A stretch of DNA of 64,000 nt from Phlebiopsis flavidoalba (Eukaryota > Basidiomycota > Agaricomycetes > Polyporales > Phanerochaetaceae), in contig JAOCPU010000009.1 of the NCBI GenBank assembly GCA_035772785.1, positions 434,001 to 498,000 of the forward strand. The letters are read 5' to 3'. The notes under the pieces were generated by a model. It did no database searches. It was given only the letters and a program-made list of their open reading frames with translations, and was not told the DNA's origin. Both the position numbers and the translations under genes were made by a program. Of the stretch, positions 1-64,000 are shown piece after piece. Numbering within the stretch: position 1 is the first letter of the stretch; each line of letters starts with the position of its first letter.

Positions 1-13
1 CCACTGACACGCC

Positions 14-1932
14 ATGTCGTCGCTGGTCCGACGGTCTACCTGGCCTTTTTTGTGCCAGCTCTGTGCTGGTGCGTGCTGAAAGCGTTGAATGAAGTCGTTA
101 CAAAACCATACATGGTACGATACGCGTCTACTTCAAGACGAAGCTCCCAGCTCACTGTAGGCAGGATGAGCCCTTCCACGTTCCGCAAGCGCAGGCGTAT
201 TGCGACGGCAACTTCTCCTCCTACTGGATCCAAAGATTACCACGCCGCCTGGTCTGTAAGCCAATTTGATCACGATTACCATGCAAGCTTATTGAGTGTC
301 TACTCTAGCTACGTGCTAAGTCTTGTCCTGAAACGCGTCTTCATGCTGAAGTGCAACCTGGCCATGCTCCGGCTTACCCCCCTCTTCACACTCCTCATGC
401 TGCCCATCGTGCTCACTCGACTCTTTTGCTATCACAAACGTATGCGACACATCGGATCACTCTTCGCGGCCACTCCCAGGAAGCCGTCGTGCTCTCGACG
501 TTCCCTATTGCGTTGGTTCTTCGGATTCCTGTACTACACGGAGGTGCCCAGCCTCGTTTTCGTCGTGCTTACGGTCGTGTTTGCCGCGCAAGACAAGCAT
601 TGGCTCGGCAGCACTAGTACGTCACATTCATACATTTGCTACCTACATCCGCTGAACGCTGGTAAGCGCGTTAGGTGGGAGCGTGTGTGAGCTGCACATT
701 CCGTCAAACCAACATCATCTGGGTGCTCTACGCATATGCCTGCGAGCCCAAGTTTATGGCCCTCAGATTTCCGCCCGACCATCGGCTACGGACAAACCCA
801 CAGGCGAAACTCACGATCCTCACTGCTTTGGCTGCCGGACCAGGTTGGCGTCGTTCTAGATCAATTGAGTGCTAAGTGGTTATACTGAATGTATCCCTTT
901 CTCCACTAGCCGATTTGCTTCGGCTTGTTGCAAGCGCTCCTGGCGTGATTCTTGAAGGTCCTCTCCGGCTTTCATACCCGTACGCAGGTGTGTTGGTTGC
1001 TGGTTTCGCCGCCTTCGTAGTCTGGACGGAGGAATCAGTTCAAATCGGTGAGTGCGATCCACCCGATCCACTGTGTTTTATGGCTAAACAAAGACTTGTA
1101 GGCGACAAGTCGAATCACACGTTCCAGCCATTCCATATAACCGCAATTATACTCTACTTTCTTGGCTGTCGCTAGCGCTTCTCGGCTGGCCCACTCATTC
1201 TCATCAGGGTGCGGCCGGGTGGCATTCAGAGGGTCTAGCACGAGGGTCCTACATCGTATGTTTCGGTAGCAAGAAGGTACATGATTTGCACAATGTGTGG
1301 TCGCGGCATGTCGTCTGAGGAGCTTACGTCCCGGGGGGGCTTGGCTGCAGGGAACATTGGCAGATGCACCTGCGCCGCATCTGCCGTCATGGCGTTTACG
1401 ATACACCAGTTCGAGCGTACGTATGCGCTCGCCCCGTTTAAACGTTGGCTCGCTAAAACTCATAACACAGTCGACCAGGATACATCATCCATTCCTGCTA
1501 GCCGACAACCGGGCCATTACACTTTCTACGTGTGGCGACGGGTTTTCGTCTTACACCCGGTTGTTCCATACCTACTTATACCTGGGTACTATCGCGTGTG
1601 CAATGGGCGTGGTTCCTTCGGATCGGTATGTGCCGTCGCTCGCCTCTTTCAGGGACCACTGGGTTAATCTCCCCCAGGCAAATGACCAGAAAACCCTGCT
1701 TCAAAAATCTCCTTGTTCCCTTGTTCGTGACTCCCACGTTGTTGCCGACCCCCTCTAGCTTGAGCCTCGCTACTTTCTTATTCCGTACGTCCTGCTGAGG
1801 ACGCAGGTTAGTGATGTGGCCCGGATGGGGGGTGGCGGTGGAGGGTCTGTGGTACGCCATGATAAAACGCGGCCACGAATGTGGGGTATCCTGTATAAAG
1901 AGCGGGAAGGCGTAGGTCGGTTCATGTGGTAA
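14..1932 (+). CDS. ALG10: Dolichyl-P-Glc:Glc2Man9GlcNAc2-PP-dolichol alpha-1,2-glucosyltransferase (ALG10/DIE2), frameshifted
   Basis: ALG10 adds the terminal third glucose to the dolichol-linked oligosaccharide in the ER lumen, just before transfer to protein. Seen: an ATG at 14 opens a hydrophobic N-terminus; a 50-bp intron (115-164, GTACGA...GGCAG) joins TKPYM to DEPFHVPQAQAYCDGNF, the family's N-terminal signature. Multiple membrane segments follow, then SCTFRQTNIIWVLYAYA near 690-740, GDKSNH near 1103-1120, HYTFYVWRR near 1516-1545, and the C-terminus EREGVGRFMW with its stop at 1930-1932. The product is spread over all three frames, so there are many single-base indels and one continuous translation is not possible. 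The order and completeness of the motifs support a full-length gene of about 450-500 residues with introns. The promoter lies outside the window. The family call is firm; exon limits beyond intron 1 are approximate. Confidence 0.9.
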
Positions 1933-2202
1933 ACACTCCCCTCTGTACTTGTATATTCGTATTTAAGGACCCTGGCGTGACGTGACTGGTAAGAGGGACC
2001 CACCGTGACAGCGCGCGGCTGATTGATTTTGACGCGGTGTTTACAACCAGACAAGCAACCGTGGTCGGGTTTAGTGACCCTCCATCATCAACCGCAACGA
2101 CGAATATTTTACGTCTATATTACGCTCGAACGACGACTGATTGCCAGCACGACCGACTCGCACACGACACTCCCTGACCACATCGTATACCCAACGACCA
2201 CC

Positions 2203-4367
2203 ATGTCGGCTGAAGCCGGGGCCGCCGGAGGACTCATCGGACCCTTCACCGCGGAACACGGCCCAACACCAGGGCGTCCATTAAGGCACTAAACTTTTCC
2301 TCAAGTGGGAAAGGCCCTCGTAGATGTCATGGCACAAGGAGAGCAAAGAGGGGGCCGGAGAGAAGGAAAAGGTGAAGAAGACGAGAAGACAGCACTATCT
2401 CGAAACTCGGCAGTCTCGTCCCTCCCGGCGCCTTCGTCTGCCCGGATGAAGATATCTGCGGGGAAGAAGGGGAAGACTACGCCCGTAGTAATCAGGCACT
2501 ACCACCAGAGGCACGCGTAGGCTGTCCGACGCTGCCTAGGGCTGGGCGGTACAACGTCCTCAGGAGGAGCAATCACCTGCTTCGGAGCGGCGGTTCGCAC
2601 CAGGCGCACCGCGCGCGCACGCATCTACCCTGGCGTCCCCGTCCGTCTCTTGCATCTTCTGCGCTGCCCAAAGTAAGACCCAAGTCTGCTCTGGTCGAGA
2701 ATACTGGCGGCCAACGGGACCCTTCGCCTCCCGCCTTCGCGCTGGGACGCGCCGAAACCGACTCAGCGCGTCCGAGGAGGAAGAGAAAGGACACCAAGGG
2801 CAAGTCGCCTCCTCTTCGACTTCCCTACCACCGAGGAGAAGCCTGGACGCGCCATCATCAGCCCACTACAGCTCATCGTAATGCTCTTGCAGGTCAATCT
2901 AACCTCTGCTTATCAATGTCAGGCCGGCGACGCCTGAGAAGAGGGACAAGAAGGCATCGAGGACCAGCTCGCCCCTGCAATCCTCTCCTACACGCGTGCC
3001 ATCGCCGGCCGCGCAACAAGCTGACCAAGACCGCGAAGCCCGCCGCATGGCCCGCTTCCGACCATTACACGTTCCCCCCATCCCGTCCTCATCTATCGTC
3101 CAGCTCTCTCTGTAGCGCCCCATCTACCCCGAAACGCACGCTAGGTAAGGGCGAACTGGTAGCACTATGCGTCCATTGCACCTGTGTCGGCCCATCTTAC
3201 GTCACTAGTATCTCAAACGCTCCCTTCCCGATCCCGACTCCTTCCTTCTGTCTGGCGCGTCGTACTCTCCACATAATGATCAGCAGAATGCTACTCTTTA
3301 ATAGGCACGTTGGTGATCTCTCGCATGCAAAAAAGCACCGTCTACTCAAGGCCGCCTAGATCCTCCTTTAAACCGGGCTGAGAGCAGTAATGGCGGACAC
3401 AGTAATGGACGGCTAGCGAGTGGTCGACGGTTCTTGCTCTAGGGTTTGGATGGGGAGACGTTGCGGTCGTGCCCTTTCGTGCACGCCAAGGTGGCATGCC
3501 TTTCGAGCCCCAAATAACCTGAATGTCCTACGCCCAGGCTTGCCTTCTAGTTCTTTCGTTCACGCGGGTTACACGGATATGTGACTATCGTGATAAACAC
3601 CCCCCACCGACACCTTCCACGGCTGGTCGGCCATATGTTCTACCGTGGCCGAGACGAATCCTATCGTACCCTACTTCACAAAGCGGCAAATCGCGAGTGG
3701 TGCAGAGAGGTGCTCACCCTTCCTGCGGCCTGTTAGGTCAGATGCGAGGGATGGGAGCTGAGCGCGGTTCGATTCTGTCCTGGGGATGGCACTGCTCGCC
3801 CATGCACACCACAACTCTGGTACACCCGACGTAGAGCACATGCTCGCCGATAGTCCGATGCGCCCTTCCACCAACCCTCATGACGTCGCCTACGGCCAAG
3901 CATCTCAACCCTTCCTGACTGTACTATTGTCCTGAGAGTCCTGCTCTCAGGTGCGGCGTTGCCAGTCGCCATCTGGCTATGGATCCATATCTCAGGTTCT
4001 CCTCCCTGACGTGACACCTTCGCCCGCACCTCAGCTTGCTGCCCTCCGGTTCGATGATGCGGGCGGCAGCTATCCACCTGTGGACAGCGCCGCATCAACG
4101 TTACTTCGTCTGCAGCTGGCCATCGATGGAGAACGCCGTACAAGAAAAGGAGTCCGAAGTCTCGCCTCGCTCCAAGACCAGCTCGCCAGCGCGGCGGAGG
4201 AACGCAAGTGCTACGCGACAACACCGGTAGAGGAGCTGGCGCGCCAGATCTCCGTTCTCGAGGAGCAGATCCAGACCCGGCTGCCCAAGGCGGAGGAGAA
4301 GTGGTCGCGGTACGGCGCCGCGTCCCTGGAGGAGCAGCTGACGCAGGCCCAGCTTGCACGGGGATAA
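2203..4367 (+). CDS. Unrecognised basic, coiled-coil protein (fragmented)
   Basis: I do not recognise this gene. A well-placed ATG (CCACCATGTCG, 2203) opens a short Ala/Gly-rich N-terminus. The first 600 bases then encode mainly basic and Ser/Pro-rich sequence (Lys/Arg/Glu clusters at 2330-2480, PRRKRKDTKGK near 2775-2805). An intron-like GTAATG...TGTCAG at about 2879-2922 separates this from a segment with TPEKRDKKASR. The 3' end (4090-4367) is a clear Glu/Gln/Leu-rich coiled coil, including LASLQDQLASAAEERK and ISVLEEQIQTRLPKAEEKW, with a stop at 4365-4367. The overall make-up (disordered basic front, coiled-coil tail) fits a structural or chromatin-associated protein, but that is only inference. 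Frame changes are frequent. It is possible that two genes are merged here, with the break near 3360-3520. Confidence 0.4.
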
Positions 4368-5245
4368 AGCCGTCGCCGATGCTCTGAGGCCAGGCATCAT
4401 CGGACGCTGTGGCGTCACAGACGGCGACACTACTGCGACAGCAGTACTAGGATGGAATATGGTAAACGTGGCGTGCGGGGCGCGCGCAGCGGTGGAAGGC
4501 GGTCGAGTGTACCGCGGAGAGCGAGCTCGAGATTGTGCGGTCGTGAGTCGGGAGATGCTGCCGTGCTCCTTGCTGGACGTGATCGCCACCTCTGATTTTT
4601 CCGACTATCACGATTTTCCTTGTGAGTTATACTGTGTTTGTTGACGTTTTCTATAATATGTTGACGGGGACGGGGCTCCCGATAGCCTCATCTATCTCGC
4701 CATCTAACATCATTTTGTGCATGACTATGGTATCTCCCTCGTATGTGACCCGGTCGAGTGTGAATTAGATCGCTTCTTTGGCGGCAGGTTCTCTTGTGAA
4801 CCTTCGAACTGATACCGCACGATTTACGGCCGGCTTCAATCGCTCACATACGGTGCAGACGTTGGAGGGCAATTCACAGGACGGCGTTATATATTTACAT
4901 TTCACGTCTCGGAGTGCTAAGCGCGCAGCTTCGCATGAACGAGCGGCAAAAACATTTTACAGTCGGGGTATCTCAGTGTCTCGCTCCTGCTCATTTTCAG
5001 CTTTTGGGGGGGCGAAACAGGTTGGTCGGTAACGACGGATGCATTGCTAACGGTGGGAGCTTGTCACGATCGCATGAATAATCGAAGAGAACTGTGAAGC
5101 TTGGTCAGACCCAGTGCCAGCGCCAAAGGGAGTCTGTCGAAATTTACCGGAATAGCAACTCTCCTAGAATGATTCTGACACCTTTGCGCTCTGGATGAGG
5201 TCTATTCTCGGGTGCCGTTTGGCATCGTACCTACCGGGGGGGGGG
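4368..5245. other. Intergenic region between the coiled-coil gene and the oxidoreductase
   Basis: No protein family is recognisable on either strand. The right part is the promoter of the downstream oxidoreductase gene and ends in a G-run directly before a TATA box. Confidence 0.5.
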
Positions 5246-5252
5246 TATAAAA
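5246..5252 (+). promoter_or_regulatory. TATA box of the OYE-type oxidoreductase gene
   Basis: TATAAAA directly follows a run of ten G (5236-5245). It lies 51 bp before the ATG at 5303, a distance that fits an expected transcription start about 30 bp downstream of the box. It argues against the earlier in-frame ATG at 5267, which would fall before or at the start of the transcript. Confidence 0.6.
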
Positions 5253-5302
5253 GCTCGTTGGTCGCCATGGCCGAAGACCACCATTCTCACATTCCTCGAA
5301 CC

Positions 5303-6840
5303 ATGTCTACAACACAGTTTGTCAACGAGCCCGCAGTCGGCTTTTCCCTACTTTACACTACACCCGCGCAGAATCCCCCTTCGAGGCACTGCTGTGACGC
5401 CTCAGCCCAATGGCAAGGCGATCCCAAAAACTCCAAAATTCCCAGCCCATAACGGCTTGCGCGGTGTCACTTTCCAAAACCGCATCTGGGTACGTTATAT
5501 GAGCATGCGCTTGCACACCAGAAGTTTCGTTAGCTAATTGACGCCTCGGAATGCTCTCGGTAGCTGTCTCCTCTGTGCCAATACTCTGCAAAGAATGGCG
5601 TGCCGACGCCGTGGCACATTGGCACACCGTGATGTGCACACTGATACGCGAATGCTCGCTCGCCTTTGTTCTAATTCTCTCCGATCCAGTCGGTGGGATC
5701 GCCTTCGCGAGGGCCGGGCCTGACATTCTTCGAAGGCGGACGGGTGTCCTCCCGGAAGGCCGAATCTCGCCTGAGGACCTCGGTCTCTGGTCGGATCGAG
5801 GCAAATCCCCGCGTTCAAGGGCAGGTCATCACATTTGTGACACTCCACAGAACCAGAAGATCGCCGTTCAGCTTGCCCACGCCGGCCGCAAGGCTTCCAC
5901 TGCGTCGCGCCCTGGTTTTGTCCTTCAAGGACACCGCGGGCGTGATCAGGACGGTGGCCGGACGACTGCGTCGCGCGCGAGTGCGCTCCAGCACTCCGAG
6001 GGCTTACCTCCCCACCCCAAGGAGCTCACGAAGGAAGGCATCCAGAGGATCAAGCAGGCTTTGTCGACGCTGCCATTCGCGCCGTGAAGGCAGGGAATCG
6101 ACGTGATATCGAGATCCACGCCGCGCAAACGGGTACTTGCTGCACCAGTTTGCGAGCCCGATCAGCAACCACCGCACAGGACGAGTACACGGCGGCAGCT
6201 GCTTCCCTGAGAACCGTGCGTCGTGCTGCACCTTGAGATTGTCGAAAGGCGTCCGCGCAGTTATCCCCAAGGAGATGCCTCTCTTCATGCGGTGCGGTGC
6301 AGTTGTCCTTCACACCCTTTCACACGGTCCTGACTGACACGCTTTCTGTAGCATCTCTGGCACGGACCGTCTTGAGACGGTGCCTCCCCGACCAGGCCCC
6401 TCGTGGACGATCAAAGACTCCGTCCGCCTTGCCCAGTTGTCGCAGAACGAGGAGTCGACGTCCTAGACGTCTCGTCTGCAGGCAACCACCCCCTCCAATC
6501 GCTTTCCCCCAAACGCGACGCAGAGGCTTACCACGCCGACCTCGCTCCGCAGAGATCAAGGCTGCGTCTGGGCGACAAGCTCATTGTCACGAACTGTCGG
6601 CAACATCACGAGCGGCTAAGGTCGCGCAGAAGGTCCTGGACGCCAACCAAGCCGACGTTGTCATTCGTCGGCCGCCTGTTATCAGAAGAAACCCTGGCAC
6701 CGTCTGGGCATTTGCTGAGGTACCTTGGTGTCACCATCCATGTTGCAAACCAGATCGGTTGGGGCTTCTTTGGTCGCGGTACTGTAAAGCGGGAACCCAA
6801 GAAACAGTATATGAGTGTAGAAAGTGTAAAAATACAATAG
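5303..6840 (+). CDS. NADH:flavin oxidoreductase / Old Yellow Enzyme family (YqjM-like NADPH dehydrogenase), frameshifted
   Basis: FMN-dependent TIM-barrel ene-reductase, reducing activated C=C bonds with NADPH; probably cytosolic. Seen in order: TTQFVNEPAVG at the start; NGKAIPK and RGVTFQNRIWV near 5410-5490; RGPGLTF near 5702; EGRISPEDLGLWSD near 5757-5795; the OYE motif QKIAVQLAHAGRKAS at 5853-5900; LPPHPKELTKEGIQRIKQA at 6004-6058; the active-site region LHQFASPISNHRT at 6138-6177; VRAVIPKEMPLFMR near 6250-6290; ERGVDVLDVSS at 6436-6468; GDKLIVT near 6570; the C-terminus HVANQIGWGFFGRG near 6739-6780. Pieces alternate among frames, so indels are the cause; the set of motifs covers the whole family length (about 400 residues). 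The start at 5303 is chosen from the TATA position. It converges on the Spc7 gene. Confidence 0.9.
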
Positions 6841-7194
6841 ACTAATGCCTGGGTATGGGCTTGTACAATGCAAAGCGGGTATCTTGAATGATAGATGGCG
6901 GACACATTTATGCAAATGCAAATTGTTCTGTGGCCTCAATGCAAGCGTCCAACAGACATCCGTGGTTCTCAGAAGGCGAAGCTTGCGATAGGCGACCCAC
7001 AAAACTGCGTCCAAAACCTTTTGGTGGCTAGAAATATAATTGTCAGCTCGATGTGGTGCTGATGAGGTCTCTCGCAGCCTCACTCAATCCCACCATACGC
7101 TACCTGGACCTCACTCTTCAATGAAGCAAAATGGATAATGGCCAACGTGAAAGCGTGTCCCAATCAAATGTGAAGGTAATGTACGTTTTTCGAC
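6841..7194. other. Convergent 3' intergenic region (oxidoreductase / Spc7)
   Basis: AT-richer spacer of about 350 bp between two convergent genes. No gene or RNA is recognised. It presumably holds both 3' UTRs. Confidence 0.5.
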
Positions 7195-10100
7195 TTAACG
7201 GAGGGAAGAGGACGGTCCGCGCTCGCCTTCAGTGACGGAGAATGGTCCTCCGCGGACACCGGCTCCACCGTCAAAGGATACTTTACTCGGAGGAAAGTGA
7301 GCTGGGAACGAAGCTGGGCGCATGACGACCGAGAAGTCGCCCAGTCGTCGCCCCACCGCTGGTAGGCTGGGGTCAGTTCCAAGCTCCCGACAGGATCTTG
7401 GGCGCACCTCGAGACCATGAGTTCGGTGAGGGCAGGGAAGGAGTCTCGTTCCTTGGTTTTGGATTGTGGTGTTCGCGCGATGGTAATCTTGGATATCGCG
7501 GGCTTGTAGTTGACACAGGGGACAGTCACCTGGTGTCGAGCCGCATACACGAAGTCCATGAGACTGGGGCTCATCTTGGCGGTTCTCCAAAGATGTAGGT
7601 CTTCCAGCGTTTCGAGTTCATCTACGTTAAATGAGATTAGCACAACAACCTCGAAAGAAGGATGAAACGGACCCTTCAGCCTGAATACTTCCGAGCTCGT
7701 GCTTTCGTTCTGAACATGAATCACTCGTTCAGCCTGGGCTATAGCCGCGGAGTTCTCCTGCTTCTGATCCTCGATCTCAGCGTGCTTTTCCCGCAGGCCG
7801 CTGCAGCTTGGCCTCAGCCTCTGAAACAACATTCGCCCGGAAAGCCTGGATCTCCATGCTGTGACCATTATTAGCCACCGATGTACCTGCGAGGCGGCAC
7901 GAAAACTTACTCTTGCTCAGTAGATACGCGATCGACACCTTCAGTTCGCTCAAGTAGTCCTTGTCCGACTTCTCAAGTTCGGCGACCGCTGCTTCCTCCT
8001 TCTCGAGCTCTTCCGTGACTTGCGCATATTCGGCACGAAGCGCTGGTAGCATGGACTGGGCTTGGCCGATGACTTGCTCAAGAAATTTGGCGTCCTACAA
8101 CTTCTAATGAGCATCAGGTCAGAGACATTAACGAAAGTCCTTACACTTTCAAGCCCCAGCAAACGCATCTTCGGCAGATTCCTGCAGTCGACCGACCCAC
8201 TCGGTTTTCCAGTCATACCACTGGGACTTTGCGCCTCCTACAGTATTTGCCTTGATGATCTTAAGTTGATGCTAGACAAGACCATTAGACAATGATGTCA
8301 TGATTCGATAGCGTAAGGACATACGAGCAAATCTTGCTTCCCAAATTCGTCCGCCATGGCAAACTCGGAGAACAAAGCGGGCGTCATCTTTATAGCATCC
8401 TCCTCCGCTTGTTTGCAAATCTTCTTGCTCTCCTCAATCCATCCTGTCAGATCCTCTGCCAACACGGAGTACAGTTCGAGCTGAGGAACCTCGATAGACA
8501 TAGCGGTCATAAACTCAGCAAGCGGTATCTGTTCTGCCTCCTCGGAATGCGAGGATGTCAAGGACCGCCGGCGGTTGTGTGGTCGCAGGTGGGCAGGGTT
8601 GACCATCGAAACGTCGCGGTGCCGTTATTTCATCCATGAAACGTATGCTGGTCATCTCAAAGAACTGCTCGATTGAAATCGTGGGCTGGAGTTATAATAA
8701 GTCAAATGTTCATGGTCGTGCAAGAACGAAGCAGTCCTCACCCTATCGTCGTCCACATCGTCCTGCCATTCTTGTGTGTCTCCAGCGTCGCCATCCACTT
8801 GCATAGCATCCCCTTCTGCGAAGTTGAACGCCTTCGCAGGCGCCTGACCTTTCTCCTGGGACGCTGTCGTTTGTCTGACTACGGGTGAAGCTGGTGGGAT
8901 CGGCGGTAGTCTGTACGACTGTCTTCTCTCTTGGGCAAATACCGGTGCGGGCAGTGTGGACTGACGTCGCTGTGGCTGCTGCAGTACTGGGGAGGCAGGT
9001 TTGTCGAAGAAAGGTGACGGCGAGCCTCGCGTCGGACTCGGCGCTGCGATAGACTGACGGCGCTCTTCGCGCTCGCAGGTTTTGTCCGCTTCTGCCAGCT
9101 TGGCAGCGGTCCAGCTGCGGGACTCGAGGGTACAGGAGATCGCTGTGGACTGTGTGGACGCAGGATTGTCGAGGCTTGTGTGAGTTCTTCCTGTACGGTA
9201 GACAAATCCGGATATAATCTCTCTTGCGTTCCTTCTTGCTGCGGGGGTGAGGCTTTGCTAGTTCTGAAGACGCAGAAGGCAAAGACACGGATTTCGACAA
9301 ACTCGACGCAGCTCTTCCTGCACCCGAGGATTCCGGTAGACTTGAGCTCGCCGCTCCGCCCAAGCTCTTTCTCTGTGCAAAGTAACCAGAAGGTCTCCTG
9401 ACCGTACTCTTCGTCCGCCTGTTCTGGACGGCGGCCTGAGTCTGCGTCTGCGCCCGCTGCCCCGCGGGTGTAGGCGGAGCCGCCTGGAGCTTTGCAACCG
9501 CCTGTCTTTTAGCAGGACTGGGAGCACCCAACTCTGGATTATCTCCTGGTACCGTGGATGTGAGCCGTTTCCGCGGCGACTTGGGGGTGGCGGGAGGAGC
9601 AAAGGCCGCAGTGCCTTTGAAGATGGGCGGTTTCGCTGGGTAGGGAGCGGGCTTGGATGTTGCTTGCCCCGACTTGGCTGGGGAGTCGTTGGCAAGACGT
9701 GAAGGAAGGCTGAAGGTAAATGGTTTTTGGGACGGTAACGTTGGAAGGAGGCTTTTGCAGGTGAGCGAGGGGTCTCTGAAGGCTTTCTGACCAAAGTAGA
9801 TGCGCCGGAGGGAGTAGGTGAGGGATCTCCAGAAGCAGCAGGAGCTTTTAGAGCTGCTCTGTGCAGTGCTGGCGGAGAAGACCGGAGGGGGAACAAAGGT
9901 CTGGGCTGGCGAAGGTGTAGTCGCAGTTGCATTTGGTGCACTGAACACGGACGGGGCGGCTGGAAAAATACAGACGGATTAGGTGTCGCTGTTGAGGGTT
10001 GTTTCGGCAGGTCTGGGGCCGCTTCCTGAGTGACTTGCGTCGGTGGTGAAGCAGTCTTCGTGGGCGGAGATGGTAAGACTGGAGGCTGTTCTTGCCCTCA

Positions 10101-11698
10101 TACGTCTACGGTCAACTCCATACTCTGGCCACCTAGGCTCATTCTGAACTTTGTGAGGTTCAGAGTTTGATTGCCATCCAAAGACATATCGCCCCCTGTA
10201 CTAAAGCTGCTCTCCGTGCTCGCCAAAGCTTCCATCTTGCGCTCCGTCAGGAAGAGCGAAACTCTGTGTATCGTCATCTCGTAGAGCGTGGAAGACCAAG
10301 CGGGACGGATATTTGCGCGCCTTGGCAAGTCTTCTCCGAGAGTTGGCTGATGTAAGGTCCATGGCGGATTCCCCTTCATCCCCTCTTCACCATCATCATC
10401 CCTACTCAATACAGTGTGTCGAGGCATAGAATTATCCTCGTCCCAATAAGGCTCAGAAGGTACGATAACGTTGGCCTCTGGATCATCAAGGGGCTCCATG
10501 TCGGGAGGTACATACGGCCTCTTCGGCAACTGCATGTGTCATTGCGCGTAGTTTCAGCCATTGTTCATCGGGTGGTGGTGGGTGGGCCGGACGACAGGGA
10601 TAGTGAAACTCCAGTGGAGCACCTTAAGGTACTATCGGTATTAGATGAAGTAGTGGGGTCCAACATGGAATTGGTGGTGAGATCCATGTCGGATTGCGTT
10701 GCGATCGTGTGATTCTCGTCTGAATCCTGGAACCTAGTGTGCTTCTCGGTGTGTTCTTCATCGTCGTAAAGACTGGTCGGATGTTGTTCATGTTCCTCGT
10801 CTGCCTCGTCTTGATTCTGCTCGGGTGGTGGATGAAGTTGTGGACGATAGGGCTGATTTTCGACTCAGAGACTGCGAGGAGGTGACGACGCTCGATCTTC
10901 TGCGTTTTGCTGGGAATCCAGGAAGGCTCTCTCTCCCAAACCCTAGAGAAGACTTCCGCCCCCGCAAGGGTTGGTGCCGGTGCCCCTTCCGTCATGTCCA
11001 TATCATCTCCAAAGTCGTCGTCTTCGCTGAATCCCGGTTCCTCTTCGTCATCTAGAGAGGGCCCGTTGAGATAATGTTGAGGTATAGGACCAGTATTGTC
11101 TTCGTCGAGCTCCATTGATTGTTCGCCGTCGTCACCAAAGCCTAATGAAGATCGACGCTCCGGCTCGTTGTACCCGCGGGAATCTCTGCGTGAAACCCGC
11201 TGCTCCTCCGGCTCATCGTGCCCATAGTCTTCGCCCTCCTCATCATCATCCTCCCTAGAGGTATCCGCGTCGCTCTTACGGTCTTTCTTGAAGAGACGCA
11301 CGTGGGCATGGCTTGCAAAGCTGACGCGACGGGCAAGACTTTTCCGTCCAGCTGCGGGCTTCATTATTTCCGTTATGTCCATAGATACGGTGACATTGTT
11401 TGAAGGCAGCTCATCTGTGGTCTCGAGAATGATGTTCTAGTGGAGTCTTGACTCGGACGTGAGCGTACACCTTTGAGGATGCTTTTGCGTGGGACCTGGT
11501 TTGGCGGGTTAACGAAAGTGGAAGTATCACTGAACTGACATCGTTTACTAAGTTACGAGCTCGCGCAGCAGGACTGAGCTTTTCGCCAGGAACGATGCTG
11601 TATGCCCTCCTTCGTTTCGTGGATTGTCTTCGACGAGGGCTGGCCCAGGACCGCGATAGATCGTCTGCGGTTGGGCGAAAAAAAACTTGGGCGCCATC
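7195..11698 (-). CDS. SPC7: Kinetochore scaffold Spc7/KNL1 family, frameshifted
   Basis: Spc7 (KNL1/Spc105) is the KMN-network scaffold that recruits PP1 and the Bub spindle-checkpoint proteins. Seen, reading leftwards: an ATG at 11698 with an N-terminus containing SPNRRRSIAVLGQPSSK, then GEKLSPAARAR (near 11575); the PP1-docking RVSF motif in GRKSLARRVSFASHAHVRLF (about 11352-11290); acidic stretches with MELT-like SMELDEDNTGP (near 11115-11080) and SMELTVDV (about 10100); a long Ser/Pro-rich disordered region at 10080-8900; then the C-terminal Spc7 domain with IPLAEFMTAMSIEVPQLELY (8535-8470) and coiled coil at 8090-7900. The last exons end near 7195, or at 7164 in another frame. Family and order of parts are secure. 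Exact exons are not, because frames change repeatedly. It lies head to head with the kinesin-6 gene. Confidence 0.88.
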
Positions 11699-12044
11699 CT
11701 TCAAAATGTGCCGAATGGTTAGAAGAGGTGCCGCGCCTACAAGCCCAGAGGTGTAGGACGGAGCTGGTTTCAGGGACCTCTGCAATGAATGAAAGCAAAC
11801 CACTTCAGTGATTGGGAGGAAGAGGGAAGAGAAGCGAGAGTTGACGCGACTCGGTGAACATATCGCACACATAGGACCAGACGCGAGACACTATTTCGAT
11901 CGTGGCGGCGCTCGGCTCTGGCGCTTTCGCCACACGCTTCTGTTTCGAACCGTGGACACAAGCAATCTCGTAAACTCCTGTTCACAACACGATATTGACT
12001 TTACTTTGGATATATTTAACCTCCAAGGACCCGGACCTAACGAA
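11699..12044. promoter_or_regulatory. Shared bidirectional promoter region, Spc7 / kinesin-6
   Basis: About 346 bp separates the inferred Spc7 ATG (minus strand) from the inferred kinesin-6 ATG (plus strand). No other gene is visible. A TATATTT lies about 35 bp upstream of the kinesin ATG (12010-12016). Joint control of two mitotic genes is an inference from the spacing only. Confidence 0.4.
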
Positions 12045-15000
12045 ATGGCATCAAGACCCAAGACTCATCGCGTTCCACAAGAACGACGAAGACACAAGCC
12101 AATGCCTTAGCGAATCCTCCAGTAGCAGCCTCTCGCCACTACGAGGATCATACTGTTTTCGCGCCACTCCTACTCCCCCTCCCCCATGAGCCGATGAAGA
12201 AAAACACTGCTCGGAAACCTTTCGCGAACAGGGAGCAACTCACAGGAGGCAAAAGGCCATCTTGCAATGAATGCCCCTCGGTCCAAAACACACCATTGGT
12301 GAAGAGTTTCTAGCTATGCTACCATCTCAGAAGATGAGGGATAGAGAGCCTATCAGGGTGTGTAAACTACCTTTTGACCTTATCTTTTGCCCTGAATCTC
12401 TATCCCTAGGCTTTTCTCCGCATTCGTCCTCAGCTGGGCTGCGAGGACGATGAAGTAGAGCAATCAAATCCATACCTTGCAACCCATCTCCGACACCGCG
12501 GTTCGTATGTCTGATCAACACACAACCGATAACTATGCCCACCTCGCGGCTACTCCATTGTGCCGCCTCCTTTCGATCTACACCTTTTCTCATGTCTTTT
12601 CCCCCTGCCACATCTCAATCAGATTTCTTCACAAAGACTACTTTGCCTCTGGTCAAAGACGTTTTAGAAGGTCAAAGTGGCCTACTGTTTACATACGGTG
12701 TAACAAACTCAGGGAAGACATACACTATACAAGGTGGAAATGAAAGAGGGCAGTGCAGGTATTCTACCCCGCACGCCTGGATGTCATATTCAACAGCATA
12801 GAGGACCTTCACGGAGATGGTAAGGGTAATGCACTGCGTTCTTCACCAAATATTAATACTCATCTTTGACTCTCTTAGTTCCGCCATACTGTCCGATTGC
12901 ATAGGCATAGAAACACGCTCCTCCTGAGCTGTCGTCTTTCCCAGAGATCCGACGGCCCTTTCGGACACAGCTACCCTCCAGTTCCTCCTCCGGCTCTCCA
13001 AGACCTTCTCTGTTGACCTGCCACCTGATGATCCCGACACCGAACCCGACAACGCTCAAGCTCGATAGAAACCATGATATGAATCGTATTATACCATCTG
13101 GCTATCTTATGCCGAGGGTGTACAACGAGAAGGCGTATGATTTATTCGCATCGTGCTTTGGAAGACCGATCGTGTTTTGACCGGTGCACCAATGACCACG
13201 TCACAATGACGCGAGGCTCCGGTGCAAGTTCACGTCCCACTTCGTCTTTCCTCAGCCTCTCCCTACAGGCAAACTCTCATTCCAAACCCCTTCTACTAAC
13301 CACCCGTAACCGGCAACAATGTCTATTACCGTGGGTTTAAAGCCTGCCCACGATCTGACTTTGACTCCAGCGACGGTGCTTTGTGTCGGGTGGTAAATAT
13401 GTGGCCGGGCTCAGAACAGCTCCGCGTCACGTCCGCCGCGCAAGCAAAAGGCCCTACTAAGGCTAGGACAATGCACAGACAAGTGCTTTGGCACCTTGGC
13501 AAACAGTCAAAGCAGCCGTAGCACGCACTGGTTACTATCAAGGTTCTACGCGTACATCGCGGCGAGCGCAACGTTTCGTGCACATCATATACGAACGTTT
13601 GACCCGGTTCTGACTGTGTCACAGGACCCGACCTCTATTCAAACATCACGCCTTCTGACTATAGTTGACCTCGCCAGGCCTCCGAGCGTAATAGACATAC
13701 GCACACAACTGGAGATCGCCTCCGTGAAGCAGGGAACATCAATAAGTCACTGATGGTTTCTTGGTCAATGTATGCGAGACAATGCGAAAACAACCAACGC
13801 GCTGTTGCACGAAGCCTTGGGGAGCCAAGGCGTGCGACGGTAGGGTGGATACCCGTGACGTGAAATTAAGGTTGTCTTGCTGTTGTAACCTTCAGACACA
13901 GCAAGTTAACTGAATATCCTCACGGACTATCTATTGTTGGGGCGAAGAGGGCAGAGTCGTATCCGTAAGTCCTAATTTGGTGTTTGTGAGAGGAAACACG
14001 AAAATTCATGTTCTCCAGAGACAGGCTATGATTTGTCAATATCAATCAACCGGTACGATACAGGTTACGATTACCGAAAACTCCTCAGTTGTCATGGTCA
14101 AGTTCTCCGCACTGGCGAAAGAAGTGCTGCACTACCGCGTCCTACTGCCGTGTCTCGGGCAATCCCTGCAGCCATTCTACCCCAGTCAGCCAGAACAAGA
14201 AAAGCTCAACTCGGGATAAATGCTAGACTTAGCGAAGGTTGACGCCTCTCACCGGAGAAAGGTCACCATTTCTGTCGGCGGTCGTGGGCCGGCCGTGTGG
14301 GTTGTAAAAGCGCACGTAAAACACACTTGGAAGTCGCTGAGCGGGTATGTCTCAGCTTGTATGCCTTCCTCGCGTCGTGGTATGTTGACTCCAAGGAAAC
14401 AGAGGATTGAGGACGATGGAGAGCCCTGGTGATGAGGACGAACGGTGACGATGAGCCCATCAACCCGCTCGTAGACGCATTGTTCGATGAAATCGAAAAC
14501 TTGCGCATCCATAGGTGAGGACTTTTAAATTCTTAGTAACTAGCGTCAGCTCACAAACATTATTACAGTTATTTGAAAGCGAGATGCGCTGTGCCATCAT
14601 CGCAAGCTTGTGAGACCAGAGAAGAAGTCATTGAGTGAGTGAGATGGGAGACCGTATGCAGCAGATGGAAAAGATGTACAACGCCCCGCCGGCTTATGAA
14701 ACAGGTATGCGAATACCCGCCACACTTCTCAGCAGATCATCTCCATGTTATTCCTACAGGTCGAACAGAATGAGATAAGGTTTGGATGGACGCCAAGATC
14801 GACATGCTACATCGTACTGGGGCGCCATTGGAAAACCTGTTGCGATCCCAACAGCTCCTCCGGAAGAGCCTTCTGAAGACTTGAGCGAGATTGAAGAGGC
14901 AAGAGGAAGAAATTGAACGCTAGTATTGTGTGTATTTCTCGTTTAATTTTCCTTGCTCAGGAGGTGACATTTAAGCAGCGCATAGTACGCGAACAAGGGA

Positions 15001-15644
15001 CGAGTCTGATAAAGACTCTGAACTGAGCGATCTCCCCTCGCCACTGGCGACTGCAAAAAGACTGCGTAACGCCAACAGCGTGCACCTACCGCAAGTGTTA
15101 GCCAAAGCCGGGACGTGGCTCCACCAAGCGAAGAGTCGGACTCTATGTTTTCTCCGTCAGCGAAGTCGAGGTCGATTGCCCACGACGAGGAAGTCACGTC
15201 TGAAATTGAGGAGTGGTCGCCAGACGAGGCCACCCCGAAGGCCCGCCAAAGAACGAGGAAAGCGTCGCAGGCACCCAGCAAACCACAGCCGAAACCAAAG
15301 CCCGCGGCAAAAGCAACTCGTGCGTCTACAAAAGAGGACCAGGTGTGTGCCCTGCTAGTCGAGCAGAGGACGGAAGGACTGTCCATCGACGAGGACTATG
15401 ATGCCTGACGATTCAGTTGTGGTTCTCCCTTCAAAGAAGACCAGGTACCCAGCACGACGATCAGCACTGCCTCCAGCACCTCACAACAAGGCGCAGAGAA
15501 AAAGAAGAAAAGGTTAGTTTCGGGCACTCGACATCGTGCCACCGCAGTTACTCATCGGGCTATTCCAGACAACTCAGTAAGAAAGCTGTGGTGACTGAGG
15601 AAGAGATTGAGCGAGCAGCTGGATTGGTCACTGGCGGTCAATAG
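12045..15644 (+). CDS. Kinesin-6 family motor protein, frameshifted
   Basis: Plus-end-directed mitotic motor; the kinesin-6 group (MKLP/KIF20, Klp9) acts on the spindle midzone. Seen: a basic N-terminus from 12045; FFTKTTLPLVKDVLEG and the P-loop segment GLLFTYGVTNSGKTYTIQ (about 12620-12738), where the TNSGKT form is typical of kinesin-6; LSYAEVYNE near 13100-13130; switch I traces (SSRS, near 13508); the VDLA segment of switch II near 13665; motor-end KFSALAKEVL near 14101-14130; acidic coiled-coil stalk pieces with DALFDEIENLR near 14475-14507; a tail rich in Ser/Lys/Pro (APSKPQPKPKPAAKATRAS, 15270-15333). A GTTAGT...TTCCAG intron near 15515-15568 precedes the final exon, with a stop at 15642-15644. 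Many indels. Whether the last exon belongs here or the gene stops at 15408 is open. Confidence 0.82.
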
Positions 15645-16043
15645 CTACGTCGCAGTGTTTCGCGGTGGCCGTTGAGTAGTTTCCTGTACTTTTTCTGTTG
15701 CTTTCATGTTACTTGCTGTGGTGCCCACCGTTTGTTGTACTACTGTCTGTAATCATACCAATACGTACCATGTGTGTGAGACCAATCAAATTCATCGATT
15801 GGCTGAAAATCGAGAATACGAGGCGTTCAGCTGACTAAAACATGCGCAATTGTAGATCAAAATCATACATGGAAAAAGCGATACGAAAAATAATGGGATC
15901 ATGAAGAGCTACAAGAGTTCGTGCGTGACTGAAGAACGTATCGTCGTAATGATGCAGGAACATGAGAAACATTAGAGACGTCCATGAGCGGACGCTCGGG
16001 TCATATGGTAGAAAGGCGAGAACGCAGAATTTGGTTGGATACT
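15645..16043. other. Convergent 3' intergenic region (kinesin-6 / tricalbin)
   Basis: About 400 bp, AT-rich, between two convergent genes. No coding or RNA signal is recognised. Confidence 0.5.
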
Positions 16044-19000
16044 TTACAGTCCTTTTAATCGTCCTTGTCTGCTCTTCGCCGACTTAGGCTGAAGCGAGAC
16101 GGCGAGATTTGCTGGCGGGCCGCGGCTGTCGATGGACGACATTGACGAGCGGTTGCGTAGGACACGCTCGGCGTCGAAGTCGAACCTCATGCGCAGCTGC
16201 CCTTGTCCTTCGCGGAGTTCGACGCGATGACGTCGGTGGATGAGGAAACACCGGGCTGTACGTGTCTCCAGATCTACACAAGAGAAGTCAGAAAGGCGAG
16301 GTCTTAATAAAGGCAAGGAGCTTACATCGACTTCACCAGAGCCCAGAAGCTTGTCCTTGCCAAGGGTCTTGTAGTCAAAGATCCAACGCGTATAGCTTAG
16401 GCTGTGAGGGTCCAGCAACGAAGCTAAAGCTTTTCTTGCCTGAAAAACATATCAGTCAACACGCTAGCCTCACGACAAGAACAAAGAAGACATACACTCT
16501 GGGGTAGCAGACTTGATGTGCTTCGTCTTGTGCTCCTTGTCGCCAACACGCAGAACAACATAAGGCTTCGTGTCGCTCTGTGACAGGTCCTTCGCATCGA
16601 TCACGGTAACCCTCAGAGTGCCAGGCTCCGACGACGCCGAGCCGTTTGCGACACCGTTACCGTTACCGTTGAGGGCCGCAGGGTACGTCGAGCTAGCTGG
16701 CATCAAGTGTTCGCGCCGCCTACAGGTACAGAGGCTTGTCCTGCGGGCGCCTCCTTATCGGACACGCTATCGGAGTCCGAGCCATTGCCACGACGGAACA
16801 CGCTCGTCACACCGTTGAAGACCACCACTTGCCGGCGCCGACGGGGGATGTCGGCCAATCTGCGTCATGGCGCGGCCGGCGGTGGAGAAGGTCGAGGTGT
16901 TCTTGCGCGCCTTGGCGATGATCTCGGGGCGGAAGGTGAGCATGACGCGGATGTGGCCCTTGTCGCCGTACTTGGTGGGTGTGCGAGAGGGGGATGTCCT
17001 GCTCAACACCCATGAATGGCTCGAGACTCTCGAGGTCGATCTTTCCGGAACCTTAAGCTCTTTGCCACCCTGCTCGATCTGGTTCCAGTCGAAGACTTCG
17101 AGGGTGAAGTTCGCGCCCACACGTGAGCCCTGGCGACAACATGAGCACAGAATAAGTGTACCCTAAGAATTGCACGTACCACTTGCACAACGAACTGCTC
17201 GTTCCACTCTGGGTTGACGGTCTTCTTCCGTGTCTGCGACTTGCAGACCTTCTGGCCATTGAGGGAGAACACGACATAGGGGTCGGATTTGCCTGCAGTA
17301 CATCTCAGCACATAGCTCAGGGAAATTGATTTGAGCACTCACCACCACGGTCCGCGGCATGGTGATGTCCTTGCCATGGATGAGCGTGATGTTCACGATT
17401 CCTTGATCTAAAAACAAAAAGAATGAACAAGGGCGATATTCAGGTGGGAAATTCGACGCACTGTTGACGCTCTCGCGAGGTTCTAGGATAATAGGAACTG
17501 GCATGTAATCGCGTCTCAATCTCCACAGTCGACGTCTTGTCCTTTCGTCATCAGTATGCGCGAGTGTGAACGTCGCCGGCCCATTCTAGCCGGAAGTCAG
17601 CCCATCTGTCAATCAAGCTGATAGGAGGAAAGGGCGCCACTCACTAAAGTTGGCTTTAAGAAGTCCTTTTGCTTCGCCCTTGAACTCGGCGATGATGTCG
17701 TCTTTGTCGTCCCTCGTCCGCCTCATTCAATATCGCAACCACACGCGGCTCTAAAGTCGAGCTCCTTAATTGAAACCTTCGCCGATGTATTGCTCAATAA
17801 CGGCCGCTCGTGCTCGCGCGCGCAGGGGGCTACTGTGGGTATGAACGGCGCACGGCTGACGCGGTGCCAATAGGCGTCGTCCAGCAGCACCTCGAGACGC
17901 GCCTTCTGCGCAGCGTGCCCGCCAATGACGTTGAAGCTATAATAACTCCGCCTCTGCAAGGAACAGCCATGCGACAGTGAGCTTCCATGCATGCGCAAAA
18001 GCGCAGGAAATCGGCACTCACGGTGCTGCAGCAGCTCCTCGACGCTCAGCTTCGGGCGTACGTCGATCCTCGGGCCGCTTCTCGGCGTTCGACCTTGCGC
18101 GACTTGCTCGTCGAGCGGCGACAGCTGGAATCAAGCGTGCCTGTCGTCTTCGTCGGTAGCGGTCGTATCAGTCGACATGCTCTTCTTGTGGCCCTTTCCG
18201 TTCGTCAACTTCTCGTCCGCGCCCAGCGGTACAGACACCGTGATGCCAAAAGAGAAATAGGGGGTGTCCGGCACAAGCTGGTTCTCATCAGACTCGCCTG
18301 ACGAGGAGACATCATTCGTCGGCGTTCGCTCTCGTCGCCGCCGCCCTGGACGGCGCGCTCGATGGCATTGGGGCCCGAAGAGAACGTAAAGTTCCTGACA
18401 TGCATGGCAGGCACAAACTCTGCCTCGTAGAACAGCTTTCCCTTGAACGCGCCCTTGTCCAGACGGATAGAGTCCTCGCCGACCTTCTTGCCCGTCGAGG
18501 CATACGAATTGGTGCCGTCGACGGCATGTGCGAGGTCGGTGAGTGGAAGCTCGACATAGCCCATAGACCGGTCCTAAGAATAGTAAAGTTAGCCGGAACA
18601 AAGTCAGTTCCGTAAATTAAAAGCATTCATTACCTTCGTGAGATGTTTGATAATCCATGCACTCATGAGCATCATCGTCTACGAAACAATCTATCAGCGT
18701 CATAATCAAATGGCCAGTGTGCATGACGTACTTCTTTTAATGATGCACTGTAGGACAAGTACGGTCGTAGATCAGCACCCTGGCACCTCCACGCCCGTAA
18801 CAACGAGGCTTACCTGGAATGTAAATAATCTGATCCCACTCGGGATTGAGGTCTGTCCGTAGCGTTAGCTCCCCCTTCTAAGCCGACTAAACGGCGACAT
18901 AACTTACTGTTGTTGACAACCTCCGTCCGGCCCTGCGTGACGTTGTTGATCTGCACACGAACATATGGGTCGCTCTGGAGATCAAAGTCAATGGGATCCA

Positions 19001-21918
19001 ATGGCAGTGCTTCCATTCTAGAAGCCTCACCTTCCCGCCCAGGGTAGCCTCCACATTCCTAGGTGTAGCAAGGTTCAGCTCCATCATGTCGCGCATACAT
19101 AAGGAGAGAGCAGCCACGCACTTGACATCCTGCGCCTTCTTCAACCACAACCTCACGACACCGATGGGCGTGACATACTGGTCCGCGCCGTGAGGGGCTG
19201 CCCGCCATGTTTTGAGGCGGCTTCCACTCCGCGCTGATGCGCAAGCTGGTCAGAGCCCGGCGACGAAGCACAAAAAAAGAAGCCGCTCAGCGGCCCACCA
19301 GTCGCGCACCCGGCCGTCCTTCCAGCTTCGCGTCGAGCAGGTCCCGCGAGCCGTATGCTCATGTATCCGATCACGGGGTCCTTCAGGACTCGCGGTCGTC
19401 GATGACCTTCACCGTCACGCACCGACGAGGTCTTTGTCCGAGCACAGGAACTCGGGTCGTCGACTACCCACACAGACCGGGCTTGTTCGTGGTGCTTGAA
19501 CCTTGGGCGTCCCATATGTGAACGCGCTGGTTGTTCCCTGACGTTAGACCTTGGGTCACCGATCGGGAGTGAGGTCTCCGGTCATGGAGCTTGGACCTGA
19601 TCAAAGTACCTTGGCTTGGTGAATAGTGTGGCGGGAAAACAATAGGCCGGGGACCATCTGCAAAAAAATTTCAACAAAGGCAATTATAAATGCGGCAAAC
19701 CAAACATGGCTTACTGGTGTCGAGGAATCTCCTCGGTGCCGGACGTCTCTTGCTTCAAGACGGGGAAGAAGCTCCCATCGGAACCCCCTCCATGAACATC
19801 CCCTGTCCCTTGCCCCGTCCATCTGCGGATAACGCTCCTCACGCCCTCGTACACGGCATCGTCGCGAAGCTTCGACAAGTCAACGTAGCGAATCCATATC
19901 CGTATCCTTGCGGTGGTCGTTGTAATCGAAGCAAAGAAAGAACAGCACTCTGTAAGTGTTGTTGACAAGTAGGAACTTAGTTTCCATCCACGAAGGCGTC
20001 GACTGTCAAGTCAAGAAGTGAGGTGTTGACGCATCGCAATATATGCACAGCAATTAAGGCAGTGTACTGTGCTCTTCTTGTACTTCGTGTGCGCCAGCTC
20101 TCTCTCGCTGGTTAATGCTAGAGCACTGACATGACGGATTCGGGTCTAGTTCCTCCGCCAATCTTGGTCTGTCTTCAAGTCGCGCGGCGGGCTGTTGGAT
20201 GGTAAATCGCCTTTGCAAGACTCCAGATGGGCTCCGATGGTCAAGCGGCACTCTCCACCTTGTGTTGTGGAGAGGGCATGTTGCTGCGATACTCAAACGT
20301 AAAAGAATGTTTCGGTGGTCATATACATAATAGCCGACCAAAGAAAAATTAGGGACTGTGGCTTGCACCATGTTCCGAATGAACGGCGGACAGCCCAGGT
20401 AAGCTCTTCGCCCCCAAGATTAATTTATGATGGCAACCACAGCACGAAAAGCGCGCGGGACTTACGTTGGCGATTATCGAAGCCGAATGTTCTCACCGCC
20501 GCGATAGGCCACCCTGTTGAGCACATAGTCAAAAGTCGAGTTCTCGAAATGAACGGACAAGTCAACTGAGGATGTCCAACCAACTTGGACGTGCGGAATG
20601 TCGTCATGAGCTTGATGCGAACTCGCCAGGCAAACCAGTGAAGCTCATATCCTCCAACAACACAGGGATAGCGAGCTGGTCCGGCAAGAGCTAATTTGAC
20701 CTGGTGACCAAAAACTAGCGACACGAAAGAACAAACTCTGGATTGACCTTTGTTCTTGGTCTGTACTAGGCGTCAAGTTCCGGAAACATCGTTGGGAGTA
20801 AAGGACAGGGCCCCAGTACCATCATGATGATGGCTTCAGCTGTGAGTCGGGAAGGTTTGACCCTTGGTGTTATCATAGGTGCCTTGCTTGCCCGAGGGAC
20901 GTGAACTAAGGGTGAGGCGGATGGGACGTCCAGGAAAACTCCGGGCAAACACTGTGCTCAAAATCTATGGTCGACAGGTCGCAATGTGATAGGTCTCGAC
21001 ATCACAGGTTCGTAGATCAGCCAGAAACGATCAAATATAAAGTTGTTGATCCATGATCCGCAGACTCGTTCGTGGTCCCATGAAAGCCGTTGCACTTGAC
21101 GAGACGCTATGCGCGCTGGATGTCATCACGGTCTTGCGCGCGGCGCCTCGTACGCGCCATAGGGACGTCGAGTAGTAGGTGCTGGCAAACGCGAGGACGA
21201 TAAAGAGCCATCCCCACCCGTAAATTGAAACGCGTGAGGAAGTGGGTTACAATGACGACCTGAGTCAAGCTTGTCAATCTCCGCACGGGAAACGACAATT
21301 GAGAGCCCGAGAACGAACCGCCATGAGGAGTGCGGCGTTGTGATACCACTCGCCGTAGTACTGCTCCTTCAAGAAGGCGTCCAGAACAGTCTTCTCCTTG
21401 GCCTCGCCTTCACAGAGAGCGTTTTTGTTCGTCGAGTCCCGGCCGCGGCGCGCCAGCCGGCCTGTTTGTACCAGTCGGGTATCACAGGGGCGGGCCCCGC
21501 AGGTATGGCACCTGGGGGCGCTGCTGCAGTGGCCGTTGGGGGGCTCCTCGACCCTCCTTGAGCTTGTCCACAGGTAAGGTCTTCAATCGTGATTGCTCGG
21601 CAGCACATGGGCGTCGCCGGTGTCCACTGGAACCTCTGACCAGCACGTCATAGAGCGCAGTGGCTCGCGCGCGATTATGCGAACAGGTACCCACCGACAC
21701 CGCCTGCCTCGTATCCATCCTTGCGGCAACCCCAGCTTCTCCTCCCCCCTGGGCAAGCCTGCGAGGCCTTTGCTTGCTTCTGGAGGCGCATTTGGGTCGA
21801 AAGTGTGTACTGGGACCTGTCCCTTGCTGACGTCTTCTCTGCCGGCAATGACGTTGAGTTGGGCTTGGGAACCATTAGGAGGAGTTACAGTAACATCCGG
21901 GACCGCAGGCGTGGCCAT
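16044..21918 (-). CDS. Tricalbin-type ER-plasma membrane tether (membrane hairpin, SMP domain, several C2 domains), frameshifted
   Basis: Tricalbins (extended synaptotagmins) anchor cortical ER to the plasma membrane and carry lipid through an SMP domain. Seen, reading leftwards: an ATG at 21918 (MATPAVPDVTVTPPNGSQ); PDWYKQAGWRAAAG (near 21482-21440); the membrane hairpin with THFLTRFNL (21250-21220); MARTRRRA (21162) opening the SMP domain, with RIKLMTTF near 20625-20600 and FGFDN near 20490; then C2 domains with DPVIGYMSIRLA (19390-19355), RLWLKKAQDVK (19153-19121), SDPYVRVQINNVTQGRTEVV (18975-18915), GYVELPLTDLAHAVDG (18563-18515), SDPYVVFSLNGQKVCKSQTR (17284-17225), NFTLEVFDWNQIE (17110-17075) and DTKPYVVLRVGDKEHKTKHI (16575-16516). 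The stop is at 16044. Expected size is about 1,500 residues. At least four C2 domains are evident; frame breaks prevent an exact count. Confidence 0.88.
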
Positions 21919-24098
21919 GCCGGATGGGACGCGGGAGGGAGGTATAGGGAGAGAGTGAAGTGTAGTGGGAGAAAGAGAGAGTAAACAGGAGGGTCTCGGG
22001 AAAATTTTTTTTTTTTTTATGAATGCAATTTAGAAATCCTAATTATCGAGACAACTAAATTCTTCGGGCTGCGAGCCTTTCCACCCTGTGCCCGATGACG
22101 TGTGGCGTCAGTCCCGTCCCGTACAGGACCCCGGACGACCCCACCTCTTTCTGATCCCAAGCCGCCACCTCTCCCTCAAGCTTTTCTGTGTTTCAACCTT
22201 CTCCACGACCACCAGCACACAAAACAGCGGTCCACACAGCAGACACACCTCAGCACTCGCCAGAATATAATGTGCTCAGGGGTCGAAACACATCCGTCCC
22301 AATCGCCAGCTAATTTCAGGCACTCGCAGGCTGGCCTCCGGCCGAGACATTCGGCGAGGGACCTGAGCACAGGGCTGGCCGTCCTTAAATGGGTGCATGC
22401 AAAATTCTTCATGATATCCATGTTTCCATGGCGCTGCTGCTAGGCGACATCGGAGGCTCCGTCCTGAGAATGCTGGTGCTGTCGTACAGGGCTTGCACGC
22501 GACCATTCTTGTCAGCCTGGAAACTGGGATGCACTGGTGGGCAGGGGTCTAGGCGCCCTATCAATAACGGGGATTCGATCACAGTCACCGCTTTCGTGGA
22601 GCATCCCGACGCGTCTGGGGACGGCGCTTGGCGGGGGTCCAAGCACCGGCAAATGAGAACACTCAAAAGCGAAATGAGCCACCGGGACCGCATTGTTCGC
22701 CCTTTGCTCCTGCACCTCCTCGTCCGCAGAAATGGGGGGTGCTCAATATCCTGCTGATTGGCTTTGACCTGCAGCTGGAGCCCTGAAGATCCGAACGCCA
22801 CACCCAAAGGCACTTGCACGGCGCGCGGACTATCGCACCGGGCAGCGCTGTACCTCGCACATGGACGGATGACGTCCTTTTCCACAGATAACACTGCTCC
22901 TCTGTGCTAAACGGCCACATACTCCCCCAAAGGTCTTCCTGACATAGCCCCCGACGGCCGACGCTGACGACATTGCCAAACTTCGAACAACGTCGGCCGA
23001 CGGCTCCGAACTGGGCACTTGCCACTGCCTCGCCGTGTACACGAGGAACGCGTTTGTAGTATGAAGTATGGCCTCACGACAGACATTGAGTAGCCACTGT
23101 CGTGGTATCGACATGGGAGAGGTGCGCTCTCCGCCTGGATACGCGCAGTAATGCTATACTTGGATCACTCACAACAAATACCATCTGTATAGCATCACAG
23201 GTCGACTGCCGGCTTACTTGGTTGGTACAACTAGTACTCGTACATGGCGACAATGCCCAGTATCGCCGCCATGTGCGCAGTGGATATGGAGGACTAAGTG
23301 CGTCTCTGCTTGCTGTGCACTCGCACATAAGAGCCGTGTGCGGGCGTCAGCAAGCAAAAGGGCAGATTTTCTCCATTCACGCTGCTGGTTACACGCCAAC
23401 CTGCGACTGATGCACGTCGTGTGCCCGGCCTCAACCAGGCCTCACAGACGTCGAGCTCGGCTGGCGGATTGTGGGACATCCAGGCCTCAAACACGACAAC
23501 GGTGCGACTAGCCTCGCGCATCTGGCATCGAAATTGTGGCGAAGGCACAGCCCATCCCGGCAGCCCGTTGTGTGCCCTGTCGCAGAGCCCCGCTTTCGCG
23601 CAACCCGCCCACAGACCCCGACAGCGAGCGCTCCCACGCCGACAACGTCGACGCGCGCCTACGCGCGCCGCCAGACGCCCGGGTCCCCCCGCGCGCTGGG
23701 CCGCGTCCATATGCGGCGTCGTTGGCTTGTTCTCCTGCAAGGCAATGCTTGTCCGCGCACGACTGCTTGCGCGCGGCCTACAAACGTCGCCCTCTTTGCG
23801 GACAAGAGGTGTCGCGCGCTGATGCGGTGTTTTCTACCCAGGCCGCGTTCGCGCACGGCTCTCGTGGAATTTCTCGCTGGGCAACCGTGCGTGCCGGTTG
23901 TGCTGGGCTCGCCTATGCTCGTGGCTCTTTTTCGGTCCCCGCAAAGAGCGACAAAGGAAGCATATGCCAAACGCCTTGTCCGGGGCGGCCCCAGGGTCCA
24001 GCAACCCCAGTCTGTTCCACTACCATTTCGTCCGTCGCAGGAGCTCGCTCTTTTTTTGTACCTTTATCCCTAGGTACCGCGTCCTCTACCAACTCACA
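21919..24098. other. Region without a recognised gene
   Basis: The left end is the tricalbin promoter, with a long T-run at about 22003-22018. A pyrimidine-rich stretch (22140-22260) resembles a fungal 5' leader on the plus strand. From 22280 to 24090 open frames exist on both strands (minus 22409-22894, plus 23471-24073), but none shows a family I know, and their Arg/Pro/Cys-rich content looks like GC-rich sequence read in a wrong frame. A real but indel-broken gene here cannot be excluded. Confidence 0.4.
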
Positions 24099-24533
24099 AT
24101 GCGTTCGATGTTTATTTTGACTCGTGTGTTTTGCTGTCTCTGCGCTCGTTCTCGGTGGTGAGAAGTCTACGATCTACCTGTTGAACGAAACATGCTCAAA
24201 CCTTGTTCAGCTGCTCATGTTGCATACGGGGCGCCCATCGACGCGCGCGACCAGCCCGTCGCGGCTGTTGCTGTTGGAGTTGAAGGAGCCAACATTGTAT
24301 GCCGATTGCAGATCATCCTAGTACCCGAGCTCACCAAGCAATCCACAGGCTCGTGAGGTTCCACCAGTCATGATCAGAGAGCCTGAAGTGATCGCCCCAC
24401 GGATCGAGGCTACAGCAGTAAGTCGCCCTCACCCTCGTCCCGCGTTTCTACTCACACAACGACCCGTCAGGACGAAGGCGTGGACATCCTGAAGCGGATG
24501 TGCCTCATGGTGTGGGCCTGTAAGCGCGACTGA
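24099..24533 (+). CDS. Candidate small secreted or membrane-anchored protein, unrecognised
   Basis: I do not recognise this product. The ATG at 24099 opens a hydrophobic leader (MRSMFILTRVF, then a one-base shift to VSALVLGGEK) that looks like a signal peptide. The frame continues as VYDLPVERNMLKPCSAAHVA and then VAVGVEGANIVCRLQIILV with two cysteines. After another shift comes VPPVMIREPEVIAPRIEATA, an intron-like GTAAGT...CGTCAG (about 24419-24470), and DEGVDILKRMCLMVWACKR before a TGA at 24531-24533. The leader, the length (about 130 residues) and codon-like regularity support a gene, but two frameshifts are needed and no family is known to me. Confidence 0.35.
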
Positions 24534-25340
24534 GCCGGCCTCGACTCTCGCCACAAGCCCACCCCACCCCGCCTCACTTCGTTCACCGCCCAGCCTCGTT
24601 CTCGCTGCTTAGGACTCTCTGTGCCTCACCACAGCTCACACTCCTTCGATCACCGACTTATTGCTATTAAATCCCGTCGTTCCGCTTGATGCCACGGCAG
24701 TCCACTCCTTCGACACACCGCGTTCGTTATCCTGTACACATGCCTACCCGTACTGTCGTTTGTTATATTGTCGTCTCGCGTAACTCTGTACCGTTAGTAT
24801 TTATGTGGCACAGTAGTGCGAGCCTATCTCGCCCTGTGTGTAGACTTCTATCGTGTATCCGTAGGAGGTTATATTTATTATGTTGTGGTTATACGTCTAG
24901 CCTGCTGGCCGCAGGGTCAGTCTGCGGGTGTGCATGCAAGGATTTCTACGACGAAACCTCGACACGGGCGGGGCCAAGCTGAGCTGCTGATAGAAGGTTG
25001 CGAGCCCTCCGACCTAGTAGGGTCTCTAGTCGGGACCACCCACTGACACTCCTGACACCTCAGCTTGTCCATGCGTCATCCGCACGACCTATCGACGCGC
25101 ATTGGTGCGGGAACGCAGGCGGCAGCGCGCCAGAGCAGCAAGAATTGCACACGCCGCGGCGGCAGGAGTAGCTTGAGCGTCGGCTTTGCTATGATCTTGA
25201 CCTGTGTCCTCACTGTCAAGTTTCAACTTTGCAAGTTCAAAGTTCAAGTTTTAACTTTTCATGACACTGCTCACTGGTGCTCAGTGCAGGTCTAAATTCG
25301 ACTAAAGTGAAAAAAAAAGTCGCATACGGCAACATCATCA
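24534..25340. other. Intergenic region with an AAGTT/AACTT-rich patch
   Basis: No gene is recognised. Pyrimidine-rich stretches follow the candidate gene. At 25218-25258 short AAGTT and AACTT words alternate, so the patch can fold back on itself. The right end is the 3' flank of the tRNA gene. Confidence 0.4.
25310..25318 (-). terminator. Pol III terminator of tRNA-Gln
   Basis: A run of nine A on the plus strand reads as nine T on the tRNA strand, starting 22 nt downstream of the tRNA 3' end. T-runs of this length stop RNA polymerase III. Confidence 0.65.
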
Positions 25341-25418
25341 GGCGCTACCAGGGCTCGAACCTGGGTTTTGGGAAATTGATTTCAGAATCCCAAGTGATAA
25401 CCACTACACTATAGCGCC
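25341..25418 (-). tRNA. tRNA-Gln(CUG) with a 7-nt intron
   Basis: Read on the minus strand, GGCGCTA pairs perfectly with TAGCGCC as the acceptor stem. The D region GTGTAGTGGTTATCACT is that of fungal tRNA-Gln. The T-arm is CCAGG-TTCGAGC-CCTGG. The anticodon stem is TGGGA/TCCCA. Its loop is TTCTGA-AATCAAT-T: removing the 7 nt at 25375-25381 gives the loop TTCTGAT with anticodon CTG and the intron in the canonical position after base 37. The gene is undamaged, in contrast to the frameshifted coding genes around it. Confidence 0.93.
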
Positions 25419-25480
25419 ATCAAGGTTTTCCTCGATTAGTAACATACTCCCTCATTATCAAGCCTTGGGCGGCCCACAGC

Positions 25481-26599
25481 TCACTCGTCATCATCAATCT
25501 GACATTGATATCGCTTCCTTACAGTACATGCTAAAACTTTCCCTCGCGGCGTTTGTGTCTCAGCCCACTGTATAACGCCCTCCCAGTTCTTTACCCTCGT
25601 CAGCGGTGTACCCTCTGGAATGGGAGTCACCTCGTCTTTCCAGAACTCGCGCCCACCCTCCTTCGCGAGCCTCTGCTCGAAACTAAGCTCCTGCTTGATG
25701 TCGTCGTACTTGGACTCGCGCTGATTCCACGCGTTGTCGCCGAACAGCAGCACGGGCGTCGGCTGCGCGTGTGTGGCGCACTTGAGCGCGTTTTCGATCG
25801 AGTCGTCTACGAGAAACTTGGCACCGAGCTTCTTGCAGACCTACAGAACCGGGATAGCACCAGGCTTCGCTGGAGATACGATAGACGGTTTGCAAATACT
25901 CACCTCGGCCTTGGACAGCTTGGTCAACGCCTCGTGGTCCTCTGCGAGGGTCTCCTGGGACTGGCCCGTGCAGATCATGTCGTCGAAGACACCTGGGTAG
26001 TGTGTGTCTCGAGCCAGTGCGCGCTGCGCTCGAGCTCGCGCCGCTGCCGCGCCGTTACGACGACGAGGCGGAAGCCCATGGACTTCAGCTTTTGCAGCGC
26101 AGGAAGCGCGTCTGGGAGCGGCCGCGCGTTGTCTAGTCTATCAGTCTTGTAGAACTCCTCGACCTTGCGGAAGGTCTCGTCAGGCGTGCCCCAGCCTGGG
26201 TTCTATGCCGACGTCAGTCTCCCAAGTAGCACCGGGTGTAATGTAGATCTGACCTTCCAGTAGTAGTAGTCTGTGTCTAATCAGCCCCACCCATGATTCA
26301 TCCCGGACGCGACTCACAGTAGAATTGAGATAAATCTAGTTTAGTGCCGTATGCATCGTTGTGCCCTAAGGTCTCCAGTTCAACACAATGCTCGAGCACA
26401 ATACACAGTACATACATTCCATCACCGCTTCGTTGGTCTCGCTCAACACGTCGTCCATGTCGACCGCAATGAGCGGCTTGTCCGACGCCTTCACGATCTC
26501 CTCCAAGGATGATCCAGGCAGCGCGCGATGGCGAGGCGTGTCGACGCCAGACGGCTCACGAGACTGCTGGAGAACGAGGTCAGACTGTGCTGCAGACAT
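25481..26599 (-). CDS. HAD-superfamily hydrolase resembling 5'(3')-deoxyribonucleotidases (NT5C type)
   Basis: Phosphohydrolase of the haloacid dehalogenase fold. The nucleotidase branch dephosphorylates nucleoside monophosphates; the substrate here is not shown. Seen, reading leftwards: an ATG at 26599; the nucleophile motif in KPLIAVDMDDVLSETNEAV (26497-26425), where the DMD Asp pair is the HAD DxD; then, across short introns and frame changes, aromatic and PGWGTPDETFRKVEEFYKTD-like sequence (26210-26130), the Thr motif VVVTARR near 26068, FDDMICTGQSQETLAEDH (25990-25937), KLGAKFLVDDSIENALKCAT (25835-25775) carrying the late acidic motif, and PVLLFGDNAWNQRESKYDD (25757-25700). The stop is at 25481 after a short Asp/Glu tail. 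All catalytic motifs are present, so the gene is probably functional; the frame breaks fit sequencing error. Confidence 0.8.
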
Positions 26600-26996
26600 A
26601 TTGTAGGAGGTCAGAGTTGAGAGACAAGTCTCGTTCAGCTTAAGTGGGGAGTTCGCAGCTCGCGATGCCCGAGGATGGAGTCAACGGCACGGATTTTTTG
26701 TGTAATTTATAGGCGTCTACGCGACACGCGATGATCTCAGCGCGATGATCACAGCGACTGTGCACGCGTGTGTCTTAGACATTCCTGGCACCATTCTCAA
26801 CTCGAACGTGTACAAGAAGGAAGTTCGAGTGATATCGAGAAGATCGATGCATAGCTTTCACTGTGTAAAGACATGACGTAGCTCTTACTGGCAAAGTCGG
26901 GCTGTTAGCGGCTCTGACAGAGGTGATTCGACCACGTCGCGTACCACGGATATCTTCTTGATTTATGGTTGAGAATCCACACTGAGACACCGGGCT
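26600..26996. other. Intergenic region (nucleotidase-like promoter, carbonic anhydrase 3' flank)
   Basis: About 400 bp between two co-oriented genes. No coding or RNA signal is recognised. Confidence 0.5.
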
Positions 26997-27721
26997 TTAG
27001 ACAATCTGTCGAACCTGATACAACATGAGCCATCAGCCATGAACGGGCTATTTTTGCTTCTCAACTCACTTTTCCGGTGCCAACTTCGTATACCCAGCCG
27101 GTAATGACTGACTCCGGTAAAAACCAGTGGGTTCTCTTTCAAGAATTTGACGTCTTCTTTGACACTCTCCTCCAGCTGCCCGAACTCATAGGAAGTCGAT
27201 GTTATCAACAGCCTTGAGTCCTTCGTTGCTCGGATCCGAGTCTTTGACGATCTTCCGGAGCTCGGGCGTGGTGGAAAGTGACCATACCGCAGTCGGTGTG
27301 GTGGAAGACGGCGATCTCTCGCGTGCCGAGCAGGCGTTGAGAGATGATGATGGAGCGCAGGGCATCCTTGCTATGTGAGACAGTGAGACAGTGGATGGTC
27401 AAACGAAGAGGAGCGGACATACGCGCTACCTCCGGCATTGCGGATGATGTGTGCGTCGCCCTCTTGGATGCCCAGTTCAGCGTAGACACTGATAGAGGGT
27501 ATGAGCATAGAAAGACCGCTACGGGATAGATGACTCTTACTTGAGCCGCGCGTCCATGCAAGTCACTGGTATAAAGTTTTAGCTATTCGTTCATTCATCT
27601 CGTGCACACAAAACTCACCAATAGCTAGCTTCTTGCCAGGCTTCAAAGGGAGCGCGCCCTTTTCACCGAACGTCGCAACGTACTCGGCGTTCTTCTGGAC
27701 GAAGTTGTCGTGCGCGGCCAT
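26997..27721 (-). CDS. Beta-class carbonic anhydrase
   Basis: Zinc enzyme interconverting CO2 and bicarbonate. Seen, reading leftwards: an ATG at 27721; [20 protein letters not shown] (near 27705-27645) and KPGKKLAI; the first zinc motif TCMDARL (Cys, Asp, Arg) near 27565-27545; [10 protein letters not shown] near 27460; [20 protein letters not shown] (27365-27310); the second zinc motif [10 protein letters not shown] (His...Cys) at 27305-27275. One extra C after MVTF (27270-27275) shifts the frame, and the conserved [17 protein letters not shown] resumes at 27165-27115. The last intron (about 27014-27068) leads to VRQIV and a stop at 26997. The [15 protein letters not shown] C-terminus matches small fungal beta-carbonic anhydrases of about 170 residues. 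Motifs are complete. Confidence 0.9.
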
Positions 27722-29390
27722 GGTAGCGGTCGTTGAGCTGAGGGTGCTTGAATTACGATGGGAGTTTCAAGTACGAGTGGATGCAGTTTGTGTGGCCTTC
27801 CTCTGGGGTTTTCTATATACACTCGAATTAACACTACGCCACAGGAGTCCGAAGGGATGATAAGGGGGATGGCGAGGTATGACGCGATATGCAAGTCAGA
27901 AGTATAGGAGGCGTAACTGAATGGAAGTGGAGAAGGAGAGACGGGTCTGGGAGCGGGCGGGTGCGCTCACAAGGAGTAGTACTGGCAGAGCACGTGGGAA
28001 CAGGAAACGCACGCGGGCCAAGCCAGGGCTAGACGTTCCACTTCGCCGAAGTGAACCAACAAAAGTAATAGGACGACGAACATTGGTGATTTTTTTTTTC
28101 ACGAGGGGTGCGTGATGCGGCATCGACATAGGCCTGGTGAGAGGTGGTTGGACGATGGTGCGCGGGATGAGGCGTAGGATGAGCGAGCCGAGTCTTGCGC
28201 TTGAGATGGTTGAAACCGCCATTGTAGAGTCTGCGGGAGAGAATATCCATTCCCTTTGCATGAACTGGAGCTAGAGCGGTGTCGAGAGAGACAGGAGGCG
28301 CTTCTGTCCTCAGACAGAGATAACGAGCAGGACAAAATTTCCAGCCAGTGACTCGACGTGTAAAACCAACCTCAGGCTAATGAGACTCGCGCAGCGTGCG
28401 ATACGTCATACACGCATGTTTGGCGCGTCCATGCGTCGACGCGTCGTTCCACAAGGCCGCTCCACGCTCTTTCAAGCTGGCACAGAGAAGAACAATAGAT
28501 TATTGTATGTATCTTAAAAGTCGACACAAGAGTCTTAAATTGTTGTTTGATCGTCTTCCTACAGACACGTTCCACGTCGAAATACATCGTTTAACTTGAC
28601 ATTGAAGAAGCCTAGGGTCTGTTCTATGTAGTTATTTGCTGCAACTTATCGAAGGTGAGGCCAAAGCAAACGACGCAAAGATCCACGAGCAAAGTTTGCT
28701 CGGCGGTGAATTGCTTGCATCAACTGCGAAGGGGACAGATATAAGGGTCGACGAGAGGGATCCCGACGGCCTTCAATGGACAGTTATTGGATAACGCTGT
28801 GGCCGAGGTGGCCCATATAGATAAAGCTTGCGCAGTCCAGCGGAGATCATTGCGCTCGGGGAATAGTGGCAGAAATTGCGCTTCTATACAGAGTCTAGAG
28901 CTCTGCAGTATCCTCAGTGCTTGGGTGGCTTCTTCAACGGAGTCCCATCCAGCGGATATCCAACGGTATCTTGATTTTCTTTCCCTCCGGTGATTTCCTT
29001 CTGCAGTATTCACGATAAACACTAACGACCAACCCATTTGATAAGTTACTGGGATCTCGTTATCCCAAAACGAAAGTAGCGAAAGACAGAGTTTTCAGCG
29101 ATGGATTTCACTGGTGGATGGACAAGGTCAAGCGCGTAAGCGCCTGACACACGTCACGCCAGAGCGTCATGTTAGTCGCGTCTTCTACCACGACCAGCCA
29201 GCAACGTTACCTATTTCTCCTTAGCATCTCCTCAGGCCCACCATTTCGTAAACTACATAATTAATTCAGCAGTAAAGTTACTCCGTATGGCATCTGAACA
29301 GATTAAAAACTGCTCTCTCCGCCGAATAAACTCGACGCGCACAAGCGCACTCAGGACTACCTTGAATGTCCGCTTCAGGACATTTCAGGA
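27722..29390. other. Gene-free stretch between carbonic anhydrase and RINT1 genes
   Basis: It carries the carbonic anhydrase promoter on the left and the RINT1 promoter on the right. Open frames on the minus strand at 27896-28261 and 28720-29037 are Ser/Arg-rich and match no family I know. No RNA gene is seen. A T-run lies at about 28090-28099. Confidence 0.4.
27813..27820 (-). promoter_or_regulatory. TATA box of the carbonic anhydrase gene
   Basis: On the minus strand GTATATAGAAAACC lies about 92 bp upstream of the ATG at 27721. This is a plausible core promoter distance. Confidence 0.45.
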
Positions 29391-32300
29391 TGTCAGGACT
29401 CGGAAGAATTGACGAAGAGGTTTTGAGTGCTAGCCAGCGTAATGACGCACTTACAACAAAGGGTTCGTACTCGTCATATCTTCCCGTAATCTTTGCTTGA
29501 TATAACTGTCATAGCTCAGTTGGATCAATCACAAGCCGAGGTCGACACCCTCATAGCACAAACGCGTGCCACCGCACAAGACCACCTACACACAGCTCAG
29601 GAGCTATCTCTACTTCGACACTCACTAGCGGACGAGTTATCATTCTTGTCCCAAGAGCTTGTTTCCTCTCTAAGTGGACTCCGATGGGCAGCCAAAAACG
29701 CTCCTAGAGGATATCGAAACGTTACATCGCAACCTCAAGGAACTTAGAGAGCGTCAAGTCCTATATCCAAGTAGTAGAGCATGTACTGAAGATTAGCGTA
29801 TGTAGTTCTGTATTCTTGCACGAAAACTTCTTGACCCATGTCACCAGTGAGGACTGTACGGTGCAAAAGCCCGATCGTATCTACTTCTCCTTTCGACTGT
29901 ATTGCAACAGTACGATGCAGCGCGTTAACTCGTAAACAAGCTGTGTCAGAATCTGCGAAAGCAAAGTGGAGGGATGCATCAGGACAAACAGAAACTCCAC
30001 TGGTCAAAGCTCTTGGAGAGCATACGGGACCGTACGTCGGAATGACATCAAGGGCGCTGTTCACGGGGCGTATTGCACTTTTTCAAATGGTTTGATACCT
30101 TCCTAAAACCGAAAAGCTAAGAAAAAAACAAAAAAAAAAACAGAATGTCTTAGAACCCTTGTCGCATCGCCAAGGCGTGCGTCAGAAAAAATACACTGGC
30201 CATCGACGGGTCAACTATGCGTCTGCAAGTCCGGAGGACAGGAAAGTCTTCGAGAGTGCATTTCATAATTTGATAAAGCTGCAGAGAATGTACGAAGTGA
30301 TTTCACATTCTGTAGCTACTCATTCATTGCTTCTTTTACGTAGCGGAGAACAAAGCTTCACCCGGTTCGTGAACGGACGGAGCGAGACGGTCTCTATGCC
30401 CATCCAACTCTTGTTCCGAGCCGGTGTCACTCAGGTTCAAATACCACTTCGAAGCACACGCCAGACGAATCGACTCGGACAAGGTAAATACCTACAGGAA
30501 GCCCAAACCCTCTTACATTGTCTATTGACCGGATCCCCCCCTGTTAGCCAGAGTGGTATTTTACTCATGTGCTCAATGCAGCACACGAAATACATCGGTC
30601 GTTTATGGAAAGCATCATACAGGTCTTTGCTGGCACAGACAGGAGTACCGAAACGTTATCGCTTGGCGCGAATTTACACTTTTGTCTCCTCCCGTTGCTG
30701 TCGCGCAAGCTTCGCCAAGACAGTACCCGCACTGATAGCTCACCCACCCGTCCTTGCACATAACCATCTACCAAGCACTTGCGTTCGACAGCTCACTCAG
30801 AGAAGAAGGCTTTGAGCTCAGCGGAACAAGTGACAGGATATCTGTGCCTGTGGTAGACAAGGCCACCGATCCCAAGGAGACCAAAATGGCAGGGTATCAG
30901 CGGAAATTATTCTGGGACGCAAGGAGTGGTTTGAGGCGTGGATGGAAGGAGAGAGAGCTTGTGAGTGCACATGATTCCGACTACAGTTTTCTGGCTCAAT
31001 CTCGCGATAGTCGGTCTCGATCAATATATGCAGATCATAAGTGCTCAGGACGCCTGGCTCATCAGTGACGAGTCTGAAGAGGCGGATGAGGAGTCTTCAA
31101 TAGACCGCGAGCTAAAGCCCACCAACTCTGCTCGCAGAGTAAAAGCACTTGTTGAGCAAATTACAGGTTAGTCATTACTTTGAGCAGTGTTTACACCATG
31201 CTGAATTTAATTAGATCGCTATTTCGCCCTTGCCTCAATTTGCACATAGGACGAGGTTTCTCATCACCGTGCAGCTACCGCTGTTGGAGTCGTATCATTC
31301 CCGGATTTCATCTCGCTCGACGCATTCGAGACACTGTCTTCCACCCTCATGCGTGCTGTCCCAGGAGCTCTGGGAAGCGATGTGGGTAGGCTCAGTGACT
31401 CCCGACGACTTACAAGCGGAGTGGAGGGTATACAGCGGCTTTGCAGGCTCTTGTCAGTGCAAAGTACACGTCGGCTGCAATGGCAGCCTGGGGAGAAGAC
31501 TTGGTTGGTTGTTCCATCTTCTTTCGTAAACTTCATTTTGATTGTACCATCCCAGTTCTTCCTCGAACTATGGACGGAGATCAACCACAAGGCTGCACTA
31601 CGCGCCCGGGCAGAGGCGACAACGTCTCTCCCCGATCCAAAAAGTGCTCTGGATGAAGAGGTGCCAGAGGGGACAATATTCGAAGAGCTCGTCACCCAGT
31701 ACAAACAAAAACTTGTGGAGCGGGGGCCCCGCCGAAGAGATGATTGTGCACACTGTCTGCCACGAAGTCGAGGCTGGATTGAAACAGCACTTTGTCAACG
31801 GCGGCTCAGCGTAAGTCCAACTACCGCTCTCGTAACACGCCCCCGTATTCACTTGTACATATAGTCAAGGAAACACCAGAGTCAACATCGCCAACCGACG
31901 ACATCGCACTCCCTCAACGCTTCTCGCACCAGTAGCCCTCCTCTCCTCGCAACTGACCTTCATCCAGGCCTCCCTCCCACAAGCAACCGTCACGGCCCTC
32001 TACCGGCGCATCACCGCGCACCTGTGCACTCATATCCTCCAGCGCGCCATCATGTACCGTGGTCGCGCGCGCATTACGTCCGCGCGAGGGGCGCACGATT
32101 CTCGCAGAGGCCGAGCTCTGGGTGCAGACGTGCCGACACGCGCTGTCCCGTGCTCGTTTTTTCCGCGCGAGCAGAGGCGCCGTGGCGGGCCGTCTCCTGC
32201 AGGCCGCGCGCATTGCGGGGGCGCAGGATGAGGAGTGGGTGCGGGTCGTTGATGCGGACGCTCGGGATGACGTCGGATGGGGAGTGGGAGAAGGAGATGC

Positions 32301-32452
32301 GTGAGCTTGTTGGGTTTGCGGAGCTCAGTCGGGAGGAGGCTGGTCAGGTTATCAGGACAAGGACGGATTGCGAGCCGGTAGAGTCCCGCGCTGGGTCTCA
32401 CGCACTGGTCATGTCCATGGTATATGCATGCAAGATGCTGTTCTGTCGTTAG
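29391..32452 (+). CDS. RINT1/Tip20 family tethering protein (Dsl1/NRZ complex), frameshifted
   Basis: Tip20/RINT1 is a subunit of the Dsl1 (NRZ) tether that receives Golgi-to-ER COPI vesicles at the ER. Seen: an ATG at 29391 (MSGLGRIDEEVLSASQ), an intron, then coiled coil with AQLDQSQAEVDTLIAQTRAT (29515-29572) and an LKELESVKSYIQVVEHVLKI-like segment (29730-29800). Further: SPEDRKVFESAFHNLIKLQR (30228-30288), ESIIQVFAGTDRSTETLSLG (30610-30668), TIYQALAFDSSLREEGFELS (30762-30825), the core VQYMQIISAQDAWLISDESE near 31020-31078, FAHRTRFLITVQLPLLESYH (31236-31300), TPDDLTSGVEGIQRL-like pieces (31400-31450), FFLELWTEINHKAALRARAE (31558-31617), EEVPEGTIFEELVTQYKQKL (31656-31715) and ELWVQTCRHALSRAR (32115-32160). 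The end at 32450-32452 is tentative. Exons run through frameshifts, but order and length (about 850 residues) fit the family. Confidence 0.87.
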
Positions 32453-32584
32453 TTCCAGGTATTATTATAGCGGTTATCGATGATACAGCGATGAGATACA
32501 GGTACAGTAGTGGATATAGTAGAAAAGCGTGAGACAACCAACCCGAGAGCAGAGATATAGCGAGGAACCAACAGCAGAGTGAGC

Positions 32585-35634
<3,050 letters not shown>

Positions 35635-35869
35635 CGCATGGGCGAACAGGCTCGTCAAGGCAGAGGAGACGATGGTGGGAGGTGTGTTTGTGTGTGGTAG
35701 AATTGGTCTTCGGACAAATGCGGCACGGGTCGCTACTCTACGCAAATGAGCCACGCGACAAGCGTGTGCGCCGAGAGGGGAGAGGAGGACCCTGCCCTAT
35801 AACTGTTTCCACTACGCCGAAATCCAGGCCCGTTACGCCCTGCCATTATCGCCCTATACGCTGGGTATA

Positions 35870-36331
35870 TGTCGGGTATCGGTGTACATGAACCGTCCAG
35901 CACCGGAGGGCCGGCCCTCGCCAAATTTTATGGTGGGGTAAGCAAATTGCCGGAATTTGGCCCTGAGGACCGAGCTTTTATTTGTTGCGGGTGAACAAAC
36001 GCCCTGCCCAGCGGGGTCCTGAGCCGCGATCCGGGGTGATAATGAATAAACCCCCAAACGGAGCGCAAATCAAACCACCACACAATTCGTACCAAGAGAG
36101 GACGCCCAACACCCCCACACATACACTATAAAAGACACCCCCCCCACACCCCCCACAACCCAAACCTTGAGCCAAGTAGCCCACCCCCCTGACCCCATAA
36201 AGACCACAAAGACCAAGGCCTCCATTGGGTAGGCAAGCTCGGCTCAAAATTGTCACCGACGACACCACATGCCATCCCCGGGGCTGCCGCCGGGTGCTTG
36301 TTTCTTGACAATTCAAATGCTCGTGACACGC
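35870..36331 (-). repeat. Possible solo LTR (weak)
   Basis: The segment is bounded by TGTC...GACA on either strand (plus TGTCGGG at 35870, minus TGTCACGAG at 36331). It has the size of a fungal LTR (462 bp), holds an AATAAA-type signal on the minus strand near 35980 and a TATAAAA on the plus strand near 36127, and encodes nothing recognisable. Flanking five-base duplications are not found, and no internal retroelement genes lie next to it. A coincidental match is quite possible. Confidence 0.28.
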
Positions 36332-39300
36332 CTTTTGATAAAAGACTTAGCGTATAATCTAGTCTGCGCGTGTGAACCGTGGGGCTGAACCATGACTCAG
36401 AGCATGTGACGACAGTCAACGGATGAGTGTCAATCTCATGTATTCATCAGGAGACTTTGTAGCATATGCCTCCCTCCTCATATGCAACAAAAGAACATGC
36501 ATACTAACAGCTACCTTCTCATTCATACACATATCATTGATCCTAAGTATGTCTCAGTTCGCAGACGCTTTCCTCACTCATCTTTCAAGGATTCCATAAA
36601 TGCGCGGTAGGAAATATCCACCAGTCCGATAAGTGGTGAGCAGTGTACTTCCCCAAGTCACTACGAGCAACTTGACTAAGTTACGCACTGAACAGCTTCA
36701 ATAAAATGTCCGTCGATATGCGATGTGAGGGTTATCTCTAAGGCTTTCAGCCAAGTATATAATGCCTCTCTGGCAAGTTATAATAATATTTCTACAATTT
36801 TCGCGGCGATTTTCTCATAATAGATTTTTGATTTTGCGCAGCAGACATTTTGTTGGATTAGTGTGCTTGTCTGCAGGGTACAAATTGGTCCCCTTTCGGG
36901 GGTGCCGAGCAACGCATCCTGGTACAGAGTGGGACCAATCATCCGGTAAAGCCGTCACGGGGCGCTCGGACCCTCTAGGGGGATATGCAGAGGGGGCCTC
37001 GAAATCCCCTAACATTTCCACCACCCCTGCACGATTGTCATCCGACAAGGCTCTGTTGTCTGGCACTGCCAGTTGCCATCCGCCGGCGCGCAAAGCCCAC
37101 AAGTCCTGATATATCACCATCGAAGCGACTATTCCAAATTCCGAAGAAAGTACTACTCATTTCTGCTAATTGAGATCACTTCCTCTAGTGCACCTGTCGA
37201 AACTTGAAGATTTCACGCTCGCCGCTCACCATGCCCGAGATCTAACGAGAGAGTTCAGACCTGTCGTGACTAGATGCCGATGAGAATTCATCGACATCCA
37301 TCCTCTCAAGTGGCAACGGACCCTGGGACACAGTCTCTTGGATCTCACAGAGAACGCCATCGCCCTGGTGACTGCCCACTCCAATCTCTGATGGCGCGCT
37401 GGGGCCGCTAGTTGTGGCCAAAACCTGTACATGTGTCCCCCTTGCTCAAGGAAGCTGCCTACAGTCCAGCTTGTGGCACAAGCGTTTTTTTTACTTGCGT
37501 ATAGTTGTCCCAACTCTCTAAAAGCCTTCATTTTGATACCGTCTAACCGTCGAACAGGACAAGATGGAGACACAGCATTAAACCTACCCACTCGCGTTGA
37601 TACAATGGGAACTTCGGCGGTCACCGATTATCACCCTCGAAAGCGTCTACAGAGGTTGACTCGTAGTTCGGACATGTAATGTAGCTCTGAAGTTGTCCCT
37701 TCTGACCGTGACCGCCGAATCTTAATAAATTGATCTATAGGTTGAGCAAAACAAATGGTACTAACGGCTGCGGCAAGATGATGCACCTGGGTGCATGAAT
37801 GTGCAGAATTTAACCCCCCAGAGAAGAAGTCCATAAAACCATTGGGACATGAAAAACGGGAGCCATTCTCTACCGCGACTCTGACAACGATGATAAAGAC
37901 CCGAAGAACCAGGCCAACGATGATGATTCTTACCCAGTGCTTCTCCAACACCCCCCCCTCCTACCCCCTGCCATGCCTTGGATGCAAACTTGGATACTTG
38001 GATTTGAGACCAACACTGTCTGATCAGGGCGCGTGATTGGCTTCCAGTCTTCAGGATGTGTTGCTCATGTGTATGGCGTCACGTGTCGCTCCCTCGCCGG
38101 CACGTGTATCAATTATACCGAACTACAGTGGGTGCGGTGCGCTGTTAGTATCTATTTCAAGATGATTATGCTCCTAGATGCCATTATTCGAGAACGTGGT
38201 GCATTCGGCCACCCCTCACGCGCGCGGATCGCTGCTAGTGTCTTGGATGCTACTAATCCATAGAATTTACACGTGGAAACGTGACCTTAATTTGGAGGTT
38301 AAACGCTCTAATGCTTGACCTGAAGACCGTGGTTAGCGGTCCAAGTTAGCGAAGGCGGTCCGCATGAAGAAAAGAAAAACACTCGTGCCCAATCGGTAAG
38401 TAGCTTTGTGAACAGTAATGGGGGTATCTTAGATCTTTCACACGCTGAAGTGCGGCTCGATCCACGCTTGCGATGCCCTCATCGTCTCCGCTGCGGCGCA
38501 GAATTAAGGTGATGATGCTATAGGGCCTCACGAGCTCACCGTTGCTATTCGGCTATTCCGACGTGCTGCGCCACTGGCCATAACCGCGGTCTCACATTAC
38601 AAGCTCTTCTTCTCATCATACTCGCCCCGCTTTCTGGTCCCGAGATTTGACTCACGATCGGCTCTTTCTCTAGCACTGACGTGCCTTGACACTTCACATT
38701 TGGCGCACTAACGCTCGAGAGCCTCGCAGGTAGTTGCCCTTTGTTGCTACTGCTCCTCGCGTCAGACAGCCCTCATCGAAGCGGTGTATAGTAGGTGACA
38801 GCGACTATCTGGTTCGCCCTTCGACACAGTGAACCTCCCTAAACCGGCACGGTCAGCACAGCCTTATGGAGGAACGCGATTTTTATCATTAGATAACGGA
38901 TAACGTATCGGCGGTGGTATATACCACCCGAAGGAGGAAAGTGCTATTGATGGATCCCTTTATCATACCGCTGACTAGTCACCTATGGATATAAACCACC
39001 AGCTCTTGAGTGCTATGTAATTTTTATCCACGCACTCTTCTTCCCTGTCAGGCCAGGGGCCTTGGCATCGTCTAGAGCGGAGTGCAGAGCACACATCACC
39101 AACCTCCTTCGGGCCATTCCGCCACTCTCCAATACGAGTATCTTGTTTCGTGTAAGAAACTACTAGAGTCATGGAAAGGACGCCCACCCAAAAAGGGCGA
39201 CCGAGGGCGGTTCCGTATTCAATCGAAAGTCTTTTGTTATTGGTTTGCTTACCGCCGAACTGACTATGACGTCCTCGTTCTAAGCTAGATTGTGCAGTAA

Positions 39301-40191
39301 CCTCAGCGAGAAACTTCGGGACGAAATCGAAAGACCAGGAAATCACATCTCGCCGTTAATGACACCCTTACCGTTGGCGGAACTTGAGCGCAGGCTCGCT
39401 CACCAACCACAAGGTCGTCCCATTTGTATCGTTTCGCCTCTGATGATTGGGCAAAACTACTTCAAACTCATCAGCGACCTAAAGAAAGAAGATTCCCCAA
39501 AGGGAACATTACATTCGAAGACGATCAGGAAGAAAGATCATGGATGAGCTAGGAATAGAGCATGCTGGACCCCAAGGCCAATATCAGCATTGATGTAAAG
39601 CTCTTTACTTGCGCTAGGTCACCGATGTTCGCGTTTGCTGAGGATCCGCAAGATCTTTGATCTGCCGTCGATACAGGTCCAAAGGGCTGGAAGCACTCGA
39701 ATGAACATAGCGGACACAAGAGTCGCCACATTGTTCGAGAAGTGGTATGAGGAGGTATGCAGCTATTCGGCGATGTGATCCCATTTATATTTTACTCATC
39801 ATCTTTTGAAACCGTTAGATCTTAGAAGAAACGTACCAAGGACTGCTACAATCCCATAGGCCTTGACAAGGACGGTAGAAAGTTTGAAGATTTATACCTC
39901 ATCGCCTCAGCTCCGTTTTAGCTGGACCACGGCAGTTGCAATGTACTCGTGCATCGTCGGCATTTACCGTCAACACACAACAGTGAGAGTCCTTGCCGGC
40001 GACGAATTGCAACGAGCGCAGGGTTTCCGGAGGTCCTTTGTGCCGAAAATACAACCATCCGCCTCTCGATGGCACGGTAGTGAATACCAGAATAACCGAC
40101 ATTCCGCACCCCCAAACCCTCCTCGCCCATTTCTATCCCCCACCTTCCCTTCGAAGCGGCATATAGCCTCTAAGACTATAACTCCCTAATC
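36332..40191. other. Gene-poor, AT-richer stretch
   Basis: No family is recognised over almost 3.9 kb. Open frames of about 100-130 codons exist on the minus strand (36815-37120, 37226-37624, 37631-37951, 38975-39346) and on the plus strand (39082-39288, 39290-39547), without detectable domains. The stretch may be decayed repeats or lineage-specific genes broken by indels. Confidence 0.4.
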
Positions 40192-40693
40192 ATGCCGCCC
40201 CCGAAAGCATGTCAGGCGGCTCATGCTTGGCAAGCTCATTACAACGGTACCATCTACCCGAGCTCCTATCAGGTTGCATCACCAGGATATCTTTCTCCGA
40301 CGGGAGAGTACAGAGGATATTCTGTGAGCTCTGACGTCTTCGTGGCTACTGATGCTAGAGACTTGATATCCTATTATAGAGTGTTTCAATCGACATATTC
40401 ACGCGCACCTGGAAATAGTGAGCTCTCGTCTATTATTTTCGAGCGCATTGTTACTTTAGCATATATTTGTTTCGAATCCTCCAGATTGGCACGAACTGGA
40501 ACGACAACAACGAATTTCACGGCTATTACGCTGGAGCAACCCCCAAGGGTATCCGCAAACCCGTATTTGCCTCTTTGACGCACTGCTGTTCATCAAAGTT
40601 ACCGCCAAGTGGCGTACTACACGATTAGCTTGGATAGATCTAGATGTATCTAGCTCTAGACACTACCTAGCATCATGTCTCATGAAAGTCTGA
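40192..40693 (+). CDS. Two-exon hypothetical protein, 144 aa
   Basis: I do not recognise this product. The ATG at 40192 follows a pyrimidine-rich leader. Exon 1 (40192-40417) encodes a Tyr/Ser-rich stretch with YPSSYQVASPGYLSPTGEYR. A clean 67-bp GTGAGC...CTCCAG intron (40418-40484) has the size usual for this genome. Exon 2 (40485-40693) stays open for 68 codons (NWHELERQQRISRLLRWS, then LFIKVTAKWRTTRLAWIDLD) to a TGA. The phases fit without any frameshift. A single-exon reading that runs through the intron to a stop at 40576-40578 is the alternative. No signal peptide, membrane segment or known domain is seen. Confidence 0.35.
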
Positions 40694-41494
40694 ATAAACC
40701 GCTCTCACCGGAGACTCAACCACAAACGCGTGAATTTCAAAATCGCCTTCATCTAGACGTCAAGAGCACAGACGACGCCGCTCAAGGTTCCAGACACGTG
40801 TTTCGGATAAAACGATAGCCGGAGCCCGGAGCGGACGTCCCTTTTTTAAGCATCTTGTACGGCCGTGGGATCGGCGTCGGCGCTGGCGCTGTGAAACTCA
40901 CAAAACTGAAATTTAGACGTTTACAGCAACTCGACACCGTGCTCGCCGTGAAACGCAACAAAAATAGAGGGTGGTGAATACGTGATCAGGGGCTGTCGTT
41001 GCCTCGTTGCGCGGCGTGGATCCCGCTGGCCCTGGAACAGCCAGGGGCGCGGCGGCGGTGGTGGATCGGGAGGGGAATACGTACACTGTACAAAGCCGAG
41101 AGCCAGCTGGGGGCTTCTCTATGTCAAATTTACACAATCTGCTGCAGTGGTAGAATACAATGCGAAAGGTATGTATGATGCAACAACAAGAACCGGGACA
41201 GGGGGGCAAGGAGCGTGGATACGACAAGGACACGAACCGCTATTCGAGTTTTAGACCACAACGTCCATGAGCGACCGATACGAGCCAGCTGCGGACGGGG
41301 ATCAGCACATCTGCGCCATCGGACGGGGTGGGGGCGACTCACGATATCGAACTAGTAAAGCCAGACTAGGGAGAGAATATACGGATAAGGAATAACAACA
41401 CAACGCTGAGGGGCAGGTGAGCGACGATGCGCCGAGAGTCAAGCAGTGTCACGTACCTGCAAGACGTCGAGACAAATCTGGACGCGGCGGTAGG
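40694..41494. other. 3' flank of the repeat-precursor gene; no gene recognised
   Basis: No coding signal is identified. On the minus strand it contains the 3' end of the Kex2-repeat gene, including two further possible acceptor sites (TTGCAG ending at 41457, CTCAG ending at 41406) that would give other short C-termini. Confidence 0.4.
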
Positions 41495-42219
41495 TTACGC
41501 GTCGGGGAGAGCATCCTTCTGAAGAAACGTTGAGGAAGACCGACCAGATGGACAAGAGACGGTGTGCGTACCTTCCAGGTTGTGCTCTGGTATGCGCGAG
41601 CCTCCTCATCTCGCTTCCACGTCGTGCTCTGGTAGGCACGAGCCTCCTCGTCACGCTTCCAGGTAGTGCTCTGGTAGGCACGGGCCTCCTCGTCGCGCTT
41701 CCAGGTGGTGCTTTGGTAGGCACGGGCTTCTTCGTCGCGCTTCCAGTCGGTTACTTCGAACGCGCGGCGCTCCTCATCCTCCTCTCCGCTTCCAGGTGGT
41801 GCTCTGGTAGGCGCGGGCCTCTTCCTCGCGCTTCCAGTCGGTGACTTCGAATGCACGGCGCTCCTCCGCCTCCTCGCGCTTCCAGTCGGTGACTTCAAAC
41901 GCGCGACGCTCCTCCTCCGCGTCGCGCTTCCAGGTGGTGCTCTGGTAGGCGCGGGCCTCTTCCTCGCGCTTCCAGTCGGTGACTTCGAATGCACGGGCGC
42001 TCCTCCGCCTCGTCACGCTTCCAGTCGGTGACCTCAAAGGCGCGCTCCAAAGGGACCGACTTGCGCTCGAGCTCGTTTTGTGACTGTGGGAACGCGACGG
42101 GCGTGTGAGTGGTCGCGGACGGCGGGGACGGCGGGGGGGACACTTACGGGGGTGGGGGCGGCGGCCGCAAAGGATGCGAGGGTGAAGAGCACGGCGAGTG
42201 CGGACGGGGGGAACTTCAT
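41495..42219 (-). CDS. Secreted Kex2-processed repeat precursor (pheromone- or RiPP-type), 11 tandem peptide units
   Basis: The likely product is a secreted prepropeptide cut by the Golgi protease Kex2 into many small peptides. Three exons are inferred: 42219-42148 (24 codons, signal peptide MKFPPSALAVLFTLASFAAA), a 64-bp GTAAGT...CACAG intron, 42083-41572, a 53-bp GTACGC...TTCAG intron, and 41518-41495 ending in TAA. After a short pro-segment (SQNELERKSVPLER) the rest is repeats: cores AFEVTDW (5 copies) and AYQSTTW (6 copies), each followed by Lys-Arg except the last, where the intron follows Lys. Acidic spacers such as DEEAR or EEAEERR link them. Exon 2 is 512 bp; two visible one-base insertions (within GCGCCCG near 42000 and near 41787) explain the excess over 510 bp. 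A dikaritin-like precursor is possible, since a core holds Tyr. No tailoring enzyme is recognised nearby. Confidence 0.85.
41572..42041 (-). repeat. In-frame tandem repeat array encoding 11 core peptides
   Basis: Units are 42 bp (14 codons) or 48 bp (16 codons). The four promoter-distal AYQSTTW units are the most alike and suggest recent duplication; the promoter-proximal part alternates the two core types. Core order from the N-terminus, with F for AFEVTDW and Y for AYQSTTW, is F F Y F F Y F Y Y Y Y. Confidence 0.9.
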
Positions 42220-44954
42220 GGTGGGTGGTGGTGGGTGGGCAAGGCTAGGGACAGGCACGGGGGACGGGGACGGGGGAACAGAGGAGGAGCGATAGCTTAA
42301 GTACCGCCGTCTCACTTCCAAGCCGAGACCGAAAAAAACGCTCGCTCTTCGATCACCCACTCCACGATCGGGCTGCACCAAACAACATGACAGGCCCGCC
42401 GGCCCTCGCCGTGCCGTCGCATTGCATTGCTCCGCCGCATTCAGGTTGTGCGCCGGCGCCGCGCCGGCCGGCGATACGCACGTCTCCTCATTTTGGGAAG
42501 CCATGCAGGCACAGGCGCGCGTTCCTGGCCGTCGTTCCTGGCCCGGTCGCGCGTGCCTGTGCCACCTGGCCCAGCGTCCGAGACAATTGCGACGGGCGAC
42601 GGCGGCGCCCGCGCCCAATGACGACGACGCCCTCCTAATTGTGTGCCCGCCAAGCGACGCGGCGGGCCTGCATGTCTCGCGTCGTACGCCGTCATCGCCC
42701 TGGCCGTGCGCAGCGGGGCACAACCACGGCCGTGCCCAATAAGGCCCACAACACACGGATGGACCATCGTCCCGGCTGCTGGCAACCACCACGGCCCCCC
42801 TCCTCCGCTTTTTTATATTTTTTTCATTATTGTCGGGCCTTGGCGTCGAGCGGAATGGCCCCGGCGCGTCGCAGGGGCAGACAGCGTGCGTGGACGCTGC
42901 GCTCCCCTGAAAAACATCAGCCGCCAATTGAGTCCCGCTGACAGCACCCTATCGCGCACGGCGCCGGGCGGTAGTCGGTGGCCAACGCATTGCCCTCTAT
43001 CGTCCGGGACGCCGCGGGCGTGTGGTGCGTGCGCCCTCGCCTGGGCCACGAACGCCACGAAGAGGCAGCCTGCAGCGCGATCACGGTGGTCCAGCGCGTC
43101 CATCAGTCGCCATGTTATCACCCGCGACCGCGTACGTATACGTATCAACGAAAGATTTTCTTTGTGGACCGTTGTGGCATGTGGGAACGTGGCTGATATA
43201 TGAGAGATGTGATCTCGAGCACGCACGACCCCCAAACCTTGACAAAGCGGGAGCCATTCAGTACCCGGACCCCGGCCACCGATGTAGGAAGACGTTGGCC
43301 GTTTTTGTCGTTTGTGGTAAATCCCACCGCGGCATTGTGGCGTAGGTCGGTGCAAGGGCAGTCCGTATCACTGCACACGCCCGTACGGTCTCAAACACCC
43401 GCGATAGACCCTTCTGTTGATTCGCAAGTATTTTCTACTGAATCGAGGGCCTATCGAGCCGCGTCTTTGTCGTAAGAATGCCCTAGTGCAACCTAGAGCT
43501 CGTCTTCCGTTCGGCCGTCGTTTTGATTCAATGAGTAGTTGGTTAGGCTATTACCGAGCTATCTCTTTGTAATGCAGGCACTCGAACGGTTCCCCCCCAC
43601 GGCTACTACGGGCCGTGCCGAGCTCTTTTCTCCGACCGAGGTCGTCTTTGGTATCTCGTTCGACGACATCCTGTCATCTTCCCAAAGATCTTTTTATATA
43701 GTGACTGAGTGCTCTGTATTTTTGGAAACGACTGACGTTTCGCTTTTTATTTCGATCGTGGTGACGATTTCGAGTTTTATTGTTTTTAAGAGGCTCTCGA
43801 AATAAATCTACCGCGCATTATTGCGGCTCCTCGCCGGAAGCCAACTCAAACACATCTGCACTTGCGAGCCATCAGCAGCACCAAAGAAAGAATGGCATAT
43901 ACGACCGTGGCCACCACGCTGCGCTTTCTGACCGCAAACAGAGAACTGAACGCCTACCGTGCCGAATTCACTAAGAAGCGCGCCCTTGTCGTGGAGCAAC
44001 GATGCGATTCTGCATACATGCAAGGTTTGCGCGAACCCAACCGTGTCCATCTCGCGCATGGCGAGGATCAAGCACACCATGAGTCATAAGCCAAAGGCCA
44101 CACCCGGTTGCCAAGGGTCCGCGCCCGCTTTGGACAGCGCAGGTCGCGCACGTGCGCGCCGGACCCTTTGCAAGAGGCAATCGAGCACTCCCAATAACGC
44201 AAAACTCTATACGCGCCAGAGCATGCTGTGGCACGCGGACACGAAGCCGGCGGCGCGGCCCTGGGCGGAGCGTGCGACGGCGACGACGGCGCCTTTCACA
44301 CCCGTTCCCAGGGCGCACGCCGCCGCGCGCGCCATGACAGACAGCGCGGTCCGATCTGCAGCGGCAGGCGTGCGGCGGACGGACGGACGGCGGGGGCCGG
44401 CGGGCAGACGTTTCGACCGGGCAAGGGGCCAGGGGTGGGGGAAAACGTCGAAGACCCGGCATGCGCTTTTGAGTTTTTGTTGGCCGACGGGATGGCACCA
44501 CGTCGAAAGACGCCGCACGCGCCGAGGACGTTCGCACGCCCCGAGGTCGCTCCACACCCACGCAGCCGGTCGCTGCTGCTGTGAATCCGTGCTGCGAATC
44601 GCTGTGTCTGCGGTGAGCTGGGTGTGCCACGGCGGGCTGCTGCGCAGGGTCGACGGGGGGTCGGGGCGTCCCCCGCGGCGACGGACAAAGATCGGGGGAC
44701 GTGGCAGGCCCATTGGGTCCCGAGGCAGAGCGGTATGTATGTCTGCTGCACACGCTTCGTGGGACAAATGGGGCCGTGACCAGAGCCTGACAGAGCGTGG
44801 CACGGCATGGGCAGGCGGTATCGCATAATTGACAGGATGATGTCTATGCTGATATTAGTACACACATAGGATACAGTTAGTACCTGCAGGGGCACGCGTG
44901 AGTAGGTATCGCCGCCTGAAAGCTGCACAGCGCGTACGCACCCATAACTTAATC
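42220..44954. other. GC-rich stretch without a recognised gene
   Basis: The first 90 bp are the CT-rich leader and promoter of the repeat-precursor gene, with TTAAG near 42298. From 42300 to 43350 and from 44080 to 44820 the sequence is very GC-rich, so long open frames occur in most phases by chance; their Arg/Ala/Pro-rich content shows no domain. An AT-rich island at 43540-43810 encodes an 88-codon frame ending in a hydrophobic segment, which I cannot assign. Confidence 0.4.
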
Positions 44955-47080
44955 AACCCGTCCCAGGACGACGGTCACCACTTTGGAACTGCAGACGGCG
45001 TCGCGTGAGCCATGGTCCGAGCGCACAGAGCCCGATTAACCACTCACCGTCCTCGTGCGGCAGCCACTCGCGTGCGCGATGACCACCTTCGAGTGCGCGC
45101 GCGCAGCCGGACTTGATGCGGCCCGTCTTCCACTCCCAGAAACACCATGTTCCCTTCGCCATCGCCGCTGCTGATCCATTTTCCGTCCGGCGAGAAAACC
45201 CTACCTGACAGGCATCACCCCGCGACAGAGTGCCCCGCAAACCGCTTGTTCCTCGCCTGCCGGATATTGTCCGTGCTGTACACGAGATCTGGCGTTGTCC
45301 AGCGACTGCGCCGCAAAGTATTTCTCTGCGCGCCCATACGTGGTGTCAGCACTGACACGATGGCTATCATGCACGCAAGGTTCAGGTACGCACTGCTCGG
45401 ATGAAGCGTCACGGCCGGCATCGAGTGCATGTGCGGCTTCTGCAATGTAACTTGAGTCAGCAGACGGGGATGTCGAAATCCCAGGCGCGTATGGTCTTGT
45501 CATCCGAACTTCGTGACGAAACTGCGGTTCTTCATCAACGAAGCGTGTGTGCGGTGCTGTTTACACAAGCGGTCCCAGGTGCCAATGGGTCGTAGCTCTT
45601 GCTTGTAATCTCCTCGCCTGAATTTCATGGTTCGTACTGTATACCACAGCTTCATCGTCACACAAGGGAGCCAGCATGTAAAGGAAGCAAGCCGTCGGAA
45701 CAGCGTACATTGATAATCATCTTGGTCGGACATGCCCGGGGCCCAAAGGAAAATTGTTCTGTTTGTCCTCATCGGGATGAAGCGCACAAACGTACGGGAT
45801 CTTGCCGTTGCTGAATCTCTTCAACACTGAACTACCGGCTCTCCGTGTCTCCAGAGTTTCATTTGGCGGTCATAGCCACATGATAGAAACTTCTCCCGTC
45901 GTTCGAAAAGGTCACATCTTTGACCGCCCTTCATGTCCCATGGAGACGTCCGCAGACAATTCCCGTGTGTGTACACATCCCACAGCTGTCAGACAAGGCA
46001 TTAGAGAGTCACGCACATGCTAGAACTTGGCCCCGCGCGCACCTTAATCTTTGTGTCCATCGACCCACTCAGCATCAAGTGACCCGTATTGGGGAACAAG
46101 CGTATGACAGAGACACCTTGTGTGTGGCCAGTTTCCACGTATGGATGCACGTCTTCGGAATGAAACGTCTCCTGCGAGCCGGACTCGTGCTGCAGCTGCG
46201 GCGCCTCGGAAAGCGGGGGCGACATGTACGTCCGCCCCTGGTAGTCGGTGAGCGACTTGCCATGGAACACGCTCGACTCGAGGCCCGCGCGCGCCAGAGC
46301 ACGCGCTTCGGCTTCGCCTTCTTGACCTGCACCTCCTCCTCGGACTCTCCCTCCTCGTCCTCCTCCTCGCCGTCCTCCGCCGCGGGCGGGAGCGTGTCCT
46401 TTTCCTCCTCCTGCCAGCGCGCCCACGGGCCCTCGTACGCGCGCCGTCGCCCTCGACGATGTCGACGGTTGCCCTTGCCTTGTACCGCTTGCGCTTGAGC
46501 TCCTTCTTCTGCGCGCGCGGCGCCCTGCAGCGAGCCGATCGTCGCGAACCCGTCGCGCCTGCGCCTTCTCGAGCGAGCCCAGCACCGCCGGCGCGTTCGG
46601 GTCCACAGACGGGTTCGCGGAGTTAACCCCGATGATCGCGTGCGTCCAATGTGCTGCTGCACGGAAGGCGTAGGTCCGAAATCATCTGCTCCCTCGACGT
46701 GCCCCGCGAGCGCGTTCTGGTTCAGAAAGCGGTTGCGGTCGCCGAACGGGTTCTCGGGGCCCTGCAGCGGGAGCGTCATGTCTGCGTAGTTGATGTTCAC
46801 CGTTTTTTCCCTGCGTGTCAGGTCGGTCGTATAACCAGCGAGGTCTGGTGTAGTGGGTCCTGGGTGTCATAGCTATTGAGCTGTGTTGTCATTCAGTGTG
46901 CATGTTCAACACGTACTTCAGCCCAGAACATGCGGCGCTGCCTGTACAGTGAGACTTGACGATGCCTCCTCTACGCGTACTTTCTTCGCGGCCGGAAGGC
47001 TCGCCAGGCCCAAAAGCATCGTTCGTGGGCGACGCAGGCCCGTTATCCTCGTCAGACGAATATCCGGCTACGAGGGACAC
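44955..47080 (-). CDS. PRP17: Pre-mRNA-processing factor 17 (PRP17/CDC40), WD40 protein, frameshifted
   Basis: PRP17 is a WD40 splicing factor acting at the second catalytic step in the spliceosome. Seen, reading leftwards: an ATG at 47080 with MSLVAGYSSDEDNGPASPTN; the second conserved N-terminal piece NINYADMTLPLQGPENPFGD (46797-46735); a charged Lys/Glu-rich region (46540-46330); YMSPPLSEAPQLQHESGSQE (46232-46170); then WD repeats with HTQGVSVIRLFPNTGHLMLS and GSMDTKIKV (about 46125-46040), a stretch in broken frames (45990-45500), MHSMPAVTLHPSSAYL (45430-45380), STDNIRQARNKRFAGHSVAG (45276-45215) and FWEWKTGRIKSG (45140-45105). The last blade ends near 44960 with a SWDGLIKLW-like segment. 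Blades and order match the family (about 600 residues). The start codon is secure; the exact stop is not. It is divergent from the Myb-like gene. Confidence 0.88.
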
Positions 47081-47384
47081 ATGGTGGCAAGAGCAGACGA
47101 GCGGACCAAATGAGGATATCCCTTACGTGACCAAAGCAAATTGCAGGCCCTTTCAAATCGTCGCCCCGTCGGGCGGGGGGTCTCCCAGTGTGACTCTCCA
47201 GTGACTCCCTTTTTCCTTGCCTGCGCTTTCTCTTCTCCTTACGGGTTGCACACCTGGCTGGGCACGACGTAACGACTCTTTCGCGACAGGGCGACACGCG
47301 GGCGGCGGGGCGGCTTAAACGCTGATGGCGGAGAACCGCGTCGGCGCAGCCCGGGGGATCGCGCGGGCGAGGACGGCAAGCTCA

Positions 47385-48180
47385 CTGGCCGGGCATTCGG
47401 TCGCCGTGTAGCAGCGGGCGCCCACGGTCAACTAACTTGGACGGCTGGGTCGCCCGGGGCGGTGTGCCGGGCAGTGGACCGCACCAAGGGCCTGCCAGAA
47501 AGGTGCGAGAATGTTCTCCGTGCGCTTCTCTCCGCGCGATGCGCAGGCTAGAACACACCAACCCCCTGGCTCTACGCTGTGGCTCCACTACTCTGTGTCC
47601 CTGATGATCCAAGAAGTCGACCTGGACGGCGGACGAGACCGAGATTCCTCAAGGCGCCGCTACGCACAGTGGGGTACCTCTGAGTGTAGCAGCAGGTCGC
47701 CCAAGTGGTCGCTCCATCTGCCAAGCACATCCCGGGCAGGAACCGACGATGCTGCTCGAAGCGATACCATTGCGGCGCTGGACCCCTGCCTTACGACGAT
47801 AGTCGCGTGGACGAAGGAGAGATGGACGCGCTCCTTCTCGGAGATGTATGGCGCGCGTCGGGCCCCGGTGGGGCCCAGTTCGCAAAGCAGTTCGGGAGAG
47901 CCTCGTTGGACTGTCGCAACAGGTTCGTTCCCTGCTCGCTGCTCGGAGTTTGACACTTACCACCGCGGTGTATATAAAGGCGGCGGTTCCTCATCCGCGA
48001 CAAAAACAACCCAGAAGTGCGGCAGCACCAACGGGTGGACTTTGCTCAGCTGCCCTCGGTTCCCCCTCCTCTACCTGATTTCCAAGACCAACCTTCCAGC
48101 ACCCAACCCTGATTCCAGCTCATCATGGGCTACCCCGATCCCGTAACCTAATCCCCAGCCTACTGGCGACCTCCTAGTCC
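47385..48180 (+). CDS. Myb/SANT-like DNA-binding protein (fragmented)
   Basis: Probably a nuclear DNA-binding protein. Seen: W-, E- and PGR-type Myb repeat traces in successive frames, notably KHIPGRNRRCCSKRYH at 47723-47770, AWTKE-type sequence near 47808, EMDALLLGDVW at 47819-47851 and FAKQFGRASLDCRNRF at 47879-47926. The last resembles the third helix of REB1/telomere-type Myb repeats (KQ-GR---C--R). Upstream, 47590-47700 gives a weaker repeat (VDLDGGRDRDSSRR and WGTSE). The start is unclear, and the end near 48180 is set by fading similarity. VDFAQLPSVPPPLPDFQDQP (48040-48100, after frame changes) suggests a proline-rich continuation. Single-base indels disrupt every repeat, so which Myb family this is cannot be decided by eye. 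Confidence 0.48.
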
Positions 48181-49080
48181 CTACTCTTCACCCTCCTGGC
48201 GGATCCATGGGGAACGCGGCGGTCCCAGGTGACATGTCCCCACCAGGAATCAAGAATTCCTTGGTAATCGTCTCTCCAGAAATATTCGCCCCAGTAACTC
48301 GCCCCCCAGTACTTCGGCCTGTCCAACGCTCACGAATTTGCACGACCTCGCCACATGTACTACCAGCTGCCGCACGGACCCTTGAAGCCAAACGAATCCC
48401 TCCTCCAGACCGCGGCCGTTCAAAACCCCGAAGAGTCGTCCGTTCGTCCCTGGTCCACAGCGGACGACTAGATCGATCTCGCTCGGCATCGCGCCTCACT
48501 CGTCCCGCCATCTATCTACCCCCCCTGTAACCCAATCCCGCCATCCCCGGGAATTGTCGCAGCGTCGTTGTCCCCCCCATACACCGCGGTACGAACCAGC
48601 TTTTTGTTGTCCCACAGCCTACCATGTGGAAGTCCAGCCTACCCCGATACCCTCCCAGCCCCAAAACCAAAAAAAGACTGCACACCCGAACCTAGCCCTC
48701 CACCCCCCCTCGCCCTCGCTCGCGGCTGCACCGACATATCCGTGCCCGTGCCGTTCCCTCCCAGACCCCATGCAAGTCGATCGGAGGGCCGCCGCCGGCC
48801 CTTAGAACAGACACGGGCTCGTTACCGCCCACTGCCCCATCACCCCCCCTCCCCGATCACCGAAGAAGCAGGCCCGATGCCTGCAGTCCGAGACCCTAGA
48901 AAAGGACCCGCTGCGCCACTACCGCACGCCCGCGAGAAGCGCAAGGCGACCGTCGTGAAGACCGTGGGCCGCGCAAGAAGCCGCGCGAGGACGGGCCGCC
49001 GCCGTCCGGCTGTCTGCGAACCTGCCCGTGAACCCAGAGTTTGTGTTCTCTACTAGGGTTTTAGTGAACTTTGAATGCTG
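48181..49080 (+). other. Proline-rich coding traces between the Myb-like and zinc-finger segments
   Basis: In changing plus-strand frames the sequence reads as low-complexity coding: FGLSNAHEFARPRHMYYQLP (48316-48376), KPNESLLQTAAVQNPEE (48403-48440), KRKATVVKTVGR (48937-48972) and VNPEFVFSTRVLVNFE (49029-49075). It could be the disordered tail of the Myb-like protein, the front of the C2H2 protein, or the link of one fused regulator. No intergenic gap is evident. Confidence 0.4.
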
Positions 49081-49746
49081 ATGGCGTTTAGTGTAAGGGC
49101 GTATGTGTGTGGGTTCGAGAGCTGCTGGCCGGCCGCCGCGAGCGCGAGCAGCAGGTGCTTTTGCGACGTCCCCCCCAGGAGCTCTGCGACCACTGGAAGG
49201 TCGACCATGCGGACGATGCGAGTTGCGATGCGGCCGTTTAGTATGTGGGCTCGCGGGGTGCGGCAAGGGCTGGCGGGTACGTGTGCGTGCTGCTGCGCCT
49301 TGCGATCGGCGTGCTGACGGCGATTTGTGCAGAGCATCAACGGGCTTCAGTACCATCTCAGATGTGAGCGAGGATTTCGGCGCTATCATGTGTTGGTGCT
49401 GATTGTTTTTTTTTCTGTGGCAGATCCAAGGCGCATTTCCAGCAGGCTGTCTCCGCGAAGCTTTGTAGCGAGATTCAGGTTGGGGACGCCCCGATAGATG
49501 CGGCTGAGGTCGTGAAGAAGAAGCTCTTCTCGTGTCCACACGCCGCTGTCCGAACCAGTACAAAACAACTCAGCGGGCTTCGGTACCATATGAAACATGT
49601 TAGTCGTTTCTCTCCTGTGTGTGATGTGCTCTGCTTCACGTCGATCCGCAGGGTCACTCCGCCGAGCTGCCCACTCAACTGGACTCCCTTCCTCCCACCC
49701 TGCCAAGAAGTTGGAGGAGAAAATATACGGCAAAGCTGCTGCATGA
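49081..49746 (+). CDS. C2H2 zinc-finger protein with SFP1-like split fingers
   Basis: Probable nuclear transcription regulator. Seen: first finger CGLAGCGKGW (49245-49275), interrupted by a GTACGT...GTGCAG intron (about 49277-49331), then SINGLQYHL. A second intron precedes SKAHFQQAVSAKLCSEIQVG (49427-49486); then the second finger KKKLFSCPHA...YKQLSGLRYHMKH (49513-49601). A third intron (about 49602-49657) leads to GHSAELPTQLDSLPPTLP and, after one base shift, KLEEKIYGKAAA with TGA at 49744-49746. The GLQYHL/GLRYHMKH finger ends and the intervening HFQ segment are characteristic of fungal paired-finger proteins like SFP1. The N-terminus is uncertain and may lie far upstream. The second cysteine pair is damaged by an indel. 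Confidence 0.62.
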
Positions 49747-50175
49747 CTTTCTCATGGACTGCGGGGACATTTTACAGACTGCAGATTATTGTGTTATGGC
49801 CGATTGGTCCCGTTACGCCCTCAACTGGTGTTTTTGTGCAATGTGGTATAGTGGGGTACATCCTGGCGATGTTCCGTGGTAAACTGCGCGATGTGTCTAT
49901 ATGGCGATGGCGTCCCCCCATCTGTAGAAATTATATCCCAATAGTATGTATACTAGGCGTTCGACCCTGTGCACGAATCGCGCGCTGTGACGACGGTGGC
50001 GGGCGCGAGCGTTTCCCCCCAAATCAATTGCGCCTTCGGCAGTACGCGCGTCATATACGCAGGCTCGCGGCTGCTCTCCGTGCTCACCTGGACTCTCTCC
50101 GGAACATGCGTCTGCTCTTAATCTCGCTGCTAGATCCCTCGTGATCCAACCTCATAATCCGCTACTATCTCTCTA
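49747..50175. other. Short intergenic region
   Basis: No gene is recognised. It holds the 3' flank of the zinc-finger gene and a possible promoter for the next plus-strand frame. Confidence 0.35.
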
Positions 50176-50926
50176 TTGTCTGCAAGTCAGACTGCGACAC
50201 ACGATGAGCTCGCCCACTTCCCTGCGGTACCATTTACGCTCCGCCCCCAAAACACATGGTCCTTCAAACGCCCCCCGCCACCGAACGGCAAACCGACGTG
50301 GCCACCCGCCGCACCCGCCTCGGCGCCCATAACGCACACGTCCACAAGTGGCTTCGACGGCACCAGCACGAACGCGCGCATGCTGGGCCTCGGCGCCGCT
50401 GCCGGACGACGAGGGTGTGGACGATCAAGGCGCTGTGCTCGTTGGGGCTCTATCTTCACGTCCCGCGCCTGCTGCAGTACGCGACCGACGGCGCGGTTGC
50501 GGTGCCGTGGGAGGTGTCGAAGACGCTGCTGCAGGGTGCAGTTGATCCCGCGCGACGTCTGTGGATGCGACGCCCGCTCCGGGACTATGCGCGCGAGGTG
50601 GATGAGGAGGAAGACGGTAGATGTGTGCGCATTCGTCGTGCCTCGGAATCCTGGCTGAGGCTTTGTTGCAGTCGGGCGAGGAGTATCGTGACGAGGGAGG
50701 CGTATTTTGCGGATCCACAGGCACTAGAGCAAGGGACCCGCCTGCAGCTCGTCCGACAGACGACGAGGGGGTATGTCGTTCCTCGGCAGTTCGGTTTGCC
50801 GAACGAACCACCCTAGACGTCCTACCGGAATATGTCATACCGGTAGAAGCGCGTCGTGGTTTGTGTGCGGATATGATTGGTCGTCTGCGGGCCTTCAGAG
50901 CGGAAGGCTTGGCTGTCATTGTGTAA
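50176..50926 (+). CDS. Unrecognised protein, frameshifted
   Basis: No family is known to me. A Pro-rich front (TLRPQNTWSFKRPPPPNGK, 50236-50290) passes by a frame change into TIKALCSLGLYLHVPRLLQY (50421-50480), VPWEVSKTLLQGAVDPARRL (50502-50560), RDYAREVDEEEDGR (50580-50622), and after another change into LDVLPEYVIPVEARRGLCAD (50813-50872) and GRLRAFRAEGLAVIV with a stop at 50924-50926. These pieces look like genuine protein of about 220-240 residues rather than noise, but the function is unknown. The start is not determined. Confidence 0.35.
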
Positions 50927-53900
50927 AGGTGGCTACTACCAGAAATAATGACAGGCTTTTGGTTGTGAACGTAATCATTCTCTGAGGGGGGGGTTTTTTT
51001 TCTTTTGACTTCCACGGGTCCCAAGGCAACATCTCGTACATTCCTGCGCTTCAACCCCAGTGAGTTCGACTCACGCTATTGAGAAATCGGTGTTGTCCCT
51101 CAGTTGACTGGTGTCTCCCCCGTCATAGTCTATTCAGTCTCACCCACCTCTCCTTATCCCCGAGTTGGCTCTGCGCAAGTCCTGACCTGGGATTCGGACT
51201 ACTCTCCACACCTCAGAACCTTCACTGTGCGTACGGCGTCTCATGGGTCAAGTCCCTCAGTACCGCCGCTTACAGATCCTACACACAGACACCGGTGTCC
51301 CATTTATCTGCACTAAGGTCAACAATCGCTCGAGCAAAGAGGGCGCTCGCTGGCTCGTGTGTCTACTTCCTATCCCTCAACTATTCCTTTTTTTCCTCCG
51401 ACACTATCCCTCGATCTGCACGCTTCGCTCCTGTTGTGCCCTTCGCACTTCCGGGCATGCCTGACCCCTTCTGTCATCATCCCGGCTCCGTCTTCCTCCT
51501 TAGGCAGCCTTTCCCCCCCTCCCCCGACCCCCCCCTTTTTTCTACCTCCCTGCTGAACCCTACTAGCCATTCACCTCGTCCCACAAATCCTCTCAAGACC
51601 CACCTCTCCATATCTCTGCGTCGAGTCTTTGCGTCTTCTCCCCTCTCGGTTGAATCTACTTGAGCAGTCTGGCCTCATCACCATTCCATTCCCGACCGCC
51701 GAACGTGTTGACCGACGACGGCCTGCAGGTTCAAGGGCTCCCCCGCGGCCACTGCCAGGACCCCTCAAAGCCTGCGGTCGAGCTCCGGCCTGTACCATGA
51801 CAACGGCTCAATAGGTTCCGCCGCGACGCGATCGTGGCACCAGTCCTGAACGAGCGAGCGGTTATCCCGGACGATCCCGCTTCCAACCCAAAGGCGCCGG
51901 CTCCGCCGCAGAGCGTCGGTCAAGGCCATAGGCGGACGAGGGCCATGAGTGAGAGGAAGGCGTGGATGCGCAATAACGGCATCGGCGCTGTATCGCGGGC
52001 CACTGGGACTTTTGCGTCTGTGTGCGAGTGTGGCCGTCTTTGTGCTTGTACGAAAATTGACATGTGTGCGGAGTAGGGGAGGCGTATGGGCAATGGTTGG
52101 GCAGGGACTATGAGTACCGTCGATCCTTATTTCGTTTGTTTGGGCCTCTGTTGGGATCTTAGTGCTACACTAGGTCCTGCAACATCTCTCCGACTTCTTT
52201 GATGCTTTCCTACGATTGTGGCCCCGGAGAAGCGGACCGCCTGCCCCGGTTCCAGGGTCTCAAACTCAAGCTCTCACCGCCGATCAAATGGGGATTTCAC
52301 ATTCTCCTTTTGGCAGTGCGAACGTAAACTTACGCTTCGTGGGCGTGACGTGTGTCTTGACATCTTCCCCACTCTGTGACGAGCTTCATGCTCTTACTTC
52401 CATCGCGCTTACTACACCTAGCTAGTCCACAACCACACAGGTGAAGGTATAGAGAAGGAGGAGTGAAAGCTAAAAATGGGAAGCACGACCCGCTTTGTCC
52501 GCCAAGCAGCGCAGCAGCTCGCGCGTGCAGGGTCGCGGGCATACGGAGCCCTCACCGACCTAATCATTCCCAGCCGCACCATTAAACGACGGTGTTGTCT
52601 GTGCTCTACTTGCTTCTCGTACCACGTACCCGTCCGCTGTTGTTAGGCTGCCGGTCGGGGGGCCCACGAACCTCCATCGAGGCAGTAAAAGTCAAGTGTA
52701 ATAGTCTGAGGGCAGGGAAGCTGGACTAGTAAGAAGCCCGCCACGAGTTCGCGGTGTCGTTTCAACTTATGGCGGTTCGGTACCGTAGCGCAAAACATGC
52801 ATAATGACACAGTTCAGGTGGAATTTGCTGTCTTTCTATAAAACGCTTGGTCTCATATCCTCCGGATTGTCCATCCCGGGGATACGGTCGATAAGAAGCC
52901 ATTCTTGCTTTTCATGGGCACGCGAGCTTGCTCATAATCCGCACCGTCATCTCACTATACGTTTCGCGGGGACTTAGAGCGGACAGGTGGGGGTGAGTAT
53001 TGTCTGGTCCATTCCCGAACACTGTGGCTCAGGCATGTACACGGAATTGTTGCCGTCGCTTAGGTGTCGCGACCCAGCCAGTCCCTTTCTTACTGGACAT
53101 CTTGAAATGGCGTTTAGTTGCCATAGACCGCGCGACGTGGGACAAACAGGCTGGCTATTCGAGTTATGTTCCAGAAACCAAGCTAGACTTGGGCGTACAG
53201 GCAGAACTCGTTTGACAACAGGAGATTCTGGGGAGAATATCTGGGAGAATGAACCGTCGTATAATAGACAAAGTCTTCTACGCAAAGCCTGGGTATGTCA
53301 TGAATCACCGAGGATCTGTTCCTGTGAGGGGTATATCCGAGCTCCTCCCTCGAGGCGGATACCCTTGACGATCCGGATTAAGAACCCTGATCAGTGAGGA
53401 TCCCACTCGAGTTGTAATTGGAGTCAGCAGTTGACAGAATGTCACAGAATGATCAAACACGACATACAACGCTATCTTCCAACCATCTAGTCAGGCCCTA
53501 TACTCTTAACCTTGCTAAACCACGTCAGACGGTCATTTGTATAATTACCAGCCATGCTCACGCAACGTGCGTGGTGCCAGAAGGATTGGTTCTTTCTTCA
53601 GAGTTCGTGGTTCAATCCTCAGCTGCCTTACGTGCGTGAATTTTTCTCATCTCCCTGTGTCGTACCCGGTCACGGCGGGGGCACGAACCCTGGTTGCTAG
53701 GCCAGTGAACATACCCTGTACACCATCGTTTCGGGAGCGCTATGCACGTGGGGCGCACGGCGGTAGCCAGGTGCTACGCATGGTCGTGGCTCTTTCCATC
53801 AGTACGCACTTTTGTCCGGCGTCCTCCGCCGATTTTTCCGAGGAGGGTCGCCTTCTTCGGCGCCGATATGAAGAGAGCCGAGAAAATGCTTCTTCGAAAG

Positions 53901-56828
53901 AGAGTATGCAGTGTCTCATTCAAGCATGTTGAGAATATGGTACTTTGAAAGACCACGTGGTGGCATGGATGATGTAGAAGAGGGGTAATTCATCAAAGTG
54001 GCTCTGGGGAAGCTTTGGCGGTAAGGATTGACGTTTATCGCGTACGGGTGTGGGTGAGCGAACGACTAAAGAATGGAACCATCCATGTAGCTATGTATCT
54101 GCAGGTATACCCGTATTCTTCAGCTCCCTGGCGTACCATGAGGGCCTCGATCTTTGGCACTTCGGAAGCGAGACGGAGGGTTTGTGTCACCAATCGCCCG
54201 GTTTTGGGCCTGCTGCTCATCGTCATCGTCGGTACTTTTTTGTGGGGCTATATATGCACGGGCCAGCGTGAGCGTGTTGCTCATGGCGCTTATTCTTAGA
54301 CGGCGTTCGGCTAAGTTAGATGATTCGTGATCACGTCATACAAAGGATCTTTCGCGTAAGCTAGTCGCGGATATCACTTGCACGCGCCCTCCCATCCGAC
54401 CGATAATTTGCTTCCTGTGTCTCTTTCTGCTTAGAAAACCGATTATGGCGAGAGGTACGGTAAGGGGAAGTTCGACATAAGCACCAATACTATCGTCATG
54501 CAGCTAGTGCGCGATCAACAGAGGAAGTTAATGCAAAGAGTATGTAATCTGCCATACCATTAGTGATGGAAATAGAATCTCCATCCTAATGACTGACAAT
54601 CACGTATTAGTCCCTTACAATGGGGCGCACGGTGTGACACTTGCAAGGTTGTCGATATACAACGAGGCAGTTTATCCTCAAAGTATCGAAGAAAACGTCC
54701 GAATCGTATGGCTCCGCAATGGCGATTTGCTCCTCGTTGGCGCATCCAGCATCAGCTTTCACTGTACGTCCATAACCGGAGGTTTATAGGTAACTTATTA
54801 GACTGGTAGGTTCTTTCAATGAAATGATGCGGCAGTCTGTAGCAAACACCCTTTGATTGTGGCGTGCCGTAATGGTGCGGAACTCAGCCTACGTTATATG
54901 TGGTATGTTTACCAGCGCACAAGGACTGTCAGACTAGTGTGCTGGTGGTAAATCGCCCTCATGGCGTCTAGCTAGTTGTGTGGTGTTTGGGGATACATCA
55001 CGAAAGAATTTACAACGGGGATGATTGGGAGGTCTCTGGCCTGTTTATACCTTGTAAAGCGTTTTCAATGAGACGGCATGGCAGGCGGGGTTACTCAGTC
55101 CAGACGCTCACAGCGAACACTTTCAGGCGGAGATTGTTCGCAAAGGCTCATTGGGCGTCATCATACTCTCAATGGGGCTAGTGCTACCCTGTCAAGCGGA
55201 CGAATGACTACTGTGCTTGGGTAGGCTCTGGCGCGAGGCAAGTAGATACTTACGGGCGGAGCACAAGTTACGAAAAGCTGCGGACGATGTGAGGCTCGTG
55301 TGTAAAAATGGCGGCCAAGTCTGTGACACTCCTGCATATGAGGTTAGCTTGAACGGCATAATTCGAACTAGGTGGGCCGTGGACTGGTGATGCATGGAGT
55401 TTTCGGCTTGAGCTCGCATTGCTGGTCTTAACACTTGTAAACATGGAGACACATTGTGTGGCGCGAGAAGGTGGTGGAGGGACGCTGCACGAGAGTGGCG
55501 GGAATCGCACTCTGAGTGGAGAGTGAGGCCAAGCAGAAGATCGCCGCATTGGGCCAGATTATTCTACCATAAACAGCTCAAAGTATCCTGATCACCGTAA
55601 TACTCTCATGAGGTACTGACAGATACCATTAGTATGCCGTCCTCGACGAGGCCACTTCATTGGTTGCCCGTTGAGATGGAGGCATTGATGATGCAAACAT
55701 GCGTGGAGTGCTAGGCATGGCATGCACTCTTACACCGTGTCCCTGACAGGCCATCGCGCTGTGGAAAATACCACTCGATGATCCTTCAGTATGACGGACA
55801 GGGTGGCTATGTCTTGGGCGTACCTTTTCTACGCGCGCCGATGCCAGTGGCTGCAGGGCGACTCATGGTAGCACAGTACGAAGCTTGACGCCGAGAAACG
55901 TCTTGCACCTGCAGCAGGAGAAGGAAACGCTTGAAGCGGAAACTGCTCGAAGTGTACGTCTTCTCGCGATCGTAAACCCGTTCTTCTTTTTGTTAACACT
56001 TACGTGCCTTAGGCCGAAGATGAAAGCTAGATTACAAGAACTTAAAGCCGCAGCAGAGGGGAACTGCGGTAGTATGATTCCTGATAGGACACCGCGTCGC
56101 CCTCCGTTCTATCTGTCTGGACTCTATGTATTGTAGTGTACAAACTATCAACAAACCCATATGCACGCTTATGCAGCGACTCTACCGATGATCCCATTCG
56201 TTGAACCAGCCAGGCAAGGCACACGATCCGCGCTGGCCTATCGTCGGCTGGACCGAAGATCGAGTCTATTCACAGGCTCGTTAAAATAAGAGGACCGTCA
56301 TAGGTTTTACAGCGTCCAGCCATGGTTTGCGGCGAGGAACCGTCGACCAACACCACTGCGTGGGGTTTTGACGGCCGGAGTGTGATATTCGATACAAAAT
56401 TCACATGCATGCGTCAGGATTGGATTGCTGACACGGTTTCAGATCCCGATGATGACACTACAGCTTGGCTTGGAGTGGTTGTCTGTTGACCGATGGCTGT
56501 TGTTCAGAGACGGTTGGCAGGTCTGCGGCCGGTGATAGATCGCTGTGCAAGATGAGATGGTGGTCGAATGGCGAGCGACAACGCCTTCCACAAAAGGCAA
56601 ATCTGCGGCGGTTGTGGCGTGCGGGGTAGACCGGGCGGAGTCGGGATGGCGCTCGGCGACAAATTTGATCCAGGGCTCCATCGCGGAATTGGTTGGAGCG
56701 CACCGCTGCCGATGCGAAGTCGTCCGGTTGTGCCCGCGCCGACGGCTCTTTCACCTCAACCTCCACTTTGACCTTCTCCCTCTGTATTCTATCCTCTCTT
56801 TTCCTCTCTGAAAAGTTAATTTCTCGTC
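50927..56828. other. Gene-poor stretch with tRNA-like fragments
   Basis: No protein family is recognised over 5.9 kb. Traces that may be broken coding include TERVDRRRPAG-type sequence near 51700, ERKAWMRNNGIG near 51955-51990, NGDLLLVGASS near 54718-54750, and a charged helix split by a GTACGT...CTTAG intron-like gap (EKETLEAETARS, 55918-55953, then MKARLQELKAAAE, 56020-56058). At 53550-53730 two degenerate tRNA-like sequences lie back to back. The right end is the PRELI gene promoter. Confidence 0.4.
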
Positions 56829-57489
56829 ATGCACTACTTTTCGCAACTGTTCAATTACGAGTGAGTCATTTAGCGACGATTTTCAGCGAGCGACAGACCG
56901 TGGTTACTCAAACGCTTTGTCTGCTTTCTAGACACCCATGGTCGCACGTCGTGATTGGAATGTGGCACAAGTACCCAAATCCCCACTGCAGTCACGTCGT
57001 TACGATCGATGTCCTCGACCGGTCTGTTGACCCCAAGACTGGCATAATACGGACAGAGCGGGTATTGGGTTGCAAGCAGAAAGCGCCAGCATGGATCATC
57101 AAGGTATGTGGGTCCGGTCACTGTTGTGTAGGCCTTTATTCACACCCCACGTGTCTATGCAGCTCTTTGGTGGTTCTGAAGACGCTTTTGTGCGCGAAAT
57201 ATCCTTCGTTGACCCTGCGACCCAAACCGCGACAATCACGTCGGTCAACCTTTCCATGTCTCAGTTCGCGACATGTTACGAAAACGTTTGCTATTCACCA
57301 ACGCCGGACGGGCGGACGAAGTTTACACAGACTGCGGAGATTCAGGCGCGGATGGCGGTATGGCGGAGTGTGACGGACAAGCTTGAGCACTGGCTTGTTC
57401 AGAGGTTCGAGCAGAATGCGCAGCTTGGGAAGCTCGGATTCTCAGAAGTGTTGAAGAGTATGTGGGAGAACAAGCAGGAGCTTTCATAA
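56829..57489 (+). CDS. PRELI/MSF1 domain protein (Ups/PRELID family), intact
   Basis: PRELI-like proteins carry phospholipids (phosphatidic acid or phosphatidylserine) between the mitochondrial membranes with an Mdm35-type partner. Three exons, 56829-56860, 56932-57103 and 57163-57489, join through GTGAGT...TTCTAG and GTATGT...ATGCAG introns without any frameshift, giving 176 residues, the usual length. Seen: MHYFSQLFNYEHPWSHVVIG at the N-terminus, WHKYPNPHCSHVVTIDVLDR, the family motif RTERVLGCKQKAPAWI, VREISFVDP, NLSMSQFATCYENVCY and a helical C-terminus. The gene is a useful internal standard because it lacks the frame damage seen in the others. Which of the Ups paralogues it is cannot be told by eye. 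Confidence 0.93.
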
Positions 57490-58112
57490 CCTGGGAGTCG
57501 AGTGGCTGTTTCATTCGTTGATTGAGTCACCCCATCTCATTCTGCTTCGGGCTCATTTATGGTGACGCTTTAGAGACATTTCATTTACTTCATAGTAAAC
57601 ACACCCAAAAGCGTCGTCTTCGACGTCAACTTGAGTCTGGATATCACTGTACAACCGCATACTCTACCAACATGACTCCTCGCACTGATAGGTCATACCT
57701 AATGCTGTATATCGTACATGGGGGATTTTGCTGGCCTTTTGCTACCTTTGGGTTGGTTGTGCAAACTATAGATTTCTCTGATCAACGAAAAACAAACGGA
57801 ATCGCCTTGTTGTGTGCACCCAGGTCGGCATTTAAACGGTAAATAACCTTCGAGGCTTGGAGCCCATGTCGGTCCCAGCCGGCGTTCCCGCCGAAAACTT
57901 TCTCACGCCTCGCCGACGACGCGAAAGGTGCGCCGCTCGCGGCTCGAGAAACATCGCGTTCCTCGACGTCCATGACAATTCTCGGAGGCAGGTGTTTACT
58001 CTGAACTGCATTTCTATCTCGCAAGCGTATTGGACAACAGAGAAATGCGAATCTTCGACTTCTGACGAGTGTCACAACCCTGAAGACAGCGCAAAAACCA
58101 CACCAGACGTAG
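57490..58112. other. Intergenic region upstream of the TFIIIC subunit gene
   Basis: No gene is recognised. It holds the 3' flank of the PRELI gene and the promoter of the TFIIIC subunit. Confidence 0.45.
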
Positions 58113-61100
58113 ATGGACGAATTACTACAACATTGCATCCGTGAACTCGCGTTCGAAGGTGACCTCGGTAAGTTGTCGAAATTTTACTCCTAGTCGACGG
58201 CGTATGCCACATGGCGAATGTTTCCCCTTCGTGGGTTCGAACCCCACATCCGCCTCTTTTCGTCGTCATATCTCTGACCGACTTCTCGTACAGGATGCGA
58301 TGCATTTCGCTTGCGAGACTTTATTGCAGACTACCACAGACAGGAAGATTCTCCCCAGCAAGTTGACGATGCATACTGCGCATTCATCTGGTCGATGTAT
58401 CACAACAGCCTGAAGTACGAGTAGGGACTGCACCACAAGGCGTCCCTGAGGTGTATATCGCACCGCAATTCAGCAAGAGAGACAAGGCAAAGCAAGACGA
58501 GGAGGCCTCGATACAAAGCTCTCTCACTCTGATTCCAGATGCTGCTTTGAGGTCGCTGGATGAACTAGAGGCGCAGTACGGCGACGCGCTCAGAATCGCA
58601 GTCGACCCCGAGAGATCCTTCGTCGCACTTTACTGGTTCGCATATCAAGGTATATGCGCTCTGTTTGTTTCGTATCGGAGCGTTTCTAAGAGACCCGCTG
58701 CAGCCCTCTTCTCTCACGCCTCCTGTGTATACATGCTTGCAGCTCATCGCACGGGGCAGAGAGAATGGTTTAAGCGCTGTCGATTTGAATCGCAAGACCG
58801 GTTATGACGCGAAAAACCTGTCATTATTTAATCGGAAAGCTGCTTGCATTTAAACGTCATGTGTGTAGACTCTCTCCTCCCTTGTGTACTATACTCATTT
58901 ATTGCAGCGTCAAACTCAAGAAGTCTGGCGTGGGGACCAATCTATGCATACACAAATACTTCTTCGACAAGAGCGAAAGCTGGAAAGCTGTCTTTGCGGA
59001 GGAAGAGGAGGTCAAGAACGGCGCACAGGGTGATGAAGAGCTCGACGAAGACGCTGATGCGGACGACGGCGACACTAAACCCGTAACTATTCGGTTCGAT
59101 CCAATCGACGTTCAACACCTTGCTCGCATTTCCATCGTGAGAGCGAGGCTCGATAAGCTGCTCAGGAACTGTCCGAATCCACACCCACAAAACTCTCAAC
59201 CTCATCGTTGCGATCGTGAGTACATTCCGCCCTTTCCATAGGAAAAAAACCTTTGAGCTGTCCTTCAGGGTTTCCCAAAATCCGAAAAAGACGGAGAGGC
59301 GTTTCTTTCATACTCGTCTTCGCGAGCTCGAAGCGGAGGGGTTTATCGAAAACCATTCAAGTACGACGATCAAACGGGAAGTATGTCAAATGCGTTCGAC
59401 TTGTCAACGCAGACGTGTCAGGCGATGTCGACGCGGCTGGGGAACAAGGGGAGAGCAGCCTAGATGAAGCTGGTAATAATATGAACACTACTGTGAAATG
59501 CTTTGCATGTCTAAATTCTGATTCACAGAAGGGCAGCAACACTCGTTCAAGGCGACAGTCACCCTCCAAAGGCAGATGTTAGACATAGTTCATGCTAGTG
59601 GCACCGAAGGTACCACTTTGAATGTGAGGCGTCTTCCCATCTAGGCTGTAAATGATTACTGAGTGTTAGCTAGCAAATAGCAGACGCTCCTGAACCAATT
59701 CGACAAACGTGTCTTGGACTTCCAGATCAATCACCTCCGAGATCCTCCTCCGCCTCCGCACCTTCGACATCTGGGTATTGAACAGACTGGAGAAACATAC
59801 GGCCGTGAGCGACGATACAAGTATTACACTCATGAGCACTACGTTCAGGTTGCCGAAAGAGAGAATCTGGAACATCAGTTTCCAGAAGGCTACTTCGACC
59901 TATGTGAACAGTTCGCACCCGCGGATGAGACTATGTTCTACCAGGATACTGCCGATTTCAATCAGTTCGTCGACTAGCTACAAGAACTTAGCTGACCCCT
60001 CGGCGTCTGCGAAGCCAAGAAGAAGTCCGCATCGAGGAAGAACAAGGAGACAGACGGAGAAGTTCAATCGTCGACGCGTGGACGGAAACGCAAGCTCGAA
60101 GAGGCGATGGTGTGGGGTGGCGAATCGGCATCGGCCCCTGTACCAGGCCCGCCGAAGAAACGTGGACGTCCCCCTAAAGAGCCTGCTCCCGATCCCGCTG
60201 AGCCGAAGAAGCGAGGGCGTCCCCCTCAGCAGCCTCCCACTGATGCTACTGTCTCTGCGCCGGCTGCTCCGAAGAAGCGCGGTAGACCGAGAAAGCACCC
60301 TCTCCCGGACTCCGACGAGGCTACTGTCTCTGCACCGGCTGCTCCAAAGAAACGCGGAAGGCCTAGGAGGAATCCTCTCCCTCAACCTTTGGACGAGGAC
60401 AACGACGACTCTGCCCTTGCAGCCCCAGAAGAACCAGAAGATGTATCGATGACAGATCCTGCATCGACCCAGGATCCGCCCTGCTAATTCCACTACACGC
60501 ATCGACACACTTGTCCTACCGCCGTTCTCTGCTTCAGCAACTCCGGTCACAAAGCGCGGTCGGCGTCGCAAGCATCTAGAAGAGGCGGCCGTTGTACCTA
60601 TACCTCCTCAGACAACTAGCGGGCCTTCGAATACTGCGAGGATGTTACAGATATTTCGCTCGCGGCGGAGTCCACATCTGCTCCGGTGACAAGACCGTGG
60701 TCGACGAAACCTCCCCGTTGCTGAAGTGGTGTCTGCCACAGTCCAGGAGGAGACGGTGGCTGCACCTGATGAAGTTGACTCAGCTCTTCCTGAGCCCGTC
60801 TCCGCTCCTAAAAGGCGAGGAAGACCCACCTAAGCCAAAAACGGTGGAAGAACCTCCGAAGACCCGAAGCGACGTGGCCGCCTCTCGAAAGTCAGCACTC
60901 AGGAGCAGGAGGCTGATTCCAACACGACAAGTAACGACGTCGCTCTCGCTTCCGCTGGCGGGGCGGAGGAACGACTCGACGGGCGCACAGGACAGCTCCG
61001 TCGATCGAAATTTCCCATGAAGTCGAACCTTCTTCCTCAATCGGAATGTAAACGAATCACGCAGATGTCACGACTCATCCCGCAACATTGGCAGCTGATC

Positions 61101-64000
61101 AAGAGGTGACTGCATCGAATGAGATGGCGATCGATCCCGCGCTGTTAGGAGATGAGACGGGTGTAGCCACCCCATCACAAGAGGTATGTCTTCATTGCTC
61201 CAAACTTTCCTTGAACCATATTTGACTCTGTAAGATATCAACGGAGAGTGTGTCTACTACGAAGCCTCCAAATGGCGTGCTGGCTAAGCGACCACCTCCC
61301 ACCTCGCCCTCGCTTCGCCATCGTCGTCGAAAACGGTTCAAGACTGACTGGAGTGCCAACTATCGCTCTCGCACAAAATATCCACACTTTTCAGTCTCAG
61401 TCGACAAAGAGAGGTGCTGCTGGTCTTGGAAAGAATCGGTGGAATCATCCAACTCGAGCAGTAAAGAAATTTACGACGAGCACGCCGCGGAGGTCGAGAC
61501 GCTCTTGAAAGCCGGAGAACTCACAAGCTCTCTTTGCAGGCTCTCGCATCGACAAGCGCACCATGATAGCCCACTCTGGATGAGCGGAGTCGCAGGGCAG
61601 GATAAAGTCACTTAAAGTCCATCGTAACCTCTCCCCACCGGGTGTTCCTCGACAGATCAGAATCACGTCTACTTGCCTGATACACCGGAGGAGACAGTGA
61701 AGGAATTCTTGAGTGGGATCACCGTCGACGGCTCCTTCCAACAATGTCATCTTTTACCCTCTCCCGTCATCCAAGGTTGTCGATGAAGTGGAGCATTTGG
61801 TTGGCAAGCTACTCCGCAAAGGCTCTCGACGTCTAGCTTTCTGTAATATTGCTTGATCACGGGGTTAAAGACCGTGACCCAGACAGAGCGGCGCAACTCT
61901 CCTGCGGGCAGACGAGGATACGACCTCCAGGGCCCTCATTGTTGACAGAACCTAACACGATTTATTCAGCAGTATGGGTTTATCGTTGGCAAGATCGCAA
62001 GAGTCAAAGCGCTACATCTACATGTCACGCAAACTCCTCATAGAAGGATCCTCGCCTTGCATCGTATCTCCAGACCAACGCATCGTCCATTTCTCCTACT
62101 TCTCTTCAAGAACTACCCGTCTCGGTGTATGCAGCTATTGTGTCTTGTTCGCGTGCACAGCGAAGAACTCCAAATCTCGTGCTCCTTCCGGTGAAACTCT
62201 TGGCACCCCAGAGGGACGTCTCAAGAGGCCCAGCCCCCACCCCCACTCCGTGATCTGTCGCCGTCTATCCAGGAAGCCTTCGAGATTTCACAAAGCCACG
62301 GTCACGCATGAGGATGCTCGACAACTTGGGGCTTTTGGAGTCTCTGGGATTGATCGTACCCCTCCGGGAGACCACAGATGACACCGTACCGTATGATTAC
62401 CTGCGAGCCGCGCGATTCGCATCCAGCGACGTTCGAACGGACAACCTGCGAATCCGGGGCCACCACAGTCGCTCCGCAGTACTGGATGATCACCCCTCCT
62501 CAGCTCCCTTGTTCATGTGGGCGCTTCAAATCGACGAACAGGATCCACCTTTCTATCGAGAGGCGTCGGTTATGTCGCCCACCGAGGCAGAAGAATTCTG
62601 GGGCGAGCTACAACGTATATCTTTGAACGCCGTAAGAGTGCAAGAAAACCCTCAATGAGATGCCTGCTGAGATGGTTGCGGAGGAAAATTCCCTCCCAGA
62701 AAACGTGCCTCTAGCTACGGCCAGGCTGTGCGCCGTCCGGCTCAGTGAGAGTACCGCCTACAATTTCTCCTGGTTCCAGAAGCAGTACTTGAAGAAGTAC
62801 CACCGACGTAGCCACTGCAACTACTCCATTTGCAGGATGAAGCAACTGGTGAGGCTCGTTTGGCTCATATCGCATCAATTGTCTGCGCGCCCAAGGATCA
62901 GGTCATACGCTTCTACGAGCACGAACATACAAAGCTGCTTAAAGACCACAAGCAAATTCGCTCACGCAGGACTTCAAAGCGAAGAGCGCAAGGAGGAACA
63001 CAGGACTACTATCGCTCAAAAAGCAGCAGAGGCCAAGGCTCAGCGCGAGGAGAGATGGGACGCGCTGATCGCTCGCCTGTACCCCTGAACCACCAAAGGG
63101 AACTTTTGTGGACTGCGTGTGTTCGTAATCTTCGCGTTTCAAAATTCATGCAGGAACCCGCCGGCCGAGACATGGAGAAGTGGGGAAACGAGCTGAAGAA
63201 CGCGGAAGAAGAGTCAAGCTCAGTCAACGCGACTACGACCGTCCTTCACCCGGATGCCTCAAGCACCCCATCTCCGCACCGCCTCCAATCGCATTCGGCT
63301 CCCAAGAGAAGTCTGTCGATGATCTCATCGCACACTAAACAGATGCCTTTGACAGAGAAGAAAGCCGTCCCGAAGAAGGCTAAAGGAAAAGGCAAAGACG
63401 AGGGCAAGGGTAAGGGTAAGGAGAAAGGGAAAGGCCAGTACGAAGACGGTATGTCTGTCCGTCTTACAATGTGAGCATCAACGATTCAGCCCTGACATCA
63501 TAATAGAAAAAAAACAGCGTCGTGCACGATTTCAATGGAACAAGGACTTAGATGAACTTGCTCGCGATGCAGCAGCCGTGATCAAAGCCCGCTGCCGTGG
63601 CAAGCGCGTCCAATGGGCCGCCCTAGACAGGTTTTCATCGCTACCACACCAAACTCTGTCCGCCAGCGTATCCTTACCCTTCTGGACATGCAGGCCAGGC
63701 CAGTTACGCGAAGCGGCTCGAAGATCGTTGGTATGAGCTATGGAGGCGCCATCTCGGGACGCCCGAGTTACCCGATGAGGATCCAGGAAAGTCCGACGAA
63801 CTTCGACCTCAAGGCGCATATCACGTGTTCCTCCGACACCACGTCTGACAAAAATGCGATGTAAGTACCTGCCAAACCACATTTAAATTGCCCATTGATT
63901 GCCTTGCATAGACGGGTCGGCTTAGTACAGATCGAGCAGCCGGATGCTGTGGCCCTCCCAGAGTCGATAGACGCCCTGTATGAGAGGTGGACCGTCGCAG
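58113..64000 (+). CDS. TFIIIC B-block-binding subunit (Tfc3/tau138 type), 5' part; runs off the window
   Basis: This is the largest TFIIIC subunit, which contacts the tRNA-gene B box to start RNA polymerase III transcription. Seen: an ATG at 58113 (MDELLQHCIRELAFEGDLG); a 126-bp intron; then RLRDFIADYHRQ. Next: SLTLIPDAALRSLDELEAQY (58521-58580), the B-block winged-helix segment LQLIARGRENGLSAVDLNRK (58739-58797) and VKLKKSGVGTNLCIHKYFFD (58911-58968), an acidic patch (59000-59080), HTRLRELEAEGFIE (59313-59355), YYTHEHYVQVAERENLEHQF (59822-59882), four AT-hook KKRGRP motifs (60155-60367), RRRKRFKTDWSANYRSRTKY (61321-61380), LPDTPEETV-like sequence near 61675, RMRMLDNLGLLESLGLIVPL (62305-62365), YNFSWFQKQYLKKY near 62760-62802, a Lys/Gly tract (63380-63437) and DLDELARDAAAVIKARCRGK (63548-63607). 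Frame changes are common. The C-terminus is missing. Confidence 0.87.
58199..58260 (+). other. tRNA-derived element with B box and Pol III terminator inside TFIIIC-subunit intron 1
   Basis: Inside the intron at 58168-58293 lies a perfect T-arm: GTGGG-TTCGAAC-CCCAC (58231-58247), which contains the B-box consensus GGTTCGAANCC. It is followed by ATCCGCC (58248-58254), shaped like a 3' acceptor strand, and TCTTTT (58255-58260), a Pol III stop. GGCGTAT at 58199-58205 pairs with ATCCGCC at six of seven positions, but only 25 nt lie between it and the T-arm, so a full D-arm and anticodon arm do not fit. It is read as a truncated tRNA or isolated TFIIIC site, not a working tRNA gene. Confidence 0.6.
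60155..60367 (+). repeat. Tandem AT-hook repeats in the TFIIIC subunit
   Basis: Four KKRGRP cores appear in one uninterrupted frame, spaced 17, 22 and 25 residues apart. The last two lie within a near-duplicate unit, ATVSAPAAPKKRGRPR. AT-hooks bind the minor groove of AT-rich DNA. Weaker related cores follow near 60553 and 60812. Confidence 0.85.

Follow-up and report, generated by a model that had tools for sequence, protein, structure and literature searches.

A gene predicted on the minus strand of the Phlebiopsis flavidoalba genome, within the 64,000-nucleotide stretch of DNA analyzed here (the window), encodes eleven regularly spaced repeats, each with a seven-residue core that ends in tryptophan. 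Judged from its sequence, we hold with considerable confidence that it is a basidiomycete KEX2-processed repeat protein (KEP), which would be cut by Kex2 into Trp-ended peptides. Genes of this class have already been described in mushrooms, and the novelty lies in the exact sequences of the cores, AFEVTDW and AYQSTTW, which appear to be new.

Structure of the gene

The gene spans positions 42219 to 41495, and direct reading of the sequence places the start codon at 42219–42217 and the TAA stop codon at 41497–41495. Three exons are predicted, separated by GT-AG introns of 64 bases (first) and 53 bases (second). An earlier, sequence-only reading of this DNA had proposed three exons on the minus strand, and its coordinates match ours. 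The start codon lies in the context CCACCATGAAG, which we take to be Kozak-like. Exon 1 encodes a hydrophobic N-terminus of 24 residues, a putative signal peptide judged by its hydropathy (mean of 2.24 over the 12 residues LAVLFTLASFAA). Basidiomycete mating pheromones are lipidated CaaX peptides, and the predicted C-terminus of the precursor lacks the CaaX motif (Table 1).

Table 1. Features of the predicted precursor gene, with positions in the window
Feature	Position	Strand	Basis
Exon 1: start codon and hydrophobic, signal-peptide-like N-terminus MKFPPSALAVLFTLASFAAAAPTP	42148..42219	-	read from sequence, hydropathy
Intron 1 (GTAAGT...CCCACAG)	42084..42147	-	predicted from sequence
Leader SQNELERKSVPLER, 5' of core 1	42042..42083	-	sequence
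Array of 11 cores, Lys-Arg behind ten	41575..42041	-	frame-wise core search, Tandem Repeats Finder
AFEVTDW cores (first bases)	42041, 41992, 41902, 41854, 41763	-	frame-wise search
AYQSTTW cores (first bases)	41950, 41812, 41721, 41679, 41637, 41595	-	frame-wise search
Spacer between cores 1 and 2, 28 bases, frame change	41993..42020	-	core spacing and sequence
Spacer between cores 6 and 7, 28 bases, frame change	41764..41791	-	core spacing and sequence
Intron 2 (GTACGC...TTCTTCAG)	41519..41571	-	predicted from sequence
Exon 3: KDALPDA and stop TAA, without CaaX	41495..41518	-	sequence

The repeat array

Searching frame by frame identified five AFEVTDW (F-type) and six AYQSTTW (Y-type) cores, distributed over three minus-strand frames. 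Their order from 5' to 3' is F F Y F F Y F Y Y Y Y, and successive cores start 49, 42, 48, 48, 42, 49, 42, 42, 42 and 42 bases apart. Every interval corresponds to one unit, so no internal unit of the array has been overlooked. Tandem Repeats Finder picked up the array unaided (41594–42044, period 42, 10.1 copies). Lys-Arg lies behind each of the ten internal cores, providing Kex2 sites between the repeats. Behind core 11, a Lys at the end of exon 2 (W-K) and another at the start of exon 3 would give Lys-Lys after the predicted splicing. The spacers vary in amino acids, with most of the exchanges involving Ala and the acidic residues (DEAEER, DAEEERR, EEAEERR, EEEAR, DEEAR). These counts agree with the earlier description of eleven units in two Trp-ended core families with Lys-Arg behind ten, and they support its proposal of a Kex2-processed repeat layout. 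The regular units with their basic sites, the GT-AG introns and the presumed Kozak-like start together argue for the KEP reading.

A further argument for this reading comes from the way in which the units differ in their bases. Comparison of the five F units (core and KR) and the six Y units (core and K) indicates that at least 12 base changes explain the differences within the core classes. All 12 of these minimal changes are synonymous and at third codon positions, compared with an expected synonymous share of 21% for random changes in these codons (transitions weighted twofold). The chance of this outcome is about 1e-8 if the changes are independent, an assumption that duplicated unit blocks make approximate and that weakens the KEP reading to that extent. 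Cores 2 and 5 are identical in bases, as are cores 3 and 6. No amino-acid change was found within either core class across the eleven cores. A chance repeat was ruled out by the combination of regular spacing and synonymous drift.

Frame breaks and the quality of the assembly

As assembled, with the breaks left unmended, the minus strand holds no single open frame over the array. The two 49-base intervals split the cores into three frames (core 1, cores 2–6, and cores 7–11), and they correspond to the two one-base interruptions that had been claimed for this locus. The KEP reading is weakened by this broken frame, and by a signal peptide that is judged by hydropathy.

Assembly error is the likeliest cause of the two breaks, because Mcm3 in the same window is also frame-broken. 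Mcm3 is an essential helicase subunit. Its gene, at approximately 32.6–34.7 kb of the window, carries the Mcm3-type C-terminal domain (Pfam) and has at least three frame changes (-3 to -1 to -3 to -1) within one conserved stretch (34112–34664, minus strand). A genome-wide search for the Mcm3-type domain gave one match, the Mcm3 in the window; the genome has further MCM-like loci without that domain, one of them on contig C8 with at most 60% identity to the yeast stretch. Since the domain was matched nowhere else, a dead copy of Mcm3 is unlikely and the assembly appears to be prone to frame breaks. These errors are spread unevenly, and the exons of the PRELI gene (56.8–57.5 kb of the window) are free of them.

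The intact PRELI gene shows that breaks are not universal in this assembly, and together with the two interruptions in the array this would fit a gene in decay, in which both breaks are genuine and the precursor gene is dead. However, the cores have kept their amino acids without exception, and Mcm3 is repeatedly broken despite being the sole genome match to its domain. Decay is therefore very improbable, and the breaks in the array are most simply read as assembly errors.

The surrounding window

The window contains 134 stop-to-stop stretches of at least 120 residues, and 30 of these, besides the array's own two, were run through Pfam (E ≤ 0.01). Matches were absent for 26 and present for four: MCM, the Mcm3 C-terminal and lid domains, WD40, and RINT1_TIP1, with the last two below their cut-offs. 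The in-frame neighbor of the WD40 stretch has a weak resemblance to Prp17. Annotation around the array is therefore sparse. On the opposite (plus) strand, a 134-residue open stretch (40174–40575) lies approximately 0.9 kb downstream of the gene, and Pfam was empty for it. Another plus-strand open stretch, at 59996–60484, has four PKKRGRP-like repeats that are presumably AT-hook-like. ARAGORN located a tRNA-Gln (CTG anticodon) at 25340–25418 on the minus strand.

Limits of the peptides and possible trimming

Basic residues on the N side differ between the core classes. Arg-Arg precedes three of the five F-type cores, Glu-Arg precedes one (the first core), and the remaining F-type core follows a frame break; Ala-Arg, and hence a single Arg, precedes all six Y-type cores. 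The heptapeptide limits that had been claimed are therefore firm on the C side and weaker on the N side. The computed linear [M+H]+ values are 867.388 for AFEVTDW and 856.384 for AYQSTTW. For the hexapeptides FEVTDW and YQSTTW they are 796.351 and 785.347, and two 12-mers that include spacer residues have values of 1456.634 and 1470.650.

One variant, compatible with the KEP reading, is that a Ste13-type enzyme removes Ala-ended dipeptides after Kex2 cutting, giving FEVTDW and YQSTTW. When read from upstream of the core, Arg-Ala stands immediately before F or Y in 10 of the 11 units, and the same holds for the unit that follows the first frame break if it is read in the frame of its core. All eight spacers with an unbroken frame have an even number of residues (6 or 8) from Lys-Arg to F or Y. 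Furthermore, the genome has a DPPIV/Ste13-type locus (DPPIV_N, two matches, on contig C30), and Ste13-like trimming has been demonstrated in Pichia on Trp-ended KEP cores (PMC9769878). However, in the classical Ste13 signature the dibasic site leads straight into successive X-Ala or X-Pro dipeptides. This distinguishes the mushroom KEPs described in that study from the array, where the dipeptide right behind Lys-Arg ends in Ala in only one of nine readable spacers (the tenth, frame-broken right behind Lys-Arg, was left out of the count). Overall, we regard such trimming as possible but somewhat doubtful.

A related question is whether the peptides could resemble alpha-type pheromones. In ascomycetes, the precursors of these pheromones are Kex2-cut repeats with acidic and Ala-containing spacers. 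Trp-ended forms with a -PCW motif also occur among them (PMC6339444), but by eye their cores are unrelated to AFEVTDW and AYQSTTW. The same source describes the mating pheromones of basidiomycetes as other than Kex2-cut repeats (PMC6339444). The receptor searches also count against a pheromone-like signal. A search of the genome for the STE2 receptor was empty, but its controls were empty too, which makes this weak evidence of absence. Eight matches to the STE3 pheromone receptor were found on contigs C23, C32, and C69, with none on C9, the contig of the array; these are likely to be receptor genes, some possibly at a mating locus.

Comparison with dikaritins

In a dikaritin-type precursor the same cuts would be followed by cyclization of the cores by UstYa-type oxidases, via Tyr or other side chains. 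The dikaritins ustiloxin, phomopsin, and asperipin come from Kex2-cut repeat precursors like the array gene (PMC9233826), Tyr is present in six of the eleven cores, and the genome has four UstYa (DUF3328) matches, three of them above the family cut-off. These matches are on three other contigs (two on C18, approximately 3 kb apart, and one each on C50 and C59). In contrast to the dikaritins, the array gene has no UstYa match on its own contig in an exon-wise search, which a split gene could escape. In addition, the F-type cores are without Tyr, and Pfam was empty for ten stop-to-stop stretches lying up to approximately 8 kb from the array. Across the Basidiomycota KEPs of a large survey, a UstYa-type gene is reported nearby in 103 of 1680 (6.1%) (PMC7329392).

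A k-mer scan found no repeat precursors beside the UstYa loci in four pieces of 8–10 kb. On the window, the same scan flags five of 791 stretches, four overlapping the array and one AT-hook-like. Tandem Repeats Finder returned just short repeats or a C run, or nothing, in the four UstYa pieces. The location of all the UstYa matches on other contigs makes linear peptides likelier than dikaritins, to which we assign only a slim chance. The comparison with dikaritins in the sequence-only reading thus holds for the Kex2-cut repeat layout and is weakened by the location of the UstYa matches.

Searches for relatives and paralogues

No relatives of the precursor were found by a protein search of a set of 5.8 billion proteins, which scored the candidates sharing most words (7993 in one run and 2927 in the other). 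As a control, PRELI was run against the same set and gave 294 proteins at E ≤ 0.001. Among the best 120 of these, the closest was an environmental protein (96%), and others that ranked high were from Phanerochaete carnosa (81%), Trametopsis cervina (79%), Steccherinum ochraceum (79%), a Paxillus (79%), and Trametes polyzona (77%). Phanerochaete and Trametopsis are genera of the Polyporales, and these matches by themselves make an agaricomycete source nearly certain and one in the Polyporales likely. The set holds many basidiomycetes, and the control does not establish that diverged KEPs would score. Acidic low-complexity words crowd such a search and diverged KEPs would hardly reach significance, so the absence of relatives is weak evidence. 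It nevertheless weakens the KEP reading to some degree. The strings AFEVTDW and AYQSTTW were not found in any of the 5.39 million papers searched, a scope outside which supplementary KEP tables fall; with the protein search, this bears out the suggestion that the cores are undescribed.

Searches were also made within the genome itself (36.3 Mb in 129 contigs). A degenerate pattern of Trp-(Lys/Arg)-Arg followed by acidic residues or Ala gave 60 matches, nine in the array and 51 elsewhere, compared with 35 for its reversed control. Paralogue arrays were rejected on this pattern, as no two of the 51 outside matches were nearer than approximately 3.4 kb. Searched at the protein level, the genome yielded six matches, of which five were from the array and one was a weak match on contig C26 (E 0.18), dismissed as a paralogue since by eye it is an open stretch without repeats. 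Pfam gave nothing above its curated cut-off for the array's two frames.

Relationship to known KEPs

KEPs are widespread across fungi (PMC7329392). One survey covered 250 secretomes (PMC6339444), and one of 1461 strains reports 7878 KEPs, with presence in 271 of 317 Basidiomycota strains and a mean of 5.30 per Basidiomycota strain (PMC7329392). More than one type of repeat per KEP is frequent, and 2560 of the surveyed KEPs are reported as having no homologue (PMC7329392), which makes the lack of relatives nothing unusual for a KEP.

Several described agaricomycete KEPs share both layout and Trp ends with the array gene, which supports its assignment to this class. For example, Coprinopsis cinerea KEP 490115, Pleurotus KEPs 1091723 and 1439342, and Lentinula edodes KEP 2599 are likewise secreted repeat precursors, with dibasic sites between units and short Trp-ended cores (PMC9769878). 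KEP 490115 also gives two Trp-ended cores, QMRPPSW and QYKAPSW, the latter produced in Pichia, and the Trp-ended peptides SGVAADW and SGTGEASAADW were detected in mushrooms by mass spectrometry (PMC9769878). Some mushroom KEP peptides were verified against synthetic standards, and the knock-out of six KEP genes in Coprinopsis is described as giving no apparent phenotype (PMC9769878). The mushroom cores that end in -ADW compare with -TDW here, and otherwise the cores differ, in a comparison by printed cores only (PMC9769878). The proposal that the array represents a different class of peptide consequently is not supported, as basidiomycete KEPs, including those with C-terminal Trp cores, are already in print (PMC7329392, PMC9769878).

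Proposed processing and biological significance

A Kex2-cut secreted precursor is a very probable mechanism, as far as the gene itself indicates. The genome matches the Kex2-type P-domain once, on contig C1, and this match, with the DPPIV/Ste13-type locus, is a further reason for the KEP reading. The putative N-terminal signal would lead the precursor into the secretory pathway, where Kex2 would cut behind the Lys-Arg of each core and after the Arg-Arg ahead of several F-type cores. A Kex1-type carboxypeptidase would then strip the basic residues. The output would be a linear, Trp-ended mixture of AFEVTDW and AYQSTTW at approximately 5 to 6, plus short acidic spacers, and the released forms may carry a few N-terminal residues more or fewer than the heptapeptides. 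Such peptides would most likely act extracellularly, as a signal or toward other organisms, although this is a guess.

The F-type cores are mostly dibasic on both sides (three of five, as readable), so Kex2 alone could free AFEVTDW. The Y-type cores have only Ala-Arg on their N side, and their release would call for another protease or for weak cleavage at the single basic residue. Products of Coprinopsis KEPs expressed in Pichia were apparently cut after a single Arg, so Y cores may come free as AYQSTTW, perhaps less efficiently (PMC9769878). Alternatively, they may leave as longer forms, or as YQSTTW via a dipeptidyl aminopeptidase. A more speculative proposal, which we consider unlikely, is that a single transcript carries two signals, each released by its own rules, and that the peptide ratio is set post-translationally, as in a small counterpart of a prohormone.

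Taken alone, the array gene is one further entry in the known catalogue of KEPs. The strict conservation of the two core classes provides short, defined candidate ligands that can be synthesized cheaply, and their unlike N-side sites offer a simple test of whether peptide output is determined by the sites. If the two-signal proposal were true, it would provide a fungal parallel to a prohormone that is processed differently by tissue.
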